This document shows positions 1 through 64,000 of a DNA stretch of 64,000 bases, piece after piece. The translations under genes and the position numbers were made by a program. This stretch comes from Echinicola arenosa (GTDB lineage Bacteria; Bacteroidota; Bacteroidia; Cytophagales; Cyclobacteriaceae), in the NCBI RefSeq assembly GCF_014841125.1, contig NZ_JACYTQ010000002.1, positions 992,001 through 1,056,000 of the forward strand. Reading direction: 5' to 3'. Position 1 is the stretch's first letter; every line of letters starts with the position of its first letter. The notes beneath the pieces were generated by a model. It was not told where the DNA came from. It saw nothing but the letters and a program-made list of their open reading frames with translations, and ran no database searches.

Positions 1-1699
1 GGGGAATATAAGCCAATTCATACTCATGAACTGGAAAAACGCCATACCCAAATCCATTGGAATTATACAAGATGGCTTTAGGTTTAAAAAGTCCCTTTGC
101 TTCATCAACATCCATCTGCGGCTTATCCATATCCACAGTAATAACCTTCACTTCACCTTCAAAGACAAACGCCAACTCAAACACCTGCGGCCAAAAGTTA
201 TTGCTTCCATCTTCCGCCGATTGAGCAATTTTCATAGAAGAAATCTTTCCTTGATCCTCGTAATGGATAGTTTCGGAAAATACTGGCCTCCCTATTTGAT
301 TTACCCAAACATCACTCCATTTTCCCAAGTCAATCGCTGTACCTTTGTCCAAAATACTCACCAAGTCCGCCCAGGTAGCATTTCCATATTGATAGGTTTG
401 CATGTATTCTTGAATTCCCTTCTGAAAAGCTTCAACTCCCATGACTGTTTCCAATTGACGCATCATGATAGGGGCCTTATGATAAATAATATTCCCGTAC
501 AAGGTGCCCGAATATTTCAGGTTTTCCAATGGTTGTTTGATGGGATTAGTACCTTGGGTCCTATCCTCTCCATATGCTGCAGGATAATGACTGACCAAAA
601 ACAATAAGTCATGGTTGATCTCTGGAAAGGAGGGATTGACGATTTTATCCGCCATGAAATTAGCAAAGACTTCTTTTAGCCATACATCTTCAAACCAGTC
701 CATGGTCACCAAATCTCCAAACCACATATGGGCCGTCTCATGGGCGATCAATTTGGCCCTTCCCAAAAGCTGGCTATCCGTAGCAGTGGCATCCAAAAAC
801 AAACTAGGTTCTTTATATTGAATGGCTCCTACATGTTCCATCCCACCATATTGGAAAATCGGTATTGTGGCAAAATCCAACTTCTGGAAAGGAAAAGGAA
901 ATGCTGTATATTCTGCCAAATAATCCATTGACTTTTCATGGAGCTCAAAAATAGCGGGAACACTTTGTTCTACTTTTTCTTTATTGGTTTCTCTATAAAA
1001 CAATTCCATATCCAAACCAGCTCGATTTTCTTGTGCCACTTGAAATTTCCCTGCAACAAAGGAAAAAAGATAGGTGCTCATCTGATCCGTCTCTCCAAAC
1101 TGATGAATGATTTTTTCAGCCTTCTCCACTCGATTCAACTCTGATGCTCCACACATTACTTTCCAGTCTTTTGGTGCTGTTATGTTGAGTTGGTAAATGG
1201 CTTTAATATTCGGTTGATCAAAACAAGGAAAAAGTGAACGTGCCCTGTCTGGCACCAACAAGGTATAGAGGTATTCCTCATTGCGATTCAAAGAAGTTTC
1301 TCCAGCTACAAACTCAATTTGTACTTCATTATCTCCTGATTTAAGACTTTCGGCAGGCAATAAAATGTGCTCCAATTCATGTATTATTTCAGAAGTGTCT
1401 CCATTGATCATCATGGTTAGCAGGTGATCCGAAGGAGCACTAAAATCAAGGTAGATGTCCTGATTGCTTTTTGACAACTGAAAACTCAAATCCAAAGTAG
1501 CTGGTATTGGGAGTTGCTTTTCACTAGGAATATCAAAACTCATGGTATACTTTACTTCGCTGATTCGCTCTTTTCGGAAATCTGCCAGATTTTTAGCAAC
1601 ACCATCTTCCATAGGAATTTCGGTTTTTTGTGGCTCACAAGATAATAATCCAGTCAATAAGCACAATCCAAATAATATTCTTGGAGTAAACAGGTTCAT
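1..1699 (-). CDS. M1 family metallopeptidase lipoprotein (C-terminus cut by window edge)
   Basis: Zinc aminopeptidase of the M1 (gluzincin) family, probably anchored on the cell envelope to release N-terminal residues from peptides. The frame is open from an ATG at 1699 to base 1, giving about 566 visible residues; the C-terminus lies outside the window. Residues 1-21 form a lipoprotein signal ending in LLSC. The substrate-binding motif reads GGMEH at about 285-289 where the classical form is GxMEN. The zinc site is HETAH (320-324) with the third ligand Glu343 exactly 18 residues after His324. It is divergent from the YfcC transporter gene, with a shared 190 bp promoter region. Family assignment is firm; the substrate is unknown. 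Confidence 0.93.
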   Translation of the reverse strand, partial: MNLFTPRILFGLCLLTGLLSCEPQKTEIPMEDGVAKNLADFRKERISEVKYTMSFDIPSEKQLPIPATLDLSFQLSKSNQDIYLDFSAPSDHLLTMMINGDTSEIIHELEHILLPAESLKSGDNEVQIEFVAGETSLNRNEEYLYTLLVPDRARSLFPCFDQPNIKAIYQLNITAPKDWKVMCGASELNRVEKAEKIIHQFGETDQMSTYLFSFVAGKFQVAQENRAGLDMELFYRETNKEKVEQSVPAIFELHEKSMDYLAEYTAFPFPFQKLDFATIPIFQYGGMEHVGAIQYKEPSLFLDATATDSQLLGRAKLIAHETAHMWFGDLVTMDWFEDVWLKEVFANFMADKIVNPSFPEINHDLLFLVSHYPAAYGEDRTQGTNPIKQPLENLKYSGTLYGNIIYHKAPIMMRQLETVMGVEAFQKGIQEYMQTYQYGNATWADLVSILDKGTAIDLGKWSDVWVNQIGRPVFSETIHYEDQGKISSMKIAQSAEDGSNNFWPQVFELAFVFEGEVKVITVDMDKPQMDVDEAKGLFKPKAILYNSNGFGYGVFPVHEYELAYIP

Positions 1700-1889
1700 A
1701 TAAACAGACTAAAGTTTGATTTGGAATATTCGATCCCGAACTTATTAATTTCTGTCAACTTTCCTTTTACCATCAATCAAAAACGCTTGGAACTTCTCCC
1801 TAATTTTTCAAAAAGCCATTATTTAAAACTTTCACCTGTAGCGATTTATACCAATTATCCTTAATTTATAATACACTTAGCTCTCACCT

Positions 1890-3224
1890 ATGCGAAAATT
1901 CCCCAATGCCTTGGTCATCATGTTGGGCTTTATTCTTTTTGTAAGCTTGCTGACTTATGTTCTTCCAAAAGGCGAATACCAACGTGTTCATAATCCAGAC
2001 CTTGGGTATGTTACGGTCGTTCCAAACTCCTATTCTCAGATCGAAGCACCATCCATTACTGTTGGGCAAATCCTACTTTCAATTCCCGAAGGCATTACTG
2101 GAAGGGCAGAATTAATCGCTTTGATATTCCTGTTGGGAGGCGCTTTCTTTGTAGTAGATAGAACAGGAGCATTTAAGGATGGCATCCAATTCATAACCGA
2201 TAAACTACAGGGAAAGGAATCCGTTGCGCTGGCCATCGTCTCCTTACTGTTTACCACAGGTGGTGCTCTTAATGGCCTTCAAGAAGAAATCATTGCCATG
2301 GTTCCGGTTTTATTGTTTTTTGCAAACCGGCTGGGTTATAATTCATTAGTCGCAGTTGGAATCAGCTATGGTGCAGCCGTGGTAGGTTCTTCCTTTAGCC
2401 CAATGAATCCCTTTGGTGTGGCTGTAGCCCAAAAAGCAGCTGAAATCCCTCTCTTTTCTGGTAGTATCTATCGCATTGTAATTTTAATTCTAGCCTACCT
2501 GCTGTGGACCACTCTGATCATCCGTTATGCACAAAAAAACCGGGTTGAAAAAGTAAAAAAAGAACAAGCCGAAAAACATCAGATGGATGGAAAAAGTATC
2601 CTGATCCTCTGCCTTACCGCCCTTGCCTTTGTGATTGTAATTTATGGATTAGTGGTCTTGGAATGGGGGTTCAATGAAATGTCAGCTGAGTTTTTTCTTT
2701 TAGGAATCATAGCTGGCTTAGTAGGAAAACTGGGACTCAATGGTACTGCCGAATCCTTCATTCAAGGTTTTAAAGAAATGACTTTTGCGGCCATCATCAT
2801 TGGTTTGGCCAATAGTATCACTTTAATCTTGCAACAGGGAATGATTATCGACACCATTATTTATGGATTATTTACCCCCTTGCAGTATTTACCCAAGAGT
2901 ATCGCAACCCTATTTATGATGGCCGCACAGGCCTTGCTGCATTTTCCCGTTCCGAGTTATTCTGCCCAAGCCATCATGACCATGCCTATCTTAGCACCTT
3001 TGGCAGATCTCATGGGCATTTCAAGACAAGTCTGTGTCCTCGCCTATCAATATGGAGCTATTATGATGGACATGCTTATCCCCACCAATGGAGCACTAAT
3101 GGCTGTCATCAGCATTGCCGGTATTTCCTTTAACAAATGGTTTGCTTTTGCGCTTAAGCTTACTTTGATACTCATGGGCTTGGGGATTGTAGCAATTATT
3201 ATTGCCATCAATATTGGATACTGA
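1890..3224 (+). CDS. YfcC family transporter (putative basic amino acid / C4-dicarboxylate-type antiporter)
   Basis: Inner-membrane secondary transporter of 444 aa with about 10-12 hydrophobic segments. The N-terminus (PNALVIMLGFILFVSLLTYV, then PKGEY) is characteristic of the YfcC (COG1288) group. Glycine- and proline-rich membrane motifs such as GAAVVGSSFSPMNPFGVAVA are visible around residues 160-180. Members are annotated as putative arginine/ornithine or dicarboxylate carriers, but few have been tested, so the substrate here is inference. Divergence from an M1 peptidase and convergence with a DPP-IV-like peptidase suggest a role in uptake or exchange of peptide breakdown products. The start is the first ATG, with an AT-rich leader. 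Confidence 0.85.
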   Translation: MRKFPNALVIMLGFILFVSLLTYVLPKGEYQRVHNPDLGYVTVVPNSYSQIEAPSITVGQILLSIPEGITGRAELIALIFLLGGAFFVVDRTGAFKDGIQFITDKLQGKESVALAIVSLLFTTGGALNGLQEEIIAMVPVLLFFANRLGYNSLVAVGISYGAAVVGSSFSPMNPFGVAVAQKAAEIPLFSGSIYRIVILILAYLLWTTLIIRYAQKNRVEKVKKEQAEKHQMDGKSILILCLTALAFVIVIYGLVVLEWGFNEMSAEFFLLGIIAGLVGKLGLNGTAESFIQGFKEMTFAAIIIGLANSITLILQQGMIIDTIIYGLFTPLQYLPKSIATLFMMAAQALLHFPVPSYSAQAIMTMPILAPLADLMGISRQVCVLAYQYGAIMMDMLIPTNGALMAVISIAGISFNKWFAFALKLTLILMGLGIVAIIIAINIGY

Positions 3225-3240
3225 AGAGACTTTACCTAAA

Positions 3241-3281
3241 AAACAGGTAGAGGATTTATGCTTAGATTCCCCTACCTGTTT
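3241..3281. terminator. Bidirectional hairpin terminator between convergent genes
   Basis: The arms aaacaggtag (3241-3250) and ctacctgttt (3272-3281) are perfectly complementary. On the minus strand the stem is followed by a run of T, so it would end the S9 peptidase transcript; on the plus strand it follows the YfcC stop codon by 16 bases. Inferred from structure only. Confidence 0.7.
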
Positions 3282-3308
3282 ATTCAATACCAAGTCATTT
3301 CTTTAAGA

Positions 3309-5555
3309 TCAATCATTCACAGGAACATGCTCCATTAAATAATTGGTCAATAGTGTGTAAAGGTGCCTTCTCGTGTTTGGCCCCTCATAAATCCCATGGC
3401 TTCTGTTTGGATAGGCCATCATATCGAATTGCTTGTTATAGCGGATTAATTCATTGACTAACAATTCCTGGCTTTGGTAATGTACATTGTCATCATTGGT
3501 TCCATGAACCAATAGCAAATCACCCTGTAAGTTTTTGGCATAGGTGATAGGTGAACCCTTGATGAAATCTTGCAAATTTTCCTGTGGCAATCCCATGTAA
3601 CGTTCTTGATAAATATTGTCATAGATCAATTGCATGGACACCCCTGCCACAGCCATACCCACTTTATAAATCTCTGGGTGCTTGAATAGCAGGTTTTGGG
3701 TCATGGAACCTCCTCCGCTCCAGCCCCACACCGCTACACGCTCAGGATCAATAAAGCTATATTTGCTCAAAACCTTCTTGCCCGCCATGGCCTGATCCTC
3801 TGCATTGATAACACCTACTTTTCGGTAAATACTTTTACGCCACTCACTGCCTTTTAAGCATGGCGTTCCGCGATTATCCATATCGATGATGATATAACCC
3901 TTTTGTGCTAACATGATATTCCACAATCCCACAAAATTGTCTGTGGCTACCGCTCCCCATGGCTCACCATAAACATGAAAGAGCACTGGGTATTTTTTTG
4001 ATGCATCAAAACCTACTGGCTTGATCATTCTTCCATCCACTTGTACACCCTCATCTGTAGTCACTCGAAAAAACTCCACCTCTGGCAATGCCAAATTAGC
4101 CAATTGATGTTTGTAGGTTGCATTATCTTCCAATGTCCTTACTTCTTCATGCTTCTCTAAATCGATCAAATGATAGGTATTTGGAGACAAGGCTTTACTA
4201 TGGGTAAGTATGGCAAACTCCCCATTGGGTGAGCAATTGTACAAATTGATCCCAGCCAGCTCATCTGGCGTCAACCTGCTGATTTTACCTTTGCCTTTTA
4301 GGTCTGTTTTATACAGATATCTTTGGGTGGTATTCTCTGGTGAAGCGTGAAAGAAAAGCTCTTTCTCGGTCATACCTGCAATGGAAGCCACATCAAATTC
4401 CGATGGAGTAAGTAAAGTTTTATCTCCGCTCATGATGTCCACCTTGTATACATGTCGCCATCCATCATTTTCTGTCATTCTCAGAAAAGCAGTGCCATTA
4501 TCCACCAGCTTCAAATCATTCTCTTCCCAACCTCCCGCAGAAACATCGGGATAATAAATATCCACCCAAGTATCTTCTGTCTCTACATATACTTCTTTTA
4601 GTTCTTCAGAAATGACATTGTAACGCCACACCGTCAGCTTACTTTGATGACGGTTCAATTGCTGGATCAAAAGTGTTTCAGCATCCACCCACTGCATCCC
4701 AGGAATATAATTTTGGATGCTGGAACCAGGAATGGGAATCCACTGGACTTCCTCTCCAGACAAGCCAACAAGACCAATTTTCACTGAAGAAGGATCCTGA
4801 CCTACCTTAGGATACTGCAATGGAATCAATTCGGAGTAAACGGAATCGATATTATTGATCATATAAAAAGTACCCACTTTGGAAATATCAAAATTCCAAA
4901 ATGCCAATTGCTGGCCAGAAGGGCTCCACCTAAAACCATCCCGAGCCCCAAACTCCTCTTCATATGCCCAGTCAAAGGTGCCATTGATAATTTCCTCTCC
5001 ACCACTTTTTGTCAGCTGCGTAACAGAACCCGTTTCCAAATCCTCCACATAAAGGTTAAAATTATAAACATAGGCAGCTTTCTTTTGGTCCTCAGAAAAC
5101 TTAGCAAACATCAATGAAGAAGCAGGAAAGTCAGAGCCTAATTGACTCAATTCACCACTTTCCAAATCCAGCACCCAGTAATCCCCTTTCGTATTAGCTC
5201 TCCAAACCCGGGAAGAGTTGGTAAAAATCATCAGTTTGGTTTTATCGGGGGAAAAATCAAAACTTTCCACGCCTATGGAGCTATTTTTCCCATTTGGAAA
5301 AAGTTGGTTTCCCTCCACTAATAGGCTTCTTTCTCCTGAGGATGTGGTGTATTTGGCAATTTCCGGCAACCCTTCTGTATTTTGCTCCACCACTGCATAG
5401 GCCTCTCCTCCATCTACCCATTGCAGGGCAGGCAAACCTGATTGTCTAAATTCATTGGAATAAATGCGGTCCAAAGTCAGTTGGGCATCTTGACCTGAAA
5501 CCAGCAAAGGCACACAGCTTATCACCCAAGCCACAAGAATTAATCTCTTTTTCAT
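3309..5555 (-). CDS. S9 family peptidase, DPP-IV type
   Basis: Exported serine peptidase of 748 aa that would remove X-Pro or X-Ala dipeptides from peptide N-termini in the periplasm. An N-terminal signal peptide ends near SGQ (residue about 22). The DPP-IV beta-propeller occupies about residues 30-500 and contains the double-glutamate motif YEEEF that binds the substrate amino terminus. The alpha/beta-hydrolase domain carries Ser613 in GWSGGG, Asp688 in HGTNDDN and His720 in RSHG. Length and all catalytic residues fit dipeptidyl-peptidase IV of Bacteroidota. It converges with the YfcC transporter and ends at a shared hairpin terminator. The isolated AT-rich 5' region suggests its own promoter. 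Confidence 0.93.
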   Translation of the reverse strand: MKKRLILVAWVISCVPLLVSGQDAQLTLDRIYSNEFRQSGLPALQWVDGGEAYAVVEQNTEGLPEIAKYTTSSGERSLLVEGNQLFPNGKNSSIGVESFDFSPDKTKLMIFTNSSRVWRANTKGDYWVLDLESGELSQLGSDFPASSLMFAKFSEDQKKAAYVYNFNLYVEDLETGSVTQLTKSGGEEIINGTFDWAYEEEFGARDGFRWSPSGQQLAFWNFDISKVGTFYMINNIDSVYSELIPLQYPKVGQDPSSVKIGLVGLSGEEVQWIPIPGSSIQNYIPGMQWVDAETLLIQQLNRHQSKLTVWRYNVISEELKEVYVETEDTWVDIYYPDVSAGGWEENDLKLVDNGTAFLRMTENDGWRHVYKVDIMSGDKTLLTPSEFDVASIAGMTEKELFFHASPENTTQRYLYKTDLKGKGKISRLTPDELAGINLYNCSPNGEFAILTHSKALSPNTYHLIDLEKHEEVRTLEDNATYKHQLANLALPEVEFFRVTTDEGVQVDGRMIKPVGFDASKKYPVLFHVYGEPWGAVATDNFVGLWNIMLAQKGYIIIDMDNRGTPCLKGSEWRKSIYRKVGVINAEDQAMAGKKVLSKYSFIDPERVAVWGWSGGGSMTQNLLFKHPEIYKVGMAVAGVSMQLIYDNIYQERYMGLPQENLQDFIKGSPITYAKNLQGDLLLVHGTNDDNVHYQSQELLVNELIRYNKQFDMMAYPNRSHGIYEGPNTRRHLYTLLTNYLMEHVPVND

Positions 5556-5818
5556 AGGTATATTTGATCATATTGAAATTGGCAATATCAGCCAATTTGA
5601 AAATAACCATAATAATCAGAAGTTTCCAGCTGACTCTTGACCATTTGGGGATTTGGTCAATCCTGTACCAATAATCGCTAATTTGGTTTTACCCAAAAAG
5701 ATGCTTCTTAACGCTACCTAAAAAGTTTCGAAAAATTCGACTATAAAAATTAGCGCAGTACCCAGCATACTCAAAAAACTTTATAGTAGCTATGCCATGA
5801 ATCACCACCTTTGATGTG

Positions 5819-6007
5819 CTACTTGCTCAACTTGTTAAAGATCTTTTTATCTTCTCTTAAAATCTTATTAAGCCGATGTGTAAAGCGCAAAAGCTTTGTT
5901 TTGTTTTTCTTCTGGCTATTAACCACATCATCTAGCCCTTCAAAAATCTCGTCAGGTATTTTATCAACGATTTTGTGAATCTCGGAATTAATTTCTTCTC
6001 TATCCAT
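5819..6007 (-). CDS. Small hypothetical helical protein (62 aa)
   Basis: Short open frame from an ATG at 6007. The protein is charged and predicted helical: an N-terminal half with an EIHKIVDKIPDEIFEGLDDV pattern, followed by a Lys/Arg-rich half. The N-terminal pattern is reminiscent of small antitoxin-like or DUF2281-like proteins, but I see no toxin partner next to it. It stands alone: the SnoaL-like gene upstream ends 386 bp away, across a very AT-rich gap. It could be a real small gene or a chance frame in AT-rich DNA; coherent codon use and the heptad-like helix favour a gene. Confidence 0.45.
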   Translation of the reverse strand: MDREEINSEIHKIVDKIPDEIFEGLDDVVNSQKKNKTKLLRFTHRLNKILREDKKIFNKLSK

Positions 6008-6393
6008 AAGTGCAAATATAACATTTTTCAGATAAACCTTGAAGTATTCAGCAACTTATACTTCTGTACTTATAAAATATTAAAATATAATTTATACTTA
6101 AAACAGTCTAATATTCTGTAAATTGAAAATAAAACAAAATATTACACATACCAAATCTACTTCCATTTACTTCAATATTTATATTACTTTACCAATAATA
6201 TTTATACTTATTAATATTTTAAACTTAATAAAAAATTAATTTTATCTAAATAGACAACTATATTCCGCTTTGGTTTCAAAGTATACTTGATTCTATTTTT
6301 GTCTCAAAATGACCTTATTAAGCAAGTACGCCAAAATTATATTTTTTAATAAAATTGTTTAAAATCCTTATTCCTTGTTTCGTTTCCACTCAC
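6008..6393. other. AT-rich intergenic region
   Basis: Nearly 400 bases without a convincing gene. Most of it is A and T with many TATA/TTAATA stretches, strikingly poorer in G and C than the flanks. It would contain the promoter of the 62-aa gene on the minus strand and the 3' end of the SnoaL-like transcript. I see no clear hairpin with a T-run, no repeat unit and no RNA gene. Confidence 0.6.
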
Positions 6394-6771
6394 TCAAAAC
6401 ATGCCATTTTCATTAGGCATATCCTTTGGAACAGGTTGGGAAAAATCCCATAGTTCTAGGATTTTTTCACCTTCAAATCTGAAAATATGCATTACGGCTG
6501 CACCCAAATCTTTAGAATCCTGACGAAAGTGTGAATGGACAGCCACCAATTCACCATCTTCCAAAACTCTTTTGATCTCGAAAATCTTATGGGGCATCTG
6601 CTGTGCATTTTCCTCCATGGCCACCATCAACGTTTCAGCATCTCCTTTGAAATAGGCATTATGATGGATAAAGTTCTTTGAAGCATATTGATCAAAGGCC
6701 TTTCTTGAATCACCTTTGGCACATAAGGTTAAAAATTCCTGGGCTATTTGTTTTTTTTGTTTCTGACTCAT
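6394..6771 (-). CDS. SnoaL-like / NTF2-fold protein
   Basis: Small cytoplasmic protein of 125 aa in the SnoaL-like (nuclear transport factor 2) superfamily, which includes ketosteroid-isomerase-like enzymes and ligand-binding proteins. Seen features are the N-terminal helix FLTLCAKGDSRKAFDQYAS, a FIHHNAYFKGD turn and the C-terminal strand LVAVHSHFRQD followed by IFRFEGEKILELWDF. Its start codon overlaps the stop of the upstream glycosyltransferase by four bases (ATGA), so the two are probably translationally coupled. The family does not predict the substrate; no functional link with the membrane enzyme is evident beyond coupling. Confidence 0.85.
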   Translation of the reverse strand: MSQKQKKQIAQEFLTLCAKGDSRKAFDQYASKNFIHHNAYFKGDAETLMVAMEENAQQMPHKIFEIKRVLEDGELVAVHSHFRQDSKDLGAAVMHIFRFEGEKILELWDFSQPVPKDMPNENGMF

Positions 6772-8321
6772 CTTTTATACTTTCCCTTTTCTACTCCCAT
6801 AAGTTTTTTATAATGTTCCTTTACCACTACTGTAGGATGCTGGCAAAGATAAATATTGGTGCCATTTTCCCGGAAATAAGGATTGTCAATGGTCTTCACC
6901 AACTCTACCTTTTTAAAAAATACAGGTAACATTTCATTGCTACCGTCTTCATCACCCGGATCATGATCCACCAAGATAAAGTATTCCTTGGACAAACTAT
7001 CCGGTGACCAAAACACAAAACTTCCATTGGTAGAAATGGGCTGGGGAACATTAACACTTTTTCCATAGAACATCACTGCACCAGCTTGACCATAATTATT
7101 GCAAAATATATCTACATTATCCTTATTCTCCGGCCCCAAATCTTTATAGACACTTGCTACAGCTTCTCCCAATTCCTTCCATCCTGTCATATCGGCCATA
7201 TCCTGTGGAATTTTATGGTAATTGCCATCTTCCCAGCGATGAGATGATTTGCCCGCGATATTTTCAGCACGCACTAATGGAATACCATCATAGGGAATCG
7301 ATAAATAAAGTCCAGCAAACATTAAGACAAGCAAAAACACGGTAGTAGGTATTGCCCATTTTCCAGTATATTTTTCTACATGGTAAGCCCCAAAAGCAAA
7401 AAGCATCGGATAAGCGCCCAGCGTGTAGTAAGCCTTTCCGCTTCCAGCAATTTGCAAGAACACTACAATTAGAAATGTCAAACCAAACACTTGGAAAGTT
7501 CTTTCTTTAGGGTGAAAAAGTAACAGTATTAAAGCCATCAGCCAAAGCAGCAATGCTTGTGCATTCATTATCAATTGGGCAATCAAAAAATCAGAAATCC
7601 TCACATTGACCAGCTGGGTCTCCCTCAATGCTTTCATATGCATCATCACGGGCCAGGTGTGTTGATATTGCCAAATCAAATTAGGCAAAATAATAGCAAT
7701 GGCCAGCAAGCAAGCCCAGAGAAAGTACTTGTTCAGGTAAAGCTGACGATGTTTGCTGAAGGCCAAGGCTAGCAGAAAGCCTGCAAAGAAAAATACGATG
7801 GAATATTTATTCAAAAAACCCAAACCAAAGGTCATTGCCAACCAAAACCAGTATTTTGGATCATTTCGATGAATCAACCTCAAAACAAAATAAGCTGACC
7901 AAAGCCAAAAAAAGTGATTAAAACTCACTGGTTGAAACAGGGAGTTGGTATGCAAATAAGCTGGAGAAAGCAGATAGGCCAGACAAGCCAAGCTCACGGC
8001 TTTCCATTTACCTCTCAGCTCTACTACCATCAAGCCAACCAAAAAAACATTCAAAGCACCAATCAACGCTGGAAAGAACCGCAAAGCAAAAGTAGTGTGA
8101 CCAAAGATTGTAGTGGCCAATTTTCCTATTGCTCCCACTAGGGGAGGAACGGCAATAAATCCCCAGTCTAAATGCTCACTCTGTGCATAATACAGATAAG
8201 CATCTCGATGCAACTCATAATGATCATAGGTCATAAAGTGCACCAATAGCTTTAGCAGTGCAAAAGACGCGATAAGGTAGATCAGGTTTTTCCTGTTGGA
8301 AAGGAAAGTTGTTTTTGTCAT
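6768..8321 (-). CDS. ArnT/PMT-like GT39-family glycosyltransferase, integral membrane
   Basis: Integral membrane glycosyltransferase of 517 aa with about 10-12 transmembrane segments, of the type that moves a sugar from a polyprenyl phosphate donor onto a lipid or protein at the periplasmic face. The first periplasmic loop carries HRDAYLYY with the expected acidic residue, followed by LDWGFIAVPPLVG, both typical of the PMT_2 domain. The soluble C-terminal part (about 370-517) includes NNYGQAGAVMFYG, seen in bacterial dolichyl-phosphate-mannose-type enzymes. Donor and acceptor cannot be read from sequence. It is the first gene of a two-gene unit with the SnoaL-like gene. Confidence 0.87.
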   Translation of the reverse strand: MTKTTFLSNRKNLIYLIASFALLKLLVHFMTYDHYELHRDAYLYYAQSEHLDWGFIAVPPLVGAIGKLATTIFGHTTFALRFFPALIGALNVFLVGLMVVELRGKWKAVSLACLAYLLSPAYLHTNSLFQPVSFNHFFWLWSAYFVLRLIHRNDPKYWFWLAMTFGLGFLNKYSIVFFFAGFLLALAFSKHRQLYLNKYFLWACLLAIAIILPNLIWQYQHTWPVMMHMKALRETQLVNVRISDFLIAQLIMNAQALLLWLMALILLLFHPKERTFQVFGLTFLIVVFLQIAGSGKAYYTLGAYPMLFAFGAYHVEKYTGKWAIPTTVFLLVLMFAGLYLSIPYDGIPLVRAENIAGKSSHRWEDGNYHKIPQDMADMTGWKELGEAVASVYKDLGPENKDNVDIFCNNYGQAGAVMFYGKSVNVPQPISTNGSFVFWSPDSLSKEYFILVDHDPGDEDGSNEMLPVFFKKVELVKTIDNPYFRENGTNIYLCQHPTVVVKEHYKKLMGVEKGKYKR

Positions 8322-8443
8322 ATAAGGTTAGAAAAGCCTTCTATTTGGCAATGCATTACAAATCAACCCCCAATCTAAAACATATGCTCCAGTTATAAGC
8401 GCTTGATAATAAATAAATTTAACCATTCAATTTGCCCAAAATC

Positions 8444-9880
8444 ATGAAAAAGCCTCATCATTCTATAAGCCATTTTCTGTTGGCTTTGCTCTTATTTGGA
8501 ACATTATCTGCTTGCTCGGATCAAGCTGACCAAAAGCCTGTTGAACTGACATTGTCCTCTTCCCAACTTGATTATGATGCAGATGGAGGTTCCAAAGAAA
8601 TTGCACTTACTTCGAATTCACCTTGGGAAGCCCAAACTACCGTCAATTGGCTCTCTCTTCAACCGAGCAGCGGAGATGGAAATGCCATGCTCACATTTAC
8701 ATCCACCAATAATGCTGAAACCTCCCCACGATCCACCACTTTGGAGATCAAGGCTGGAAGTATCACCAAAAGCGTCTCCATTTACCAAGCAGCTTATGAA
8801 CCTAAATTTCCTGATAATTATATTCCCGCAGACGCCAGTCAAATGCGCGACATCAGTAGTTTGGAACTAGCGCAGGAAATGGGCTTAGGCTGGAATTTGG
8901 GCAATTCCTTGGAGGCCATCGGCGGAGAAACTGCCTGGGGAAACCCATTGGTCACCAAAAGCTTGATAGATGCGGTCAAAGCTGCTGGTTTTGAGGCGGT
9001 GCGAATACCTGTCGCTTGGAGTAAATTTTCTGATGAAGCAAACTATACCATTGATGAAACATGGATGAACCGGGTCGAAGAAGTGGTCAATTATGTATTG
9101 GATAATGAACTTTACGCCATCATCAATATCCATTGGGATGGAGGTTGGATGCAGCCCACCTATGCCCAGCAGGATCAAGTAAACGAAAGGCTTTCTGCCA
9201 TGTGGATTCAAATTGCCTTGCATTTCAGGAATTATGATGACCACCTTCTGTTTGCTGGCAGCAATGAAGTACTGGTGGAAGGAGAATATGGCACGCCTAG
9301 TCCTGAAAACTATATGGTCCAAAATGGATTTAACCAAACTTTTGTGGATGCGGTTCGGTCTACTGGAGGTAGAAATACCTACCGTAACCTGGTCGTTCAA
9401 GGATACAATACCAATATTGACCATACGGTCAATTTTTTAGAAATACCTGAAGACAATACAACTGATCGATTGATGGTAGAAGTACATTATTATGATCCCT
9501 ATGAATTTGCCTTAGATGAAAACAGCATGATCAGCCAGTGGGGACCAAATGCTACGGATCCCTCTCTAACTGCCAGTTGGGGCAATGAAGCTCATGCCGA
9601 TAGTCAATTCTTAAAAATGAAAACCAAGTTTATTGATCAGGGTATTCCGGTCATTCTTGGAGAATATGGAGCAATTACTAAAATGGACTTCAAAGACCAT
9701 GAAAAATACAGAGAAGACTATATCCAGTACCTGACACAATCTATGGTCAACCATGGCTTGGTTCCTTTTTATTGGGACAATGGCTTTACAGGAAACCATG
9801 GCTTCGGTCTCTTCAATAGAGCAACCGGAGAAACAATTTATGAGGAACTGGTCCAAAACATCATGTTGGCCAAAAAATGA
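8444..9880 (+). CDS. BACON-domain lipoprotein with GH5 glycoside hydrolase domain
   Basis: Surface or periplasmic endoglycanase-like enzyme. I start it at ATG 8444 (MKKPHHS); the frame also extends to a TTG at 8432, which is less likely. The lipoprotein signal ends at LSAC. A BACON domain spans about residues 30-110, including SPWEAQTTVNWLSLQPSSGD. The GH5 domain covers about 125-475: GLGWNLGNSLEA, RIPVAWS, INIHWDGGW, the acid/base Glu275 in GSNEVLVEG and the nucleophile Glu407 in ILGEYGA. The acid/base motif reads NEV rather than the usual NEP. Cellulase, xyloglucanase or mannanase activity are all possible. It stands alone rather than in a SusCD locus. Confidence 0.9.
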   Translation: MKKPHHSISHFLLALLLFGTLSACSDQADQKPVELTLSSSQLDYDADGGSKEIALTSNSPWEAQTTVNWLSLQPSSGDGNAMLTFTSTNNAETSPRSTTLEIKAGSITKSVSIYQAAYEPKFPDNYIPADASQMRDISSLELAQEMGLGWNLGNSLEAIGGETAWGNPLVTKSLIDAVKAAGFEAVRIPVAWSKFSDEANYTIDETWMNRVEEVVNYVLDNELYAIINIHWDGGWMQPTYAQQDQVNERLSAMWIQIALHFRNYDDHLLFAGSNEVLVEGEYGTPSPENYMVQNGFNQTFVDAVRSTGGRNTYRNLVVQGYNTNIDHTVNFLEIPEDNTTDRLMVEVHYYDPYEFALDENSMISQWGPNATDPSLTASWGNEAHADSQFLKMKTKFIDQGIPVILGEYGAITKMDFKDHEKYREDYIQYLTQSMVNHGLVPFYWDNGFTGNHGFGLFNRATGETIYEELVQNIMLAKK

Positions 9881-9927
9881 CCACAGGCTGCATATTTAGC
9901 AATACACAGCCCATGGAAAACCTGAGG

Positions 9928-11352
9928 TTATTTGATTACATCCAAGGAATAATTTTGGATTTGAAGCCTATTCCATGGCCCTACAATGCCCACCAAAGTT
10001 ACCTTGACACTTGGAAGAATCTGTAGCGCAAACTCTGCCCGCTCATGGGTAAACACAGTACCTCCTGTTCCAGCCTTTATACTTTCTATCTGCTTGGCCC
10101 CATTCCAAGTTATGACACCATTGGCTGTTTTGAAGCGAACATCCTCTATCCTCACTTTCTTTCCTTGGTAGTGGCCTGATCCTAATTGTTCCAAACTGAT
10201 CGTTTCCGCAGGAACATCAACCATTTCGCCCAACTGAATACCCAATCGATCAATCACGCCATGAATGGCCTTCTGACCATCAATGATTTTTCCGCTAGCA
10301 TCTTTTAGGTTTAGTTGAACCTTATCTCCTTGCTTCAAAAGCTTTTCCAAATGAAACACCAACATGATTCCACCTGTTTGATCTTGGATGTAAATGGTTT
10401 TCTCATTAGTGACATTTTCACTGGAAGTCACCACTCCTTCCACATAATAATCTTCAGATATATGCCACTCTCCTTCATGTCCATCAAATTCAGCCCTAAG
10501 ATCAGCAATGCTGTGGATCATTGAGGGATCAATGAGGTCATCCTCCTCAATGAGCACTTCTAATTGCTTTTCTTCCCCTAATATTACTCCATCTGTGGTG
10601 GAGACCAACTCAAAATATACAGTAAATCCGCCTTCTAGAACCCGGTCATTAATGGGATAAACCTGAAACTGTAGACGCTCCGAACCTGGGTAAATATCAA
10701 GCATCATTTCATTTTGGATAAATGCAGGATAGGTATAAAAATCTTTGCCATACACCATTCCAGGCGAACTGTTCAATTGTAAGGTTACTTTACCACTTTG
10801 GATGACCTCACCCACTATGGGCAGCACTACTTCCATACCTGCTGCAAAATTCTCCTTCATTTCCAATGTGTTACTTTCAAAGGATACAATCGCCAACTCG
10901 TTTTCAGAAGATGGATCCATTTGTAGAATTTTCAAAGCGAACTTGTTCTTCTTCCCAGCTACCAGTTTTTCAGACAACTCATCTAAAGAAAAATAAACTG
11001 ACTTTGAACCACTATCTCCTGGTTTTTCCAATGGCAATACTAAAAAGGAGGAGGACGATCTTCCCTTTTGTACCTTTATGTTGATAATGCCATCAACAGC
11101 CTCTGGATAAGTGGTAAAGTGCTGGGCGTATATGGCCTCCCCTGTAAGTTTAATGTTAAAAGAAGCATCCTCAGTTAGTGGAGAATTAAACGAAACCAGC
11201 ACTTCCGCTGGATCATCATAACTCATCATCGTTTTTGATGTAGCAGAAAAATTCAATTCATTTTTGGTGATTACTTCATAAGGTTGATCGTCTGTGTCAG
11301 CACATCCCAGTCCCAGAGCAACAATGGGCAATAAGAATATTTTGGTTTTCAT
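9928..11352 (-). CDS. DUF5689 domain-containing lipoprotein
   Basis: Exported lipoprotein of 474 aa with unknown role. The signal ends in LGLGC at about residue 17. The middle (about 30-290) has two Calx-beta-like beta-sandwich repeats, seen as paired blocks around YAQHFTTYPEAVDGIINIKV and YGKDFYTYPAFIQNEMMLDI. The C-terminal part (about 300-474) matches DUF5689, an OB-fold-like domain with YYVEGVVTSSENVTNEKTIY and IYIQDQTGGIML. Such proteins are common in Bacteroidota near outer-membrane or polysaccharide genes, and the GH5 gene converges on it. Binding of a surface polymer is only an inference. Confidence 0.85.
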   Translation of the reverse strand: MKTKIFLLPIVALGLGCADTDDQPYEVITKNELNFSATSKTMMSYDDPAEVLVSFNSPLTEDASFNIKLTGEAIYAQHFTTYPEAVDGIINIKVQKGRSSSSFLVLPLEKPGDSGSKSVYFSLDELSEKLVAGKKNKFALKILQMDPSSENELAIVSFESNTLEMKENFAAGMEVVLPIVGEVIQSGKVTLQLNSSPGMVYGKDFYTYPAFIQNEMMLDIYPGSERLQFQVYPINDRVLEGGFTVYFELVSTTDGVILGEEKQLEVLIEEDDLIDPSMIHSIADLRAEFDGHEGEWHISEDYYVEGVVTSSENVTNEKTIYIQDQTGGIMLVFHLEKLLKQGDKVQLNLKDASGKIIDGQKAIHGVIDRLGIQLGEMVDVPAETISLEQLGSGHYQGKKVRIEDVRFKTANGVITWNGAKQIESIKAGTGGTVFTHERAEFALQILPSVKVTLVGIVGPWNRLQIQNYSLDVIK

Positions 11353-11518
11353 ACATTTGTTAATTAGTGTTGTTTTACCAGCACCTATCTAAAACAAATG
11401 CCAAATCTCGGAAACCCCAAAATTAGCTTGCTTTGGCCTGAAGACTACTTTTCAATGTTCATAAATGGACATGATGAGATTTGAATATGTCCATTTTCCT
11501 ACTGTTTGATAATAGAAA

Positions 11519-11551
11519 AAGCGCCTGATTCTTGAGGGAATTCAGACGCTT
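11519..11551 (-). terminator. Hairpin terminator downstream of the M16 peptidase gene
   Basis: The arms aagcgcctga (11519-11528) and tcagacgctt (11542-11551) pair with one G-T. On the minus strand the stem is followed by five T. It lies 30 bases after the stop codon of the M16 gene. Confidence 0.7.
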
Positions 11552-11581
11552 GATAAAAGTTATGGAGACATTAAGGGTTTA

Positions 11582-14356
11582 TCAATTTTCACCTTCTTTT
11601 TTAATCTTAGGCAATTCCTTTTTGATAGGGTTACCATCAGTATCTATTTCTATGATTTGATCAAAGCCCAAGCTGTCTAATTTATCAATGATCTTAGCCT
11701 TATCACCCACCACAAACCAGTTTACATTTTCAGGTTTGACCACCTCTTCACTTACCTTTTTCACATCAGACAAATCCAAATTACGCACATTGGCATCATA
11801 TTTTTGATAGTAATCATCAGGCAAATTGTATTTCACCATATTATACAACGAGCTGTTTACAGATGAATTGGTTTCCCACTGGCCAGGCAAGCCCAACACT
11901 TGATTGTTTTTGACTTTTTCCAACTCCTCCTCAGTGGCCGGTCGGGATGTTACAAACTCCGAAAGTTCCTTTTGCAATTCTTGGATAGACTCTGCTGATT
12001 TATCTGTTTGAACTGGAGCATAAACCAGGAACGGTCGCTCATGTTCTGCATTCAAAACCAGACCAAAGGCTCCATAAGCCCAATGCTTGTCTTCTCTCAA
12101 ATTCATATTGATTCTGGAGGTAAATTCACCGCCTAAAATGTTGATCATCTGTTCTCGGGCGATTTCTGAAATATCGCCATATTTATCGATAAGGTTACCC
12201 GCAATGATCACAGATTGTTGGGATTCTGGTCTGTCCATCAAATACAAGGTGTTTTTGGTATCTGTCTTTGGCTTATTGAAAGCAATATTAGGAATATCCC
12301 CTTTTTTCCAATCTTTAAAAGCACTTTCCAATTTGGCCTTCAACTCACTCATTTCCACATCACCAGTGATTACCAAAGTCGCATTATTCGGCCTAATCCA
12401 TGTATCATAGAAATTCACCATATCATCTCTGGTCAATTCAGATACGGTATTTTCGTACCCTGTTCCTGTATAAGGGTTGCTGTAGGGGTGGTTTTCTCCA
12501 TAAAGAAACTTATTCATGACCCTTAAGGCCATCGGAACAGGTTGTGATTTCTCACGCATGATATTATTCAACTGTTCTTGCTTCAATCTTTCAAACTCAT
12601 TCTCAGAAAAAGCAGGATGTAATACTACATCCGAAAAGAGGCTTAAGCTTTCATCCAATGCAGGCTTTAAAGTGGTCATACTGACACTGGAGATATCCGT
12701 ATCAGAGCCGGTTCCCAAACTAGCCCCCAACATTTGTAGCTTTTCGCTGATCTCAAGCGTGTTCATATTGGTGGTTCCTTCATCCAGCAAGTTCATGGCT
12801 AAGGCCGCTGTTCCAGCTTTAGCGAGATAATCTGCTTTATATCCTGCATCAAACATCAAGTTCATGGCCACAGTAGGCACTCCTTCTCGCTTGGCCAAAA
12901 TAATCTTCATGCCATTGGACAATTCCGCCTTTTCCAAATCAGGGAATTTGGAACTCTTAGGTTCTCCCAAAGGCGGCAAAGATGAGCGATCAACAGATCC
13001 TTCACTGACCGTATAATCCGGAAATGGATTACAGACCAAAACATGTTTTCCTTGGGTTAGCCACTTTTGAGCGGTGGCCTGTACATCTTCCACTGTTGCC
13101 TCTTCTACATATTGCAAAACAGTTTTGTAGTAGGAAGCATCTCCAAAATAAGTTTCATTGGAAGCCAGCACGTCAGACACACCACCAAAGCCTCCTATCC
13201 TTTCCAAACCTTTGATAAAATCGGCGAAATAAGCGGCCTTCACCCGTTTCAGTTCTTCTTCGGTAGGCCCTTCCTCCACCAATCGATTGATTTCTTCCAA
13301 CATCACTTTGCGAACTTCCTGTACATCCTTTCCTGGTCTGACATTGGCATAAGCTACAAAGCGGCTGGCTATTTCAGAAGATGCCTGAAAAGCTTGCACC
13401 TGACTAGCCGTTTGATCATCATATACCAACCTTTTGTAAAGTCGACTGCTTTTTCCACTGCTCAGAACAGCAGCAATCAAATCGAAATGGATGTCTTCAC
13501 GATCTCCAAACTGCGGGGTGTTCCAAACAAAAAGTACACGGCTTTCGGGAACCCTGTCCTCATAAACTTGGTAGGAATCTCTTGGATGAACTGGAATATT
13601 CACTTCCTGACGCTCTACTGTTTGTCCTGCTGGAATATCTCCAAAATACTTCAATACCCTTTGATAAATATCATCTGGTTCGACATCCCCAGCAATGGCA
13701 ATCACGGCATTGGCCGCACCATAATAAGCCTTAAACCACTCATGCACATCCTCTACCGATGCCGCATTCAAATCCTCCATTTCACCAATCACCGTCCATG
13801 AATAAGGGTGGCCCTTTGGATACATGGCTTTGGTCAGATAGTTCCACTGCTGCCCGTATGGTTGATTTTCCCCTTGTCTTTTTTCATTTTGCACCACCCC
13901 TCTTTGTTCATCCAACACTTCTTGGTCAATCACACCCAATAAGTGTCCCATTCGGTCAGACTCTAGAAAAAGCACCTGATCCAAAGCGGCAACTGGGACA
14001 TTTTGAAAGTAATTGGTCCGGTCCGTATTGGTAGTGCCATTCACATCTGTACCGCCAATCCGCTCAATGGCCTGGAAATAGTCGTCATCAAAGTTCTCAG
14101 AACCATTGAACATCAAATGCTCAAAAAGGTGGGCAAAACCGCTCTTGCCAGGCTTTTCATTTTTGGAGCCCACATGGTACCAGACATTCACTGCCACAAT
14201 GGGTGCTTTGTGGTCTTCATAAACCAAAAGTTTGAGTCCATTCGGCAAAACATACCGTTCATATTCGATGTCAATATCTTCTGCTTTAAAGGTCTGGGCC
14301 GAGGAAGTAATAATCAAGCCCATGAAAAGTAATAGGGGTAAAATTGATTTTCTCAT
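11582..14356 (-). CDS. M16 family metallopeptidase, two-domain periplasmic form
   Basis: Exported zinc peptidase of 924 aa related to pitrilysin and mitochondrial processing peptidase. A signal peptide ends near SSAQ (residue 21). The first M16 domain carries the inverted zinc motif HLFEH (76-80) with the conserved downstream context NGSENFDDDYFQAIERIGGT and a distal glutamate region around EQRGVVQNEKRQ. The second M16 domain (about 470-900) begins at LPPLGEPKSSKFPDLEKAEL and lacks an intact zinc motif, as is usual for the inactive half that closes the chamber. Length fits the Bacteroidota M16B-M16C form. Monocistronic, ending at a T-tailed hairpin. Confidence 0.93.
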   Translation of the reverse strand: MRKSILPLLLFMGLIITSSAQTFKAEDIDIEYERYVLPNGLKLLVYEDHKAPIVAVNVWYHVGSKNEKPGKSGFAHLFEHLMFNGSENFDDDYFQAIERIGGTDVNGTTNTDRTNYFQNVPVAALDQVLFLESDRMGHLLGVIDQEVLDEQRGVVQNEKRQGENQPYGQQWNYLTKAMYPKGHPYSWTVIGEMEDLNAASVEDVHEWFKAYYGAANAVIAIAGDVEPDDIYQRVLKYFGDIPAGQTVERQEVNIPVHPRDSYQVYEDRVPESRVLFVWNTPQFGDREDIHFDLIAAVLSSGKSSRLYKRLVYDDQTASQVQAFQASSEIASRFVAYANVRPGKDVQEVRKVMLEEINRLVEEGPTEEELKRVKAAYFADFIKGLERIGGFGGVSDVLASNETYFGDASYYKTVLQYVEEATVEDVQATAQKWLTQGKHVLVCNPFPDYTVSEGSVDRSSLPPLGEPKSSKFPDLEKAELSNGMKIILAKREGVPTVAMNLMFDAGYKADYLAKAGTAALAMNLLDEGTTNMNTLEISEKLQMLGASLGTGSDTDISSVSMTTLKPALDESLSLFSDVVLHPAFSENEFERLKQEQLNNIMREKSQPVPMALRVMNKFLYGENHPYSNPYTGTGYENTVSELTRDDMVNFYDTWIRPNNATLVITGDVEMSELKAKLESAFKDWKKGDIPNIAFNKPKTDTKNTLYLMDRPESQQSVIIAGNLIDKYGDISEIAREQMINILGGEFTSRINMNLREDKHWAYGAFGLVLNAEHERPFLVYAPVQTDKSAESIQELQKELSEFVTSRPATEEELEKVKNNQVLGLPGQWETNSSVNSSLYNMVKYNLPDDYYQKYDANVRNLDLSDVKKVSEEVVKPENVNWFVVGDKAKIIDKLDSLGFDQIIEIDTDGNPIKKELPKIKKEGEN

Positions 14357-14465
14357 CTTTAGAAAAGGTTATGGTTATCAATGGCATAGGTAAACCTAAT
14401 ATAAAGAATAAGACGCTTGAAATCAGATTTTTACAGAAAAAATATTACTAGTTAATACGTGAATA

Positions 14466-14945
14466 TTACTTTTTAATGGGAATCCAAATTTCTTCTTCAG
14501 ACTCAGGATCGTCATTTTTATATTTTTCTCCCATCACTGCAAAATGGGGACGATCATCGATTTGGTATCCAGAGTTTGGTAGCCATTTCTGGAAGATATA
14601 TTGATAGGTCTTTGGGGCTTCACTGGCTGGGCCACGATGGATAAAAATCGCATAGTTTCCTTCAGGTACCGCCAAGTATTCCATTCCATCGGAGGCTTTT
14701 GCTTCAGCATTTACCTTAACAGCTGCCCATTTCTCATAATGGACTATTGGGTCAAAGGCCTCGAAAAATCCATTGGGGAAAACCTCCAAAGAGTAAAGGG
14801 CTTCATCAAGAACTCCTTCGATTTCCATTTTTCTTGGCATAAAGGATTTCCAAAGCTTTGCCGTCTGATTATTGGAAAAACTCATTTCCACACGCATTCC
14901 AATAAAATGACTTTTGGAAATGTTTATGATTCTTGGTGCATGCAT
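14466..14945 (-). CDS. GyrI-like / AraC effector-binding domain protein
   Basis: Stand-alone small-molecule-binding domain of 159 aa of the GyrI-like (AraC E-binding) superfamily, here without a DNA-binding domain. Supporting features are the N-terminal strand IINISKSHFIGMRVEMS, the central block EKWAAVKVNAEAKASDGMEY with VPEGNYAIFIHRGP, and the C-terminal IFQKWLPNSGYQIDDRPHFAVM followed by EEEIWIPIK, a typical ending. Such proteins bind hydrophobic or cationic ligands or hydrolyse small cyclopropanyl compounds; the ligand here is unknown. It is separately transcribed between the M16 gene and the second M1 peptidase gene. Confidence 0.88.
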   Translation of the reverse strand: MHAPRIINISKSHFIGMRVEMSFSNNQTAKLWKSFMPRKMEIEGVLDEALYSLEVFPNGFFEAFDPIVHYEKWAAVKVNAEAKASDGMEYLAVPEGNYAIFIHRGPASEAPKTYQYIFQKWLPNSGYQIDDRPHFAVMGEKYKNDDPESEEEIWIPIKK

Positions 14946-15107
14946 GGTTTAAAACAGTGAAATTCTTATTAAAACTAAAAGATTTCGAACAATCACAAAA
15001 CCTAAATCAGATATCCATTTTTCCATTTATAAAAATCACTTGAGTCTTTTCAGCTAGATGACTTAACTTGTAAATTGAAAAAGAATAAAACCCCAATTTT
15101 AATAATT

Positions 15108-16769
15108 ATGAAATTGATGAAAATGCTGCCATTGGCAGTTTTGTTACTTTGTAATGTTTCTGCCTATGCCCAACTTTTTCCTCATGGAGAAGGATTTACC
15201 AGACAGGATACCCTCCGCGGAAGCATCACGCCTGAGCGGGCCTGGTGGGATTTGCAACATTATTCCCTCGATATCAAAGTAGTACCTGAGCAACAATTTA
15301 TCTCCGGTACCAATACCATCACCTATAAAGTCACTCAGCAAGCCAACCGTTTTCAAGTTGATCTGCAAGCTCCCATGAAATTGGAAAAGGCTGTTCAGAA
15401 TGGTGAAGAACTAAAAATTGAACATGATGGCAATGCCCACTTTGTCACTATAAAAGCTGATCAAAACATTGGTGAATCTTATGAAATCACGATTTATTTT
15501 TCCGGAAAGCCTATTGTGGCACAGCGACCTCCTTGGGATGGTGGACTGACTTGGACCAAGGACAGTAACGGCCTTCCCTTCATTGCCAACGCCAACCAAG
15601 GTATCGGCTCCAGTGTCTGGTGGCCCAATAAGGACCATCCTTCCGATGAACCGGATGAGGGCGCCATCATCAAAGTAGAAGTACCCGAGAACTTAATGGA
15701 TGTTTCCAATGGTCGACTGATCAAAACAGAGCGAAACCGAAAAGCAAAAACCAAAACCTATACTTGGGAAGTTAAAAACCCTATCAATAATTACGGGATT
15801 AATATCAATATTGGTGATTATGTGCATTTCTCGGAAAAGTACCAAGGAGAAAAAGGTGAATTGGACATGGACTACTATGTTCTACGTGAAAATCTGGAAA
15901 AAGCCAAAGAGCAGTTCAAGGATGCGGTAAGAATGATGGAAGCATTTGAGCATTGGTTTGGGCCTTATCCCTTTTATGAAGATGGTTATAAATTGGTGGA
16001 AGTTCCTTACTTGGGCATGGAACACCAAAGCTCTGTCACTTATGGCAACAAATATGGGAATGGCTACCTTGGCCGTGACTTGAGCGGTACAGGTTGGGGA
16101 CTGAAGTTTGATTTTATCATCATCCACGAATCAGGTCACGAGTGGTTTGCCAATAACATCACGAACAAGGATGTGGCCGATATGTGGGTGCACGAAGGAT
16201 TTACAGCTTATTCAGAAAATCTTTTCTTGGACTATTTTTATGGCAAAGAAGCTTCCAGTGAATACGTAATGGGAACAAGAATGGCCATCAACAATGATCG
16301 ACCAGTCATAGGCACTTATGATGTTAATTACGAAGGCTCAGGTGACATGTATTATAAAGGAGCCAATTTGCTCCACACCATTCGTCAGATTATCAATGAT
16401 GATGAAAAATGGCGTGGAATCCTTAGAGGGCTGAACAAGGAATTTTATCACCAAACAGTCACGACCAAGCAAGTTGAAAACTATATCAGTACCCAGGCAG
16501 GAATTGATTTATCTCCTGTGTTTGACCAGTATCTTAGAGATACTAGAATTCCGATATTTAGTTATACCGTAAAAAATGGTGCGCTGGCTTATCGATGGGA
16601 AAATACTGTCAACACTTTTAATATGTCCCTAAAGATATGGGTCAATGGCCAAGAAAAATGGTTGAAACCAAGCACCCAGTGGCAAACAGTCAAACTAGAA
16701 ACTGCTGAAGCAAAAATAATTGTGGATAAAAACTTCTATGTGGCCAAGATGAATGTCATGGGTGAGTAA
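15108..16769 (+). CDS. M1 family metallopeptidase, exported
   Basis: Second M1 aminopeptidase in the window, 553 aa from the ATG at 15108; the frame also runs back to a TTG at 15075 that I consider unlikely. A signal peptide runs to SAYAQ. The zinc site is HESGH (340-344) with the third ligand Glu363 after 18 residues, preceded by YLGMEHQS, again MEH instead of MEN in the aminopeptidase motif. The short length means that only the N-terminal beta domain and catalytic domain are present, plus a small C-terminal beta segment, without the large helical domain of full-length M1 enzymes. It converges on a small membrane-protein gene. Confidence 0.92.
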   Translation: MKLMKMLPLAVLLLCNVSAYAQLFPHGEGFTRQDTLRGSITPERAWWDLQHYSLDIKVVPEQQFISGTNTITYKVTQQANRFQVDLQAPMKLEKAVQNGEELKIEHDGNAHFVTIKADQNIGESYEITIYFSGKPIVAQRPPWDGGLTWTKDSNGLPFIANANQGIGSSVWWPNKDHPSDEPDEGAIIKVEVPENLMDVSNGRLIKTERNRKAKTKTYTWEVKNPINNYGININIGDYVHFSEKYQGEKGELDMDYYVLRENLEKAKEQFKDAVRMMEAFEHWFGPYPFYEDGYKLVEVPYLGMEHQSSVTYGNKYGNGYLGRDLSGTGWGLKFDFIIIHESGHEWFANNITNKDVADMWVHEGFTAYSENLFLDYFYGKEASSEYVMGTRMAINNDRPVIGTYDVNYEGSGDMYYKGANLLHTIRQIINDDEKWRGILRGLNKEFYHQTVTTKQVENYISTQAGIDLSPVFDQYLRDTRIPIFSYTVKNGALAYRWENTVNTFNMSLKIWVNGQEKWLKPSTQWQTVKLETAEAKIIVDKNFYVAKMNVMGE

Positions 16770-16793
16770 TAAATTCAAATGATCTCAAGCAAA

Positions 16794-16822
16794 AACAGTC
16801 GGTGTAATCTATACCGGCTGTT
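16794..16822. terminator. Bidirectional hairpin terminator
   Basis: The arms aacagtcggt (16794-16803) and accggctgtt (16813-16822) pair with one G-T across a 9-base loop. It is located between two convergent genes; on the minus strand it is followed by five T. Confidence 0.7.
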
Positions 16823-16824
16823 AT

Positions 16825-17088
16825 TTAGAATATCAAAGTCAAAAGGTAGGTCACCAACGCCATAGCCAGCAATCCCCCTACAACTAGCTTCACTTTTCTC
16901 AATTCCTGATTTTCCTGAGCTTTTCTCCATTGTCTGAGCTCTTTGAAATTCTTTGCTGCCTCATCTTTATTTCCATTGAATCCACCAGCATAGGGGTTTT
17001 CACTCATAGTTTTACGCTGAGTTCTTAGGTCCCTGTTATTTTGGAAAGATGCCTGACCTGATCTGGAAAATCCTGCTCCACCTGTCAT
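16825..17088 (-). CDS. Small tail-anchored membrane protein (87 aa), unknown function
   Basis: I do not recognise this family. The N-terminal two thirds is polar and Arg/Asn/Gln-rich (FSRSGQASFQNNRDLRTQRK), followed by a charged helix (KNFKELRQWRKAQENQELRK) and one C-terminal membrane segment of about 20 residues (KLVVGGLLAMALVTYLLTLI). The layout predicts a tail-anchored inner-membrane protein with the soluble part in the cytoplasm. It lies 54 bases downstream of the ethanolamine ammonia-lyase fusion on the same strand and could be co-transcribed with it. Short proteins of this shape are common in Cytophagales, but I cannot assign a role. Confidence 0.7.
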   Translation of the reverse strand: MTGGAGFSRSGQASFQNNRDLRTQRKTMSENPYAGGFNGNKDEAAKNFKELRQWRKAQENQELRKVKLVVGGLLAMALVTYLLTLIF

Positions 17089-17142
17089 AAAATAGTAATT
17101 TGATTGCTTGGATTAAGATACTAAAAAATCTGCATTAACCTT

Positions 17143-19458
17143 TTAAGAAGCCCATTTCTGGAAAAGCTGTCCAAGAATATTAACTGTTTCTTTGGAGGCA
17201 AGATTAGGCTTCAGCGCTGTATCGGATATTCCGGAAACAACCCTCGAAATATTGTGGTCTACTTCACCTTTTTTTGCCCAAGTGGTGGATTTGGCAGCGG
17301 TGAGGTAAACGGAAAAATTATGATGCCCTGAACCAGGTCTTTCCCCGATAATGTGCAAAATACTCTTGCAGGTATCATCTTGCTCACCAAATAGCACTTC
17401 ACCACAGGCATATCCTGCCCGCACCCGACCATGGCGGATCACGATATTTTGATCTGCAACCTGATAACCATTAGCGGTTAAGTCTTGCTTGAGTTGTTTC
17501 AAAAAAGCATCCAGATGTCCCTGATCCATTAAGGCTCTTGCATTGAGCCCATCAGAAATAACAATCTGCACATTGGGTACATTTTTATCCCATGAAGATT
17601 TCAAAGCGCCCAGCTGCGATAAAGCCTTCTTACTTAATTCTTCGCCGGACTCAGGATGATATACATAATCCTTTCGGTCTTTGGAAAGGGTGATAATTGG
17701 TATGGCAGCAGGAATTCCCTTTACAAAGCTGTCTGGCATCTCGGTCCACAAACTGACTTTGGCATCTTCATATAAACTGACGACTTGATTGGCCAGTTGT
17801 GGCTCTAACTCCCAAATATTTTCTCCATAACCTTCGGCAATGGGAACTCCCCTTTCGCGTATGGCTACAATCGTCCTTTTTCCATCCGCAAAGATCTCTT
17901 CACGACTTCTCAAATCTCCTTTGGCCAAACAATACTGATAATATACCCAAACGGGATCCCCAAAATGTACTGTGGGTTGATTATCGGAACCAATCACGCC
18001 AATGCGTTTAAAGAAATCCCACATCGCATCATTTACCTTATAGCCAAACTTCTCCCTGACCCGAACATGATCACTAAATGAAGTGGTTAAATAGCTAAGC
18101 ATGGGATCATTTTTTGTAGGCAAAGCCATCAAATAGGCAGGATTGGCCGGCATAATCTCATCAATACACCATTCTAGATCTTCTAGATCCACATCCATAT
18201 GCAAAGTGGAACACACATCCAAACCAATGCACAGCCCATGCAGTTTCCCCATCAATGTATCCTCCAAACAACAGCGTACCAGTTGTTCCTTCGATTTAAA
18301 AACTTCCGGACCGATAAACCCTGCCACATCATTCACATGTACCCAAGGCTGCTGCTCAGCTGTTTTTCCTTCACCCAATTTTTCTTTTAATGCCCTTACA
18401 AAACCGTATTTTCTGGATTCATGGAGCACCATATCGAAGCCTTTCCCATGACCATTGGTAAAATCTGCCCCTTGTCCCGTTTCTGCATACAGCCCATATC
18501 GGCCATCTCTCTTGGACATATGCTCCAGCATCTTATCGATGGTCACATCAAAAGTGCGGTTGGCATCATCCGTCCCCGCCAGACTTTGAAACCAAATGCC
18601 GGTGGTGCCGGGTTGTTGTTCTTCCACTTCGGCTTGTACATCGATATGAGAAAGCACGCAATTGGACATGGTATGCTCCAAACCAAAAGTGACCAATATA
18701 TCAAATAAAGCCTTTTCGATCTTGGCTACAGAATCTACCTCACTGGAAACAGGGTTTGTCCCCAGCACCAAATCTCCCACACCATAGGACCAAGCATCAA
18801 AAACCTGCCAAATAATATCTTCAGGATTATCGGTTGGAGAATTGGGTTGAACACGGGCACTCATATAACCTTTACTCCCAATCTTGCTATTTGGAAGGGG
18901 ATTGAAAATTTTCTGGCTTGCCTGTATCAGTTCTTCATTATTCATCAATTTCACCACACAGCCAATAACATCACTGGTCAACCCTGTCATGATGGCTTTA
19001 ATATCCTCTTCATTGGCCGTAAGTAAAAATTCCTTCAGATCACCCAATGTCCAATCCTCCAAGGATTGCTTTTGACCCTCTTCAGTAGTTTCCAAAATCA
19101 AATTGTAAAGTTCATCTTGGTAGATACTATGGGCATTGATATCCTGAAGTCGTGTATTGGCCAAGAGCTGTCGGGCATGTTTTCTACTGTCCTCATCTTT
19201 GGCCGCAATGCCCAAAGTAAGATCACCTTCTTTGAACTCATTGGCAGCTCCGATCAGTTTTAGATAAAGATCAAGGTCAAAATTTCCTTTTTTTCGAATG
19301 ATATAGCCCAAAAGGTCCTCTTCACTTTTGGGGGGTGAAACCTTTACAGAAAGGGGTGAAATTTTAGTATTGTCCGAAGCAAAAGCATCCATGCCTCCAA
19401 AAATCAAAATGGATGAACTTAACATTCCCGATCTTTTCAAAAACTCTTTTCTAGTCAT
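17143..19458 (-). CDS. eutBC: Ethanolamine ammonia-lyase, EutB-EutC fusion with Tat-like signal
   Basis: Adenosylcobalamin-dependent enzyme converting ethanolamine to acetaldehyde and ammonia, here with both subunits in one 771-aa chain. Residues 1-28 look like a Tat signal (TRKEFLKRSG, then a hydrophobic stretch and AFA). The EutB part covers about 55-510: SARVQPN (Arg202, Gln204), GTNPV (Asn235), ETGQG (Glu326) and GLDVC (Asp414) correspond, from motif context, to E. coli substrate residues Arg160, Gln162, Asn193, Glu287 and Asp362. The EutC part covers about 580-765 with ISDGLNARA and IIGERPG; the N-terminal helical part of EutC seems mostly missing. No eutA, adenosyltransferase or microcompartment gene is nearby. 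Export is inferred from the signal only. Confidence 0.9.
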   Translation of the reverse strand: MTRKEFLKRSGMLSSSILIFGGMDAFASDNTKISPLSVKVSPPKSEEDLLGYIIRKKGNFDLDLYLKLIGAANEFKEGDLTLGIAAKDEDSRKHARQLLANTRLQDINAHSIYQDELYNLILETTEEGQKQSLEDWTLGDLKEFLLTANEEDIKAIMTGLTSDVIGCVVKLMNNEELIQASQKIFNPLPNSKIGSKGYMSARVQPNSPTDNPEDIIWQVFDAWSYGVGDLVLGTNPVSSEVDSVAKIEKALFDILVTFGLEHTMSNCVLSHIDVQAEVEEQQPGTTGIWFQSLAGTDDANRTFDVTIDKMLEHMSKRDGRYGLYAETGQGADFTNGHGKGFDMVLHESRKYGFVRALKEKLGEGKTAEQQPWVHVNDVAGFIGPEVFKSKEQLVRCCLEDTLMGKLHGLCIGLDVCSTLHMDVDLEDLEWCIDEIMPANPAYLMALPTKNDPMLSYLTTSFSDHVRVREKFGYKVNDAMWDFFKRIGVIGSDNQPTVHFGDPVWVYYQYCLAKGDLRSREEIFADGKRTIVAIRERGVPIAEGYGENIWELEPQLANQVVSLYEDAKVSLWTEMPDSFVKGIPAAIPIITLSKDRKDYVYHPESGEELSKKALSQLGALKSSWDKNVPNVQIVISDGLNARALMDQGHLDAFLKQLKQDLTANGYQVADQNIVIRHGRVRAGYACGEVLFGEQDDTCKSILHIIGERPGSGHHNFSVYLTAAKSTTWAKKGEVDHNISRVVSGISDTALKPNLASKETVNILGQLFQKWAS

Positions 19459-19507
19459 ACCAGCTATACTTGTTTATTGTGTATGGCAAATCCAGGAATT
19501 TCGGGCA

Positions 19508-19530
19508 AAGGGAATTTATATATCCCTTTT
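19508..19530. repeat. Short palindromic hairpin upstream of the ethanolamine ammonia-lyase gene
   Basis: Inverted arms aaaggga and tcccttt enclose a short AT loop about 50 bases upstream of the eutBC start. It could be the 3' end structure of the bestrophin transcript or part of the eutBC leader. It has no T-run on the minus strand. A cobalamin riboswitch is not evident here. Confidence 0.35.
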
Positions 19531-19628
19531 GGATACTTAATATAAACATATTAGATATCAGAGCATAGAATAAAAGTATAAAAACTGATATTTGCGGCAA
19601 TTGATGCAAAACAGGTTAAAAATTAAAC

Positions 19629-20615
19629 TTACAATAAAAATCCGTTTTCATCCTTTATGGCTGATGGAATATCAATGTCATCAATCATCTCTCTAAGGTC
19701 AATTTCTATTCCGCGGGAAATAGAAGTAATCGGTACATCATTATAGGTTCCTTCAAAAGGATTTTCAGAGTAATCCCCTATTTTTTCCATCAAGAAGAAA
19801 ACCCAAATCAATAACCCTGAGATAAAAGGTCCAGCCCAATAAATCCAAGATTCACTCTGATTGAAGACATTGAGCAATCCAAAAGGTACAAAGGCGCAAA
19901 AAACAAATGTGAGCCAAACCGCAGTAGAAGCATATTGTCGGGGAAATGGGAAATTTTTGATCCTTTCAGACTTTCCCTGATCTTCATAAAAGCTTCTCAA
20001 CAAATGGTGGAACTCCATGTGTCTAAAATCTTCAAAATAATTTAAATCTTTTAACTGCTGAAGTCTTTCTGCCTGAATAAGCATTATCTGGGTGGCTGTA
20101 TTGGTTTTTCCTTGCACCCTGTCCATTTCCGCTTTTGAAATATATTTGGAGAGCTCTGATTCCAGCTTATCCGTATAATCTTCACAAACTGTGGGAGCAT
20201 AAAGTTCATTCAACCGCTGCCGTTGATGCTCCCATTCTTTGCTCAGGCGAAGCTGATGTCTCAAAGCAACCAACCAAGCAATATGTCGATAGATTAATTC
20301 TTTTTTTATTTTTTCATCACCTTCTCCTTGCACAAAAGCAACAGCCGCTGCACCAAAAGTCCTACTATTATTGACGATGCTGCCCCAGATTTTTCTTGCT
20401 TCCCAAGTTCTATCATAAGAACTGTTGTTTTTAAAACCTAAATAAAAAGCCACGGCTATACCAATAATGCTGATAGGCTGCCAAGGAATGGCAATATCCA
20501 CTTGCAGAAAATAAAAAAGTACGTAAATGACCATCGAATAGATAAATCCTAAGATAAATGGCTTTTTGGACCAGTTGAAGGTCATCCAAAAGCTATAGTT
20601 CCTTTTTATATACAT
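19629..20615 (-). CDS. Bestrophin family ion channel
   Basis: Inner-membrane anion-channel-like protein of 328 aa of the bestrophin (UPF0187) family. The start MYIKRNYSFWMTFNW is typical. The first membrane pair is around PFILGFIYSMVIYVLFYFL, followed by the conserved segment GFKNNSSYDRTWEARKIWGS with the family's YDR-W-ARK-WG pattern and NSRTFG. A second membrane pair lies near WLTFVFCAFVPFGLLNVF. The C-terminal PFEGTYNDVPITSISRGIEIDLREM matches the family's DVP-xx-xxR-xIExDLxxM ending. Bacterial bestrophins form pentameric chloride or cation channels; the physiological role is usually unknown. It lies upstream of the eutBC fusion on the same strand, 170 bp away. Confidence 0.92.
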   Translation of the reverse strand: MYIKRNYSFWMTFNWSKKPFILGFIYSMVIYVLFYFLQVDIAIPWQPISIIGIAVAFYLGFKNNSSYDRTWEARKIWGSIVNNSRTFGAAAVAFVQGEGDEKIKKELIYRHIAWLVALRHQLRLSKEWEHQRQRLNELYAPTVCEDYTDKLESELSKYISKAEMDRVQGKTNTATQIMLIQAERLQQLKDLNYFEDFRHMEFHHLLRSFYEDQGKSERIKNFPFPRQYASTAVWLTFVFCAFVPFGLLNVFNQSESWIYWAGPFISGLLIWVFFLMEKIGDYSENPFEGTYNDVPITSISRGIEIDLREMIDDIDIPSAIKDENGFLL

Positions 20616-20713
20616 CGCATTTTAATTTTATCGTTAGCTCATTTACCTCAATAATAATAACCATAAATCCTAAATTTTCAGTCATTTAAGCTTTGATATC
20701 TAGATACAAAAAA

Positions 20714-20736
20714 GCTTGCCCCGATTGAAGGCAAGC
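20714..20736 (-). terminator. Hairpin terminator downstream of the alcohol dehydrogenase gene
   Basis: A perfect stem gcttgcc (20714-20720) / ggcaagc (20730-20736) with a 9-base loop. On the minus strand it is followed by a T-run, 35 bases after the stop codon. Confidence 0.75.
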
Positions 20737-20770
20737 ACTGTTTAAAAATCTATTTATTTTCTTCAAGAAT

Positions 20771-21931
20771 CTAATAAGCCATTTCCACGATTTTCTCTAC
20801 ATCCTCAGGATTCAGGTCTTTATGTTCACCAAGACCTAGCCAACCTCTTTCCGAGAACCGACTAGCTATCTCTTTTGCTGTATTTTCATAATCAGAAACA
20901 TATGCGGAGAGTTTGGTATCAATACCTAAAGACTGAAAGAATTCATCAGTTTTGGTGATACCTACCTTGGCTTTTTCTTCCAATGTTCCTTCTGTGATGC
21001 CCCAAACCCGCTCCGCATATTGGGCTAATTTCTCTTTTTTCCGCTCAAACCCATACTTATAGTGACTAGATGCCAAGATGGCCAAAGTCCTTGCATGGTC
21101 AATGCCATACAAGGCGGTCAATTCATGCCCCATTGCATGGATGGCCCAATCAGTAGGTACTCCTTTTTGAATCAATCCGTTTAAGGCCATGGTACAGCAC
21201 CACATAAAGTTAGAAGCCGCTTCATAATCATTTGGATCTTTCATCACTCTAGGTGCCACTTCTATCAAAGTTTGCATGATTCCCTCTGCAAATCTGTCCT
21301 GCAAATACGCTCCTGCAGGATAGGTCATGTACTGCTCCAAAACATGTGTGAAAGCATCTGTAAGACCATTGGCAATTTGTCTTTCCGGAAGTGACTTTAT
21401 CACACTTGGATCAAGAATGGAAAACTGTGGGAAAAGACCAGGGCCCCCCATACTCAGTTTTTCTTTGGTTTCTTTATTGGAAATCACCGAACCGGAATTG
21501 GATTCCGAACCTGTTGCCGGAATGGTCAATACGGTACCAAATGGCAAACCTTTTTCAGTTCTAATTTTACTAGCCAAAATATCCCAAGGCTCATTTCCAT
21601 CATACAAAGCAGCTGAGCTTAAAAACTTGGTCGCATCTATCACTGACCCTCCTCCTACGGCCAGCATAAAAGTGATTCTTTCTTTCTTGATCAGCTCCAA
21701 TGCGGGCAACAGTCCATGATATTCTGGATTGGCAGGAATGCCTCCAAATTCAACTACCTCAAAACCTTTCAAGGCCTCCAAGACACTTTGGTAAATACCA
21801 TTCTTTTTGATACTTCCTCCTCCATAGGTCATTAAAACCTTTGCTCCTTCTGGAATTTCACCAGACAGCTTGTTGATTTGGTCCTTTCCAAAAATGACTT
21901 TCGTTGGATTTTTAAATTCAAAATTCTGCAT
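20771..21931 (-). CDS. Iron-containing alcohol dehydrogenase (YqhD/BDH-like)
   Basis: NAD(P)H-dependent group III alcohol dehydrogenase of 386 aa from ATG 21931 (MQNFEFKNPTKVIFG); a TTG five codons upstream is less likely. The nucleotide-binding domain shows MTYGGGSIKKNGIY and AVGGGSVIDATKF. Metal-binding residues sit in the C-terminal helical domain: DAFTHVLEQY, WAIHAMGHELTALYGIDHA with the two histidines of the family. This subgroup reduces butyraldehyde and other short aldehydes. Proximity to ethanolamine ammonia-lyase, which makes acetaldehyde, is suggestive, but the bestrophin gene and separate terminators lie between, so the link is inference. Confidence 0.92.
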   Translation of the reverse strand: MQNFEFKNPTKVIFGKDQINKLSGEIPEGAKVLMTYGGGSIKKNGIYQSVLEALKGFEVVEFGGIPANPEYHGLLPALELIKKERITFMLAVGGGSVIDATKFLSSAALYDGNEPWDILASKIRTEKGLPFGTVLTIPATGSESNSGSVISNKETKEKLSMGGPGLFPQFSILDPSVIKSLPERQIANGLTDAFTHVLEQYMTYPAGAYLQDRFAEGIMQTLIEVAPRVMKDPNDYEAASNFMWCCTMALNGLIQKGVPTDWAIHAMGHELTALYGIDHARTLAILASSHYKYGFERKKEKLAQYAERVWGITEGTLEEKAKVGITKTDEFFQSLGIDTKLSAYVSDYENTAKEIASRFSERGWLGLGEHKDLNPEDVEKIVEMAY

Positions 21932-22070
21932 TTCTGTTGCTTTCAATTATATGATAACTTGATCTTGATACATGATCATAATAGTCCTTTTAGAACAAAA
22001 GACATGATAGATAGTTCAATTAATTTGCATACCTCAAAGCAGATTGGCTTTCCAAAATAGAGATGCAAAA

Positions 22071-22095
22071 CAACCCGCACTTTCGATGCGGGTTG
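22071..22095 (-). terminator. Terminator of the fad operon
   Basis: A perfect 9-bp stem caacccgca (22071-22079) / tgcgggttg (22087-22095) with a 7-base loop. On the minus strand it is followed by TTTT. It lies 33 bases beyond the fadE stop codon and closes the beta-oxidation operon. Confidence 0.78.
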
Positions 22096-22128
22096 AAATT
22101 TTACTTGATACTTACATCTTCTTAATTA

Positions 22129-23931
22129 CTACTCAAAATAAGGATACTTGCCCCTACTGATCATATCATCGGCAATTTCTCTTCTTAGTTCCTTGGTATT
22201 GATAGGGTCTACCTTTGTGAACCGTTTTAAGCCCATTAGCATGACTTTTTGTTCATCTCCGGAAGTGAAAGAGGCTATGGCTTCTTTTCCTGCAGCAGTA
22301 ACCCTGTCCACCGCTTCAGATAAATACACCTGCACCATGGCAATTTGATGTTTGCAAGCGGCTTCACCCTTTATACCCACACGTTTTTCTGTCCTTAGTA
22401 AGGCCGATTCCACTGCATAAATTTCAATCATGATATCAGCCAAGTTCATCATGATCTCCTGCTCTTCTTCAATCTTGGCTTGTAAAGTCATCGCTGCTTT
22501 GCCCCCTATCATCAAGAATACTTTTTTCAACTTTCTCAAAGCATCTTTTTCCGCTGTAAATAATTCGGTTGTATCAATCATCTCAAAAGAAGGTACAGAA
22601 GTCAATTCCTCTCCTACGGCTTTTGCAGGCTCAAAAAGATTGATTTCGCCTTTCATAGCCCGCTTCAAAAGCATCCCTACCATCAACATGCGATTGATTT
22701 CGTTGGTACCTTCATAAATTCTGGAAATCCTCGCATCCCGATAAGCCCGTTCCATCGGCGCATCTGCTGAATAGCCCATGCCTCCATATACCTGAACACC
22801 TTCATCTACCACATAATCCAATACTTCAGAACCATGAATTTTCGCAATGGCACACTCCATGGCAAACTGCTCCACTCCTTTCAATTTGGCTTGGTTCACC
22901 TCCATGCCATCACCTATCAGCGCGTCGATACGGTCTTCTATGTCTTGCCCCAATCGATAACACAACGATTCACTGACGTAGGTCCTGATCGCCATTTCTG
23001 CCAATTTGGACTTCATCGCCCCGAATGTATTGATGGACACACCAAACTGTTTTCTTTCTGAGGAATAGGTCAGCGCATTTTTGATCACTTGTCTACAACC
23101 TCCCAACACACCAGCTCCCAGTTTTACCCTGCCAATGTTAAGGATATTCACCGCGATCTTAAATCCGTTTTGGCGGTCAGATAGCATGTTCTCCACTGGC
23201 ACTTTACAATCATTAAAGAAGACCTGACGCGTTGAAGAACCTTTGATACCCATCTTCTTCTCTTCTTCATTCATGGTGATCCCACCAAAGTCCTTTTCCA
23301 CGATAAAAGCAGTCAGATTTTTATCATCCTCAATCTTGGCGAAAACAATAAACAAGTCCGCAAAACCTCCATTGGAAATCCACATCTTTTGTCCATTCAG
23401 CAGATAATGCTGACCATCAGCAGTCAAAGTGGCTTTGGTCTTGCCACTATTCGCATCAGAACCTGCATCTGGCTCCGTCAGACAATAACAAGCAGCCCAT
23501 TCGCCAGTGGCCAGTTTGGGCAAGTACTTTTGCTTTTGCTCTTCCGTTCCGTAAAAGAGAATGGGCAAAGTCCCGATCCCAGTATGTGCACCATAAGTGG
23601 TGGAAAATGATCCCGCAGCACCAATAATATCCGCTATCAACATGGAGGTATTGAAACTCATCCCCAAACCTTGATAAGCTTCTGGCACAGAAATGCCCAA
23701 CAGTCCAAGTTCACCAGCCTTTTTCAAAATACCAGGAACCAAGTCCGGATTTTTCATGCTGTCAATTTCCTCTATGTGCGGCAATATCTCCGTATCAATA
23801 AAATCCTGACAAGCCTGTGCCATCATGCGTTGCTCTTCCGAGAATTCTGCCGGAATAAAAATGTCCTTGGCAGCTGTGTCCCTAACGAGAAACTCCCCAC
23901 CATTTATGCTGTCTTTTTTTGTTGTTTCCAT
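22129..23931 (-). CDS. fadE: Acyl-CoA dehydrogenase (FadE of the fadNAE type)
   Basis: Cytoplasmic FAD enzyme that performs the first step of beta-oxidation, acyl-CoA to trans-2-enoyl-CoA. Of its 600 aa, about 30-420 are the acyl-CoA dehydrogenase N, middle and C domains: CYCLTEPDAGSDANSGKT (FAD and substrate binding), WISNGGFADLF, GSSTRQVFF, SERKQFG, and ARISRIYEGTNEINR with the catalytic glutamate. The extra C-terminal 170 residues form the helical extension seen in the long Bacillus FadE-like group. It is the last gene of the marR-fadN-fadA-fadE cluster. Just upstream on the minus strand lies a disrupted four-helix-bundle gene. Confidence 0.93.
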   Translation of the reverse strand: METTKKDSINGGEFLVRDTAAKDIFIPAEFSEEQRMMAQACQDFIDTEILPHIEEIDSMKNPDLVPGILKKAGELGLLGISVPEAYQGLGMSFNTSMLIADIIGAAGSFSTTYGAHTGIGTLPILFYGTEEQKQKYLPKLATGEWAACYCLTEPDAGSDANSGKTKATLTADGQHYLLNGQKMWISNGGFADLFIVFAKIEDDKNLTAFIVEKDFGGITMNEEEKKMGIKGSSTRQVFFNDCKVPVENMLSDRQNGFKIAVNILNIGRVKLGAGVLGGCRQVIKNALTYSSERKQFGVSINTFGAMKSKLAEMAIRTYVSESLCYRLGQDIEDRIDALIGDGMEVNQAKLKGVEQFAMECAIAKIHGSEVLDYVVDEGVQVYGGMGYSADAPMERAYRDARISRIYEGTNEINRMLMVGMLLKRAMKGEINLFEPAKAVGEELTSVPSFEMIDTTELFTAEKDALRKLKKVFLMIGGKAAMTLQAKIEEEQEIMMNLADIMIEIYAVESALLRTEKRVGIKGEAACKHQIAMVQVYLSEAVDRVTAAGKEAIASFTSGDEQKVMLMGLKRFTKVDPINTKELRREIADDMISRGKYPYFE

Positions 23932-23945
23932 TGTATTTTAGATTT

Positions 23946-23963
23946 TAGATATAAGACTTTAGA
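23946..23963. repeat. Inverted repeat arm flanking the disrupted four-helix-bundle gene (fadE side)
   Basis: tagatataagactttaga matches the reverse complement of the arm at 24391-24408 at 14 of 18 positions. It lies 15 bases upstream of the fadE start codon. Confidence 0.5.
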
Positions 23964-23974
23964 CACTAGACCAA

Positions 23975-24328
23975 TTAGTTTTCAAACTTTAGAATCAGTG
24001 TATAAAGCATCCTTTGTAATTCATTGACTTCTTCTGATAGAATATTAAAATCATTACTTTCAATAAATTTGAGTTCTTTTGCAACAATTAGTTGAGTTTC
24101 CAACTCACAAATAGATCCGTGAGAAACAGCCAAAAATTGAGCAAACTCCCTATCACTTTTTCAACCCTCTCCCTCTGATATATTGGAAGGGACTGAAATT
24201 GCACATCTTCTAATTTGAGATGTTAAACCAAACTTTTCTTCAGAAGGAAAAAATGCTGAAATCCTGTATATTTCTACGGTCAATTTCATTGATCTTTGCC
24301 ATACTTTAAACTCTTTGTAGTTATGCAT
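23975..24328 (-). pseudogene. Four-helix-bundle (S23-like) gene with an in-frame stop
   Basis: Reading the minus strand from ATG 24328 gives MHNYKEFKVWQRSMKLTVEI and onward to SVPSNISEGEG, then TGA (24161-24163), then KSDREFAQFLAVSHGSICEL through to the expected C-terminus and TAA at 23975-23977. The whole 117-codon frame is otherwise intact and collinear with the complete homologue at 25631-25990. In this family the interrupted position is normally Arg in an EGxxR-S pattern, so a CGA or AGA to TGA change explains it. It sits alone in the gap between fadE and the thiolase gene. The family (four helix bundle protein, 23S intervening-sequence type) has no agreed cellular role. Confidence 0.85.
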
Positions 24329-24390
24329 AACACAATTGTTTTAGTTAAAAAATAAGGTATCCTGTTTGAAAATTTATCTGAAGTCAATCA

Positions 24391-24408
24391 TCTCGAGTCT
24401 AGTATCTA
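24391..24408. repeat. Inverted repeat arm flanking the disrupted four-helix-bundle gene (thiolase side)
   Basis: tctcgagtctagtatcta is the partner of the arm at 23946-23963 (14 of 18 pairs). Its end coincides with the thiolase stop codon (24406-24408), so the presumed insert begins exactly at the end of fadA. Confidence 0.5.
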
Positions 24409-25581
24409 TTTTAACAATTCAACCACTCCAGCTACGCCTTGGCCGCCACCTACACAGGCAGTCACTAAACCATATTTTTGTTTTCTTCTGCGGAGTTCAT
24501 TGATCATTTGCACGGTGAGCTTGGCACCTGTACAACCCAGTGGGTGTCCCAGCGCAACCGCTCCTCCGTTGACATTCACTATGTCCGGATCCATGTCCAA
24601 TGAGCGGATCACTGCCAAGGCCTGAGCAGCAAATGCCTCATTCAATTCCACCAGACTGATATCATTCATGCTCATTCCTGCTTGCTTCAAGGCTTTGGGT
24701 ACCGCTTCTTTTGGACCTATGCCCATAATCCTTGGATCAACACCTGCCACAGAATAGCTTGCCAATCTGGCCACAGGCTCCAAATTCAGTTCCTTCACCA
24801 TGCGTTCAGACATCACCAAGGCAAAAGAAGCTCCATCAGAAGTTTGGGAAGAATTACCCGCTGTGACCTGACCTCCTTGTTTGAATGCTGGCTTTAGCTT
24901 GGACAAAGCTTCCATATTTGTTCCAGGCCGCGGACCTTCATCCGTATCCACTGTATAGGTCTTTTTCTTTCTTTTTCCAGATTCATCCACATAGGTTTCT
25001 TCTACTTGGATTGGCACAATTTCATCTTTGAACCTGCCTTCCTTGATGGCACTGATCGCCCGTTCGTGTGAGGTAACCGCAAATTGATCAGCATCTTCTC
25101 TTGAAATATCATAATCCTTGGCCAACTCTTCGGCAGTCAAGCCCATACTGAGGTAATAATCAGGGTGCTCGGTAGCAATTTTCCAGTTAAGGGCGGTTTT
25201 GTAACCCATCATGGGTACCATGGACATGGACTCTGTTCCACCAGCAATGATACAATCGGCCATTCCTGCTTTAATTTTGGCCGTGGCCAGAGCAATGGCT
25301 TCCAAGCCTGATCCGCAATAACGATTAATGATAAAACCCGGCACCACTTTTCCCAAGGCCATCAGGGAAATCATCCTTCCCATCTGCATGCCCTGTTCTG
25401 CCTCAGGCACGGCATTACCCACGATCAAATCATCCACGCGGCTGGGTTCCAAACCAGGTGTTTCCGCTAATAAATGTTTGATTACATCCGTGGCCATATC
25501 ATCTGGCCGATAAAAGCGGAATCCACCCTTTTTGGCTTTTCCCACTGCTGTCCTATATCCATTTACTATGTATGCTTCCAT
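24406..25581 (-). CDS. fadA: Acetyl-CoA acyltransferase (thiolase)
   Basis: Thiolase of 391 aa that cleaves 3-ketoacyl-CoA with CoA to acetyl-CoA and a shortened acyl-CoA, the last step of beta-oxidation. The nucleophile is Cys89 in NRYCGSGLEA. The C-terminal catalytic residues are in ELNEAFAAQ, GGAVALGHPLGCTGAK and TACVGGGQG. Length and motifs fit degradative thiolase I rather than the biosynthetic form, and the position between fadN-like and fadE genes supports that. Co-transcription is likely despite the four-helix-bundle genes on both sides. The start at ATG 25581 gives the canonical MEAYIVNGYRTAVGK. Confidence 0.95.
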   Translation of the reverse strand: MEAYIVNGYRTAVGKAKKGGFRFYRPDDMATDVIKHLLAETPGLEPSRVDDLIVGNAVPEAEQGMQMGRMISLMALGKVVPGFIINRYCGSGLEAIALATAKIKAGMADCIIAGGTESMSMVPMMGYKTALNWKIATEHPDYYLSMGLTAEELAKDYDISREDADQFAVTSHERAISAIKEGRFKDEIVPIQVEETYVDESGKRKKKTYTVDTDEGPRPGTNMEALSKLKPAFKQGGQVTAGNSSQTSDGASFALVMSERMVKELNLEPVARLASYSVAGVDPRIMGIGPKEAVPKALKQAGMSMNDISLVELNEAFAAQALAVIRSLDMDPDIVNVNGGAVALGHPLGCTGAKLTVQMINELRRRKQKYGLVTACVGGGQGVAGVVELLK

Positions 25582-25611
25582 GTCGTTTTGTTTTAAATTT
25601 TATTCGTTTTA

Positions 25612-25636
25612 AAGAATAAAGACGAAAGAATCAAGA
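25612..25636. repeat. Inverted repeat arm flanking the intact four-helix-bundle gene (thiolase side)
   Basis: A 25-base A/G-rich arm that matches the reverse complement of 26030-26054 at 19 of 25 positions. It overlaps the stop codon of the four-helix-bundle gene and lies 30 bases upstream of the thiolase start. Confidence 0.5.
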
Positions 25637-25990
25637 TTGAGATTCTACCTTCGATTTCAGTCCGTTAATCATTCTTTGAATTTCTATAAGATTGTTTTCA
25701 AGGGAAGAAGATTTCTCTTCAGATATAAGCCCTACCCTTTTACTTATTTCTAATTGAGTTTCGAGTTCGTAACTCTCACCTAAACTTGTTTCCAATGATT
25801 TGCAAAAAACTTTCTTAGATGACTTTGCACTGCCTTCCGCAATGTTGGAAGGAATAGAAACACTTGCTCTTCTCATTTGAGAAACTAATCCATACTTCTC
25901 CTCATTCGGAAGTTCATCCGTTGAAAAGTATATCATTGCTGCAAAATCTACTGACTTCTGCCAAACTTTTAGATTTCTAAAATTGTGCAT
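25631..25990 (-). CDS. Four helix bundle protein (S23-like)
   Basis: A 119-aa protein of the four-helix-bundle family first described from intervening sequences in 23S rRNA genes and related to the Avd protein of diversity-generating retroelements. Diagnostic blocks are FRNLKVWQKSVDFA, LPNEEKYGLVSQMRRASVSI, PSNIAEGSAKSSKKVFCKSL and YELETQLEISKR. The basic conserved surface suggests nucleic-acid binding, but no function is established. It is wedged between thiolase and fadN on the same strand and flanked by imperfect inverted repeats. A broken paralogue occupies the next junction downstream. Its codon use is more AT-rich than the fad genes around it. Confidence 0.9.
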   Translation of the reverse strand: MHNFRNLKVWQKSVDFAAMIYFSTDELPNEEKYGLVSQMRRASVSIPSNIAEGSAKSSKKVFCKSLETSLGESYELETQLEISKRVGLISEEKSSSLENNLIEIQRMINGLKSKVESQS

Positions 25991-26029
25991 TTCATCTATT
26001 GTTTTGGTTAAAAAATTGTCTTGTCTTTT

Positions 26030-26054
26030 TCTCTATTCTTGGCTCTTTAATCTT
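26030..26054. repeat. Inverted repeat arm flanking the intact four-helix-bundle gene (fadN side)
   Basis: Partner of the arm at 25612-25636 (19 of 25 pairs). It ends 2 bases before the fadN stop codon at 26057-26059. Confidence 0.5.
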
Positions 26055-26056
26055 CT

Positions 26057-28462
26057 TTAATTCCTTAGAGGTTTCCCCTTAAACAGAATGCTGTGGATTC
26101 TTTCCAAAGTCTTTTTCTCTCCGGTCAAGCTCAAGAAAGCTTCTCTTTCCAGGTCCAACAAGTATTGTTCTGAAACTTCGGTAGGCTGTGAAAGATCACC
26201 ACCACTCATCACCCAAGCCAGTTTTCTGGCAATTTTAGCATCATGATCAGAGATATAGTCCCCATATTGCATCCCGGTTATGCCTGCCTCAAAGTATGCC
26301 AGTGAAGTTTTACCAAGCACCTTAATATTGCTTTGCTGTGCGGGCTGCGTATACCCTTCATCATACAACTCAATAACTTTGGCTTTGGCTTCTGCCAACT
26401 GTCGTTTGCGGTTGATGGTAATGTCATCTTTATCTTGCAAGTAACCCAATGCTTTGGCTTCGTGGGCGGAAGTGGATACTTTCGCCGTAGCGATATTCAT
26501 AAAGGCTTCCTGCAATCTATTCAACTCCACATCTCCATCATGAATATTATTGGAAAAGCGTAGGGTCATTTCTTTGGTTCCTCCACCCGCAGGAATAACG
26601 CCTACGCCAAATTCCACCAAACCCATATACAATTCTGCATGAGCCTGTACCGAATCTGCATGAAGTGACATTTCACATCCACCTCCCAGAGCCATATTAT
26701 GAGGGGCTACAACTACTGGCACGGCACTGTACCTTACCCGCATCATGGTTTTCTGGAATTGGGCAATCATCATATTGATTTCGTCAAATTCCTGGTCCCC
26801 AGCATACATAAAAATCATGGCCAGATTGGCACCGGCTGAGAAGTTTGCTCCCTCATTACCGATCACCAAACCTTTGAAATCTTTTTCCGCCATGGTGATG
26901 GCTGTATTCATCCCTTCAATGACTTCTGCACCGAGGGAATTCATTTTGGTATGGAATTCCAAACCGATCACGCCGTCGCCCATATCATAAATGGTCGATC
27001 CAGCATTGCCCCAAATCTTCTTATTTCCTGATTTTAGGGTATCCAATAAAATCAATTCTTGCTGTCCAGGAATATCTTTATAGGATTTGGAAGGAATGTC
27101 ATAATACTGGCGGTTGCCTTTTTCTACCCGATAGAAACTGTCATGCCCTGCTTCCAACATTTCATACACCCACTCGGCGGGCTTTTGACCAGCAGCTTCC
27201 ATCTTCGCAACAGTATCCTTGACACCAAGAATATCCCAATTTTCAAAAGGGCCATATTCCCATCCAAAACCTGCACATACTGCTTGGTCAATAAGGTAAA
27301 GTTCATCGGCTATCTCTGGAATCCTCTTGGAACAATAACGGAAGAGGTCATAGAAAGTAGCTCGGTAAAACTCTCCAGCCTTATCATCAAAGTTCACCAA
27401 GAATTTGATTCGCTTTTTTAGGTCATGAATATCTTTAGATCCTTCAAGGGCTTTAAATTTCGGCTTCTCTACCGGCTTATATTCCTGAGTCTCAAAATCA
27501 ATTTCTTTCAACTCTTTGCTGCCATCCTTATGCCGAATCATATGGAAAAAACCTTGTCCTGTCTTATCACCCAACCATTTCTGATCACTCAAAAACTGGA
27601 CAATCTTCGGCAGCCTAAATTGATCTTTTGATTCATCATTTTCTAAGGCTTTATTGAGGTTATTGGCCACATTGACCATGGTATCCAAACCTACGACATC
27701 CATGGTTCGGAAGGTGGCGGACTTGGCTCTTCCTATGACAGTTCCAGTAAGTTTATCTACTTCAGATACACCCAAGCCCATTTTTTCTATGGTATGCATG
27801 CTTGACATAATCGCATAAACACCTATTCGGTTGGCAATAAATGCCGGCGTATCTTTACAAAGCACCGTTTCTTTGCCCAAATATCGGTCCCCATATTCCA
27901 TCAAGAAATCGATGATTTCAGGATTGGTTTTGGGTCCAGGAATAATTTCCAACAATCGCAAGTACCTAGGGGGATTGAAAAAGTGTGTCCCACAGAAGTT
28001 GCTTTGAAAATCCTCACTTCTGCCTTGACACAACATTTGCATGGGAATACCAGATGTGTTCGAAGTGATCAAAGTACCTGGTTTACGGTGCAGTTCCACC
28101 TTTTCGTACAAAGATTGCTTGATATCCAATCTTTCCACCACCACTTCGATTATCCAATCATAATCTTTGATTTTGGCAAGATCATCTTCAAAATTGCCTG
28201 TGGTAATTCTCGAAGCAAAATCCTGATCATAAATGGCAGATGGTTTGGCTTTCAAGGTCTTTTCCAAAGCCTCATTGACCAAGCGGTTGCGGACAGCCTT
28301 ATCTTCCAAGGTCAATCCTTTTTTGGCTTCGGCTTCATTGGGTTCTTTGGGCAAAATATCCAGCAAAAGTACCTGAACGCCAATGTTGGCAAAATGACAG
28401 GCTATTCTGGATCCCATAACTCCTGAACCTAAAATAGCTACTTTCTGAATGGCTCTTTTCAT
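26057..28462 (-). CDS. fadN: 3-hydroxyacyl-CoA dehydrogenase / enoyl-CoA hydratase, FadN type
   Basis: Bifunctional beta-oxidation enzyme of 801 aa that hydrates enoyl-CoA and oxidises 3-hydroxyacyl-CoA with NAD. The domain order is dehydrogenase first, hydratase last, as in Bacillus FadN and opposite to E. coli FadB. The Rossmann motif is GSGVMGSRIACHFANIG at residues 11-27, with the catalytic His in GTHFFNPPRYLRLLEIIPGP. The crotonase domain begins near 490, with oxyanion-hole motifs FSAGANLAM and ALGGGCEMSLHAD and a glutamate in VEFGVGVIPAGGG. It is the first structural gene of the fad operon, 114 bp downstream of marR. Confidence 0.94.
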   Translation of the reverse strand: MKRAIQKVAILGSGVMGSRIACHFANIGVQVLLLDILPKEPNEAEAKKGLTLEDKAVRNRLVNEALEKTLKAKPSAIYDQDFASRITTGNFEDDLAKIKDYDWIIEVVVERLDIKQSLYEKVELHRKPGTLITSNTSGIPMQMLCQGRSEDFQSNFCGTHFFNPPRYLRLLEIIPGPKTNPEIIDFLMEYGDRYLGKETVLCKDTPAFIANRIGVYAIMSSMHTIEKMGLGVSEVDKLTGTVIGRAKSATFRTMDVVGLDTMVNVANNLNKALENDESKDQFRLPKIVQFLSDQKWLGDKTGQGFFHMIRHKDGSKELKEIDFETQEYKPVEKPKFKALEGSKDIHDLKKRIKFLVNFDDKAGEFYRATFYDLFRYCSKRIPEIADELYLIDQAVCAGFGWEYGPFENWDILGVKDTVAKMEAAGQKPAEWVYEMLEAGHDSFYRVEKGNRQYYDIPSKSYKDIPGQQELILLDTLKSGNKKIWGNAGSTIYDMGDGVIGLEFHTKMNSLGAEVIEGMNTAITMAEKDFKGLVIGNEGANFSAGANLAMIFMYAGDQEFDEINMMIAQFQKTMMRVRYSAVPVVVAPHNMALGGGCEMSLHADSVQAHAELYMGLVEFGVGVIPAGGGTKEMTLRFSNNIHDGDVELNRLQEAFMNIATAKVSTSAHEAKALGYLQDKDDITINRKRQLAEAKAKVIELYDEGYTQPAQQSNIKVLGKTSLAYFEAGITGMQYGDYISDHDAKIARKLAWVMSGGDLSQPTEVSEQYLLDLEREAFLSLTGEKKTLERIHSILFKGKPLRN

Positions 28463-28576
28463 TTGATTTTAGTTTATTTTCAATGGTCAAATGGAACCTC
28501 GCAAATTACAGCTGCTCTTCAAGAAATGGTCAGCATTATGCTTGGTTACATAGAAATGATTTTTTTTTTAAACCCT

Positions 28577-29026
28577 CTATTGAGGGTGTATTGACTTAAG
28601 TTGTTCTTTTTCGATGATTTGATTGATTTTCTGAAACACATCGAAGAATTTTTCCAGTTCTCGCTCACTGACCACTTCCCGTATGGAGTGGTTAAAAGCT
28701 TGAATGGTTTCGATGGATTTTTCTTTTTTCCGCTTGCCTTCAGGGGTCAAAAAAATGCGGACCGATCGCTTATCAGAAATGTCAGGCTTTCTACAAATCA
28801 GGCCTTTTTCTTCCATGGATTTAAGCATGCGGGTAAGGCTCCTGGCTTCCAAGCCCATCAATGGGGCAATTTTGGTTGCCGGCGTACCTTCCTTAGAATT
28901 GATATTGATGAGTACAAAACCAATCGATGTGGTGAAGCCCTCATCAGCTGCCTTTTGGTTATACATGCGTGAAATGGCATGCCAGGCAGTCTTGATATGG
29001 AAATCGACGGTTTCTTCAGGTTTCAT
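28577..29026 (-). CDS. MarR family transcriptional regulator
   Basis: Winged-helix regulator of 149 aa, probably the local repressor of the fad operon. The helix-turn-helix and wing are visible at about residues 55-105: GTPATKIAPLMGLEARSLTRM, then LKSMEEKGLICRKPDISDKR with the conserved D-x-R of the wing. It lies immediately upstream of fadN on the same strand. Its own upstream region contains a perfect 14-bp palindrome about 50 bases before the start codon, a plausible autoregulatory operator. MarR members near fatty-acid genes typically sense acyl-CoA or aromatic ligands; the ligand here is unknown. Confidence 0.93.
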   Translation of the reverse strand: MKPEETVDFHIKTAWHAISRMYNQKAADEGFTTSIGFVLININSKEGTPATKIAPLMGLEARSLTRMLKSMEEKGLICRKPDISDKRSVRIFLTPEGKRKKEKSIETIQAFNHSIREVVSERELEKFFDVFQKINQIIEKEQLKSIHPQ

Positions 29027-29074
29027 ACTTTTGGGTTATGCTTTACTAGCTTAACGTAAGATAGAAAAAATTTC

Positions 29075-29088
29075 GTATGCATGCATAC
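29075..29088. promoter_or_regulatory. Candidate MarR operator palindrome
   Basis: gtatgcatgcatac is a perfect 14-bp palindrome 48 bases upstream of the marR start codon. MarR dimers bind palindromes of this size. No equally good copy was seen in front of fadN. Confidence 0.5.
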
Positions 29089-29155
29089 TATTTATTGTAA
29101 AAATATTCCGAGAAGAATTTTATTAATCTTAAGGCAAATTCTGGGTATGTTTAAC

Positions 29156-29201
29156 CTGGGAAGGCTCGCTAAACAGGCCTGTTTATCAGAAAGAGCCCCA
29201 G
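29156..29201. repeat. Nested palindromic structure in an intergenic region
   Basis: The outer arms ctgggaaggctc and gagccccag can pair with a two-base bulge and enclose a perfect 14-bp palindrome, aaacaggcctgttt (29171-29184). It lies between the marR promoter and the 3' end of the DUF1801 gene. The role is unknown; a transcript end structure or small RNA are possible. Confidence 0.4.
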
Positions 29202-29296
29202 ACATTTTTAATGCTTGAAAATTTGATTGCTGTGTCTGGCGAAGTACCAAAGCTTAAACTCTTTAAAGTGACCTATCCTAAAATAGGTTGAGCATA

Positions 29297-29686
29297 TCAA
29301 AGCAACCTTTCTAGTCTTCCTTTTCGCTTAACAATGTTTTTGTAATCCCATTGAATTTTTTGGGATTTTTCAAGCCATCGCTTCAGGTCTTCATGATTGA
29401 TTTCTTCTAAGGAGTTATATCTAATTTCAGCTGCTTTAAATTTTCCCTCAGGAGTCAACTTCAATTCATCAAAAGACTGCCCACTCCAAAACAATAATCG
29501 AATTCCTCCTTTCAGCTTGCTGTAACCCACAATGGGATTGCCGTCCAAAAACCAAACTGGATGCCGGTGCCAAATTTTACTTTCTGCTTTGGGAAGATTG
29601 GCTTCGATAATTTCAAACAAACAGTCACAAATGGCTTGGTCCTCTTGGGTCTGAGCGCGATGATAAACTTTGATGTCACTATTCAT
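29297..29686 (-). CDS. DUF1801 domain-containing protein
   Basis: Small cytoplasmic protein of 129 aa from ATG 29686; the frame extends nine codons to a TTG at 29713 that I do not favour. The family pattern is clear: a helical N-terminus, AESKIWHRHPVWFLDGNPIVGYS, then GGIRLLFWSGQSFDELKLTP and a C-terminal helix with LEKSQKIQWDYKNI. DUF1801 (YdhG-like) proteins have an iron-chaperone-like fold and no settled function. It is monocistronic, with no neighbour that hints at its job. Confidence 0.85.
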   Translation of the reverse strand: MNSDIKVYHRAQTQEDQAICDCLFEIIEANLPKAESKIWHRHPVWFLDGNPIVGYSKLKGGIRLLFWSGQSFDELKLTPEGKFKAAEIRYNSLEEINHEDLKRWLEKSQKIQWDYKNIVKRKGRLERLL

Positions 29687-29810
29687 ACCGCTGACAGTTA
29701 CAATTTCACTCAAAATCTATTCAAAACTATCCTATAGAGCAAGTAAAAACGAATATAGCGTTTTAATCTCCTATCCCAGATCCTATCAAAAAGTAGTCAA
29801 GCACTAAAAC

Positions 29811-30623
29811 TTACTTCCTACTTTCAAACTTTGAATGCATAAACAAAAGCTGATAAGCAATGGAGTTTTTCCAATAGTCTCCATTGTGTACACCTGGTCT
29901 GGCTGTAAAATCATGGGGAATATTGCGTTGCTCCAGTTTCTCATGTAACCGCACATTGGCATCATAAAAGAAGTCATGTACCCCGCAATCGATGATGATG
30001 TCCAAGCTTCTTCCATCCAGCAAATAAAGCATATTGATCACGGTATTTTCTTCCCAAACCTCTTTGTTTTCCGCATAGGATCCTAGTCTTTTGGCAATAT
30101 CCCAGTTCATAGGAAAAGGCCGGATATCTACTCCACCACTTGTGCTCCCAGCTACACTGAAAGTCTCCTGATGTTTAAAACCCAGGTATAAGCCTCCATG
30201 GCCTCCCATACTCAAACCAGTAATCCCTCGATAGTTTCTATCTGCTTTGGTGGAATAGTGTTCATCCACCCAATTAACCAACTCCATAGACACAAAAGTC
30301 TCATACTGCATTTTAGGGTCTATAGGACTGTCGTAATACCAACTGGTGACTCCTGCATCAGGGCAGACTATGATCATGCCGTAGAGGTCCGCAAAATACT
30401 GTAAATCGGCAATCCCTGACCAAGATGTATAGTTGCCACCAGCTCCATGCAAAAGATAGACAGTGGGATAAGTGAGCGACTCATCATAAACAGAAGGAGT
30501 AAAAAGTAAATTGGGAATGGTCTTGTTCATTTTTTGGCTATAAACCTGGATGGTATCTGTCTTGGCTAAAACCAAGCTACTAAAGCCCAAAATAAAACTA
30601 AAAATAAGCGATATCTTTTTCAT
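29811..30623 (-). CDS. Exported esterase, alpha/beta hydrolase (esterase D type)
   Basis: Secreted esterase of 270 aa with a signal peptide ending near VLAK (residue 21). It has YPTVYLLHGAGGNYTSW as oxyanion-hole region, the nucleophile in GLSMGGHGGLYLG (the G-x-S-x-G elbow), an aspartate in LDIIIDCGVHDFF and a histidine in ARPGVHNGDYW. The family includes S-formylglutathione hydrolase, feruloyl and acetyl esterases and mycolyltransferases. An exported Bacteroidota member is more likely to deacylate polysaccharides or small esters than to act on S-formylglutathione. It is a single gene with an AT-rich leader. Confidence 0.9.
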   Translation of the reverse strand: MKKISLIFSFILGFSSLVLAKTDTIQVYSQKMNKTIPNLLFTPSVYDESLTYPTVYLLHGAGGNYTSWSGIADLQYFADLYGMIIVCPDAGVTSWYYDSPIDPKMQYETFVSMELVNWVDEHYSTKADRNYRGITGLSMGGHGGLYLGFKHQETFSVAGSTSGGVDIRPFPMNWDIAKRLGSYAENKEVWEENTVINMLYLLDGRSLDIIIDCGVHDFFYDANVRLHEKLEQRNIPHDFTARPGVHNGDYWKNSIAYQLLFMHSKFESRK

Positions 30624-30764
30624 GCTGGGAAAATTTATTCAAGGTTAATTGATTTGTTAATCTTCCTTGCAATTAAAAGAAACTTTAGAGAACATATAGG
30701 AAAAAATTTTAGAATGGTAAATAAAATCAATTCAGCACTGTTTTTCAATCAGGATTTCTCTACC

Positions 30765-31520
30765 TCATTCACTTTCTTTTTCAAACTTCCCAATTGCAAA
30801 ATTCAATTTGATGTAGAAAGCACTGGGATCAAATTTCGGGGCATTCGTAATGATCAGGTCTTTCCGAAGGTCTGGATTGAAATTGCGACGCAACTTGGTC
30901 ACACTAGAATAAACATTCAACATATAGCCTACCTGAAGGCCCATTCGCGAATAAACTCCTATTTGGGTAGTGGGCTTCAAAAAGGCTCCTAAAATTTTAT
31001 CCGCATTGATGCTAAAATTCAATCCGATGTTACGCTGATACATAAAGCTGGTATTCATTCCGCCCATTAAGTTCTCACCGAAATCTGTATTGAGATCTGT
31101 AACGATCATGTCCAAAGAAGTAGATCCATAATACACGCCGATTTTAGGGTAAAATCTCCAATCCTTGATGTTGCTATTCTTCCAATGATATTGAAAGCCT
31201 CCAGTGACATGGATGGGCAAATAACGATAATTCACAAAATCATTGCTGTATCTTTTTTTGTTCAAGTTAAATTCTGTCTCTGCAAAAAAGCCCATTCCTG
31301 ACATAGCCACGTAAGAAACCCCTCCTCCCAAAGTAGCTGTTTGCTTTTCAAAAGTTTGGTAACCTGCATCAGCAAAGTATTGATTCAATTCCGTGTAAGG
31401 TTGATTTTTGAAACCTGCAGAAATGTAAAAGTCTGTAAAGTATATTTTATCCTGGGCCATTGATGAAGCTTGTATGGCCAACACCAAGATCAACATAAAG
31501 AATAATCGCTTTGTCATCAT
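30765..31520 (-). CDS. Outer-membrane beta-barrel-like protein, unknown function
   Basis: Exported protein of 251 aa from ATG 31520, which follows an A-rich leader; an ATG seven codons earlier (31541) is possible. A signal peptide (MTKRLFFMLILVLAIQASSM) is followed by alternating-residue beta strands such as GGVSYVAMSGMGFFAETEFN and VGYMLNVYSSVTKLRRNF. The last strand is FYIKLNFAIGKFEK, with an aromatic-hydrophobic pattern fitting a barrel protein. I do not recognise the family. It is the last gene before the long gene-free interval proposed as replication origin. Confidence 0.75.
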   Translation of the reverse strand: MMTKRLFFMLILVLAIQASSMAQDKIYFTDFYISAGFKNQPYTELNQYFADAGYQTFEKQTATLGGGVSYVAMSGMGFFAETEFNLNKKRYSNDFVNYRYLPIHVTGGFQYHWKNSNIKDWRFYPKIGVYYGSTSLDMIVTDLNTDFGENLMGGMNTSFMYQRNIGLNFSINADKILGAFLKPTTQIGVYSRMGLQVGYMLNVYSSVTKLRRNFNPDLRKDLIITNAPKFDPSAFYIKLNFAIGKFEKESE

Positions 31521-31559
31521 ATTTTTATTTCTAAAGGGCATCGCTCAGATCTAGTTTCA

Positions 31560-32180
31560 CCTCAAATCTTCGGCCATCCTTAAGGCACAAATTTAAATTT
31601 ATCTAATTTTATTTGTTTTCAGCATCTTTCTTATTGATTTCATCAGAAGCTTTTTTAAAGTTTCTCTAAAAGTAATGAAATGATGATCTAAGCAATCTAT
31701 CTGGTTGTTTGAGTAACTTGATAAACTCTTTACCTCATTAGGATTTGGATGAAATGGTGTGTTTCCCATCAACTTCATAATTCATCCACATCCTATATAG
31801 TTATATTATATTCTTTTTTAAATAAAAAACTATTACAGTTATTAAGGTGTGGATTTGTGGGTAAGTTTTTGGTATTTATTTACCCACACGGTTTCAATCT
31901 CTTTTCCATAGTTAATTCACTTCCTATTCACAATTTATCAACTTGTAACTTGTTATGAATTAGGTGCTTTTATAAATCTGTTCATTTTTGTGCATAAATG
32001 ACTATGTGGTAAAATGTGTATGAATTCCTGTGTGTATAAATGTGGATAGACGTTTATAAATTTGGGGTTATCCATGGGGGTAAAAAAATTATCCCAAAAG
32101 CGAATTTACTTTTGGGATAACTCTGAATTTGTCCATAAGTTATAGACAGTTATTCACACTATATTCCATAGTTATCTACA
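31560..32180. other. Candidate chromosomal replication origin (oriC)
   Basis: A roughly 600-base AT-rich interval without genes. It contains three perfect TTATNCACA DnaA boxes (31989-31997 minus, 32031-32039 minus, 32150-32158 plus) and at least seven with one mismatch (31782 plus, 31856 minus, 31880 plus, 31924 plus, 32015 minus, 32041 minus, 32172 plus). Two of the one-mismatch boxes form an inverted pair (31856-31864 and 31880-31888). A very AT-rich stretch at 31790-31845 could be the unwinding element. mnmG (gidA), a common origin neighbour, lies 2.6 kb away and a parS cluster 4.5 kb away. dnaA is not in the window. This is inference from motif density. Confidence 0.75.
32089..32120 (-). 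terminator. Strong hairpin terminator inside the putative origin
   Basis: The arms ttatcccaaaag (32089-32100) and cttttgggataa (32109-32120) pair perfectly over 12 bp with an 8-base loop. On the minus strand the stem is followed by seven T. It would stop transcripts from the mnmG operon about 55 bases after the last stop codon, before they cross the DnaA-box region. Confidence 0.82.
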
Positions 32181-33900
32181 TCTCATTTGGACTGATTTCT
32201 TCTACTTCTTTCGGTTCTTCAATAGGTGTTTGTGGTAGGCCTGTTTCTCTTCTGGCATCTATATTTACATCATTATTGGTCCATTTTCCTCTTAAGAGCA
32301 CCTTGTATGATTTGCTTTCTTGATTGAAATAATAATAGACTGGTTCAGGCTGTCTTTTGTCTTGATAATTACCTGGGTCCCATTTTTTATTTCCATTCCT
32401 ATCAATAATAGCTCTAATTTTATATTCTCCTGCTTTGATTTTTTTAAAGCTATAATCAAAGTTTTCTGTTAGATAGATTTCTTTTACTACTGTCTCATCT
32501 GTGTTTAATAACTGGACGATGATAGGTAATTCGTCCGTTAGGATTTTACCAGATACTTCGTCTGCTAGATCATCTGTATTCTGTTTTTTGAAATTGGTTT
32601 TGATGGACTTTTTGTTGTACTGCCCTTCTACGTCTTCAAAGGTGGAGTCGGCAGCTAGAAGATTATAATTGCTGATGGAGAGTGTGTCATTGATAGGAAC
32701 TGTCAATACCAGTTCCGTCCTTCTTGCACTGTCTTTAAAGCTCAAATGTTCTGGCTTAATTTGGATAAATGAAGCTGAATCGTATTGGATATAAAGTGAA
32801 TCATAATGGATCACATTTACAGGTTTGTTAAAGCTGAAGTCTGTGTTGATACTTTGATTAAACTCTTTGTTTTTTCCCAATGTGACTTCCAAAAGTTGCG
32901 CTTTTCTATCACTGTTCATAAATGATGCATAAAGAGTGGTATCTATTTTGAATCCTACCGAGTCCTGAACAATTAGTTTTACTTGTGTACTGTCATCTCT
33001 TATTTCAGTGTGATAGAACCTGATTTGTTTTTCATCAAGTCGATAGAATAGCTTTTGACCAATATCTGGATGTTCCACTCGTAGAGATGCCGGAGATTTG
33101 CTAAGCACCACATCAAAGTTGCTTCCGATAGCTGAGGTCCTGTTGACCTTAAAGTCTGATAGGTCACCTCTATAAAGACTAAAGTGGGCATTGGTAACAT
33201 CTTCCATGATAGAGACGGTATCAGTTATAAAAGAATATTGTTCACTCTTAAACTCAGCTTTGGAGGTATTGTTATTATCTTGAAAAGCGTAGGCTCTGTA
33301 TTTTCCTCCTTTGATATTAGTTATTTCAAAGTTCCCTGATGAATCTGCTTGAGTTAAGTAATAGGGAGGATCGCTAAACACATCCATAGTATCATCTTGT
33401 ATTCGGTATAGACCTACAAGAACATCTTTGATTTCTTGGGTTTTGGGAGGAAATATAAAATCTACCTTTCCTGAAAAGCTAAGGCTATCAATCATTCTTC
33501 CAGTCGAAAAAACCAATTTTAGGTTTTCAGCGGGGTTATTTTCTGATATATCCTGGATACTTTTTTGAAAGTTAAACACATAAGTAGTGCTATCTTCCAA
33601 TTCCTGATTGAGTTTGATTTTCAAAGTATTCTTGATGGGAAGGATTTCCATCTTATCTTTCTCCAAACTTGGAGTGATAATAATATTTCGAATGGGGTTA
33701 TCTGCCTTAATGTATTCGTTGAATTCCAAGATGATTTGCTCTGGCTTGATATTGAGCGATTGGTCCTTAGGATTGGATGATAAAAGTTGTGGTGGGGCCT
33801 CATCCTTTGGTCCACCCATAGGAGAACTTTGTTTTGCGCATGCGTAACAAAAGATGATGGCTATAGTAGCAAGAACTATTTGGTAAAATCTTTTATTCAT
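32176..33900 (-). CDS. Ig-like (Big_5) domain lipoprotein
   Basis: Exported lipoprotein of 574 aa, conserved as a type in Bacteroidota. The signal ends at CYAC, followed by the characteristic KQSSPMGGPKDEAPPQLLSS. The Big_5-type Ig-like domain spans about residues 35-130 (NPKDQSLNIKPEQIILEFNE, then LEDSTTYVFNFQKSIQDISE). The rest is beta-rich, with a carboxypeptidase-like fold (GNFEITNIKGGKYRAYAFQD) and a C-terminal block YSFKKIKAGEYKIRAIIDRN resembling a transthyretin-like module. No function is established. It overlaps the methyltransferase gene by four bases (ATGA), so it is translationally coupled as the third gene of the mnmG operon. Confidence 0.87.
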   Translation of the reverse strand: MNKRFYQIVLATIAIIFCYACAKQSSPMGGPKDEAPPQLLSSNPKDQSLNIKPEQIILEFNEYIKADNPIRNIIITPSLEKDKMEILPIKNTLKIKLNQELEDSTTYVFNFQKSIQDISENNPAENLKLVFSTGRMIDSLSFSGKVDFIFPPKTQEIKDVLVGLYRIQDDTMDVFSDPPYYLTQADSSGNFEITNIKGGKYRAYAFQDNNNTSKAEFKSEQYSFITDTVSIMEDVTNAHFSLYRGDLSDFKVNRTSAIGSNFDVVLSKSPASLRVEHPDIGQKLFYRLDEKQIRFYHTEIRDDSTQVKLIVQDSVGFKIDTTLYASFMNSDRKAQLLEVTLGKNKEFNQSINTDFSFNKPVNVIHYDSLYIQYDSASFIQIKPEHLSFKDSARRTELVLTVPINDTLSISNYNLLAADSTFEDVEGQYNKKSIKTNFKKQNTDDLADEVSGKILTDELPIIVQLLNTDETVVKEIYLTENFDYSFKKIKAGEYKIRAIIDRNGNKKWDPGNYQDKRQPEPVYYYFNQESKSYKVLLRGKWTNNDVNIDARRETGLPQTPIEEPKEVEEISPNEM

Positions 33901-34790
33901 TTCTTCTTTAATATAAACAGTATGCTTGAATAGTTATTGTTATTTATTTTAGCATTTTTATTTGACTTATATCCTGTCAAAAAGGAATTAATTAGATTTT
34001 TCTTGTTATATTTTATACTGTTGGATAGAATTGATACATAATAACTGTCGAAGGGCATAGGTTCTTTTGCACTTATTCGAAGGTCATATTCTTCAGCTAA
34101 GTATTGCATGGTCTCCTGAGTGAAATGATAAAGATGTCTAGGTACATCCAATGCTGCCCAATTTTCCTTGAATAATGATGAATCATAGGAGTCGTAATTG
34201 GGAACAGCTAAGAATAAAGTGCCTCTTTTTTTGAGCTTACTGAGCAAGAATTCCATTGTTCCTTTAAGATCATGAACGTGTTCTAAAACGTGAAAGAGTG
34301 TAATGGCATCGAATTTTTTTTCCTTATCCAATTCTTTTATTTCCGAACAGACATTCAGATCAAAATTATCCTTTGCAATTTTAGCGGCTTCTTTGCTTGG
34401 CTCTAATCCACAACAGTCCCATCCATTGGTTTTTGCTTGATTTAGGAGATGACCAGTTCCAGATCCAAAGTCCAGAAGTCTGCCCTTTTGCGCTGTATGT
34501 TTATTGATCCAATTTACCTTTTGCTGTAGAGTATATTTCCTTACCTGTTTGTAAATGAAATTGACAATGTTGTTGGATTTATCAGTATGGGATATGTAAT
34601 CTTCCGACTTGTAGTATTCCCCGATATGTTCCTGATCTGGACGTGGGTTTGTGAATAAAAAATGGCATTTGTCACATTTGCAAATAGTAAAGGATTCATG
34701 GGAAACACTATGATCTTTCACCACCAAATGATTAAGAAAAAGTCCACTCTGGTTTTGACAAAGTGGACATTTGGTTAATCTTTCGTACAT
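33897..34790 (-). CDS. Class I SAM-dependent methyltransferase with zinc-binding N-terminus
   Basis: Methyltransferase of 297 aa. The N-terminus has a zinc-ribbon-like pair, CPLCQNQSG and CKCDKC, followed by FLFTNPRPDQEHIGEYY, typical of the Methyltransf_23 group found with surface-sugar and protein modifiers. The SAM-binding motif is LLDFGSGTGHLLNQA (about residues 106-120), with LFHVLEHVHDLKGTMEFL as motif post I and III. The target is unknown. It follows mnmG with one base between the genes and overlaps the next gene by four bases, so all three form one operon. Confidence 0.9.
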   Translation of the reverse strand: MYERLTKCPLCQNQSGLFLNHLVVKDHSVSHESFTICKCDKCHFLFTNPRPDQEHIGEYYKSEDYISHTDKSNNIVNFIYKQVRKYTLQQKVNWINKHTAQKGRLLDFGSGTGHLLNQAKTNGWDCCGLEPSKEAAKIAKDNFDLNVCSEIKELDKEKKFDAITLFHVLEHVHDLKGTMEFLLSKLKKRGTLFLAVPNYDSYDSSLFKENWAALDVPRHLYHFTQETMQYLAEEYDLRISAKEPMPFDSYYVSILSNSIKYNKKNLINSFLTGYKSNKNAKINNNNYSSILFILKKK

Positions 34791-34791
34791 G

Positions 34792-36657
34792 TTATCTTCC
34801 TAAATAAACAGTGAGTATAGATAAATCTGCTGGGGAAACACCACTGATTCTTGATGCTTGGCCCAAAGTTTCTGGTTTAATCTTATGTAGTTTTTGTTTT
34901 CCTTCTGCAGAAAGTGCTGGAACAGATAAGTAATCAAAATTTAATGGAATTTTGAAGTTTTCCATATTATTAAGCTTCTCTACCATTTGTTGTTCCTTCT
35001 CAATATAACTATTGTACTTGACCTGAATTTCTGCTTGTTCTAAGACATCTTTAGGATATTTGGTGAGATAGGATTTGATATCACGATCTAAATTCATAAT
35101 GGATTGTAGGCCCAATTGTGGCCTTTTAAGAAGTTTCTCCACTGTTATTTTTTCTTTAATAGTGGCTGTTTCCATATCTTCCAATCCTGTATTGATGTCC
35201 TCAGGACTTAGTTTTTTCTGTTTGAGATCATTAATCAGTTTGGCTGTATCATTCTTCTTATCGATCATTTTTTCTAATCTCTCATCAGATGCCAAGCCAA
35301 CGGCATGACCCATTTGGGTTAAGCGGAGATCTGCATTGTCTTGTCTCAGTAAGAGTCTGAATTCAGCCCTGGAGGTAAACATACGATAAGGTTCTTCGGT
35401 CCCTTTATTGATAAGGTCATCTATCAATACTCCAATATAGGCATCTGATCTTTTAAGGATAAAAGGTGATTCTTCTAGAACTTTTCTAGCAGCATTCATT
35501 CCGGCAATTAGACCTTGAGAGGCCGCTTCTTCATAACCTGTGGTTCCATTGATTTGGCCTGCGAAAAACAGGTTTTCTACCAATTGTGTTTCCAAGGTTA
35601 GTTTCAATTGAGTTGGAGGGAAGAAGTCATATTCTATGGCGTAGCCTGGTCTGAACATTTTACAGTTTTCGAAACCAGCTATTTTTCTGATCGCTTTATA
35701 TTGTACATCTTCCGGTAAAGAAGTGGAAAATCCATTGACATAGATTTCTACTGTATCCCATCCTTCTGGTTCTACAAATATTTGATGTCGATCTCTTTCA
35801 GCAAATCGATTGATTTTATCTTCAATTGATGGACAATAACGTGGACCTAAGCCCTGAATTCTTCCATTAAACATAGGGGATCTATCGAAACCCGTTTCTA
35901 ATGTTTCATGAACTTCCTTGTTAGTGTAAGTAATCCAACAAGTTCTTTGTTCTTTGAGAGGTGTTGTTTCATCGGAGAAAGAGAACTTTTCAGGGTTTTC
36001 ATCGCCATACTGAACCTCCATTTTTGAATAGTCAAGGCTTCTTCCATCGACTCTTGGAGGTGTACCCGTTTTCATTCTTCCTGCTTCGAAACCCAGTTCC
36101 ACCAACTGCTCTGTAATTCCTCGTGCAGCTGATTCACCTGTACGACCTCCTCCAAATTGTTTTTCTCCAATATGGATTAAGCCATTGAGGAAAGTACCGT
36201 TCGTTAGAACAACAGATTTGGCCTTGATTTCAAGCCCTATACTGGTTTTTACCCCTACTACCCTTTTGTCTTTCACGACTAAACCAGTGACCATTTCTTG
36301 CCAAAAATCAACGTTGGGCGTTTTTTCCAAGGCTAATCTCCACTCTTCTGCAAATCTCATTCGGTCATTTTGTGATCTTGGAGACCACATAGCAGGACCT
36401 TTTGATCGGTTTAGCATTCTGAATTGAATCATGGACTTATCAGAAATGATACCAGATTGCCCACCAAGAGCATCAATTTCCCTAACGATCTGTCCTTTTG
36501 CTACACCTCCCATTGCTGGATTACATGACATTTGGGCAATAGTATTCATGTTCATGGTACATAACAGTACCGAACTTCCCATCTTTGCTGCTGCGTGAGC
36601 TGCTTCACAGCCAGCATGCCCTGCCCCAACTACTATTACGTCATATTCTGGAAACAT
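34792..36657 (-). CDS. mnmG: tRNA uridine-5-carboxymethylaminomethyl modification enzyme MnmG
   Basis: FAD-dependent tRNA-modifying enzyme of 621 aa (also called GidA) that with MnmE builds the cmnm5 group on wobble uridine 34. The FAD-binding motif is VVGAGHAGCEAAHAAAKMG at residues 9-27. Further conserved blocks are MSCNPAMGGVAKGQIVREID, GTFLNGLIHIGEKQFGGGRTGE, MKTGTPPRVDGRSLDYSKM and GQINGTTGYEEAASQGL. The C-terminal MnmE-interaction domain ends in ISGVSPADLSILTVYL. Length is standard. It heads a three-gene operon, and four parS-like palindromes lie just upstream of its start. The mnmE gene is not in this window. Confidence 0.97.
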   Translation of the reverse strand: MFPEYDVIVVGAGHAGCEAAHAAAKMGSSVLLCTMNMNTIAQMSCNPAMGGVAKGQIVREIDALGGQSGIISDKSMIQFRMLNRSKGPAMWSPRSQNDRMRFAEEWRLALEKTPNVDFWQEMVTGLVVKDKRVVGVKTSIGLEIKAKSVVLTNGTFLNGLIHIGEKQFGGGRTGESAARGITEQLVELGFEAGRMKTGTPPRVDGRSLDYSKMEVQYGDENPEKFSFSDETTPLKEQRTCWITYTNKEVHETLETGFDRSPMFNGRIQGLGPRYCPSIEDKINRFAERDRHQIFVEPEGWDTVEIYVNGFSTSLPEDVQYKAIRKIAGFENCKMFRPGYAIEYDFFPPTQLKLTLETQLVENLFFAGQINGTTGYEEAASQGLIAGMNAARKVLEESPFILKRSDAYIGVLIDDLINKGTEEPYRMFTSRAEFRLLLRQDNADLRLTQMGHAVGLASDERLEKMIDKKNDTAKLINDLKQKKLSPEDINTGLEDMETATIKEKITVEKLLKRPQLGLQSIMNLDRDIKSYLTKYPKDVLEQAEIQVKYNSYIEKEQQMVEKLNNMENFKIPLNFDYLSVPALSAEGKQKLHKIKPETLGQASRISGVSPADLSILTVYLGR

Positions 36658-36675
36658 ATTATTTGTATTTATGAG

Positions 36676-36691
36676 TGTTCCACGTGGAACA
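36676..36691. promoter_or_regulatory. parS site 1
   Basis: tgttccacgtggaaca, inside the perfect 18-bp palindrome 36675-36692. It matches the bacterial ParB-binding consensus in its CACGTG core and flanking arms. It lies 18 bases upstream of the mnmG start. Confidence 0.85.
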
Positions 36692-36718
36692 CTTTTATGT
36701 CAATTATTTTGTTTTCAC

Positions 36719-36734
36719 TGTTTCACGTGGAACA
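36719..36734. promoter_or_regulatory. parS site 2
   Basis: tgtttcacgtggaaca, 43 bases after site 1. It shows the mixed TTTCAC/GGAA half-site form also seen in sites 3 and 4. Confidence 0.85.
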
Positions 36735-36756
36735 GTGAGAGTGTTTTGTTGTTGAG

Positions 36757-36772
36757 TGTTTCACGTGGAACG
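36757..36772. promoter_or_regulatory. parS site 3
   Basis: tgtttcacgtggaacg, 38 bases after site 2, with one change at its last base relative to sites 2 and 4. Confidence 0.8.
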
Positions 36773-36797
36773 TTTTATTGGATTATGTGTTTTGTAG

Positions 36798-36813
36798 TGT
36801 TTCACGTGGAACA
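36798..36813. promoter_or_regulatory. parS site 4
   Basis: tgtttcacgtggaaca, 41 bases after site 3 and immediately beyond the 3' end of ybeY (36820). Identical to site 2. Confidence 0.85.
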
Positions 36814-36819
36814 GTGGTT

Positions 36820-37254
36820 TTATTGTTTTGTTAGTTCTGAATAACTGTCTAATGAAGCGTTTTCTTTTTGTCTCATTAAATGTGCTTCCTCTTTGCTTTT
36901 GTCTTTGTAGCCGCAGAGATGAAGAAGTCCATGGCTAAGAACGCGCAAAGCTTCATGATGAAAGTCTTGGTTTTCAGTTTTGGCGTTGTCCTTTACTCTT
37001 TCGATACTTATAAAGATATCTCCTTCAATGGTGTTTTCTTCTTCTGAGTTGTCAAAAGTAATAATATCGGTATAAGTGTCATGATCTAAGTAATCAACGT
37101 TGATTTTATATAAATATTCGTCTGAGCAGAATATATAGTTTAGATCAGTTATTATAAATCCTTCTCTTTTGGCAACTTCCCTTAACCATTTTTTGGTTAG
37201 GTTCTTTTGAGGGAGGTTGTATATAATGTCTTCCTGAAAGAAATTGATTGCCAT
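36820..37254 (-). CDS. ybeY: Endoribonuclease YbeY (rRNA maturation factor)
   Basis: Zinc-dependent RNase of 144 aa involved in 16S rRNA 3'-end processing and ribosome quality control. The metal motif is HGLLHLCGYKDKSKEEAHLM: two histidines are visible, and the third ligand position shows the K-D-K variant that I associate with Bacteroidota instead of the proteobacterial DH. The earlier block YLDHDTYTDIITFDNSEEEN followed by EGDIFISIERV is the family signature. It is three bases downstream of the ATPase gene, forming an operon with it. The parS cluster lies beyond its 3' end. Confidence 0.94.
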   Translation of the reverse strand: MAINFFQEDIIYNLPQKNLTKKWLREVAKREGFIITDLNYIFCSDEYLYKINVDYLDHDTYTDIITFDNSEEENTIEGDIFISIERVKDNAKTENQDFHHEALRVLSHGLLHLCGYKDKSKEEAHLMRQKENASLDSYSELTKQ

Positions 37255-37257
37255 AGG

Positions 37258-37659
37258 TTAATTCATGTAGAAAGTTAGGACGGTTTTCTTGCCTTCATTT
37301 TCAAAATCAACTTCATCGCAAAGGTTCTTCATGATAAAGACACCACGGCCACCGGATTTTTCGATATTTTCTGGAGCAGTAGGGTCTTTTAGGTTTTCGT
37401 AATCAAACCCTTGGCCTTCGTCTTCAATAATAAACTTTAACTGGTTCTCCAGGAAATTGAGTTCAAGGTTGACTGATTTTGAAGCGTCATTCCTATTGCC
37501 ATGAATGATAGCGTTACTGACACACTCCGTTACTGAAATCATAATGTTTCCATAGATATCATCATTGATCTGGAATTTTTCCTTAGCGTTATCAATGAAA
37601 CTTTCTATGATCTTGATGTTCTCAATAAGAGAAGGAATAGTAATTTTGATAGATTTCAT
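37258..37659 (-). CDS. Anti-sigma-factor-like serine kinase / ATP-binding protein (RsbW type)
   Basis: GHKL-fold ATP-binding protein of 133 aa similar to RsbW and SpoIIAB anti-sigma factors. The N-box is SVTECVSNAIIHGNRND (asparagine and glutamate seen), the G1 box IEDEGQGFDYENL, and the G2 box GGRGVFIMKNLCDEVDF. Members phosphorylate an anti-anti-sigma partner or act as accessory ATPases. No sigma factor or STAS-domain partner is next to it in the window. The tight linkage to ybeY suggests co-expression only. The start at ATG 37659 gives the full N-terminal strand. Confidence 0.9.
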   Translation of the reverse strand: MKSIKITIPSLIENIKIIESFIDNAKEKFQINDDIYGNIMISVTECVSNAIIHGNRNDASKSVNLELNFLENQLKFIIEDEGQGFDYENLKDPTAPENIEKSGGRGVFIMKNLCDEVDFENEGKKTVLTFYMN

Positions 37660-37700
37660 TAAGTCTTTATGGTTATTATTCTTCTGCTTAAATTTTCTAT

Positions 37701-38462
37701 TTAATCAATTTCCAATAGAATAGGACAATGATCAGAGTGTATTACTTCTGGCAATATGCATGCTCTCTTTACTTTTTCTTTCATGGATGAGCTTGTCATA
37801 TGGTAATCTATACGCCAGCCTTTGTTATTGTTTCTGGCATTGGCGCGATAACTCCACCATGTGTATTGGTGGGGTGTTGGATTGACCAATCTAAAGCTGT
37901 CATCAAAACCAGATGAAGTGAATTTATCCATCCAGGCCCTTTCTTCTGGTAAAAAACCAGAGGAATTCTTGTTCGCAACAGGATTATGAATATCTATGGC
38001 TTTGTGACAGATATTATAGTCGCCACTAAGTATTAGATTAGGAAAATCCCTGTTCAAGTCCTGCGAATACCCATAAATATCGTCCAAAAAGGCATATTTG
38101 AAGTCTTGCCGAGGACCTCCGGTAGTGCCAGAAGGAAAATAAGCACTGATAAATGAGAAGTTATCATAATCAGCACGGATCATTCTCCCCTCATCATCGT
38201 AAGCGTCTAAACCCATTCCATATTTAATGTGTTTGGGTTTTTCTTTGCTCAAGATGGCTACACCACTATATCCTTTTTTTACGGCAGGGTACCAATAAGT
38301 ATGATAACCCAAGTCTTCAAATACACTGATCTCAATCTGATCAGTGTTGGCCTTTATTTCCTGTAAGCCGATGATATCCGGTGAACATGCTGCCAACCAT
38401 TCCGAAAATCCTTTCCTCATGGCTGCCCGAATACCGTTGACATTATAGGATACGATATTCAT
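37701..38462 (-). CDS. xth: Exodeoxyribonuclease III (AP endonuclease)
   Basis: DNA repair nuclease of 253 aa in the EEP superfamily, cutting at abasic sites and trimming 3' ends. Motifs in order: MNIVSYNVNGIRAAMRKGF, DIIGLQEIKA (metal-binding glutamate), SAYFPSG, LSGDYNICHKAIDIHNP (catalytic Asp and Asn), and the C-terminal WRIDYHMTSSS and HSDHCPILLEID with the catalytic Asp-His pair. Length is normal for ExoA/XthA. It is probably monocistronic, upstream of the ybeY pair with a 41-base gap. Confidence 0.95.
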   Translation of the reverse strand: MNIVSYNVNGIRAAMRKGFSEWLAACSPDIIGLQEIKANTDQIEISVFEDLGYHTYWYPAVKKGYSGVAILSKEKPKHIKYGMGLDAYDDEGRMIRADYDNFSFISAYFPSGTTGGPRQDFKYAFLDDIYGYSQDLNRDFPNLILSGDYNICHKAIDIHNPVANKNSSGFLPEERAWMDKFTSSGFDDSFRLVNPTPHQYTWWSYRANARNNNKGWRIDYHMTSSSMKEKVKRACILPEVIHSDHCPILLEID

Positions 38463-38545
38463 ATATATAAGATTTAATTTGTTTAGTCTTTAGATTTTAT
38501 TTTATCCTTTTAGACTAATTAATATTTCTATTTAAAGTGAAATTT

Positions 38546-38908
38546 CTATTTTATGTCTATTTCAAATTCTTTTTCGAAGTATTCTAATACTTGGATCTTT
38601 AGTAATTTCTCCTGCTCTAAGATATCAAAATGAGGTAGTTCTTTTACTAAATTCCAGTGAGGCCAGCCATCTTGATCGATAGAATCAAGTTCATAGAAAC
38701 CAGCCAAGCTTAAAACTTTGCAAATGGCAATGTGCATTAAGTCCTGCTTTTGCTCTTTGCTGAAGTTTTTCATGCCTTTGCCTAATTCTTGGACACCGAT
38801 GATAAAAAGCACCCCATTTAGATCTGCGGGCTTTTTACCAATCAAATCCTGAATACCCACCAAGAGCTTGGACCACCTTTTTTCTATATCTAAATCTTTC
38901 TTTAGCAT
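38546..38908 (-). CDS. Conserved hypothetical protein (120 aa)
   Basis: I do not know a function. The protein is mainly helical, with KPADLNGVLFIIGVQELGKG, KEQKQDLMHIAICKVLSLAG and YELDSIDQDGWPHWNLVKEL; the last block looks like a conserved loop. It overlaps the AhpD-like gene by one base (TAATG), so the two are translated together. A short acidic C-terminus (EYFEKEFEID) ends the chain. It resembles small conserved Bacteroidota proteins seen beside AhpD-like genes, but this is memory-based. Confidence 0.8.
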   Translation of the reverse strand: MLKKDLDIEKRWSKLLVGIQDLIGKKPADLNGVLFIIGVQELGKGMKNFSKEQKQDLMHIAICKVLSLAGFYELDSIDQDGWPHWNLVKELPHFDILEQEKLLKIQVLEYFEKEFEIDIK

Positions 38909-39255
38909 TATCCAGCTTTATTTTCCAATTCCTCCCAGTATTCCACGGCTTTTCGTAAGTGAGGAATTACGATGGTTCCACCAATAAGGTTGGCGATAGA
39001 AAATACTTCAAACACCTGTTCTTTGGTCAGACCAACCTCATGGCATTTTCCTAAGTGATAGCGAACACAGTCATCGCAACGCAGCACCATGGAACAGGCT
39101 AGGCCAATCATTTCCTTTGATTGGATGTCAACGGCCCCTGGTGTGAAGGCATTTGTGTCCAGATTGAAAATACGTTTGAGCACTTTATTGTCTTCTCCAA
39201 GAATCTTCTCGTTCATCTTGGCACGATACTCGTTGAATTCGTCTACTAAATTCAT
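38908..39255 (-). CDS. Carboxymuconolactone decarboxylase / AhpD-like protein
   Basis: All-helical protein of 115 aa with a redox-type CxxC motif: MVLRCDDCVRYHLGKCHEVG, where Cys-Asp-Asp-Cys and the following His match AhpD-like alkylhydroperoxidases. The last helix IGGTIVIPHLRKAVEYWEEL also fits. Family members reduce peroxides with lipoyl or thiol partners, though many are of unknown role. It is first of a two-gene unit with the 120-aa protein through a stop/start overlap. No peroxiredoxin partner is in the window. Confidence 0.88.
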   Translation of the reverse strand: MNLVDEFNEYRAKMNEKILGEDNKVLKRIFNLDTNAFTPGAVDIQSKEMIGLACSMVLRCDDCVRYHLGKCHEVGLTKEQVFEVFSIANLIGGTIVIPHLRKAVEYWEELENKAG

Positions 39256-39337
39256 TAACTTATAGGATAGTTTTTATCTAATTAGCAAATATAGCAGGTA
39301 TTTTCCTGTCAATTAGAACTAACAAGCCTTTTTCCTA

Positions 39338-40030
39338 ATGCGTTTCACTTTTTTCAATGATTTTTTGGCTTTGGTATTTCCAGAGACCTGCTGCATGTGC
39401 AAACGGAGCCTGTTTGATTTCGAAAATCAACTTTGTCGGGTATGTCAGGGCAAATTGCCCCTTACTACTTACCATTTACGTCCTCAAAATAATGATTTGG
39501 CCATAAAAATCATGGGATTGACCAAGGCTGGGAATGTAATGGCCTTTTTAAGATTTACCAAAAAAGGAATGAGCCAAAGATTACTACACCAATTGAAATA
39601 CCGTAATAAACCTGAGTTAGGTCAGGTTTTGGGTAAGCTTTATGGTCAAAGATTAAAGCAAAGTGGGATTGAAATCAGGTGGGACTTTATCATTGCTGTT
39701 CCCTTACATCCATTAAAGGAAAAGCGACGCGGGTACAATCAAAGTTTGCAGTTTGCCTTAGGGTTAGCTTCAACTTTAGACATACTTATTGACCAATCTT
39801 TGGTGAGAACCAAGTTTACGGTGACGCAGACCAAAAAGTCAAGAATAGCAAGGATTGAGAATGTAGAAAAGGTTTTTGGTTTGACGGGCAAAACTAATTT
39901 GGAGGGAAAGTCTATTTTATTGGTTGATGATGTGATGACCACCGGTGCCACCCTATCTGCCTGTGCCAATGTATTATTAGATGCTGGTGCAAGACAGGTG
40001 GATTTGGCGGTAATCGCAGCAGGTAGATAA
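39338..40030 (+). CDS. comF: ComF family protein (phosphoribosyltransferase fold)
   Basis: ComF-like protein of 230 aa related to the competence protein ComFC and GntX. An N-terminal double zinc-binding motif, CCMCKRS and CRVCQGK, is followed by the phosphoribosyltransferase domain with VPLHPLKEKRRGYNQS and the PRPP loop SILLVDDVMTTGATLS. In transformable bacteria ComFC works in uptake and handling of single-stranded DNA; in others its role is unclear. It is divergently oriented from the AhpD-like gene, 82 bp away. Confidence 0.9.
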   Translation: MRFTFFNDFLALVFPETCCMCKRSLFDFENQLCRVCQGKLPLTTYHLRPQNNDLAIKIMGLTKAGNVMAFLRFTKKGMSQRLLHQLKYRNKPELGQVLGKLYGQRLKQSGIEIRWDFIIAVPLHPLKEKRRGYNQSLQFALGLASTLDILIDQSLVRTKFTVTQTKKSRIARIENVEKVFGLTGKTNLEGKSILLVDDVMTTGATLSACANVLLDAGARQVDLAVIAAGR

Positions 40031-40567
40031 GCAGTTACATGAATTGATTGTGATTATTTTTTAATCTGATTATCCGCAATGATGCCAGTAACCAAACATA
40101 CTTTGCTTGAGTGGTCGGAAGCCTGTCTAACTGCCAGGTAGAATTGAAGTCTGAAGACCGAAGCAGTTGATATTTTAATCAAAAGGGTCGTTTCTACTCG
40201 CTTTTAATCTCTACTGTTAGAATTGCGGATATACATCTTTTTTAGTGTATTGGACTGTTGTTTTTCTGATTTTAAACTAACCATTTACTTTTTGGGTAAA
40301 TAAGAGTTAAGGAGAAATGATTAAAGTAGTTTCAACGAAAATGTTTTTTCGTAATATGACACCTTGATTTATCAATAATTACCGCTGCTATACATAATCT
40401 TTTCAATCTACTTTTTCGAAAGAAAATTTACTTAATTTAATCATGTTATCATTACTTATTTGTATTTGAAATTATAATATTCAGTTTTTATAATATTCAC
40501 TTAGAGACTGAGTGGTGAGGTTTAAGTTGAGTAATTTCCATTCATTTCCCAAAACCTATTCTTTTTA
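40031..40567. other. Intergenic region with an inverted-repeat-bounded segment
   Basis: More than 500 bases without a convincing gene. The arms 40068-40080 and 40222-40234 are inverted copies matching at 11 of 13 positions, bounding about 140 bases that could be the remnant of a small mobile element. The rest (about 40240-40560) is AT-rich and would hold the promoter of the next gene. No RNA gene was recognised. Confidence 0.5.
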
Positions 40568-41095
40568 ATGAAAAAGGCCTTATCCTTATTTTTAATCAGC
40601 TTTGCTTTGATCAATTTGGCTGTGGCACAAATCACGCCTAAGATTAGGCAGTACGATATGTGGTTGACTTCAAATGCCTCTAACCAGAGCATGAAGGGGT
40701 ATTTATTTGAGGTTAGGCCGTCTTCCATTTTAACTACTGAGTCATTTCCCGAAGCATCTTCAGTACATTCCAGAATAAATGAACATGATATCGAAGATAT
40801 TCGCACTTTGGAATTCAGAAAGCAGGGAAAGCTGGGTAAATCCATCATATTTGGGGCTATCATCGGAACTGCTGTTGGCTTGGCGGTTGGCAAAGTGGAT
40901 GATCCAAACTGTGATGATGCTAATGGAATGTGTACCAGAACCAATATCAACGTGGTCTTAGGTGGAATGGCTTTGGGAGGTGGAATAGGAGCTTTATTGG
41001 GTTCCAGAAAAATCAAAATTCCTCTAAATGGCAAGAAAGAAAATTATAGGTTACAGCAACTGATTAAATATCAATTGGCTGATATTGAAAATTAG
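40568..41095 (+). CDS. Exported glycine-zipper protein, unknown function
   Basis: A 175-aa exported protein with a signal peptide ending at VAQ (residue about 21). The middle block MWLTSNASNQSMKGYLFEVR followed by SSILTT looks like a small beta domain. The C-terminal half has two glycine-rich hydrophobic stretches, SIIFGAIIGTAVGLAVGK and VVLGGMALGGGIGALLGS, of the glycine-zipper type that insert in or pack at membranes. Between them lies a short cysteine loop (DDPNCDDANGMC). I do not recognise a named family. It is monocistronic after a long AT-rich gap. Confidence 0.75.
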   Translation: MKKALSLFLISFALINLAVAQITPKIRQYDMWLTSNASNQSMKGYLFEVRPSSILTTESFPEASSVHSRINEHDIEDIRTLEFRKQGKLGKSIIFGAIIGTAVGLAVGKVDDPNCDDANGMCTRTNINVVLGGMALGGGIGALLGSRKIKIPLNGKKENYRLQQLIKYQLADIEN

Positions 41096-41353
41096 GAAAG
41101 AATCCATCGAATTGTCAACGCGTAAATCACAGTTCACCTTGCCAATATTACAGTTGTTGCTCTTATTTTGAAAATCATCAAATATAAGGGGTAATTGACT
41201 TTGCCCTCACCACCCCCATTTTGATCCGTCTACATTGCGATTTTTTCACTGATCAAATGCTTATTTGATTTACTTTCAAAAAGTACTTCTTTTCATATAA
41301 AGCTTTGTAAATTAAAAGCAGAATGAATCCCTCAATTAAATCAAACCCTTACC

Positions 41354-41701
41354 ATGGCCGCTAAAAACAACCATATCAATTACCTAGAATTTAAGGCTTC
41401 TGACCTGGAAGCTATCAAGCAATTTTATCATAAAGCTTTCGGTTGGAAGTTTACCGATTACGGACCGGAATACGTGGCTTTTTCTGAGAGTGGTTTGGAA
41501 GGTGGTTTTATGAAGACTGATGAAACTGTTGTCAACGGCACCTTGGTAGTACTTTATCATGAAGACTTAGAGGGGATAAAGAAAACGGTAGAAGATTGTG
41601 GGGAAAAAATATCGGTTGACATTTTTTCATTTCCGGGAGGCAGAAGATTTCATTTTTTAGATCCTGCTGGGAATGAATTGGCGGTATGGTCTGACCGTTA
41701 A
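41354..41701 (+). CDS. VOC family (glyoxalase-like) protein
   Basis: Single-module vicinal-oxygen-chelate protein of 115 aa. The beta-alpha-beta-beta-beta pattern is clear: INYLEFKASDLEAIKQFYHK, AFGWKFTDYGPEYVAFSESG, then DIFSFPGGRRFHFLDPAGNE and LAVW. A metal ligand histidine and the C-terminal glutamate in GNELAVW are in place. Members range from glyoxalases to antibiotic-binding proteins, and the substrate here cannot be told. The gene is alone, just upstream of the sulfatase gene on the same strand with 58 bp between them. Confidence 0.88.
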   Translation: MAAKNNHINYLEFKASDLEAIKQFYHKAFGWKFTDYGPEYVAFSESGLEGGFMKTDETVVNGTLVVLYHEDLEGIKKTVEDCGEKISVDIFSFPGGRRFHFLDPAGNELAVWSDR

Positions 41702-41759
41702 AACTACTACTGTTGTTATTTCAGCATCATTCAATTAAACCTAATAAATCCATAACACT

Positions 41760-43157
41760 ATGATCAGAATAGTATTGTCCTTGTTGTTGCTAGCCACTTT
41801 TTCCTGCAATCAAAAGGCCAACCAATCCGAAACACTTAAAAAGCCCCATATCATCATTATATATACCGATGATATGGGAGTGGGTGATTTATCTTGCTAC
41901 AATAGCGGCTGGGTGGAAACCCCCCATATCGATCAACTGGCTGCAAATGGCATTAAGTTTAACCACTATTATTCAGCAGCGCCCGTTTGCTCACCTTCGA
42001 GAGTGGGGATTACGACAGGAATGTTTCCTACGGAATGGGGCATCAATACATTTTTGCACAGCAGAAAGGGCAACACTAATTGTGAGCAGTTTGATTTTCT
42101 GGATCCTGCCGCACCTTCCATGGCCAAGGTGCTCAAGACAGCCGGTTATAAAACCAGCCACATTGGTAAGTGGCATATGGGAGGTGGCCGTGATGTGGAC
42201 GATGCACCCCAAATCACGGAATATGGTTTTGATGAATATACCACCACCTATGAAGGTCCCGATCCGGATAAGCTGATCACTGCTTCCAACTGGATCTGGA
42301 GTGAACAAGATAGCATTGAAAGATGGGAAAGGACTGGTTATTTTGTAGATAAGACCTTGGACTTCCTTGCCCGAAACAAAGAAGTCCCTTGTTTTGTGAA
42401 TTTTTGGCCTGATGATATGCACGACCCATGGATTCCCAATGAAGAATTTTACAATCAGCGAGATACTTGGCCCAGTAAACCTAATTTTATTCCTGTATTG
42501 GAGGAATATGACCGCCAAATTGGTCGATTGATGGCGGGTTTGGATGATTTGGGCATAGCTGAAAATACGATGATCATCTTCACCAGTGACAATGGAGCCG
42601 CACCCACTTACGAGCAGATCAGGACCAATAGCCAGAGAGGAGCCAAAAACAGTTTATATGAGGGAGGTATTCGTATGCCGTTTATTGTGAGCTGGCCAGC
42701 TATGGTTCAGCCTGGACAGACCAATAATCAAACCATCATAGGCGCAGTGGACTTATTACCGAGCTTGGCAGTGATTACTGGAGCAAAAGTTCCTGAAGAA
42801 TACCAGCCTGCTGGAGAAGATTTGAGTGAGGCTTTATTAGGAAATTTGACCGTAGAACGGAAAAAAGACCTTCTATGGGATTTTGGGAGAAATGAGCATT
42901 TCAACCATCCCCGGCAGGAACATCATCGGAGCCCCCATTTGGCCATTCGTCACGAAAACTGGAAGCTTTTGGTCAATGGTGACAGTACGCATGTAGAACT
43001 TTATGATTTGGAAAAGGACTGGAATGAAACCACCAATCTCGCCAGTCAAAACACAGAATTAGCAGGTCAGCTAAGCCACAAAGTGATACAGTGGTACTGG
43101 GAAAATCGGAAAGTCCGTGACGATATTGACCGTCATGGTCTGCATTCAGGCATGTAA
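41760..43157 (+). CDS. Type I sulfatase lipoprotein
   Basis: Exported sulfatase of 465 aa that would remove sulfate esters from polysaccharides or small molecules. The lipoprotein signal ends at TFSC. Metal ligands are in IIYTDDMGVGDLSCY (Asp37, Asp38). The formylglycine precursor is Cys77 in APVCSPSRVGITTG, the C-x-P-x-R core that needs maturation by FGE or an anaerobic maturase, neither of which is in this window. Further family blocks are HIGKWHMGGG and FTSDNGAAP. Such genes are common in marine Bacteroidota that degrade sulfated algal glycans. It ends at a strong hairpin shared with the convergent protease gene. Confidence 0.93.
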   Translation: MIRIVLSLLLLATFSCNQKANQSETLKKPHIIIIYTDDMGVGDLSCYNSGWVETPHIDQLAANGIKFNHYYSAAPVCSPSRVGITTGMFPTEWGINTFLHSRKGNTNCEQFDFLDPAAPSMAKVLKTAGYKTSHIGKWHMGGGRDVDDAPQITEYGFDEYTTTYEGPDPDKLITASNWIWSEQDSIERWERTGYFVDKTLDFLARNKEVPCFVNFWPDDMHDPWIPNEEFYNQRDTWPSKPNFIPVLEEYDRQIGRLMAGLDDLGIAENTMIIFTSDNGAAPTYEQIRTNSQRGAKNSLYEGGIRMPFIVSWPAMVQPGQTNNQTIIGAVDLLPSLAVITGAKVPEEYQPAGEDLSEALLGNLTVERKKDLLWDFGRNEHFNHPRQEHHRSPHLAIRHENWKLLVNGDSTHVELYDLEKDWNETTNLASQNTELAGQLSHKVIQWYWENRKVRDDIDRHGLHSGM

Positions 43158-43177
43158 TAGTATCGATGGTTAAGTAA

Positions 43178-43211
43178 AAGGAGGCAGTTATGTTATTTGT
43201 GCTGCCTCCTT
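43178..43211. terminator. Bidirectional hairpin terminator
   Basis: Perfect 10-bp arms aaggaggcag (43178-43187) and ctgcctcctt (43202-43211) lie between the convergent sulfatase and tricorn-like protease genes. TTTT follows on the minus strand. Confidence 0.75.
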
Positions 43212-43237
43212 AGCTAGATATGTTCAGTAAAGAATTT

Positions 43238-46200
43238 TTACTCTGATGTTTCTTTCAATAGAACTTCAATGGCTTTTTCCAATTGTTGGTCTCTTCCTTT
43301 ATCAATAATGCCTGGGATATTTTTGACTCTTATGGCAGGTTCGGTCTGGTTGTTTTCCATCCATTCACCTGATTTATCTTTGGCACTGATAGGAACTGTT
43401 CCCCAGACCGTACCGTCTGGAAGCATTTCCCAACCTGCGAAACTGCAGGTCCCAGGCACAGGCATGCCAATGGTAGTGCCAATATTTAAATCAGTGTAAC
43501 CACAGGCATAACAATGGCCATCAGAATACATACTTTCATTAAATAAAGATACAGTGGGTTTGGTCCATCTGGAAGTTGGCTCCCCACCTACCACTTTATC
43601 TTCAGTGGCATAGGTAATGAAATGCGTTCCTGTGAAGAAAGTTGCAAGATCAGCAACTAGGTCCCCGCCACTATTGAACCGAGTATCCACTACCACGCCT
43701 TTGGAATCAAAGTATTTGCCCATCATATCTTCATAGATGGAACGGTAGGGCTCATCACTCATACCCGGAATATGGACGTAACCCAACTGACCATTGCTTT
43801 TTTCTTCCACCTCTTTTCTATTGATCCTGACGAATCTTTTGTAAAACAAGCTTGACTCTTCAGAAAGGCTTATCGGTTTGACTGTGATTTGCTTGGTATT
43901 TGTTCCCTCGGCATCTGAGATATCCAACAGTAAAAACTTTCCTTCCTTATGATTGAGATAAGAGGCGATGTCCTTGTCAGGAGAAATGGGAACTCCATCA
44001 ATGGATTGAATAACCATTCCTGGCTCAATGTCAAAGCCTGCCTTATCTAGCGGTCCTCCTTGAATCACCTCAGTGATCTTGATGCCTTCTCCTTCAAAAT
44101 CATAATCCATAAATATGCCCAATGAAGCTGTTTTGTCCCCCTCTTTTGAAGGATTTCTGTATCGGGCGCCGGTATGGGAGACATTTAATTCTCCAAGCAT
44201 TTCAGATACCATCTCGGCAAATTCGAAAGAGTTGCCCAAGTGAGGCAAGTATTTTTTATATTGTGCATACAAGGTGTCGAGGTTATTTCCATGATAAGTA
44301 GGTTCATAAAATATATTTTTAGTGCGGATGTAAACATGATCAAACATGCTTTTTCTTTCTAAGTCCTCATCCAGGTACATATCTCCGGCGATTTTAATGC
44401 TTTCCGACTTGCCCTCTTTGACATTTAGCTTTGAAATATTGCCGCTGGCCAAGAGATAAAGGTTTTCCATTTTTTTGTCCCAAAGCAAGCTACCTCCTCC
44501 GGTATTGAGTTTGATGGCCATTTTGGTTTCTCCATTGCGTAGGTTTCCTTCCCATAGGTTGTTTTTGTCTTCAAAACTAGAAAGATAGTAGATTTTTTCA
44601 TTGTCTTTGGAAAGCACGGCATCACTGAGATTACTGGAATGTGTGGTTAATCTAGCTTTTCGCTCCCTGATTCCTACCCAGTCGAATTGAATTGGTTCTA
44701 TTTGTTCCTCTTCTTTTGCATCTTCCTTACTTTTTTTATCCTTCTCTTCTTCTTTGGAATCTTCCTTTTTAGCTTCTTTCAGTGCCTTTTTTAGTTTATA
44801 GTCCTCTTCAGAAAGCCTAAATTCATCATAAGCATCTTGGCCAAAGAACATGGCATATACATCATCTTCGCTGCGGCCGCTGGTAGCATAGCTTTTCAGG
44901 CCATTGCGGTTGCTAAACCAGATCATTTGTTTTCCATCATTGACCCATTTGGGACTTGAATCATAGTAGCCACTCTCAGTGAGGTTTTCTTTTTTGCTCC
45001 CATCAGCTGCCATCAGTAAGATTTCACTATTGCTCAAAGTTTTTCCCCATCCCACCAGAAGCCATTTACTGTCGGGGCTCCAAGTAAAGTATTTGTCCCC
45101 ATCTCTCATATGGAATAGCTCTTGTCTAGAAAGTAGTTCCACCTCATTTTTGCTTTCTAGATTTCTCACTTTGAGTGTTCTTCTGTCAGACACATAAGCC
45201 AATTGCTTGCCATCTGGTGAAAAAGAAGGTAAATAGCTATCTGTATTGCTACTGATTAAAGTATCCTCCCTTAAAAGGGTTGATGCATAGAAAAAAGGTT
45301 CATCATTGCGGGTTTTTTCGGTTTTGAAAATGCTCCATTTTCCATCACGTTCGCTCGAATAAACTACCCCTTTTCCGTTAGGAGTAAAAGATACAAACCT
45401 TTCTGCTTCAGGTGTATTGGTGATTCTCTTGGTTAGTGAACCGTCCACAGAAGTGACAAAAACCTCTCCTCGAGCGATAAAAGCGATTTCCTTTCCGTTG
45501 GGTGAAATGGACATTTCTTGGACACCTCCTTGTATGGTGATATAGCTGTCCGTGTTTTGACTATCTTGGGTCCGGATATTTACTTGTACCTTTTTTGGTG
45601 CCGCACCTGCTTGAAGTGTGTAAAGCTCACCATCATAGCCAAAAGATAGGGTGCCTCCTCCAAAACTTAAAAACCTCACTGGAAATGTATCAAAGTCAGT
45701 GACTTGAGTATTGTTCTCCGGCTGGGATAAGTTCAGTTGATGGACATTGAAATTTCCACTTTCTTCGCTTAAGTAATAGATATTTTCCTCATTTTCATCA
45801 AAAACAGGTTGTCTGTCTTCTCCTTTAAAAGTGGTAATCATTTGATGTTTTTGACTTTCCACATCATATTTCCAAATATCCCGAGTAACAGCAGAAATGT
45901 GATGCTTTCTCCATTCATCCTCTCTTCCCGGACGATCATGATAGAGCATGGTTTTTCCGTCTCTACTGACCTGTACATCCTCTGCAGAAATGGTCAGTAG
46001 CTGGTCTACCCGGCCTCCTAAAACGGGAACCTGATAAAGTTCTGGTTGGTAGCTGGCGGGATACTGTCGGTGACTGGCCAAGTCCAGTCTACTTGCCCCA
46101 AAAATTACAGCTTTGTCATCTGCGGAAAATGAATAAGGATATTCGTTTGTACTGTGAAAGGTCAGGCGCTTGGCCGGTCCACCTAGGGCGTCCATCACAT

Positions 46201-46471
46201 ATACATCAAAATTCCCATATCGCTCAGAAGCAAATGCTATTGATTTTCCGTCCTTGCTCCAAATGGGCATAAAATCATGTGATGAATGGAAAGTAAGTTG
46301 AAGGGCATTCCCTCCATCTGAAGGGACGCGATATAAATTACCTTTGTATGTGAAAGCAATGTTTTTTCCATCTGGTGAGATGGTCGGATAACGGATCCAT
46401 TTGGGTGACGTCTGTGCCTGGGAGATGGCAGTAGTAATAAACAGAAATAGTAGGGTAAGGAGTTGTTTCAT
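43238..46471 (-). CDS. Tricorn-like S41 family protease
   Basis: Large exported protease of 1077 aa. The signal peptide ends near SQAQ. The N-terminal 520 or so residues form WD40/TolB-like beta-propellers with repeated SPDGK and SPNGK turns. An insertion around 565-595 is almost only Lys, Glu, Asp and Ser (EAKKEDSKEEEKDKKSKEDA). A PDZ domain lies near 770-850 (GIKITEVIQGGPLDKAGFDI), followed by the S41 tail-specific protease domain with the catalytic serine in VVDTRFNSGGDLVADL. The order propeller, PDZ, S41 fits bacterial tricorn homologues that degrade oligopeptides. Single gene, convergent with the sulfatase gene. Confidence 0.93.
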   Translation of the reverse strand: MKQLLTLLFLFITTAISQAQTSPKWIRYPTISPDGKNIAFTYKGNLYRVPSDGGNALQLTFHSSHDFMPIWSKDGKSIAFASERYGNFDVYVMDALGGPAKRLTFHSTNEYPYSFSADDKAVIFGASRLDLASHRQYPASYQPELYQVPVLGGRVDQLLTISAEDVQVSRDGKTMLYHDRPGREDEWRKHHISAVTRDIWKYDVESQKHQMITTFKGEDRQPVFDENEENIYYLSEESGNFNVHQLNLSQPENNTQVTDFDTFPVRFLSFGGGTLSFGYDGELYTLQAGAAPKKVQVNIRTQDSQNTDSYITIQGGVQEMSISPNGKEIAFIARGEVFVTSVDGSLTKRITNTPEAERFVSFTPNGKGVVYSSERDGKWSIFKTEKTRNDEPFFYASTLLREDTLISSNTDSYLPSFSPDGKQLAYVSDRRTLKVRNLESKNEVELLSRQELFHMRDGDKYFTWSPDSKWLLVGWGKTLSNSEILLMAADGSKKENLTESGYYDSSPKWVNDGKQMIWFSNRNGLKSYATSGRSEDDVYAMFFGQDAYDEFRLSEEDYKLKKALKEAKKEDSKEEEKDKKSKEDAKEEEQIEPIQFDWVGIRERKARLTTHSSNLSDAVLSKDNEKIYYLSSFEDKNNLWEGNLRNGETKMAIKLNTGGGSLLWDKKMENLYLLASGNISKLNVKEGKSESIKIAGDMYLDEDLERKSMFDHVYIRTKNIFYEPTYHGNNLDTLYAQYKKYLPHLGNSFEFAEMVSEMLGELNVSHTGARYRNPSKEGDKTASLGIFMDYDFEGEGIKITEVIQGGPLDKAGFDIEPGMVIQSIDGVPISPDKDIASYLNHKEGKFLLLDISDAEGTNTKQITVKPISLSEESSLFYKRFVRINRKEVEEKSNGQLGYVHIPGMSDEPYRSIYEDMMGKYFDSKGVVVDTRFNSGGDLVADLATFFTGTHFITYATEDKVVGGEPTSRWTKPTVSLFNESMYSDGHCYACGYTDLNIGTTIGMPVPGTCSFAGWEMLPDGTVWGTVPISAKDKSGEWMENNQTEPAIRVKNIPGIIDKGRDQQLEKAIEVLLKETSE

Positions 46472-46649
46472 AGGATTTTATTGAAGGGAAGTATATTTAA
46501 AAGTTGAATTATTAAAGATGGAAAAAAATGATGAAATTTTAAACAAACTGAATTGGGCGTTTTCTGTGTTTATCCAATGATTGTATGGCTAATAATATAT
46601 GCCTATGTTCATGACATAGGTATGTAGAACATTTTATAGATTAGGAATA

Positions 46650-47153
46650 ATGGATTACAAAAACATCATCGATAAGTTGGGCTTGGAAGCTCACCCTGAA
46701 GGAGGTTATTTTAAAGAAGTGTATCGAAGCATGGGGAAGATTGATTCTGCTAATCTTCCTGAGGGAATGGAAGGGAAAAGGAACTATGCGACCAGCATTT
46801 ACTTTTTGTTGACATCTGATACTTTTTCAGCCTTTCATCGCATCAAACAGGACGAAACCTGGCACTTTTACATAGGCTCTCCGGTTCGTTTATTTACCAT
46901 TTCACCAAAGGGAGAGTTTCAACAGTATATCATAGGCAGTGATATATGGAATGGTGCATTTCTCCAATTTACTGTTCCTGCGGGTTATTGGTTTGCCGCT
47001 GAGCTGGTGGAGAAAGAGAGTTTTGCCTTGGTAGGTTGCACAGTGGCACCGGGTTTTGACTTTCGAGATTTTGAGTTGGCAGAACGCGAAAAATTAGCTT
47101 CAGAATTTCCTCAGCATAAAGAATTGATCAAAAGACTCACCAGAGCAATTTAG
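46650..47153 (+). CDS. Cupin domain-containing protein (DUF985)
   Basis: A 167-aa cupin of the DUF985 (Cupin_5) group. Family blocks are LGLEAHPEGGYFKEVYRS near the start, YATSIYFLLTSDTFSAFHRI, DETWHFYIGSPVRLF, VPAGYWFAAEL and SFALVGCTVAPGFDFRDFEL. The conserved His and Glu residues suggest a metal site, but the reaction is unknown. It is a single gene after a 178-base gap downstream of the divergent protease promoter. Full length for the family. Confidence 0.92.
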   Translation: MDYKNIIDKLGLEAHPEGGYFKEVYRSMGKIDSANLPEGMEGKRNYATSIYFLLTSDTFSAFHRIKQDETWHFYIGSPVRLFTISPKGEFQQYIIGSDIWNGAFLQFTVPAGYWFAAELVEKESFALVGCTVAPGFDFRDFELAEREKLASEFPQHKELIKRLTRAI

Positions 47154-47359
47154 AGTTTTCTAATAATTGGGAGACTTGATTTTGTACATCGAACTTGTCG
47201 CAAGTAATATTCACCGAGAAAAAACGGTCATTTACCGATATTTTAGATCTACTGACCTATTTTTGTAGCGTGGCTAGTCTAAACTTAATTAGGTTTGAAG
47301 CTCATTACCATTTTTTGGGTAATGTTATTTTCAATTATTTAAACCATAAAAATTTGTTA

Positions 47360-47785
47360 ATGATGAAGAAATCAATTTTTGTTCTAATCCCAGTTTTGCT
47401 GTTGGTACTTTCTTCTTTTTCTTATGAGCATGGAATGTGGACAGTCCAAGAAGAGGTCAAAAGAGAAGATTTTGTTGCTTCATGGGAGTTATCGAACCTC
47501 CAGCCCTATGAAGCGTCCAGAAAGGATGAAATTAGAAGCTTTCAACTCCATCCTGACTCGACAGCTAGTATTTTGTTGGGAAAAAGAGAAGTAAAAGGAT
47601 CATGGAAATTTGTGGAAAAGGACAGCAAATTCGCAGCTAGGTATGCAAAATCACCTTGGGCCAATTCCGTTGTGATACTTGAAGTACATCGGGATCAATC
47701 TCACATTGATTTTATTGCTTATAAACTAGGTGAAGCAGCATCACAGCTGGTAAGTGCTGGTGGTGAAACGTATGAGAAACAATAA
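47360..47785 (+). CDS. Exported small beta-rich protein, array member 1
   Basis: First of three tandem paralogues. I start it at the ATG pair at 47360 (MMKKSIFVLIPVLLLVL), giving about 141 aa with a signal peptide; the open frame extends upstream but looks non-coding. The mature part contains SWELSNL, then FQLHPDSTASILLGKREVKG and SWKF, matching the pattern F-L-DSTA-G-V-G-W in the next two genes. The fold looks lipocalin-like from strand pattern only. No known family was recognised. The three genes probably arose by local duplication. Confidence 0.75.
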   Translation: MMKKSIFVLIPVLLLVLSSFSYEHGMWTVQEEVKREDFVASWELSNLQPYEASRKDEIRSFQLHPDSTASILLGKREVKGSWKFVEKDSKFAARYAKSPWANSVVILEVHRDQSHIDFIAYKLGEAASQLVSAGGETYEKQ

Positions 47786-47801
47786 GTGACTCAGGTCAAA
47801 T

Positions 47802-47857
47802 AATTTATCCAACAGTTAGGTTAACTATAAAATGATAACTTGGCTGATGGATAAATT
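47802..47857. terminator. Long hairpin between array members 1 and 2
   Basis: The arms at 47802-47815 and 47844-47857 pair at 13 of 14 positions across a 28-base loop. It sits 17 bases after the stop of the first paralogue and is followed by a weak T-run. It may terminate the first transcript or be a trace of the duplication. Confidence 0.5.
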
Positions 47858-47910
47858 GGTTTTCAGATTGACAATAAATTGAATTTTTATCATCCATAAC
47901 TATTCCAACT

Positions 47911-48351
47911 ATGAGATTTTTAAATAGCCTACTGTTTTTGTTTTCCATCTTAATATTGTTGTCTTGCAATGTCTCCGAAAAGAAGGTCATAGAGGAAGCC
48001 GACCAGGAAGTAGATGCGAAAGTGCTGAGTACGAGAAAGAAGTTTATCGGTACTTGGGCGCTAAATGAGCAATTTGTTGCAGATGAAAGCAAAAAAGATA
48101 TAATAGCCCGATTTGAACTTAAGGCCGATTCCACAGCACAAATTCATTATGGGACCAAGGTAGTTGAGGGAAAATGGAATATAGGGGGGGAGTCCATCAA
48201 AATAGGTAAAGGAGAAGCCTATTTAAGTGGTGATTTAATTTTGCAGGTATATAATATCGATAAACACACAAGTATTTTTTCATTTAAGCTGGACTCTTTG
48301 GTGCAAGGCATTCCATTGACAATTGATAACGGGAAATACAAAAAATTATAA
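47911..48351 (+). CDS. Lipocalin-like lipoprotein, array member 2
   Basis: A 146-aa lipoprotein with a signal ending in LLSC (residue about 20). The mature part shows KKFIGTWALNEQ, typical of the lipocalin-like G-x-W start, then RFELKADSTAQIHYGTKVVE and GKWNIGGES, clearly the same plan as its two neighbours. Strand-rich and short, so probably one small barrel. The ligand is unknown. It is followed 10 bases later by the third, frameshifted paralogue, so co-transcription is likely. Confidence 0.8.
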   Translation: MRFLNSLLFLFSILILLSCNVSEKKVIEEADQEVDAKVLSTRKKFIGTWALNEQFVADESKKDIIARFELKADSTAQIHYGTKVVEGKWNIGGESIKIGKGEAYLSGDLILQVYNIDKHTSIFSFKLDSLVQGIPLTIDNGKYKKL

Positions 48352-48361
48352 TTGATTGACT

Positions 48362-48812
48362 ATGAAAAACTGGAAATATATAGCTATAATACTAATTGCT
48401 TTTTTTATTGCTTTTAATTACAAAGAACCTTTAAAGGAAGCTCCAGATTATAAAGAACCTTTAGAGGAAGCACCAGATGTTTCTAGGGAGGAGGTTTTGG
48501 GAAGGTGGAAATCAATAACCCGAACAAGAGGATAGGTCCGTTCAGGACAGCTCCGTGGAAATGTCATCTTTCGAATTGAAATCTGATTCCACGGCTATCG
48601 TATTTTGGGGTGAGCGAGAAGTAGAGGGAAAGTGGAGGTGGAAATATTCCAAGGAATTTGGCAACAATACTTTTGGATTTTCTATGTCCTGTGATCTGCT
48701 TTTGGTAGTATTCATAGGTAGCGGCAATATGCATATTAAGGATTTTCAGCTAGGGAAGAAAAATGAAGCATTGATTTTGCGAGTTGGTGATGAGGATTAC
48801 AAAAAGGAATAA
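48362..48812 (+). pseudogene. Array member 3, disrupted by a +1 frameshift
   Basis: From ATG 48362 the frame reads a membrane-type N-terminus (MKNWKYIAIILIAFFIAFNY), a duplicated nonapeptide (KEPLKEAPD and KEPLEEAPD), then VLGRWKSIT before running into TAG at 48533. The frame continuing from about 48519 reads EQEDRSVQDSSVEMSSFELK, SDSTAIVFWGEREVEGKW and on to the stop at 48810-48812, collinear with the neighbouring paralogues. Removing one C from the CCC at 48519-48521 joins both parts into a protein of about 150 aa. It is either a real frameshift or a sequencing error in a homopolymer. Confidence 0.8.
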
Positions 48813-48871
48813 TAGGATGATATCAAAGATAAAATTGCTTATATTCAATACTTACTAAATTTCTGAAGATC

Positions 48872-49243
48872 ATGAAACTAGGTGCTTTTTCCATTAGTCT
48901 TAGTGTGAAGGATATTAAGGCTTCCAAAGAATTTTATGAAAAATTGGGATTTGAAGTTTTTGCTGGAGATATGGAAAAGAACTACCTGATCATGAAAAAT
49001 CACAATTCTTTGATCGGCTTGTTTCAGGGCATGTTCGAACAGAATATTCTGACCTTTAATCCGGGTTGGGACGAGAATGCCAAGAGCCTGAAGGATTTTG
49101 ACGATGTTCGGGAAATCCAAAAACAATTGAAAGCTAGTGGACTGGAGCTTGATCAAGAAGCCAACCCCTCCTCTACTGGTCCAGCCAGCATTTTTCTAAT
49201 TGATCCTGATGGAAATCCTGTGCTAATCGACCAACATATTTAG
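48872..49243 (+). CDS. VOC family (glyoxalase/bleomycin-resistance-like) protein
   Basis: A 123-aa vicinal-oxygen-chelate protein. The recognisable start is GAFSISLSVKDIKASKEFYE followed by KLGFEVFAGDMEKNYLIM, with an internal loop NHNSLIGLFQGMFEQNILTF and the C-terminal strand GPASIFLIDPDGNPVLIDQH. Unlike the other VOC protein in the window it has a long middle helix (DVREIQKQLKASGLELDQEA). The substrate is unknown. It is downstream of the disrupted array member on the same strand with a 59-base gap. Confidence 0.88.
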   Translation: MKLGAFSISLSVKDIKASKEFYEKLGFEVFAGDMEKNYLIMKNHNSLIGLFQGMFEQNILTFNPGWDENAKSLKDFDDVREIQKQLKASGLELDQEANPSSTGPASIFLIDPDGNPVLIDQHI

Positions 49244-49250
49244 TACCAAG

Positions 49251-49300
49251 AAACTAGACCAGACGCTAGTGCTAGGCGTTAGATTTTAGAGGCTATAAAT
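49251..49300. repeat. Imperfect palindrome directly after a stop codon
   Basis: The segment carries gacgctag and ctaggcgt as near-inverted words, and its actagacca word also occurs next to the four-helix-bundle insert near 23965. It begins only a few bases after the VOC stop codon, the same position the inserts in the fad operon take. It could be the empty scar of such an insert. Confidence 0.3.
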
Positions 49301-49481
49301 AAGATGATAGGATTAATTTTGAGCTTTCGGCTCAATAGGATCTAACCATAAATTGGCCCTTTTGGTGCAATCATAAAGCTGAAGAAGCATCACTAGAAAA
49401 AGCAAGCTTTGTATGTCTTGCTGGCTCAAAATTGTATTCTAACTGTCCCAAACTAAAATTCCATACTTTACTCGAACAACA

Positions 49482-50111
49482 ATGAGCGATTACATTTGGT
49501 ATGCCAGTTATGGATCCAATTTGTTGGAAGAGCGTTTTTTATGCTACATCTGTGGAGGGCAGCCCAAAGGAGCCATTAAGCGATATAATGGCTGTGTGGA
49601 TAAGTCTCTTCCCATTAAGAAAAAAGGCATTGAAGTTCCTTACAGGCTATATTTTGCTAAAAAAGCAAAGATCTGGAATGGGGGTGGAGTAGCGTTTATC
49701 CACCATGAAAAAGATGCTTCCCAGCAGACCTTAGCGAGAATATACCTCATCAAAAAAGCGCAATTTTTGGATGTGGTAATGCAGGAAAATGCGCTTACTT
49801 CCCGCCCCTTGATTGATTTTGAACAAATAATTGACAAAGGTAAGCAGGTATTGGACAAGGCCGGTTGGTATGACCTCTTGCTTCATTTGGGAGAAGAGGA
49901 AGGAGCACCCATTTTTACTTTTACCACAAGAGGATTATTTCAACCTTATACCCCACCTCATGAGAGCTATTTAAGTACAATTATTCGGGGAATAAAAGAA
50001 TCACACCAATGGACAGATCAAGCCATTTCTAATTATTTGATTCAAAAAGAAGGAATTATTTCAAACTATTCTGATGCTGAACTGAGCGAATTGATTCGCA
50101 AGTCTATTTGA
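49482..50111 (+). CDS. Gamma-glutamylcyclotransferase-fold protein
   Basis: A 209-aa protein with the N-terminal YGSN motif (WYASYGSNLLEERFLCYI) of the gamma-glutamylcyclotransferase-like superfamily. Further support comes from WNGGGVAFIHHEKDASQQTL, ARIYLI strands and RPLIDFEQII. The C-terminal third, with YTPPHESYLSTIIRGIKESH, matches a longer subgroup that acts on unknown gamma-linked or cyclic substrates. It is a single gene in a region of small enzymes. The catalytic glutamate expected after the barrel cannot be placed with certainty. Confidence 0.75.
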   Translation: MSDYIWYASYGSNLLEERFLCYICGGQPKGAIKRYNGCVDKSLPIKKKGIEVPYRLYFAKKAKIWNGGGVAFIHHEKDASQQTLARIYLIKKAQFLDVVMQENALTSRPLIDFEQIIDKGKQVLDKAGWYDLLLHLGEEEGAPIFTFTTRGLFQPYTPPHESYLSTIIRGIKESHQWTDQAISNYLIQKEGIISNYSDAELSELIRKSI

Positions 50112-50174
50112 TGTAAAATGATTTTATATCAATTTGTCATTTGTTAATTTTAGTCAGTTTAAAATCAGAGTGAA

Positions 50175-50933
50175 ATGGAAATATCCCTTAAGAACCAACG
50201 AATTTTGGTTACAGGAGCCTCCAGAGGTATTGGAAGGGCCTTGGCTACGCAGTTATCCACATCAGGAGCTGAAGTGTTGATCCACTATAACCGGAACAAA
50301 GGAGCTGCGCAGTCCTTACAATCTTCTTTGCCCAATAATTCCCACTTGGTCCAATGCGATCTTTCTGACTTGGAGCAGGTAAAAGGCTGGTTGTTCAAAC
50401 TGGTGGACAAATATGGAAAGATTGATGCGGTCATTAACAATGCCGGTATTGCCAAATCCATTTCTGATGAAGCTTCCACTATGGAATGGACCAGCAATTG
50501 GTTGGAGACTATGACGGTCAATGTGCACGCACTGGCCATTATCAGCAAAGAGTTTATTAACCATGCCCGATTAAACAAAAATGGACGCTTAATCAATATC
50601 AGTTCCCGGGCCGCTTTTAGGGGGGATACCCCAGATTACTTAGCTTATGCTGCTTCAAAATCGGCATTGGTTGGCTTTACCCGTTCTATTGCTCGCTATT
50701 ATGGCAAAGAAGGAATCCGGGCCTTTATCATTGCCCCAGGATTTGTACGGACCGATATGGCCCAGGATTTTATGAACCAATATGGAGAAGAGTTTGCATT
50801 GAATGATATTGCTTTGGAGAATTTGACAGAACCAAAGGACCTAGCCCCAATGATTTGTTTACTCTGTTCGGGCTTGGCAGATCATGCCACGGGTAGCACC
50901 ATAGATATCAATGCTGGATCTTATGTACATTAA
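50175..50933 (+). CDS. SDR family oxidoreductase (FabG-like)
   Basis: Classical short-chain dehydrogenase of 252 aa. The nucleotide motif is VTGASRGIGRALATQLS, NNAG is in DAVINNAGIAKS, the catalytic serine is in LINISSRAAF and Tyr-Lys is in YLAYAASKSALVGF. The C-terminal ATGSTIDINAGSYVH is family-typical, with the usual G-G-x replaced by N-A-G. Preference for NADP is suggested by basic residues after the second strand (HYNRNKG). The substrate is unknown. It is followed 64 bases later by the decarboxylase gene on the same strand. Confidence 0.92.
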   Translation: MEISLKNQRILVTGASRGIGRALATQLSTSGAEVLIHYNRNKGAAQSLQSSLPNNSHLVQCDLSDLEQVKGWLFKLVDKYGKIDAVINNAGIAKSISDEASTMEWTSNWLETMTVNVHALAIISKEFINHARLNKNGRLINISSRAAFRGDTPDYLAYAASKSALVGFTRSIARYYGKEGIRAFIIAPGFVRTDMAQDFMNQYGEEFALNDIALENLTEPKDLAPMICLLCSGLADHATGSTIDINAGSYVH

Positions 50934-50997
50934 TTAGGAGCTAGATAACAATTGAGAGACAATAGATTTTTGTACTCCCTACTCAATCCTACAAACC

Positions 50998-52425
50998 ATG
51001 AACAAAAAGGATTTCCGAAAATATGCCCACGAGTTGGTGGATTGGATGGCAGATTATATGGAGCAAAAGGAAAGCTATCCAGTAACACCCCAAGTATCTC
51101 CTGGTGAAATTTATCAACAACTTCCGAATGATGCTCCGGAAGTACCTGCCAGTTTTGAAACTATTTTTAAGGACTTTGAAGAGATCATTATGCCGGGCAT
51201 AAGTCATTGGCAGCATCCAGCCTTTTTTGGGTATTTCCCAGCCAATAATTCGGAACCTTCCATTTTGGCTGAAATGCTGATGGCCACGCTTGGTGCTCAG
51301 TGCATGTCTTGGTTGACTTCCCCTGCTGCTACGGAGTTAGAAGAAAAAGTCGTGGAGTGGTTGCGGGATGCCAAGGGTTTGGATTCCAACTGGAAAGGTG
51401 TAATTCAAGATACAGCTTCTACCGCGACACTTTGTGCCATTTTAGCTGCCAGGGAAAAGGCAAGCGGCTTTTCCATTAACCAAAAGGGCTATAGTGGAAA
51501 GGAAAAATATAGGGTATACAGTTCATTGCATGTACATTCTTCTGTAGACAAAGCGATGCGCATTGTTGGTTTGGGGGAAGAGAATTTGGTCAAAATCAAT
51601 GTGGATAAGTCCTTTGCTATGGATCCAGAAGCACTTGAGTTGGCCATAAAAGCCGATTTAAAGAAAGGCTACAAGCCCATTTGCGTGGTTTCTGCTTTGG
51701 GAACGACCAGCTCCACGGCCATTGATCCTATTGATACGATTGGGGATATTTGTATCCAATACAACTTATGGCACCATATTGATGCTGCATATGCAGGCAC
51801 CGCTCTATTGTTGCCGGAATACCGTTGGATGAGTAAAGGACATGATAAAGCAGACAGTTATGTCTTTAATCCGCACAAATGGATGTTTACCAATTTTGAT
51901 TGTTCTGTCCTCTATGTGAAAGATGCCCAACATTTGGTCCACACTTTCTCTATGACGCCCGAATACCTTAAAACTTCCCATGACCAGGATGTGAATAACT
52001 ACCGGGATTGGGGCATACAACTGGGCCGCAGGTTTCGCGCTTTGAAACTTTGGTTTGTCCTTCGGAGTTATGGTTTGGAAGGCATAAGAAAGAAGCTTAG
52101 GGTGCATTTATCCTTGACCCAATCTCTAGTAAATTTGGTCGAAAATGAATCAAATTTGGAGTTGGTTTCTCCTATTCCTTTGAATACCATTTGTTTCCGT
52201 TTTGTGGATAAGTCATTTGGTCTTGAGAAGCTCAATGAAATTAACCAGCGGTGGATGGAGTCAGTAAATGCTACAGGGAAAGCATTTTTTACCCATACAA
52301 AGCTGGATAAGAAGTACTGTATCCGTTGGGTGATTGGGCAAACAGATGTGAACCAGTCTCACATTGACAAAACTTGGACTTTATTGATGGAAATACTAGA
52401 AGACATAATTGAACCAAACAATTAA
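50998..52425 (+). CDS. PLP-dependent aromatic-L-amino-acid decarboxylase
   Basis: Group II decarboxylase of 475 aa, related to DOPA, tryptophan and tyrosine decarboxylases, producing an aromatic amine and CO2. PLP-binding Lys294 is in NPHKWMFTNFDCSVLYV, the Asp and His near PLP are in WHHIDAAYAGTALL, and the substrate pocket block is ISHWQHPAFFGYFPANNS. The subgroup motif SSLHVHSSVDKAMRI is also present. A tryptophan or phenylalanine substrate is possible; sequence alone does not say. The gene after it starts two bases past its stop, so they are co-translated or at least co-transcribed. Confidence 0.93.
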   Translation: MNKKDFRKYAHELVDWMADYMEQKESYPVTPQVSPGEIYQQLPNDAPEVPASFETIFKDFEEIIMPGISHWQHPAFFGYFPANNSEPSILAEMLMATLGAQCMSWLTSPAATELEEKVVEWLRDAKGLDSNWKGVIQDTASTATLCAILAAREKASGFSINQKGYSGKEKYRVYSSLHVHSSVDKAMRIVGLGEENLVKINVDKSFAMDPEALELAIKADLKKGYKPICVVSALGTTSSTAIDPIDTIGDICIQYNLWHHIDAAYAGTALLLPEYRWMSKGHDKADSYVFNPHKWMFTNFDCSVLYVKDAQHLVHTFSMTPEYLKTSHDQDVNNYRDWGIQLGRRFRALKLWFVLRSYGLEGIRKKLRVHLSLTQSLVNLVENESNLELVSPIPLNTICFRFVDKSFGLEKLNEINQRWMESVNATGKAFFTHTKLDKKYCIRWVIGQTDVNQSHIDKTWTLLMEILEDIIEPNN

Positions 52426-52427
52426 TC

Positions 52428-53018
52428 ATGGCACGTAGGAATCCCATATTTACACCGGAATTGATCAAGGTCATTAAGATCTTTGGTCTTGCATCGGTGG
52501 GGATCGTGTTGGTGTTTTCTTTTTTCAATGAATACAGAGCGGATAATACAGGAGATGCAGAAGTGACGCATATTACTGATGCTAGCCGATTGTACTTTAA
52601 AAATGTCCGTCAAATCTATTATGATATTGAAAGAAGAGATGATGCTAAAGTGGATATTTTTAGGTACTCGAGAAATTCGAATAACAAAAAACTGCTTTTT
52701 CTCAACCTTTCTATTATATTAAGCCGTATAAAAAATGAAGCCTATATCTTCGTGGAACCATCTGAAGCCCTCGAAAAGCAGGAGGAAATAGAAATTAGAT
52801 GGAAAAATCAATCAAGCCAAAAGCAAGGAGAAATATACTTTAGGTTTGGGGATCGTTTTACACATTATGATTTTGTTTCTAAGTTGGCGCCATTAATTGA
52901 GGAGAACATTGATTTTGAGGTGAAATTTGATCAAGAATGGCAACCAATATTGGTATCTGAAAAAGAGCGTTTTTCTTTTAAGGTTACTGCAGAGGATTAT
53001 TTTAGGCTTGTAGAGTAA
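52428..53018 (+). CDS. Membrane-anchored protein of unknown function
   Basis: A 196-aa protein starting two bases after the decarboxylase stop. One membrane segment (residues about 18-34, FGLASVGIVLVFSFFNEY) is followed by a periplasmic or cytoplasmic domain with beta strands: RLYFKNVRQIYYDIERRDDA, LLFLNLSIILSRIKNEAYIF and GEIYFRFGDRFTHYDFVSKL. I do not recognise the family. The repeated Phe/Tyr strand pattern recalls the following gene's product, but there is no clear homology. It probably shares an operon with the decarboxylase gene. Confidence 0.7.
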   Translation: MARRNPIFTPELIKVIKIFGLASVGIVLVFSFFNEYRADNTGDAEVTHITDASRLYFKNVRQIYYDIERRDDAKVDIFRYSRNSNNKKLLFLNLSIILSRIKNEAYIFVEPSEALEKQEEIEIRWKNQSSQKQGEIYFRFGDRFTHYDFVSKLAPLIEENIDFEVKFDQEWQPILVSEKERFSFKVTAEDYFRLVE

Positions 53019-53036
53019 ACCCAAAGTAATACCATT

Positions 53037-53498
53037 ATGGACGTTAAAAAAATAGACAATCTCTGGAGATTTCTAGGGATCCGAAACAATGTACCGGTGA
53101 AACTGGAATTGGATCATCATGTGTCCTACTCTTTTGTCAAAGGAAATATTCAGGTCAAGCACCAATTCAACCCAAAGCTATGGCAGGAATCTTCTTTGGT
53201 GATTCAAGAGAAGTCTTTTCAAGAAAAGTCTGTTTTGCAACATTACCACCACAAGAAGCAACGATTTGGTTTTCATACCGAAATGACATCAACGCATGTG
53301 CAAATATTTTTTCCCAGAGAGTTACTTCATTTCAAGACCAAATATGAAATGGACATCCAAAAGGATCGTCACGGCAATTACCAAATTATCCTCAGCCCTT
53401 TTGTGCCTAAAAATGTTTATGAGATTTTAGACAGTGTAAATTTCACTTGTAGGGAATTGTGGAAGAAGGATTTTTTCTCGGAAAGCATCCGAAACTGA
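53037..53498 (+). CDS. Hypothetical protein (153 aa)
   Basis: A soluble, basic and aromatic-rich protein without a signal peptide. Visible elements are the opening VKKIDNLWRFLGIRNNVPVK, a His-rich middle (QHYHHKKQRFGFHTEMTSTH) and VQIFFPRELLHFKTKYEMDI. No family recognised. It follows the membrane-anchored protein gene with an 18-base gap, and the stop lies three bases from the stop of the convergent DUF2905 gene. It probably belongs to the transcript that starts at the decarboxylase gene. Confidence 0.65.
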   Translation: MDVKKIDNLWRFLGIRNNVPVKLELDHHVSYSFVKGNIQVKHQFNPKLWQESSLVIQEKSFQEKSVLQHYHHKKQRFGFHTEMTSTHVQIFFPRELLHFKTKYEMDIQKDRHGNYQIILSPFVPKNVYEILDSVNFTCRELWKKDFFSESIRN

Positions 53499-53501
53499 GT
53501 G

Positions 53502-53729
53502 CTACTTGCTTAAAAACTGAATAAGTCTTATGATCAAAGAAACGAGAATGCTCAATAGGACCATAGTGGTTATGGGAAAGTAAAACCGGAAATTTTCCCT
53601 TTCTATACGAATATCACCGGGTAATCTCCCGAGCCAACTGAGTTTATCACCCAGAAAATATATCGCCAACCCAATCAGTGTAATACTGATCCCAATACCT
53701 ATTACCCATTTTGCAGTTTCAGCGTTCAT
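53502..53729 (-). CDS. DUF2905 family small membrane protein
   Basis: A 75-aa protein with two membrane segments: KWVIGIGISITLIGLAIYFL and FPITTMVLLSILVSLIIRLI. Between them is the family signature LSWLGRLPGDIRIERENFRF. Proteins of this family are widespread, small and of unknown role. It converges on the 153-aa gene with only three bases between the stops and has no obvious terminator of its own. Confidence 0.93.
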   Translation of the reverse strand: MNAETAKWVIGIGISITLIGLAIYFLGDKLSWLGRLPGDIRIERENFRFYFPITTMVLLSILVSLIIRLIQFLSK

Positions 53730-53836
53730 AGGCGCTTATTGTTGACGCTTCAGCAATGAAGTTATTAATATTTTCCAAAAATGGTAGTGTTCACAAAAGT
53801 CAAGTATATTTGGGGATGCACTCAATCTTATTTAAA

Positions 53837-54442
53837 ATGAAGTACTGTTTGACTATTTGCTTTGCATTATGCTTTTTATCGTTTTGGGTTTCTGCGCAGG
53901 ATAGTTATAGGCTGGAAATTCAGGCATTCCAAAATCACCTAAATGATGAATTAGGCAATCCTGAAGAGTCGCCCCTAAAAAGTGAAGACCTAGAGCAATT
54001 CGAAAAGCTTGAGTTTTTTCCTATCAACCCTAAATTCCATGTAAAGGCTATTTTTATAAGGACTGAGAATCAAAAGCCTTTTAGAATGAAGACCACTACC
54101 ACACGGAGGCCAATTTATGAAAAGTTTGGAGAGGCACATTTTGAGCTGGATGGTAAAAACTATGTACTCAATATTTACCAAAGTCACCAACTAAGGGAAA
54201 GGGAAGAATTCAAGACACATTTGTTTTTGCCTTTTACGGACCTCACCAATGGAGATAGCTCATATGGTGGAGGAAGGTTCATTGACTTAGAAATTCCTTC
54301 AGATCAAGAAATAATTATTGATTTTAATAAAGCGTATAATCCCTACTGTGCCTGCAATTCACGCTATTCATGTCCCATACCTCCAAAAGAAAATGATTTA
54401 CCTTTGGAGATTAAAGCAGGAGTAATGAAATTTCATGATTAG
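53837..54442 (+). CDS. DUF1684 domain-containing exported protein
   Basis: A 201-aa exported protein. I start it at ATG 53837 (MKYCLTICFALCFLSFWVSA, then Q), a signal peptide; the longer frame from 53756 adds 27 unlikely residues. The DUF1684 pattern is plain: LEIQAFQNHLNDELGNPEES, the middle FGEAHFELDGKNYVLNIYQS, GGGRFIDLEIP, and the diagnostic C-terminus NPYCACNSRYSCPIPPKEND with paired cysteines. The function of the family is unknown. Single gene, with 15 bases to the convergent PLD-like gene. Confidence 0.9.
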   Translation: MKYCLTICFALCFLSFWVSAQDSYRLEIQAFQNHLNDELGNPEESPLKSEDLEQFEKLEFFPINPKFHVKAIFIRTENQKPFRMKTTTTRRPIYEKFGEAHFELDGKNYVLNIYQSHQLREREEFKTHLFLPFTDLTNGDSSYGGGRFIDLEIPSDQEIIIDFNKAYNPYCACNSRYSCPIPPKENDLPLEIKAGVMKFHD

Positions 54443-54457
54443 TGACAATTGAGTATT

Positions 54458-55132
54458 TTAGAAAGATTTCCACAATCGATCAAACTCCTTTTCAAATGTC
54501 CTGATCGTGTGGATATCTTCTAACAATACAATGTTCTCATAATTGTATTCAGCAGCTGATCTTGTCCAATTGTAGCTTCCTGTTAAGATCTTTTTACGGT
54601 CAAAAATCGCAAACTTATGATGCATATGGACAGGACTATTGTCTTTTTGCACCAAAATTCCGGCTTGTTCCATTTGCTCGATGTCAGAACCCAAATCAAA
54701 GGACTTGTCATCATCGGTTATAATTTTGATGGAAACTTTTCTGTCATGGGCATGTAATAGTTCTTCTGTGATGCGATCATCACTAATAGTAAAGACACAA
54801 ATGTGGATAAGTGAACTCGCATTCCGAATTTCTTGCCGGATTGCATCCCTACAAGCATTTCCCGGACTAAAAAAGGCAGCTGTAGCCGAAGTAGCTTGCG
54901 GTTCCTGATTCAATACCTTAATGGCTTCATAAAACCATTGGATCAGGTTTTGGCTTTTTATATCCTCGGTATTTTCCACTGCCATTTGTTTGATTTCTGA
55001 CAGCAGAACTTGCCTTTCATGCGTGGACAAATGATTTAAATCAGTCTTTAAAGCCTTTCTTTCCGAACGGGAAAGGACATGATCTTGTAGGCTGTCTTTG
55101 AAGTTTTGAATAATTTCTTCTAGGGGAAGCAT
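54458..55132 (-). CDS. Phospholipase-D-like nuclease-family protein
   Basis: A 224-aa protein with one PLD (HKD) motif, HHKFAIFDRKKILTGSYNWT, in which His, Lys and Asp are all present, as in the Nuc endonuclease type that works as a dimer. The domain starts near SATAAFFSPGNACRDAIRQE, followed by ISDDRITEELLHAHDRKVSI. The N-terminal 80 residues are a helical region without signal peptide, so it is probably cytoplasmic. Substrate DNA, RNA or lipid is undetermined. Single gene; its 5' side faces a 155-base gap to the DUF3037 gene. Confidence 0.9.
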   Translation of the reverse strand: MLPLEEIIQNFKDSLQDHVLSRSERKALKTDLNHLSTHERQVLLSEIKQMAVENTEDIKSQNLIQWFYEAIKVLNQEPQATSATAAFFSPGNACRDAIRQEIRNASSLIHICVFTISDDRITEELLHAHDRKVSIKIITDDDKSFDLGSDIEQMEQAGILVQKDNSPVHMHHKFAIFDRKKILTGSYNWTRSAAEYNYENIVLLEDIHTIRTFEKEFDRLWKSF

Positions 55133-55287
55133 TATCTTTTCAGTTGGTTAGATAAGCCGAAGCAATTGAAGTTGAGTTTATTAATTTTATCTAACATAAT
55201 AATTTGCAATGATTGAAGTGGCATTTTCCACATGGATCAGCGAAGCTTTTACAGTGGATAAATAGTAATTTGAGACTTTAGGAGCTT

Positions 55288-55671
55288 TTAAAGTACATTT
55301 TCCTCAAAAAGCTTCTCTAAGGTTTTATCCAAATCTTGGGAAAAGCCGGTGTGTGGTCTAGAGGTTTGGATAACTGAACTTCTGACAGCGGTGAGCCATC
55401 GAAACCGTGAAGCCAGATCCATTTCGGCTATTTTTCCCCCATTATCTTTTCCAAAACAGATTTTGTCAAAAGAGGATAAGTTGAGTTTGATCATTTCAAT
55501 ATCTGCTGCTGCATCCAAGGCCAACAATTTGGTTTCGTTCAAATGGGTCTTGACTTTGAGGAAGCCACTTTTGGCATCGCAAAGGATCACTCCCGCATTG
55601 ATAAACTCTTCTCTTTCCACCCGAGGTACCACCCGGATGATAGCATATTCAAATAAGTGCTGCTCTTGCAT
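55288..55671 (-). CDS. DUF3037 domain-containing protein
   Basis: A 127-aa protein from ATG 55671 (MQEQHLFEYAIIRVVPRVER); an ATG ten codons earlier (55701) is possible and would lengthen the overlap with the upstream gene to 53 bases. DUF3037 features are REEFINAGVILCDAKSGFLK, LNLSSFDKICFGKDNGGKIA and SRFRWLTAVRSSVIQTSRPH. The family often lies beside a HipA-like kinase gene, as here. The function of the pair is unproven. It overlaps the end of that kinase gene by 23 bases, which points to coupled translation. Confidence 0.9.
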   Translation of the reverse strand: MQEQHLFEYAIIRVVPRVEREEFINAGVILCDAKSGFLKVKTHLNETKLLALDAAADIEMIKLNLSSFDKICFGKDNGGKIAEMDLASRFRWLTAVRSSVIQTSRPHTGFSQDLDKTLEKLFEENVL

Positions 55672-56431
55672 CTTGGGCTTCTTTGGTAAATTGATCGGCA
55701 TAAGAAAATCTCAAATGTAAATATTCTTGATAAACATCCCGCAATGCCTCGGCATCTTCCCCATCACCACTTGCCAACAGCCATTCCTCGGGAATCAGGG
55801 AGACCACTTCTTTTATTTTTTCAGGACTCAATAACTTTTTAAAGCTTTCATTGGCTTCATCCAATTGACTGGCTCTGGGAAGCAGGACATGGTTTTGGAT
55901 AATGGGGAAAGACTTAGTGGCACTTTTTTCCCAGTTGGTCCAGGCATGGTGAAAAAGCAAGGAAGCTCCATGGTCGATAAGCCATAGCTCGCGGTTCCAC
56001 ATTAGCATATTGGTATTGCGGAAAGTGCGGTCCACATTGGTGATCAGCATGTCCAGCCAAACTATTTTGGAGGCAAGCAGCGGGTCTACCTCCATGGCCA
56101 AAGCATCATAATTGATGGCGCCAGAAAGAAAATGCAGGGCCAGGTTTTGGCCTTGGCTGCTTTTGAGCAGATCTTGGATTTCCTCATCTCCTTCTGACCT
56201 ACCAAAGGCCGGGTCCAAAAAGGCAAATACCAGCTCAGGCACTTTGAAGCCTAAAAGTCTGGCGATTTCACCACCGATCAGTTCTGCGATCAATGCCTTT
56301 TCACGCTGCCCGGCACCCTTGAATTTCAAAACATATTTGAAACCATCATCGGCATCGGTCAAGGCCGGCAAGGAGCCCCCTTCCCGAAGAGGAAGAATAT
56401 ATCGGGTCACATTTACAGTGCGTAAATCCAT
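55649..56431 (-). CDS. HipA-like kinase domain protein
   Basis: A 260-aa protein with a stand-alone HipA-like kinase fold. An ATP-anchoring lysine is in FKYVLKFKG. The catalytic-loop equivalent is VWLDMLITNVDRTFRNTNML, with Asp and two Asn as in HipA, and the metal-binding motif is WLIDHGASL in place of DFG. It is much shorter than HipA (about 440 aa) and has no HipB-like antitoxin beside it. The overlapping DUF3037 gene is its constant neighbour in many genomes, as I recall. Whether it is a toxin, regulator or inactive kinase is open. Confidence 0.87.
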   Translation of the reverse strand: MDLRTVNVTRYILPLREGGSLPALTDADDGFKYVLKFKGAGQREKALIAELIGGEIARLLGFKVPELVFAFLDPAFGRSEGDEEIQDLLKSSQGQNLALHFLSGAINYDALAMEVDPLLASKIVWLDMLITNVDRTFRNTNMLMWNRELWLIDHGASLLFHHAWTNWEKSATKSFPIIQNHVLLPRASQLDEANESFKKLLSPEKIKEVVSLIPEEWLLASGDGEDAEALRDVYQEYLHLRFSYADQFTKEAQDARAALI

Positions 56432-56685
56432 AGTTTTGATAAAAAGGTTAACTGGGGATAAGCCTGATGATTCTAATCAGATCGACCAACTTTTCCCAGT
56501 TCAAATATTGGACAATATATTTTAAATTGAAACTAAAGGCTGCTTTTAGGGAGCTTGTTTAGTCAAGTGTTTTTAATGTAGCGTACTAGCAAGATTGTAC
56601 ATTTATTAGCATTCCCAATTTTTTATTAATTACAGGAAACCCTAGACTTTTTTAATAATGGAAATTTGGATCATAATCCATTTAC

Positions 56686-57069
56686 CTATAGGGTTTTTAA
56701 AAAGTCTTCAACCACCGGCACATCCGCCTCAGCCCAATCTAGATTCAATAACTTTTCTTTTGGAAGCCACTGATAGGCCTGGTGTTCTGCCAAGTGCAAT
56801 TCACCGGATTGGATGCTGGCGATAAACGGTATTAAACAGATTTTGAAGTTGGGGTATTGATGAATGACCTCGGGCAGCTTCTCTCCTGTTTTGATATCCA
56901 AATGCAGCTCTTCCTTGATCTCCCTGATCAGGCATTCCCGTTCTGATTCCCCATTTTCCAGCTTGCCACCGGGGAATTCCCATTTAAGGGGCATTTTCAT
57001 CTTTTTACTTCTTTGGACAGCGAGCACCATTCCATCATGAACAATAATGGCGCAGGTTACCTTTAACAT
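56686..57069 (-). CDS. Nudix hydrolase, MutT/CTP-pyrophosphohydrolase type
   Basis: A 127-aa (deoxy)nucleoside triphosphate pyrophosphohydrolase. The start MLKVTCAIIVHDGMVLAVQR fits the MutT subgroup. The Nudix box is GGKLENGESERECLIREI followed by KEELHL, with all acidic metal ligands but His in the place of the usual final Gly. WLPKEKLLNLDWAEADVPVV is the C-terminal signature of this subgroup. Role: removal of damaged or unusual nucleotides such as 8-oxo-dGTP or 5-methyl-dCTP, by family. Single gene. Confidence 0.92.
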   Translation of the reverse strand: MLKVTCAIIVHDGMVLAVQRSKKMKMPLKWEFPGGKLENGESERECLIREIKEELHLDIKTGEKLPEVIHQYPNFKICLIPFIASIQSGELHLAEHQAYQWLPKEKLLNLDWAEADVPVVEDFLKTL

Positions 57070-57159
57070 AGAAAAGTGGTTTTGTTCCCTAAGATAGGAA
57101 TGAAAGAATAATGTTTATAAAATATTGTGTTCTAAGCTCAATTCTGGGATAACTTTTTA

Positions 57160-57190
57160 TTCTTTCTTTTCCATTGATGAAAAGAAAGAA
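57160..57190. repeat. Perfect 12-bp inverted repeat
   Basis: The arms ttctttcttttc (57160-57171) and gaaaagaaagaa (57179-57190) with a 7-base loop. I have a memory of similar pyrimidine/purine hairpins as dispersed repeats in Bacteroidota genomes, followed by a conserved tail like the one seen here (aaatctaggcc). Confidence 0.6.
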
Positions 57191-57287
57191 AAATCTAGGC
57201 CATGAAGCTTTCTTCAAATTGAGCGAATTTCGTTACCGATTAAAAGTGTTTGCCTCAATTTGATTTTGTGCCAGTCATTGTTGGCTA

Positions 57288-57333
57288 AAAATGAGTGGAT
57301 CTCGCTCGTCCACTTCGCGAGCTAACTCATTTT
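57288..57333. repeat. Nested hairpin element
   Basis: The outer arms aaaatgag and ctcatttt enclose gtgga/tccac and ctcgc/gcgag pairings that are partly mutually exclusive. This suggests a folded RNA or DNA structure belonging to the same repeat as 57160-57190. Confidence 0.45.
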
Positions 57334-57735
57334 CTTAACGCCCACATCAACTGCCTCAAAACCGAAACCTTCAAAAGGCCATTTTATGGAATTCAGTTGA
57401 ATATTTCATTTCTTAAATGGAATGTGTAAAGTCTCAGCTAGTCAGATTGTAATTAATTAAAACCTTCAAATTATGAACTCCTATATTAATATTCCTGTTG
57501 TCCCGTCAGCTGCCCTGATTAATGTTGGGCCCATGATGCTGTTTTTCAAAGATTACTAAATTGCTTTAGGTCCACTGATTTTCAATTTTACAATTTTTCA
57601 ATCCAACAGTTCGAAAGCAATCCACAATTAAACGGTTAAGCTCTCAATCAACATATCTCCAATCTCAAGTCTCTCGTAACAAAGCAATAATACCACTTAC
57701 TTTATCAATCTCGTAAAAAGCCTTAATTTTGAGAC

Positions 57736-58392
57736 ATGAAAAATCGTGCAGTTATATTCGATATGGACGGAGTCATCTGTCATACCAACCCCTATCACAG
57801 CCAAGCTTTTGATCGATTCTTTGAAAAGCGGGGCATGAACCCTAGCCAAGAGGAGTATGCAGCACATATGTACGGGAAACCAAACAGTTATATCTTTAGT
57901 TACTTTTTGAACAAGGAAATTACAGCGGAAGAATTGGTGGAGTTGGAAAATGAAAAGGAAGGTTTGTTTCGGGAAATATATGCCTCACAAGTAACACCCG
58001 TGCCGGGTTATTTGGAGTTCTTGGCAAGTTTAAAAGAACATGGTTTGAAGACTGGTGTGGGTACTTCTGCTCCGCGTGCCAATATGGATTTGATCATCGA
58101 TACTTTGGGTATCAGAAACCAGATGGAATCTTTTATGGCCAGTGAAGATGTAAAGACCCATAAGCCTAAACCAGAAGTGTATTTGAAATCTGCAGAAAAC
58201 TTGTCCACAAATCCTGAAGATTGCGTGGTCTTTGAGGATTCTTTTTCAGGGGTAAGTGCGGGAATCAACGCAGGGATGCAGGTGGTAGCTGTCCTTACTT
58301 CCCATACCAAAGAAGAGTTGCCTCCTTGCCAATATTATATTGAAAATTACAACGAATTTTCGGTCCAAAAAGTACTTGAAATGCTTGGATAA
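57736..58392 (+). CDS. HAD family hydrolase (beta-phosphoglucomutase-like)
   Basis: Haloacid-dehalogenase-superfamily phosphatase or mutase of 218 aa. Motif I is IFDMDGVICHTNPYH with both catalytic aspartates. The helical cap covers about residues 16-80. Motif II is VGTSAPRAN, motif III the lysine in KTHKPKPEVYLKSA, and motif IV VVFEDSFSGVSAGINAG. The arrangement is that of the beta-phosphoglucomutase / phosphoglycolate-phosphatase-like group; the sugar phosphate substrate is undetermined. A Bacteroidota-type -7 element lies close to the start codon, and a strong hairpin follows the stop. Confidence 0.93.
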   Translation: MKNRAVIFDMDGVICHTNPYHSQAFDRFFEKRGMNPSQEEYAAHMYGKPNSYIFSYFLNKEITAEELVELENEKEGLFREIYASQVTPVPGYLEFLASLKEHGLKTGVGTSAPRANMDLIIDTLGIRNQMESFMASEDVKTHKPKPEVYLKSAENLSTNPEDCVVFEDSFSGVSAGINAGMQVVAVLTSHTKEELPPCQYYIENYNEFSVQKVLEMLG

Positions 58393-58425
58393 TTTCAAAT
58401 ACAAAAAACAGTAAAAAATATACAT

Positions 58426-58468
58426 AATAATGTGGAAAAAGTTGTTAATAGCTTTCTTCCACATTATT
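58426..58468 (+). terminator. Hairpin terminator after the HAD-hydrolase gene
   Basis: Perfect 12-bp arms aataatgtggaa (58426-58437) and ttccacattatt (58457-58468), followed on the plus strand by T residues to 58472. It lies 33 bases after the stop codon and overlaps the end of the convergent yjbQ gene. Confidence 0.82.
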
Positions 58469-58470
58469 TT

Positions 58471-58893
58471 TTAGTTGCCCATTGCGGTAATCACTAATTT
58501 TCGAGGACCTCCGTAATTTCTGAATTCCCCCAAATAAATGCCTTGCCAAGTTCCTAGGGCCAATTTTCCTCTGGAAATAGGAATATTTACAGTACAGCCA
58601 AAAACGCTGCTTTTGATATGGGCGGGCATATCATCAGGGCCTTCATATGTGTGGATAAACCGTGGATAACTTTCAGAAACCATGTCATTGATAAAGGTTT
58701 CGAAGTCTTTACGTACTGTAGGATCGGCATTTTCATTGATAGTCAGGCCTGCAGAAGTATGTTGGATAAATACCTGTAAACTACCCTCTTGAATACCCTT
58801 AATTTCAGGTATGGCAGCTTCAACTTCATCAGTAATCAAATGAAAACCCCTACGGTAAGGTTGAAGTGAAATATGTTTTTGAAAGAATCGCAT
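58471..58893 (-). CDS. yjbQ: YjbQ family protein
   Basis: A 140-aa protein of the UPF0047/YjbQ family, annotated as secondary thiamine-phosphate synthase in some species. Signature blocks are GFHLITDEVEAAIPEIKGIQ, VFIQHTSAGLTINENADPTV with the conserved histidine and asparagine, IHTYEGPDDMPAHIKSSVFG and LALGTWQGIYLGEFRNYGGP. It forms a trimer with a metal site in solved homologues. It converges on the HAD-hydrolase gene. No thiamine gene is nearby, so the name should be taken as a family label. Confidence 0.94.
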   Translation of the reverse strand: MRFFQKHISLQPYRRGFHLITDEVEAAIPEIKGIQEGSLQVFIQHTSAGLTINENADPTVRKDFETFINDMVSESYPRFIHTYEGPDDMPAHIKSSVFGCTVNIPISRGKLALGTWQGIYLGEFRNYGGPRKLVITAMGN

Positions 58894-59202
58894 GTTGCAA
58901 AAGTAAGAAGGTCTCTAAATTTAACCATGGACACAAAGGATAAACCTGGTATTTTGATCCAATTCAATCAAAATCTCATTAATGTACTTTGTGAAAAAGT
59001 AATAATTGAAGAAGGTATTATCCACTGAAATAAAAGGGATGAACGCAGATGTTGATTTAAGGGATTACTCTGAAGGTTATATAGAGCAATCCTATTTTAG
59101 AAAACAACCTTCAATATTGTTTGTCCTGCCTGTGGAGTTTTGAAGGGGATTTACAACAATTGATTTTTCGAATTTTATCTTTGTTCATCTTTTATTAAAT
59201 TA
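58894..59202. other. Intergenic region between yjbQ and radA
   Basis: About 310 bases, AT-rich, holding the yjbQ promoter and the 3' end of radA. No gene, repeat or convincing terminator was seen. Confidence 0.5.
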
Positions 59203-60576
59203 CTAAAATAGCTGCTGATACATTTCTTCGAGCTTGGTGACGGGGATGACTTGGATGCCAAATGTGGATAAGTCAACTCCCTTTACCGCATACTTAGACA
59301 CAATGATCTTTTTAAAACCCAATTTATCTGCCTCTGCTATTCGGTTTTCAATCCTGTTTACAGCCCTGATTTCTCCCCCAAGGCCTACTTCTCCCGCAAA
59401 ACATAGATCAGGTGAAATGGGACTATCCTCATAAGAGGAAATCAGTGCCGCACAAACAGCTAAATCCAAACCGGGATCGTCCACACGCATGCCCCCTGCC
59501 ACATTGAGAAATACATCCTGCTGGCCGAGGCGCATCCCTCCTCTTTTCTCCAAGACCGCCAAGAGCATATTGAGCCGTTTGGCATCATGCCCTGTACTGC
59601 TGCGCTGTGGAGTACCATAGGTGGCAGGACTGATTAGGCTTTGGATTTCGATCACCAATGGTCGGTTTCCTTCCAGCATCGCACCAATGGCGACGCCATT
59701 CAAGACCTCCTCACGTTGGCTGAGCAGGATTTCAGAAGGATTGGCCACGCCACGAAGTCCATCTGCCCGCATTTCATAAATTCCCAGTTCATTGGTAGAA
59801 CCAAATCGGTTTTTGGAGGTTCTTAAAATCCTGTAGGAAAGGTGTCGGTCACCCTCAAACTGCAAGACTGTATCCACCATGTGCTCCAATATTTTGGGCC
59901 CTGCAATAGAGCCATCTTTAGTGATATGACCGATTAAGAATACTGGAGTGCCCGTTTCTTTGGCGAATTTCATCAATTCAGCAGTGCATTCCCTGACCTG
60001 CGAAACACTCCCCGCGGCAGATTCTACATGTTTGCTATGCAAGGTCTGGATGGAGTCGATGACCAATACTTGGGGTTTGACGGTTTCTATTTGCTGGAAT
60101 ATGTTTTGGGTATTGGTTTCCGATAGGACAAAGCAGTTTTCTGAATGAAACAGCATCCTTTCGGCACGCATTTTAATCTGACTTTCACTTTCTTCACCAG
60201 AGACATAGAGCACTTTGGTTTGGTTCAGTACCAAGGCGATCTGCAGCATCAAAGTGGATTTGCCAATGCCCGGTTCTCCACCAATTAAGGTCAGAGAGCC
60301 AGGGACGATGCCCCCGCCCAAAACCCGGTCCAACTCAGGATCCTTGGTCACCAACCTTGGATGCTCCTCATAGTTGATATCTTGGAGTTTTCTAGGTGAA
60401 TTGTTGCGCTTTGTTTTTTCAGATCCTTGTTTCCAGCTTCCGCGGCCCGTTTCTTCCTTGTGGATAACCTCTTCAACATAAGTGTTCCACTCTCCACAGG
60501 CCGGACATTTCCCCACCCACTTGGGACTCTGTGCTCCACAGTTTTGACAAAAAAAAGCAGTCTTTATTTTAGGCAT
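59203..60576 (-). CDS. radA: DNA repair protein RadA
   Basis: ATP-dependent branch-migration factor of 457 aa that works with RecA in recombinational repair. The N-terminal C4 zinc finger is FFCQNCGAQSPKWVGKCPAC. Walker A is GGEPGIGKSTLMLQIAL, Walker B is in PQVLVIDSIQTLHSK, and the RadA-specific motif is ILRTSKNRFGSTNELGIYEM. The C-terminal Lon-protease-like domain (about 280-457) includes GGMRVDDPGLDLAVCAALIS. Full length and all motifs present. It is 140 bases downstream of polA on the same strand, with a palindromic repeat between the two genes. Confidence 0.97.
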   Translation of the reverse strand: MPKIKTAFFCQNCGAQSPKWVGKCPACGEWNTYVEEVIHKEETGRGSWKQGSEKTKRNNSPRKLQDINYEEHPRLVTKDPELDRVLGGGIVPGSLTLIGGEPGIGKSTLMLQIALVLNQTKVLYVSGEESESQIKMRAERMLFHSENCFVLSETNTQNIFQQIETVKPQVLVIDSIQTLHSKHVESAAGSVSQVRECTAELMKFAKETGTPVFLIGHITKDGSIAGPKILEHMVDTVLQFEGDRHLSYRILRTSKNRFGSTNELGIYEMRADGLRGVANPSEILLSQREEVLNGVAIGAMLEGNRPLVIEIQSLISPATYGTPQRSSTGHDAKRLNMLLAVLEKRGGMRLGQQDVFLNVAGGMRVDDPGLDLAVCAALISSYEDSPISPDLCFAGEVGLGGEIRAVNRIENRIAEADKLGFKKIIVSKYAVKGVDLSTFGIQVIPVTKLEEMYQQLF

Positions 60577-60623
60577 TATTTTGTTGTTGAAAATTGGGTT
60601 AATCTATAGCAGACTACGAGCTC

Positions 60624-60689
60624 TTCGTCAAGCTCAAGGACCAAAGGGAAAATATTGTTCAAACTCTAGCAGTCCTTGAGCCAGTCGAA
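60624..60689. repeat. Imperfect palindromic repeat between radA and polA
   Basis: ttcgtcaagctcaaggac (60624-60641) and gtccttgagccagtcgaa (60672-60689) are inverted copies matching at 14 of 18 positions, the inner 10 bases perfectly. The spacer is 30 bases. The form is that of dispersed extragenic palindromes or small MITE-like elements. Confidence 0.65.
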
Positions 60690-60715
60690 ATGGCTAATTA
60701 AGTTTTCCATATATT

Positions 60716-63538
60716 TTAGTGAGCTTCCAGCCAATCGCTGCCAGTTCCCACTTCCACTTGCATGGGCACATCTATGGTCAATGCCTCTGTCATTAGCTTG
60801 GGAATTTCATTTTTCAGTAGCTCTACCTCATCCTTGTGGGCATCAAAAACCAATTCATCGTGTACCTGAAGGATCATCTTGGATTTTAACTGTTTTTCCT
60901 CCATCCATCGGTGTACTTGGATCATGGCCACTTTGATCATGTCCGCAGCACTTCCTTGAATGGGAGCATTGATGGCGTTACGTTCGGAATAACCTCTCAT
61001 GGTGGCATTTCGGCTGTTGATATCCCTGAGGTACCTCCTTCTGCCCAAAAGAGTCTCCACATACTCATTTTTACGGGCTTTTTCGATGCAGTCATTCATA
61101 TATTCGCTGACTGCTGGAAATTCCTTAAAATAGGCATCGATAATTTCCTTGGCTTCGGTTCGGGAAATATTCAGTCTTTGGGAAAGCCCAAATGCCGAAA
61201 TGCCGTAGATGATCCCAAAGTTGGCTGTTTTGGCTTTTCGGCGCATGTCGGAAGTCACTTCATCCAGAGGCACTTGGAAGATTTTGGCTGCGGTGGTGCT
61301 GTGGATATCCCTACCATTTTTAAAAGCTTCGATCATGGATTCATCCTTTGAAAAGGCCGCCATAATCCGCAACTCAATCTGGCTGTAATCAGCGGCAAGG
61401 ATCACATGATCCTCATCTCTCGGCACAAATGCCTTTCTGATTTCACGGCCTCGTTCCGTCCGGATCGGAATATTTTGCAAGTTGGGATTGACAGAAGAAA
61501 GCCTTCCTGTCGCAGCTACAACTTGATTATAGGTAGTGTGGATACGGCCAGTCTTTGGATTGATCAAAGTAGGCAAGGTATCTACATAGGTATTTTTCAA
61601 TTTGACCAATTCCCGATAATCCAAAATAGCCTGGGCAATTTCATGCTTGGGAGCCAATTTTGAAAGGACTTCCTCACCTGTGGCATATTGCCCTGTTTTG
61701 GTTTTTTTGGCTTTGGGATCCAGCTCCATTTTTACAAATAGTACTTCGCCCAGTTGCTTGGGAGAAGCCAGGTTGAATTTTACTCCGGCAAGTTCATAAA
61801 CCTTTTTTTCTATTTCAACGATTTCCTTCTCCAAGGATGTGGATAAGTCTGCCAAGCTTTCCTTGTCCAACCGTACGCCTTCAAATTCCATAGCTGCCAA
61901 AACAGGGATCAAAGGGGTTTCTACCTCATAAAAGAGCTTTTCTAATCCCCGGTCTTGTAGGTCAGGATTTAATTTTTGCGCGAGCTGTAAAGTGATGTCA
62001 GCGTCTTCAGAAGCATATTCTACTACTTTATCCACATCTACATCACGCATATTGCCTTGGTTTTTTCCTTTTTTACCAATCAGGCTTTCAATGGAAACAG
62101 GCTTATAATTGAGGTAATGTTCAGCCAGCCAGTCCATGCCATGCTTCCCTTCAGGTTCGATCAGGTAATGGGCCAACATGGTGTCATAAAAAGTGCCTTT
62201 CACCTCGATACCGTAGTTTTTAAGTACCAAGACATCGTATTTGATATTTTGACCGATTTTGGTAATTTTTTCATTCTCAAAAACTGGCTTTAAAGGTGCC
62301 AAAAGCTTTTTGGCCTCTTCTTGATCTTCCGGAATGGGAATGTAGAAAGCTTCTCCGCTCAAATAGGAAAAGCTAATTCCAACCAGTTCAGCCCTATTGG
62401 GGTCCAAATCTGTGGTTTCAGTATCGAAACACAGTTCATCTTGGATTTCCAAATATTCAACCAACTCTTGGATGTCTTCCAGGCTGGCCACTTTATGGTA
62501 ATCATGTGCCAGGGAAAAGACAGAGTCCAATTGGCTTGGTGCTGGAACGGGATTAACTTCCTCGGTATCTTCTTCCTCTTCTTCTACAACTGCATCTTGT
62601 GGGCCAGTAAACAGTCCCAATTGCTCATTGACTTTGACGGTGGGCTTTTTGATATTTTCACCAAAGACCCTTTTGGTCAATGTCCTGAATTCCAACTCAG
62701 CAAAGAGCGCTTTGAGTTTTTCTTCATCCGGACCATCATAGCTAAGGTCTTTTGGGTTAAACTCGATAGGTACATCCTGTTTGATGGTGGCTAACTCTTT
62801 GGAGAGCAAGCCTTGCTGTCCAAAGTTGACCACATTTTCTTTTTGCTTGCCTTTAAGTTCATCGGTATGTTCCAAAAGCCCTTCTATTGTGCCATAGGCT
62901 TTTAGTAGTTTTTTGGCGGTTTTTTCTCCAATGCCCGGAATTCCGGGGATGTTGTCCACCGCATCTCCCATCAGTCCAAGGATGTCACGTACTTGATCAG
63001 GGTCTTCGATTTCCCATTTTTCACAAACCTCCTTTGGCCCCATAATATCCACCGCATTGCCCATGAAGGCAGGTTTATATAGGAAAATGTGTTCTTCTAC
63101 CAATTGTCCATAATCCTTGTCAGGAGTCATCATAAAGACCTCGAAGTCCTTGTATTCAGCTTTTTTAGCAATGGTACCAATGATATCATCGGCTTCGTAT
63201 CCATCCAGTTCAAGGATAGGAATATTAAACCCATTTACAATTTGCTTCACCCAAGGAATGCCAATGGTAATGTCTTCCGGCTGTTCCTGCCTGTTGGCTT
63301 TGTAAGCCTCAAACTGCTCATGACGAAAAGTAGGTGCTGCGGTATCAAAGGCTACGGCTAGATGACTTGGTTGTTGTTTTTCGATTACTTCCAGTAAGGT
63401 ATTGGTAAAGCCCAACATGATGCCAGTATTGAGGCCTTTTGAATTGATTCGGGGATTTTTGCTAAATGCAAAGTGGGCCCGATAGATCAAGGCCATGGCA
63501 TCTAAGAGAAACAGTTTTTTCTTGTCTGAACTGGACAT
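60716..63538 (-). CDS. polA: DNA polymerase I
   Basis: DNA polymerase I of 940 aa for Okazaki-fragment processing and repair synthesis. The 5'-3' exonuclease spans about residues 1-290 (LLDAMALIYRAHFAFSKNPR, GYEADDIIGTIA, GLMGDAVDNIPGIPGIGEKT). The 3'-5' exonuclease (about 350-540) keeps its metal residues in LCFDTETTDLDPNRAELVGI and in VEYASEDADITLQL, so proofreading is probably active. The polymerase domain has ADYSQIELRIMAAFS, RRKAKTANFGIIYGISAFG and ILQVHDELVFDAHKDEVELL. An acidic linker (VVEEEEEDTEEVNP) separates the first two domains. Single gene upstream of radA. Confidence 0.98.
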   Translation of the reverse strand: MSSSDKKKLFLLDAMALIYRAHFAFSKNPRINSKGLNTGIMLGFTNTLLEVIEKQQPSHLAVAFDTAAPTFRHEQFEAYKANRQEQPEDITIGIPWVKQIVNGFNIPILELDGYEADDIIGTIAKKAEYKDFEVFMMTPDKDYGQLVEEHIFLYKPAFMGNAVDIMGPKEVCEKWEIEDPDQVRDILGLMGDAVDNIPGIPGIGEKTAKKLLKAYGTIEGLLEHTDELKGKQKENVVNFGQQGLLSKELATIKQDVPIEFNPKDLSYDGPDEEKLKALFAELEFRTLTKRVFGENIKKPTVKVNEQLGLFTGPQDAVVEEEEEDTEEVNPVPAPSQLDSVFSLAHDYHKVASLEDIQELVEYLEIQDELCFDTETTDLDPNRAELVGISFSYLSGEAFYIPIPEDQEEAKKLLAPLKPVFENEKITKIGQNIKYDVLVLKNYGIEVKGTFYDTMLAHYLIEPEGKHGMDWLAEHYLNYKPVSIESLIGKKGKNQGNMRDVDVDKVVEYASEDADITLQLAQKLNPDLQDRGLEKLFYEVETPLIPVLAAMEFEGVRLDKESLADLSTSLEKEIVEIEKKVYELAGVKFNLASPKQLGEVLFVKMELDPKAKKTKTGQYATGEEVLSKLAPKHEIAQAILDYRELVKLKNTYVDTLPTLINPKTGRIHTTYNQVVAATGRLSSVNPNLQNIPIRTERGREIRKAFVPRDEDHVILAADYSQIELRIMAAFSKDESMIEAFKNGRDIHSTTAAKIFQVPLDEVTSDMRRKAKTANFGIIYGISAFGLSQRLNISRTEAKEIIDAYFKEFPAVSEYMNDCIEKARKNEYVETLLGRRRYLRDINSRNATMRGYSERNAINAPIQGSAADMIKVAMIQVHRWMEEKQLKSKMILQVHDELVFDAHKDEVELLKNEIPKLMTEALTIDVPMQVEVGTGSDWLEAH

Positions 63539-63870
63539 GGGTTTAATATGCTTTAAATGTTTGTGTTAGCCATAAAGGTAAAATTTCCCTTTTGGGAGAA
63601 GGGCTAAATTACAAATTATAATGGAAAGGAAGGTCAGGATTTTTGATCTAAGTACGATTGTAGAAATCATTGGTTTGGGCAGCACTTAAGTGACTCATAA
63701 AGGATAAAAATTACGGTATTCTATAAAAAAATCACCAGTCAGGAAGACTTTGGATTAATATTTGATTAAAATGCTTCAAATGCGAAGGGAGTAATTTTGC
63801 AATACTTCCAATTTTCGTAACTTATCAAAGGAATTGTAACAATTTGTTTATCATTAAACCAAAAATCAGT
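63539..63870. other. Intergenic region upstream of polA
   Basis: About 330 bases between divergent genes. It should contain the polA promoter and the promoter of the gene starting at 63871. taattttg at 63792-63799 matches the Bacteroidota -7 pattern TAnnTTTG on the plus strand, 71 bases before that gene; I see no matching -33 element at the expected distance. No RNA gene seen. Confidence 0.45.
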
Positions 63871-64000
63871 ATGAAAAGAGTCGCGTACTTTTTAGCAGTG
63901 ATGTTTTGTTTCACTGCTTTTGCACCGGGAGCCATGGCTGAGCCGGTAAAGAAGGACAAGGAAAAAACCGAATTGAGCGCTGAGGATGAGGCAAGGTTGG
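63871..64000 (+). CDS. Exported protein, N-terminal fragment (cut by window edge)
   Basis: An ATG at 63871 opens a frame to the window edge: MKRVAYFLAVMFCFTAFAPG then AMAEPVKKDKEKTELSAEDE. It begins with a signal peptide likely cleaved after AMA, followed by a Lys/Glu-rich segment. Too short to assign a family. Confidence 0.7.
   Translation, partial: MKRVAYFLAVMFCFTAFAPGAMAEPVKKDKEKTELSAEDEARL

Follow-up and report, generated by a model that had tools for sequence, protein, structure and literature searches.

A probable single-chain EutB-EutC ethanolamine ammonia-lyase with a predicted export signal in Echinicola arenosa and its relatives

The window, i.e., the whole stretch of 64,000 nucleotides of Echinicola arenosa DNA analyzed here, carries a gene in which the EutB and EutC parts of ethanolamine ammonia-lyase form one chain behind a predicted export signal, and comparison with its relatives makes it probable that the product is at once exported to the periplasm and active as an adenosylcobalamin (AdoCbl)-dependent ethanolamine ammonia-lyase. 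The periplasmic location, which an earlier note on this DNA had inferred, is very likely, since relatives in several phyla keep export tags, which suggests work outside the inner membrane. Ethanolamine ammonia-lyase normally consists of two parts and stays in the cell interior, and to our knowledge the well-studied AdoCbl radical enzymes are all cytoplasmic or mitochondrial. No account of an exported (periplasmic or Tat-dependent) ethanolamine ammonia-lyase was found in the literature searched for it, which was available partly as listings and passages.

The fused protein and its active site

The fused gene, defined by its open reading frame, by Pfam and NCBIfam matches and by an AlphaFold2 model, spans exactly positions 17143-19458 of the minus strand and encodes 771 aa from an ATG start codon. 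Pfam EutB (PF06751, 1.7e-140) matched residues 67-496 (17971..19260, minus), which form the EutB catalytic barrel, and Pfam EutC (PF05985, 5.7e-31, 108 bits against a gathering threshold of 25.8) matched residues 543-770 (17149..17832, minus), so that the gap between the two matches, residues 497-542 (17833..17970, minus), is left as a linker. This frame and these two matches bear out the earlier reading of EutB and EutC in one 771-aa chain, and the usual two separate subunits are replaced here by a single frame, which is also the only EutB match in the 5.39-Mb genome. The NCBIfam EutB model (NF011649) scored 609 bits, above its cut-off of 554, and the NCBIfam EutC equivalog scored 73.5 bits for the EutC part, under its cut-off of 230. 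The AlphaFold2 model, built from an alignment of 61 family members, reached a pLDDT of 88.9 and a pTM of 0.88, and in a Foldseek search it matched E. coli EutB (3abo_A) with a TM of 0.89 and EutC chains with a TM of 0.71-0.75, both by target length.

The active site was analyzed by alignment with E. coli EutB from MG1655, in whose numbering R160, Q162, N193, E287, F329 and D362 are the residues that we take to bind the substrate. All six were unchanged in the 61 fused rows of a first alignment (61/61) and in the 88 fused rows of a second one (88/88). The 20 classical-type rows likewise kept R160, Q162, N193, E287 and F329 (20/20), and D362 too, except for an A in the planctomycetal rows L166 and L167. 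The EutC part of the fused family retains the VISDGL, GRV and GERPG stretches. Position E257, which is T in 58/61 rows, was considered as a family-wide change and dropped, because it varies among classical enzymes too.

A protein with this active site could still be exported and have a different role in vivo, either with some other small amino alcohol as its substrate or as a periplasmic binder of cobalamin or ethanolamine. The sequence is about 33% identical to that of E. coli EutB (144/436), the branch to the classical enzymes is long and the EutC part stays under its equivalog cut-off, all of which would suit such a role; against it stand the substrate residues, unchanged in every row of the larger alignment, and a predicted barrel that matches EutB. 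The fusion itself is already known: two fused EutBC genes, EutBC1 and EutBC2 (Pcar_0491 and Pcar_0467), were described in Pelobacter carbinolicus, where the fusion was termed unusual (PMC3543383, 2012). In the available passages of that paper, the strains grow on ethanolamine, the genome has no eutA, and the only ethanolamine ammonia-lyases named are the two fused copies, which further argues against a non-lyase role (PMC3543383). We therefore consider this alternative very unlikely, and the fused family is, judging by its sequences, very probably an ethanolamine ammonia-lyase by activity.

Export signals and distribution of the fused family

The protein begins with MTRKEFLKRSGMLSSSILIFGGMDAFA/SDN, i.e., an RKxFL motif, a hydrophobic core without charges and an AxA. 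Together with the signals of relatives and the low pLDDT of this region, this predicts a Tat-type signal peptide at residues 1-27 (19378..19458, minus), with the twin-basic motif RKEFL at residues 3-7 (19438..19452, minus) and a signal-peptidase-like site, AFA, at residues 25-27 (19378..19386, minus), after which cleavage is expected. The core has a mean hydropathy of 1.65, and the twin-basic pair reads RK instead of RR. Upstream of the ATG the frame is closed by a stop after only five codons, so that no earlier start exists. In the AlphaFold2 model residues 1-34 have a pLDDT below 50, as would be expected of a cleaved signal. Tat calls were obtained in 0.4% of shuffled N-termini, and with the script applied alike to both sets, in 34/745 neighboring ORFs versus 62/80 fused EutBC ORFs. 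The Tat-like signal claimed from the letters alone thus stands out above both the shuffled and the neighboring-ORF rates. TatC was found with 215 bits in the window genome, the only genome searched for it.

A contig scan yielded 209 relatives, and the 80 best of them make up the related loci used here; these lie in Bacteroidota, Balneolota, Planctomycetota, Thermodesulfobacteriota, Rhizobiaceae, Acidobacteriota, an Aminicenantes MAG and Archangium. The window gene belongs to this deep family of fused EutBC proteins. The search for other fused and signal-bearing copies, proposed in the earlier note, recovered them in Bacteroidota, Planctomycetota, Myxococcota, rhizobia, Acidobacteriota and Thermodesulfobacteriota, and where that note had raised the case of homologues in which a start further downstream would take the signal away, relatives in several phyla were seen to keep it. 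Among 81 loci (the best 80 of 209 and the window), 67 carry Tat-type signals, 6 single-arginine Tat-like signals and 5 Sec-type signals, and 3 carry none, one of these being cut by a contig end; a lipobox is present in 22/67 of the Tat-type loci.

The wider set comprised 171 fused copies, all distinct and scoring over 1000 bits, which were best-scoring or hand-picked rather than randomly drawn, and an export signal was found in 143/171 of them, 139 by script and 4, of Sec type, by eye. The script assigned 113 Tat, 9 single-arginine and 17 Sec signals and called 32 copies 'none', four of the latter being Desulfuromonadales with plain Sec signals by eye. Four other script calls, Tat or single-arginine, in Desulfuromonadales copies were rejected, these signals being of Sec type by eye; one of the nine single-arginine copies is such a Desulfuromonadales copy. 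The script mistyped the signals of this order because untranslated upstream codons were included. Also rejected was a Tat call in the stretch upstream of a classical EutB (L082), in which the motif sits before the likely start.

In whole genomes scored with the fused-family model, fused enzymes exceed 1000 bits and classical ones stay below about 290, the exceptions being genes that are split or cut and a single fused lineage without a signal, which scores near 550 bits. The phylum of the window has an EutB of any kind in 13/395 genomes and a fused-length frame in two of them, the window genome included, and in this survey the fused status of G191 was judged by frame length and score only. Full-length fused EutBC is present in 24/390 genomes of the window's taxonomic family, in 8 of the 11 genomes listed of its genus, in 12/294 of the phylum of a planctomycete and in 13/136 of the order to which a Pelobacter MAG belongs. 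No genome among the 390 of the window's family has the fused and the classical form together, as judged from the best two candidates of each. Genome searches in this family, in the phylum of Archangium and in that of the planctomycete scored the best 2-5 candidates per genome, so that a further, more distant lyase may have escaped them.

Full-length copies were then read by eye. In the window's family, 24/24 copies above 1250 bits, the window's included, begin with a signal, the motif being R[RK] in 21 and RN in 3, and in the order of the Pelobacter MAG 22/22 copies, from 13 of 136 genomes, have Sec-type signals. Sec-type signals occur in Desulfobacterales and Desulfuromonadales, and Tat signals in the Rhizobiaceae that lie near them in the tree, on which exported versus non-exported needs five changes. 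As far as signals can be typed from sequence, the kind of signal (Tat, Tat lipoprotein or Sec) varies while export is kept across phyla, and the fused family relies on other export routes besides Tat.

Signal-less copies are unevenly spread. Among the 171 copies, the script found no signal in 23/49 myxococcotal and 2/11 planctomycetal ones. Two full-length fused copies occur together in 14 genomes of the Archangium phylum, and of the 11 pairs for which both N-termini were read, 10 combine a Tat lipoprotein with a signal-less copy and 1 combines two Tat copies. The myxobacterial copy L118, which groups with the Tat-lipoprotein copy L098 and whose N-terminus resembles that of L122, is signal-less, which looks like a recent loss. 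In the window's family a signal-less fused lineage comprises 5 copies of about 710 aa near 550 bits. It falls on the fused side of the trees, in which the classical-type enzymes form a single clade with a support of 100; the depth of the branch between the two sides is uncertain because the branches are long and the tree program warns of this.

Signal-less relatives such as these, from Myxococcota and from a single lineage within the window's family, bear on the reading that the fused lyase is cytoplasmic and starts with a relic of a signal or with a look-alike that has no function. The RK motif of the window, weaker than RR, and the single-arginine motif, all that the script found in 9/171 copies, would fit this reading as well. 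A relic would decay, yet the signal is kept in all the full-length window-family copies read, and three kinds of signal preserve the same topology across several phyla. A cytoplasmic fused lyase is thus unlikely, and export of the fused protein is predicted with high confidence.

Some further copies were seen beside the main family. Two planctomycetal sequences, L166 and L167, run a classical-type EutB and EutC together in signal-less frames of 734 and 798 aa, apparently an independent fusion, and the A at D362 that they share perhaps implies another reaction. Weak EutB and EutC matches with a shared open-frame length of 609-747 aa (G956:C54, G952:C6, G983:C94 and G953:C10) are perhaps yet another fused lineage. 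On the megaplasmid of Sinorhizobium meliloti BL225C there is a fused copy (L261:5791-8193), absent from the plasmid gene table, whose RR Tat signal is clear, and in the plasmid copy of Ensifer canadensis (L263:5941-8336) the match is spread over two frames, so that this gene is probably broken.

Gene neighbors, permeases and cofactor supply

On the same strand as EutBC (minus), the window carries a bestrophin-like channel at 19629..20615, recognized by Pfam and with a counterpart in 1/80 related loci, and an iron-containing alcohol/aldehyde dehydrogenase at 20771..21946, whose best NCBIfam match, PRK15138, is below cut-off. The dehydrogenase has a counterpart in 2/80 related loci, both from Echinicola, and its link to acetaldehyde is a guess. 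When the ORFs from the 80 related loci were clustered, no gene turned out to be a regular neighbor of fused EutBC, and the neighbors inspected by eye, among them agmatine deiminase, CysS and PurH as recognized from sequence, were unrelated. In a tblastn search with twelve proteins of the E. coli eut operon, EutA, H, E, N, M, D, T, Q, P, S and J gave no match at 1e-4 in the window and the 80 loci, and EutG gave a weak match in the window and 2/80 loci. The earlier remark that no reactivase or shell genes lie nearby holds for these twelve queries.

When loci were searched with bacteroidotal and E. coli permeases, an ethanolamine permease gene was found within 1.5 kb of 7/11 classical bacteroidotal EutB loci, with TIGR00908 over cut-off in 4/4 tested, versus none (Eat or EutH) adjoining fused-family EutBC in the 80 loci, 55 of which span at least 12 kb (Fisher p 4e-8, a value for which related rows count as independent and one phylum is set against several). 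In the signal-less fused lineage of the window's family, EutH adjoins 5/5 copies, one EutH being cut by a contig end, and in the locus read it lies 2 bp before the fused gene (PF04346, 488 bits). That EutH stands beside the signal-less lineage and beside none of the 80 loci of the signal-bearing family is a further point against a cytoplasmic location of the latter. Signal-less fused EutBC directly behind EutH was seen at L254:8396-11637 and in L249-L253, all under a single genus code within the window's family. No Eat or EutH was found beside the signal-less myxobacterial copies, whose flanks are mostly of about 1.5 kb and in four cases of about 9 kb, and only 1/9 classical planctomycetal EutB loci (L162) has a permease, so the rule of permease presence does not hold everywhere.

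Cofactor supply was analyzed in 43 genomes behind related loci, from a subset of 46 of the 80 loci, in which PduO and EutA were searched for. The window genome has a PduO-type cobalamin adenosyltransferase, and CobA was not found in it. PduO is present in 38/43 genomes, a plain count without a background rate, and the five genomes without it are those with Sec signals, all of which have CobA (5/5). In one genome of the order of the Pelobacter MAG, two fused copies, both of Sec type, lie 26 kb apart with no further match, and the cluster that holds them also has CobA, CbiD, CobS and a riboswitch for cobalamin; the window copy stands alone. Since a Sec-exported chain crosses the membrane unfolded, loading of the cofactor before export cannot be general. 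Sec-signal EutBC is flanked by two further features (L208:13402-14250 and L207:4851-5675), namely a probable membrane protein with multiple spans and an SBP_bac_6 solute-binding protein; the membrane protein had no Pfam match and, in the one of two tried, no NCBIfam match.

The proposed check of eutA and B12 genes elsewhere in the genome thus yielded the adenosyltransferase, and for EutA a short match below the family cut-off and none over it. Across the 43 genomes, EutA matches were obtained in 40, over the cut-off in 32 and at full length in 3; the matches outside these 3 genomes are short, and most of them were taken for FtsA-like actin folds rather than true EutA. ATP-driven reactivation would not be available to an enzyme in the periplasm, so that the absence of EutA fits the location and does not prove it.

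Proposed mechanism and known systems

In the mechanism we favor, the one-chain AdoCbl-dependent ethanolamine ammonia-lyase would cross the inner membrane by the Tat route, probably as a folded chain loaded with its cofactor beforehand, and the signal would be trimmed after AFA to leave the enzyme at work in the periplasm. Ethanolamine that has passed the outer membrane would be split there into acetaldehyde and ammonia, which might then enter the cell or leave. With ethanolamine split in the periplasm, no inner-membrane permease, ATP-driven reactivase or microcompartment would be needed. A more tentative proposal, to which we give somewhat less than even weight, is that the periplasm serves as an alternative to the microcompartment, an AdoCbl radical enzyme there keeping acetaldehyde from the cytoplasm without ATP-driven reactivation, and that the Sec branch acquires AdoCbl outside the cytoplasm, which would imply an extracytoplasmic pool of intact coenzyme. 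If the enzyme is exported, AdoCbl would be usable outside the inner membrane and in the Sec branch also acquired there, ethanolamine would be usable without permease, reactivase or microcompartment, and the suicide inactivation of ethanolamine ammonia-lyase would have another solution. The presence of members in several phyla, among them the one on the Sinorhizobium meliloti megaplasmid, makes this testable in a tractable host.

The window protein shares with the E. coli (3abo) and Listeria (2qez) EutBC the EutB barrel, the EutC domain, the substrate residues and the fold, and differs from them in its single chain, its export signal and the lack of any permease, reactivase or shell gene found adjoining it. 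The microcompartment eut operons and the short Eat-EutBC operons carry out the same conversion of ethanolamine into acetaldehyde and ammonia, but, unlike the proposed window enzyme, they are cytoplasmic systems with a permease, EutH or Eat, and the long eut operons further differ from the window locus in having EutA and shell proteins. Reductive dehalogenases are corrinoid enzymes that carry a Tat signal and work outside the inner membrane, and in this they resemble the state proposed for the window protein; unlike what is proposed for the window enzyme, their corrinoid is a redox cofactor and not the source of a 5'-deoxyadenosyl radical. The window protein also resembles EutBC1 and EutBC2 of Pelobacter carbinolicus, in which, according to the available passages, a large and a small subunit are likewise fused and eutA is likewise missing; the mentions of signal peptides in those passages concern cytochromes, geopilins and a reference, and none concerns EutBC (PMC3543383).
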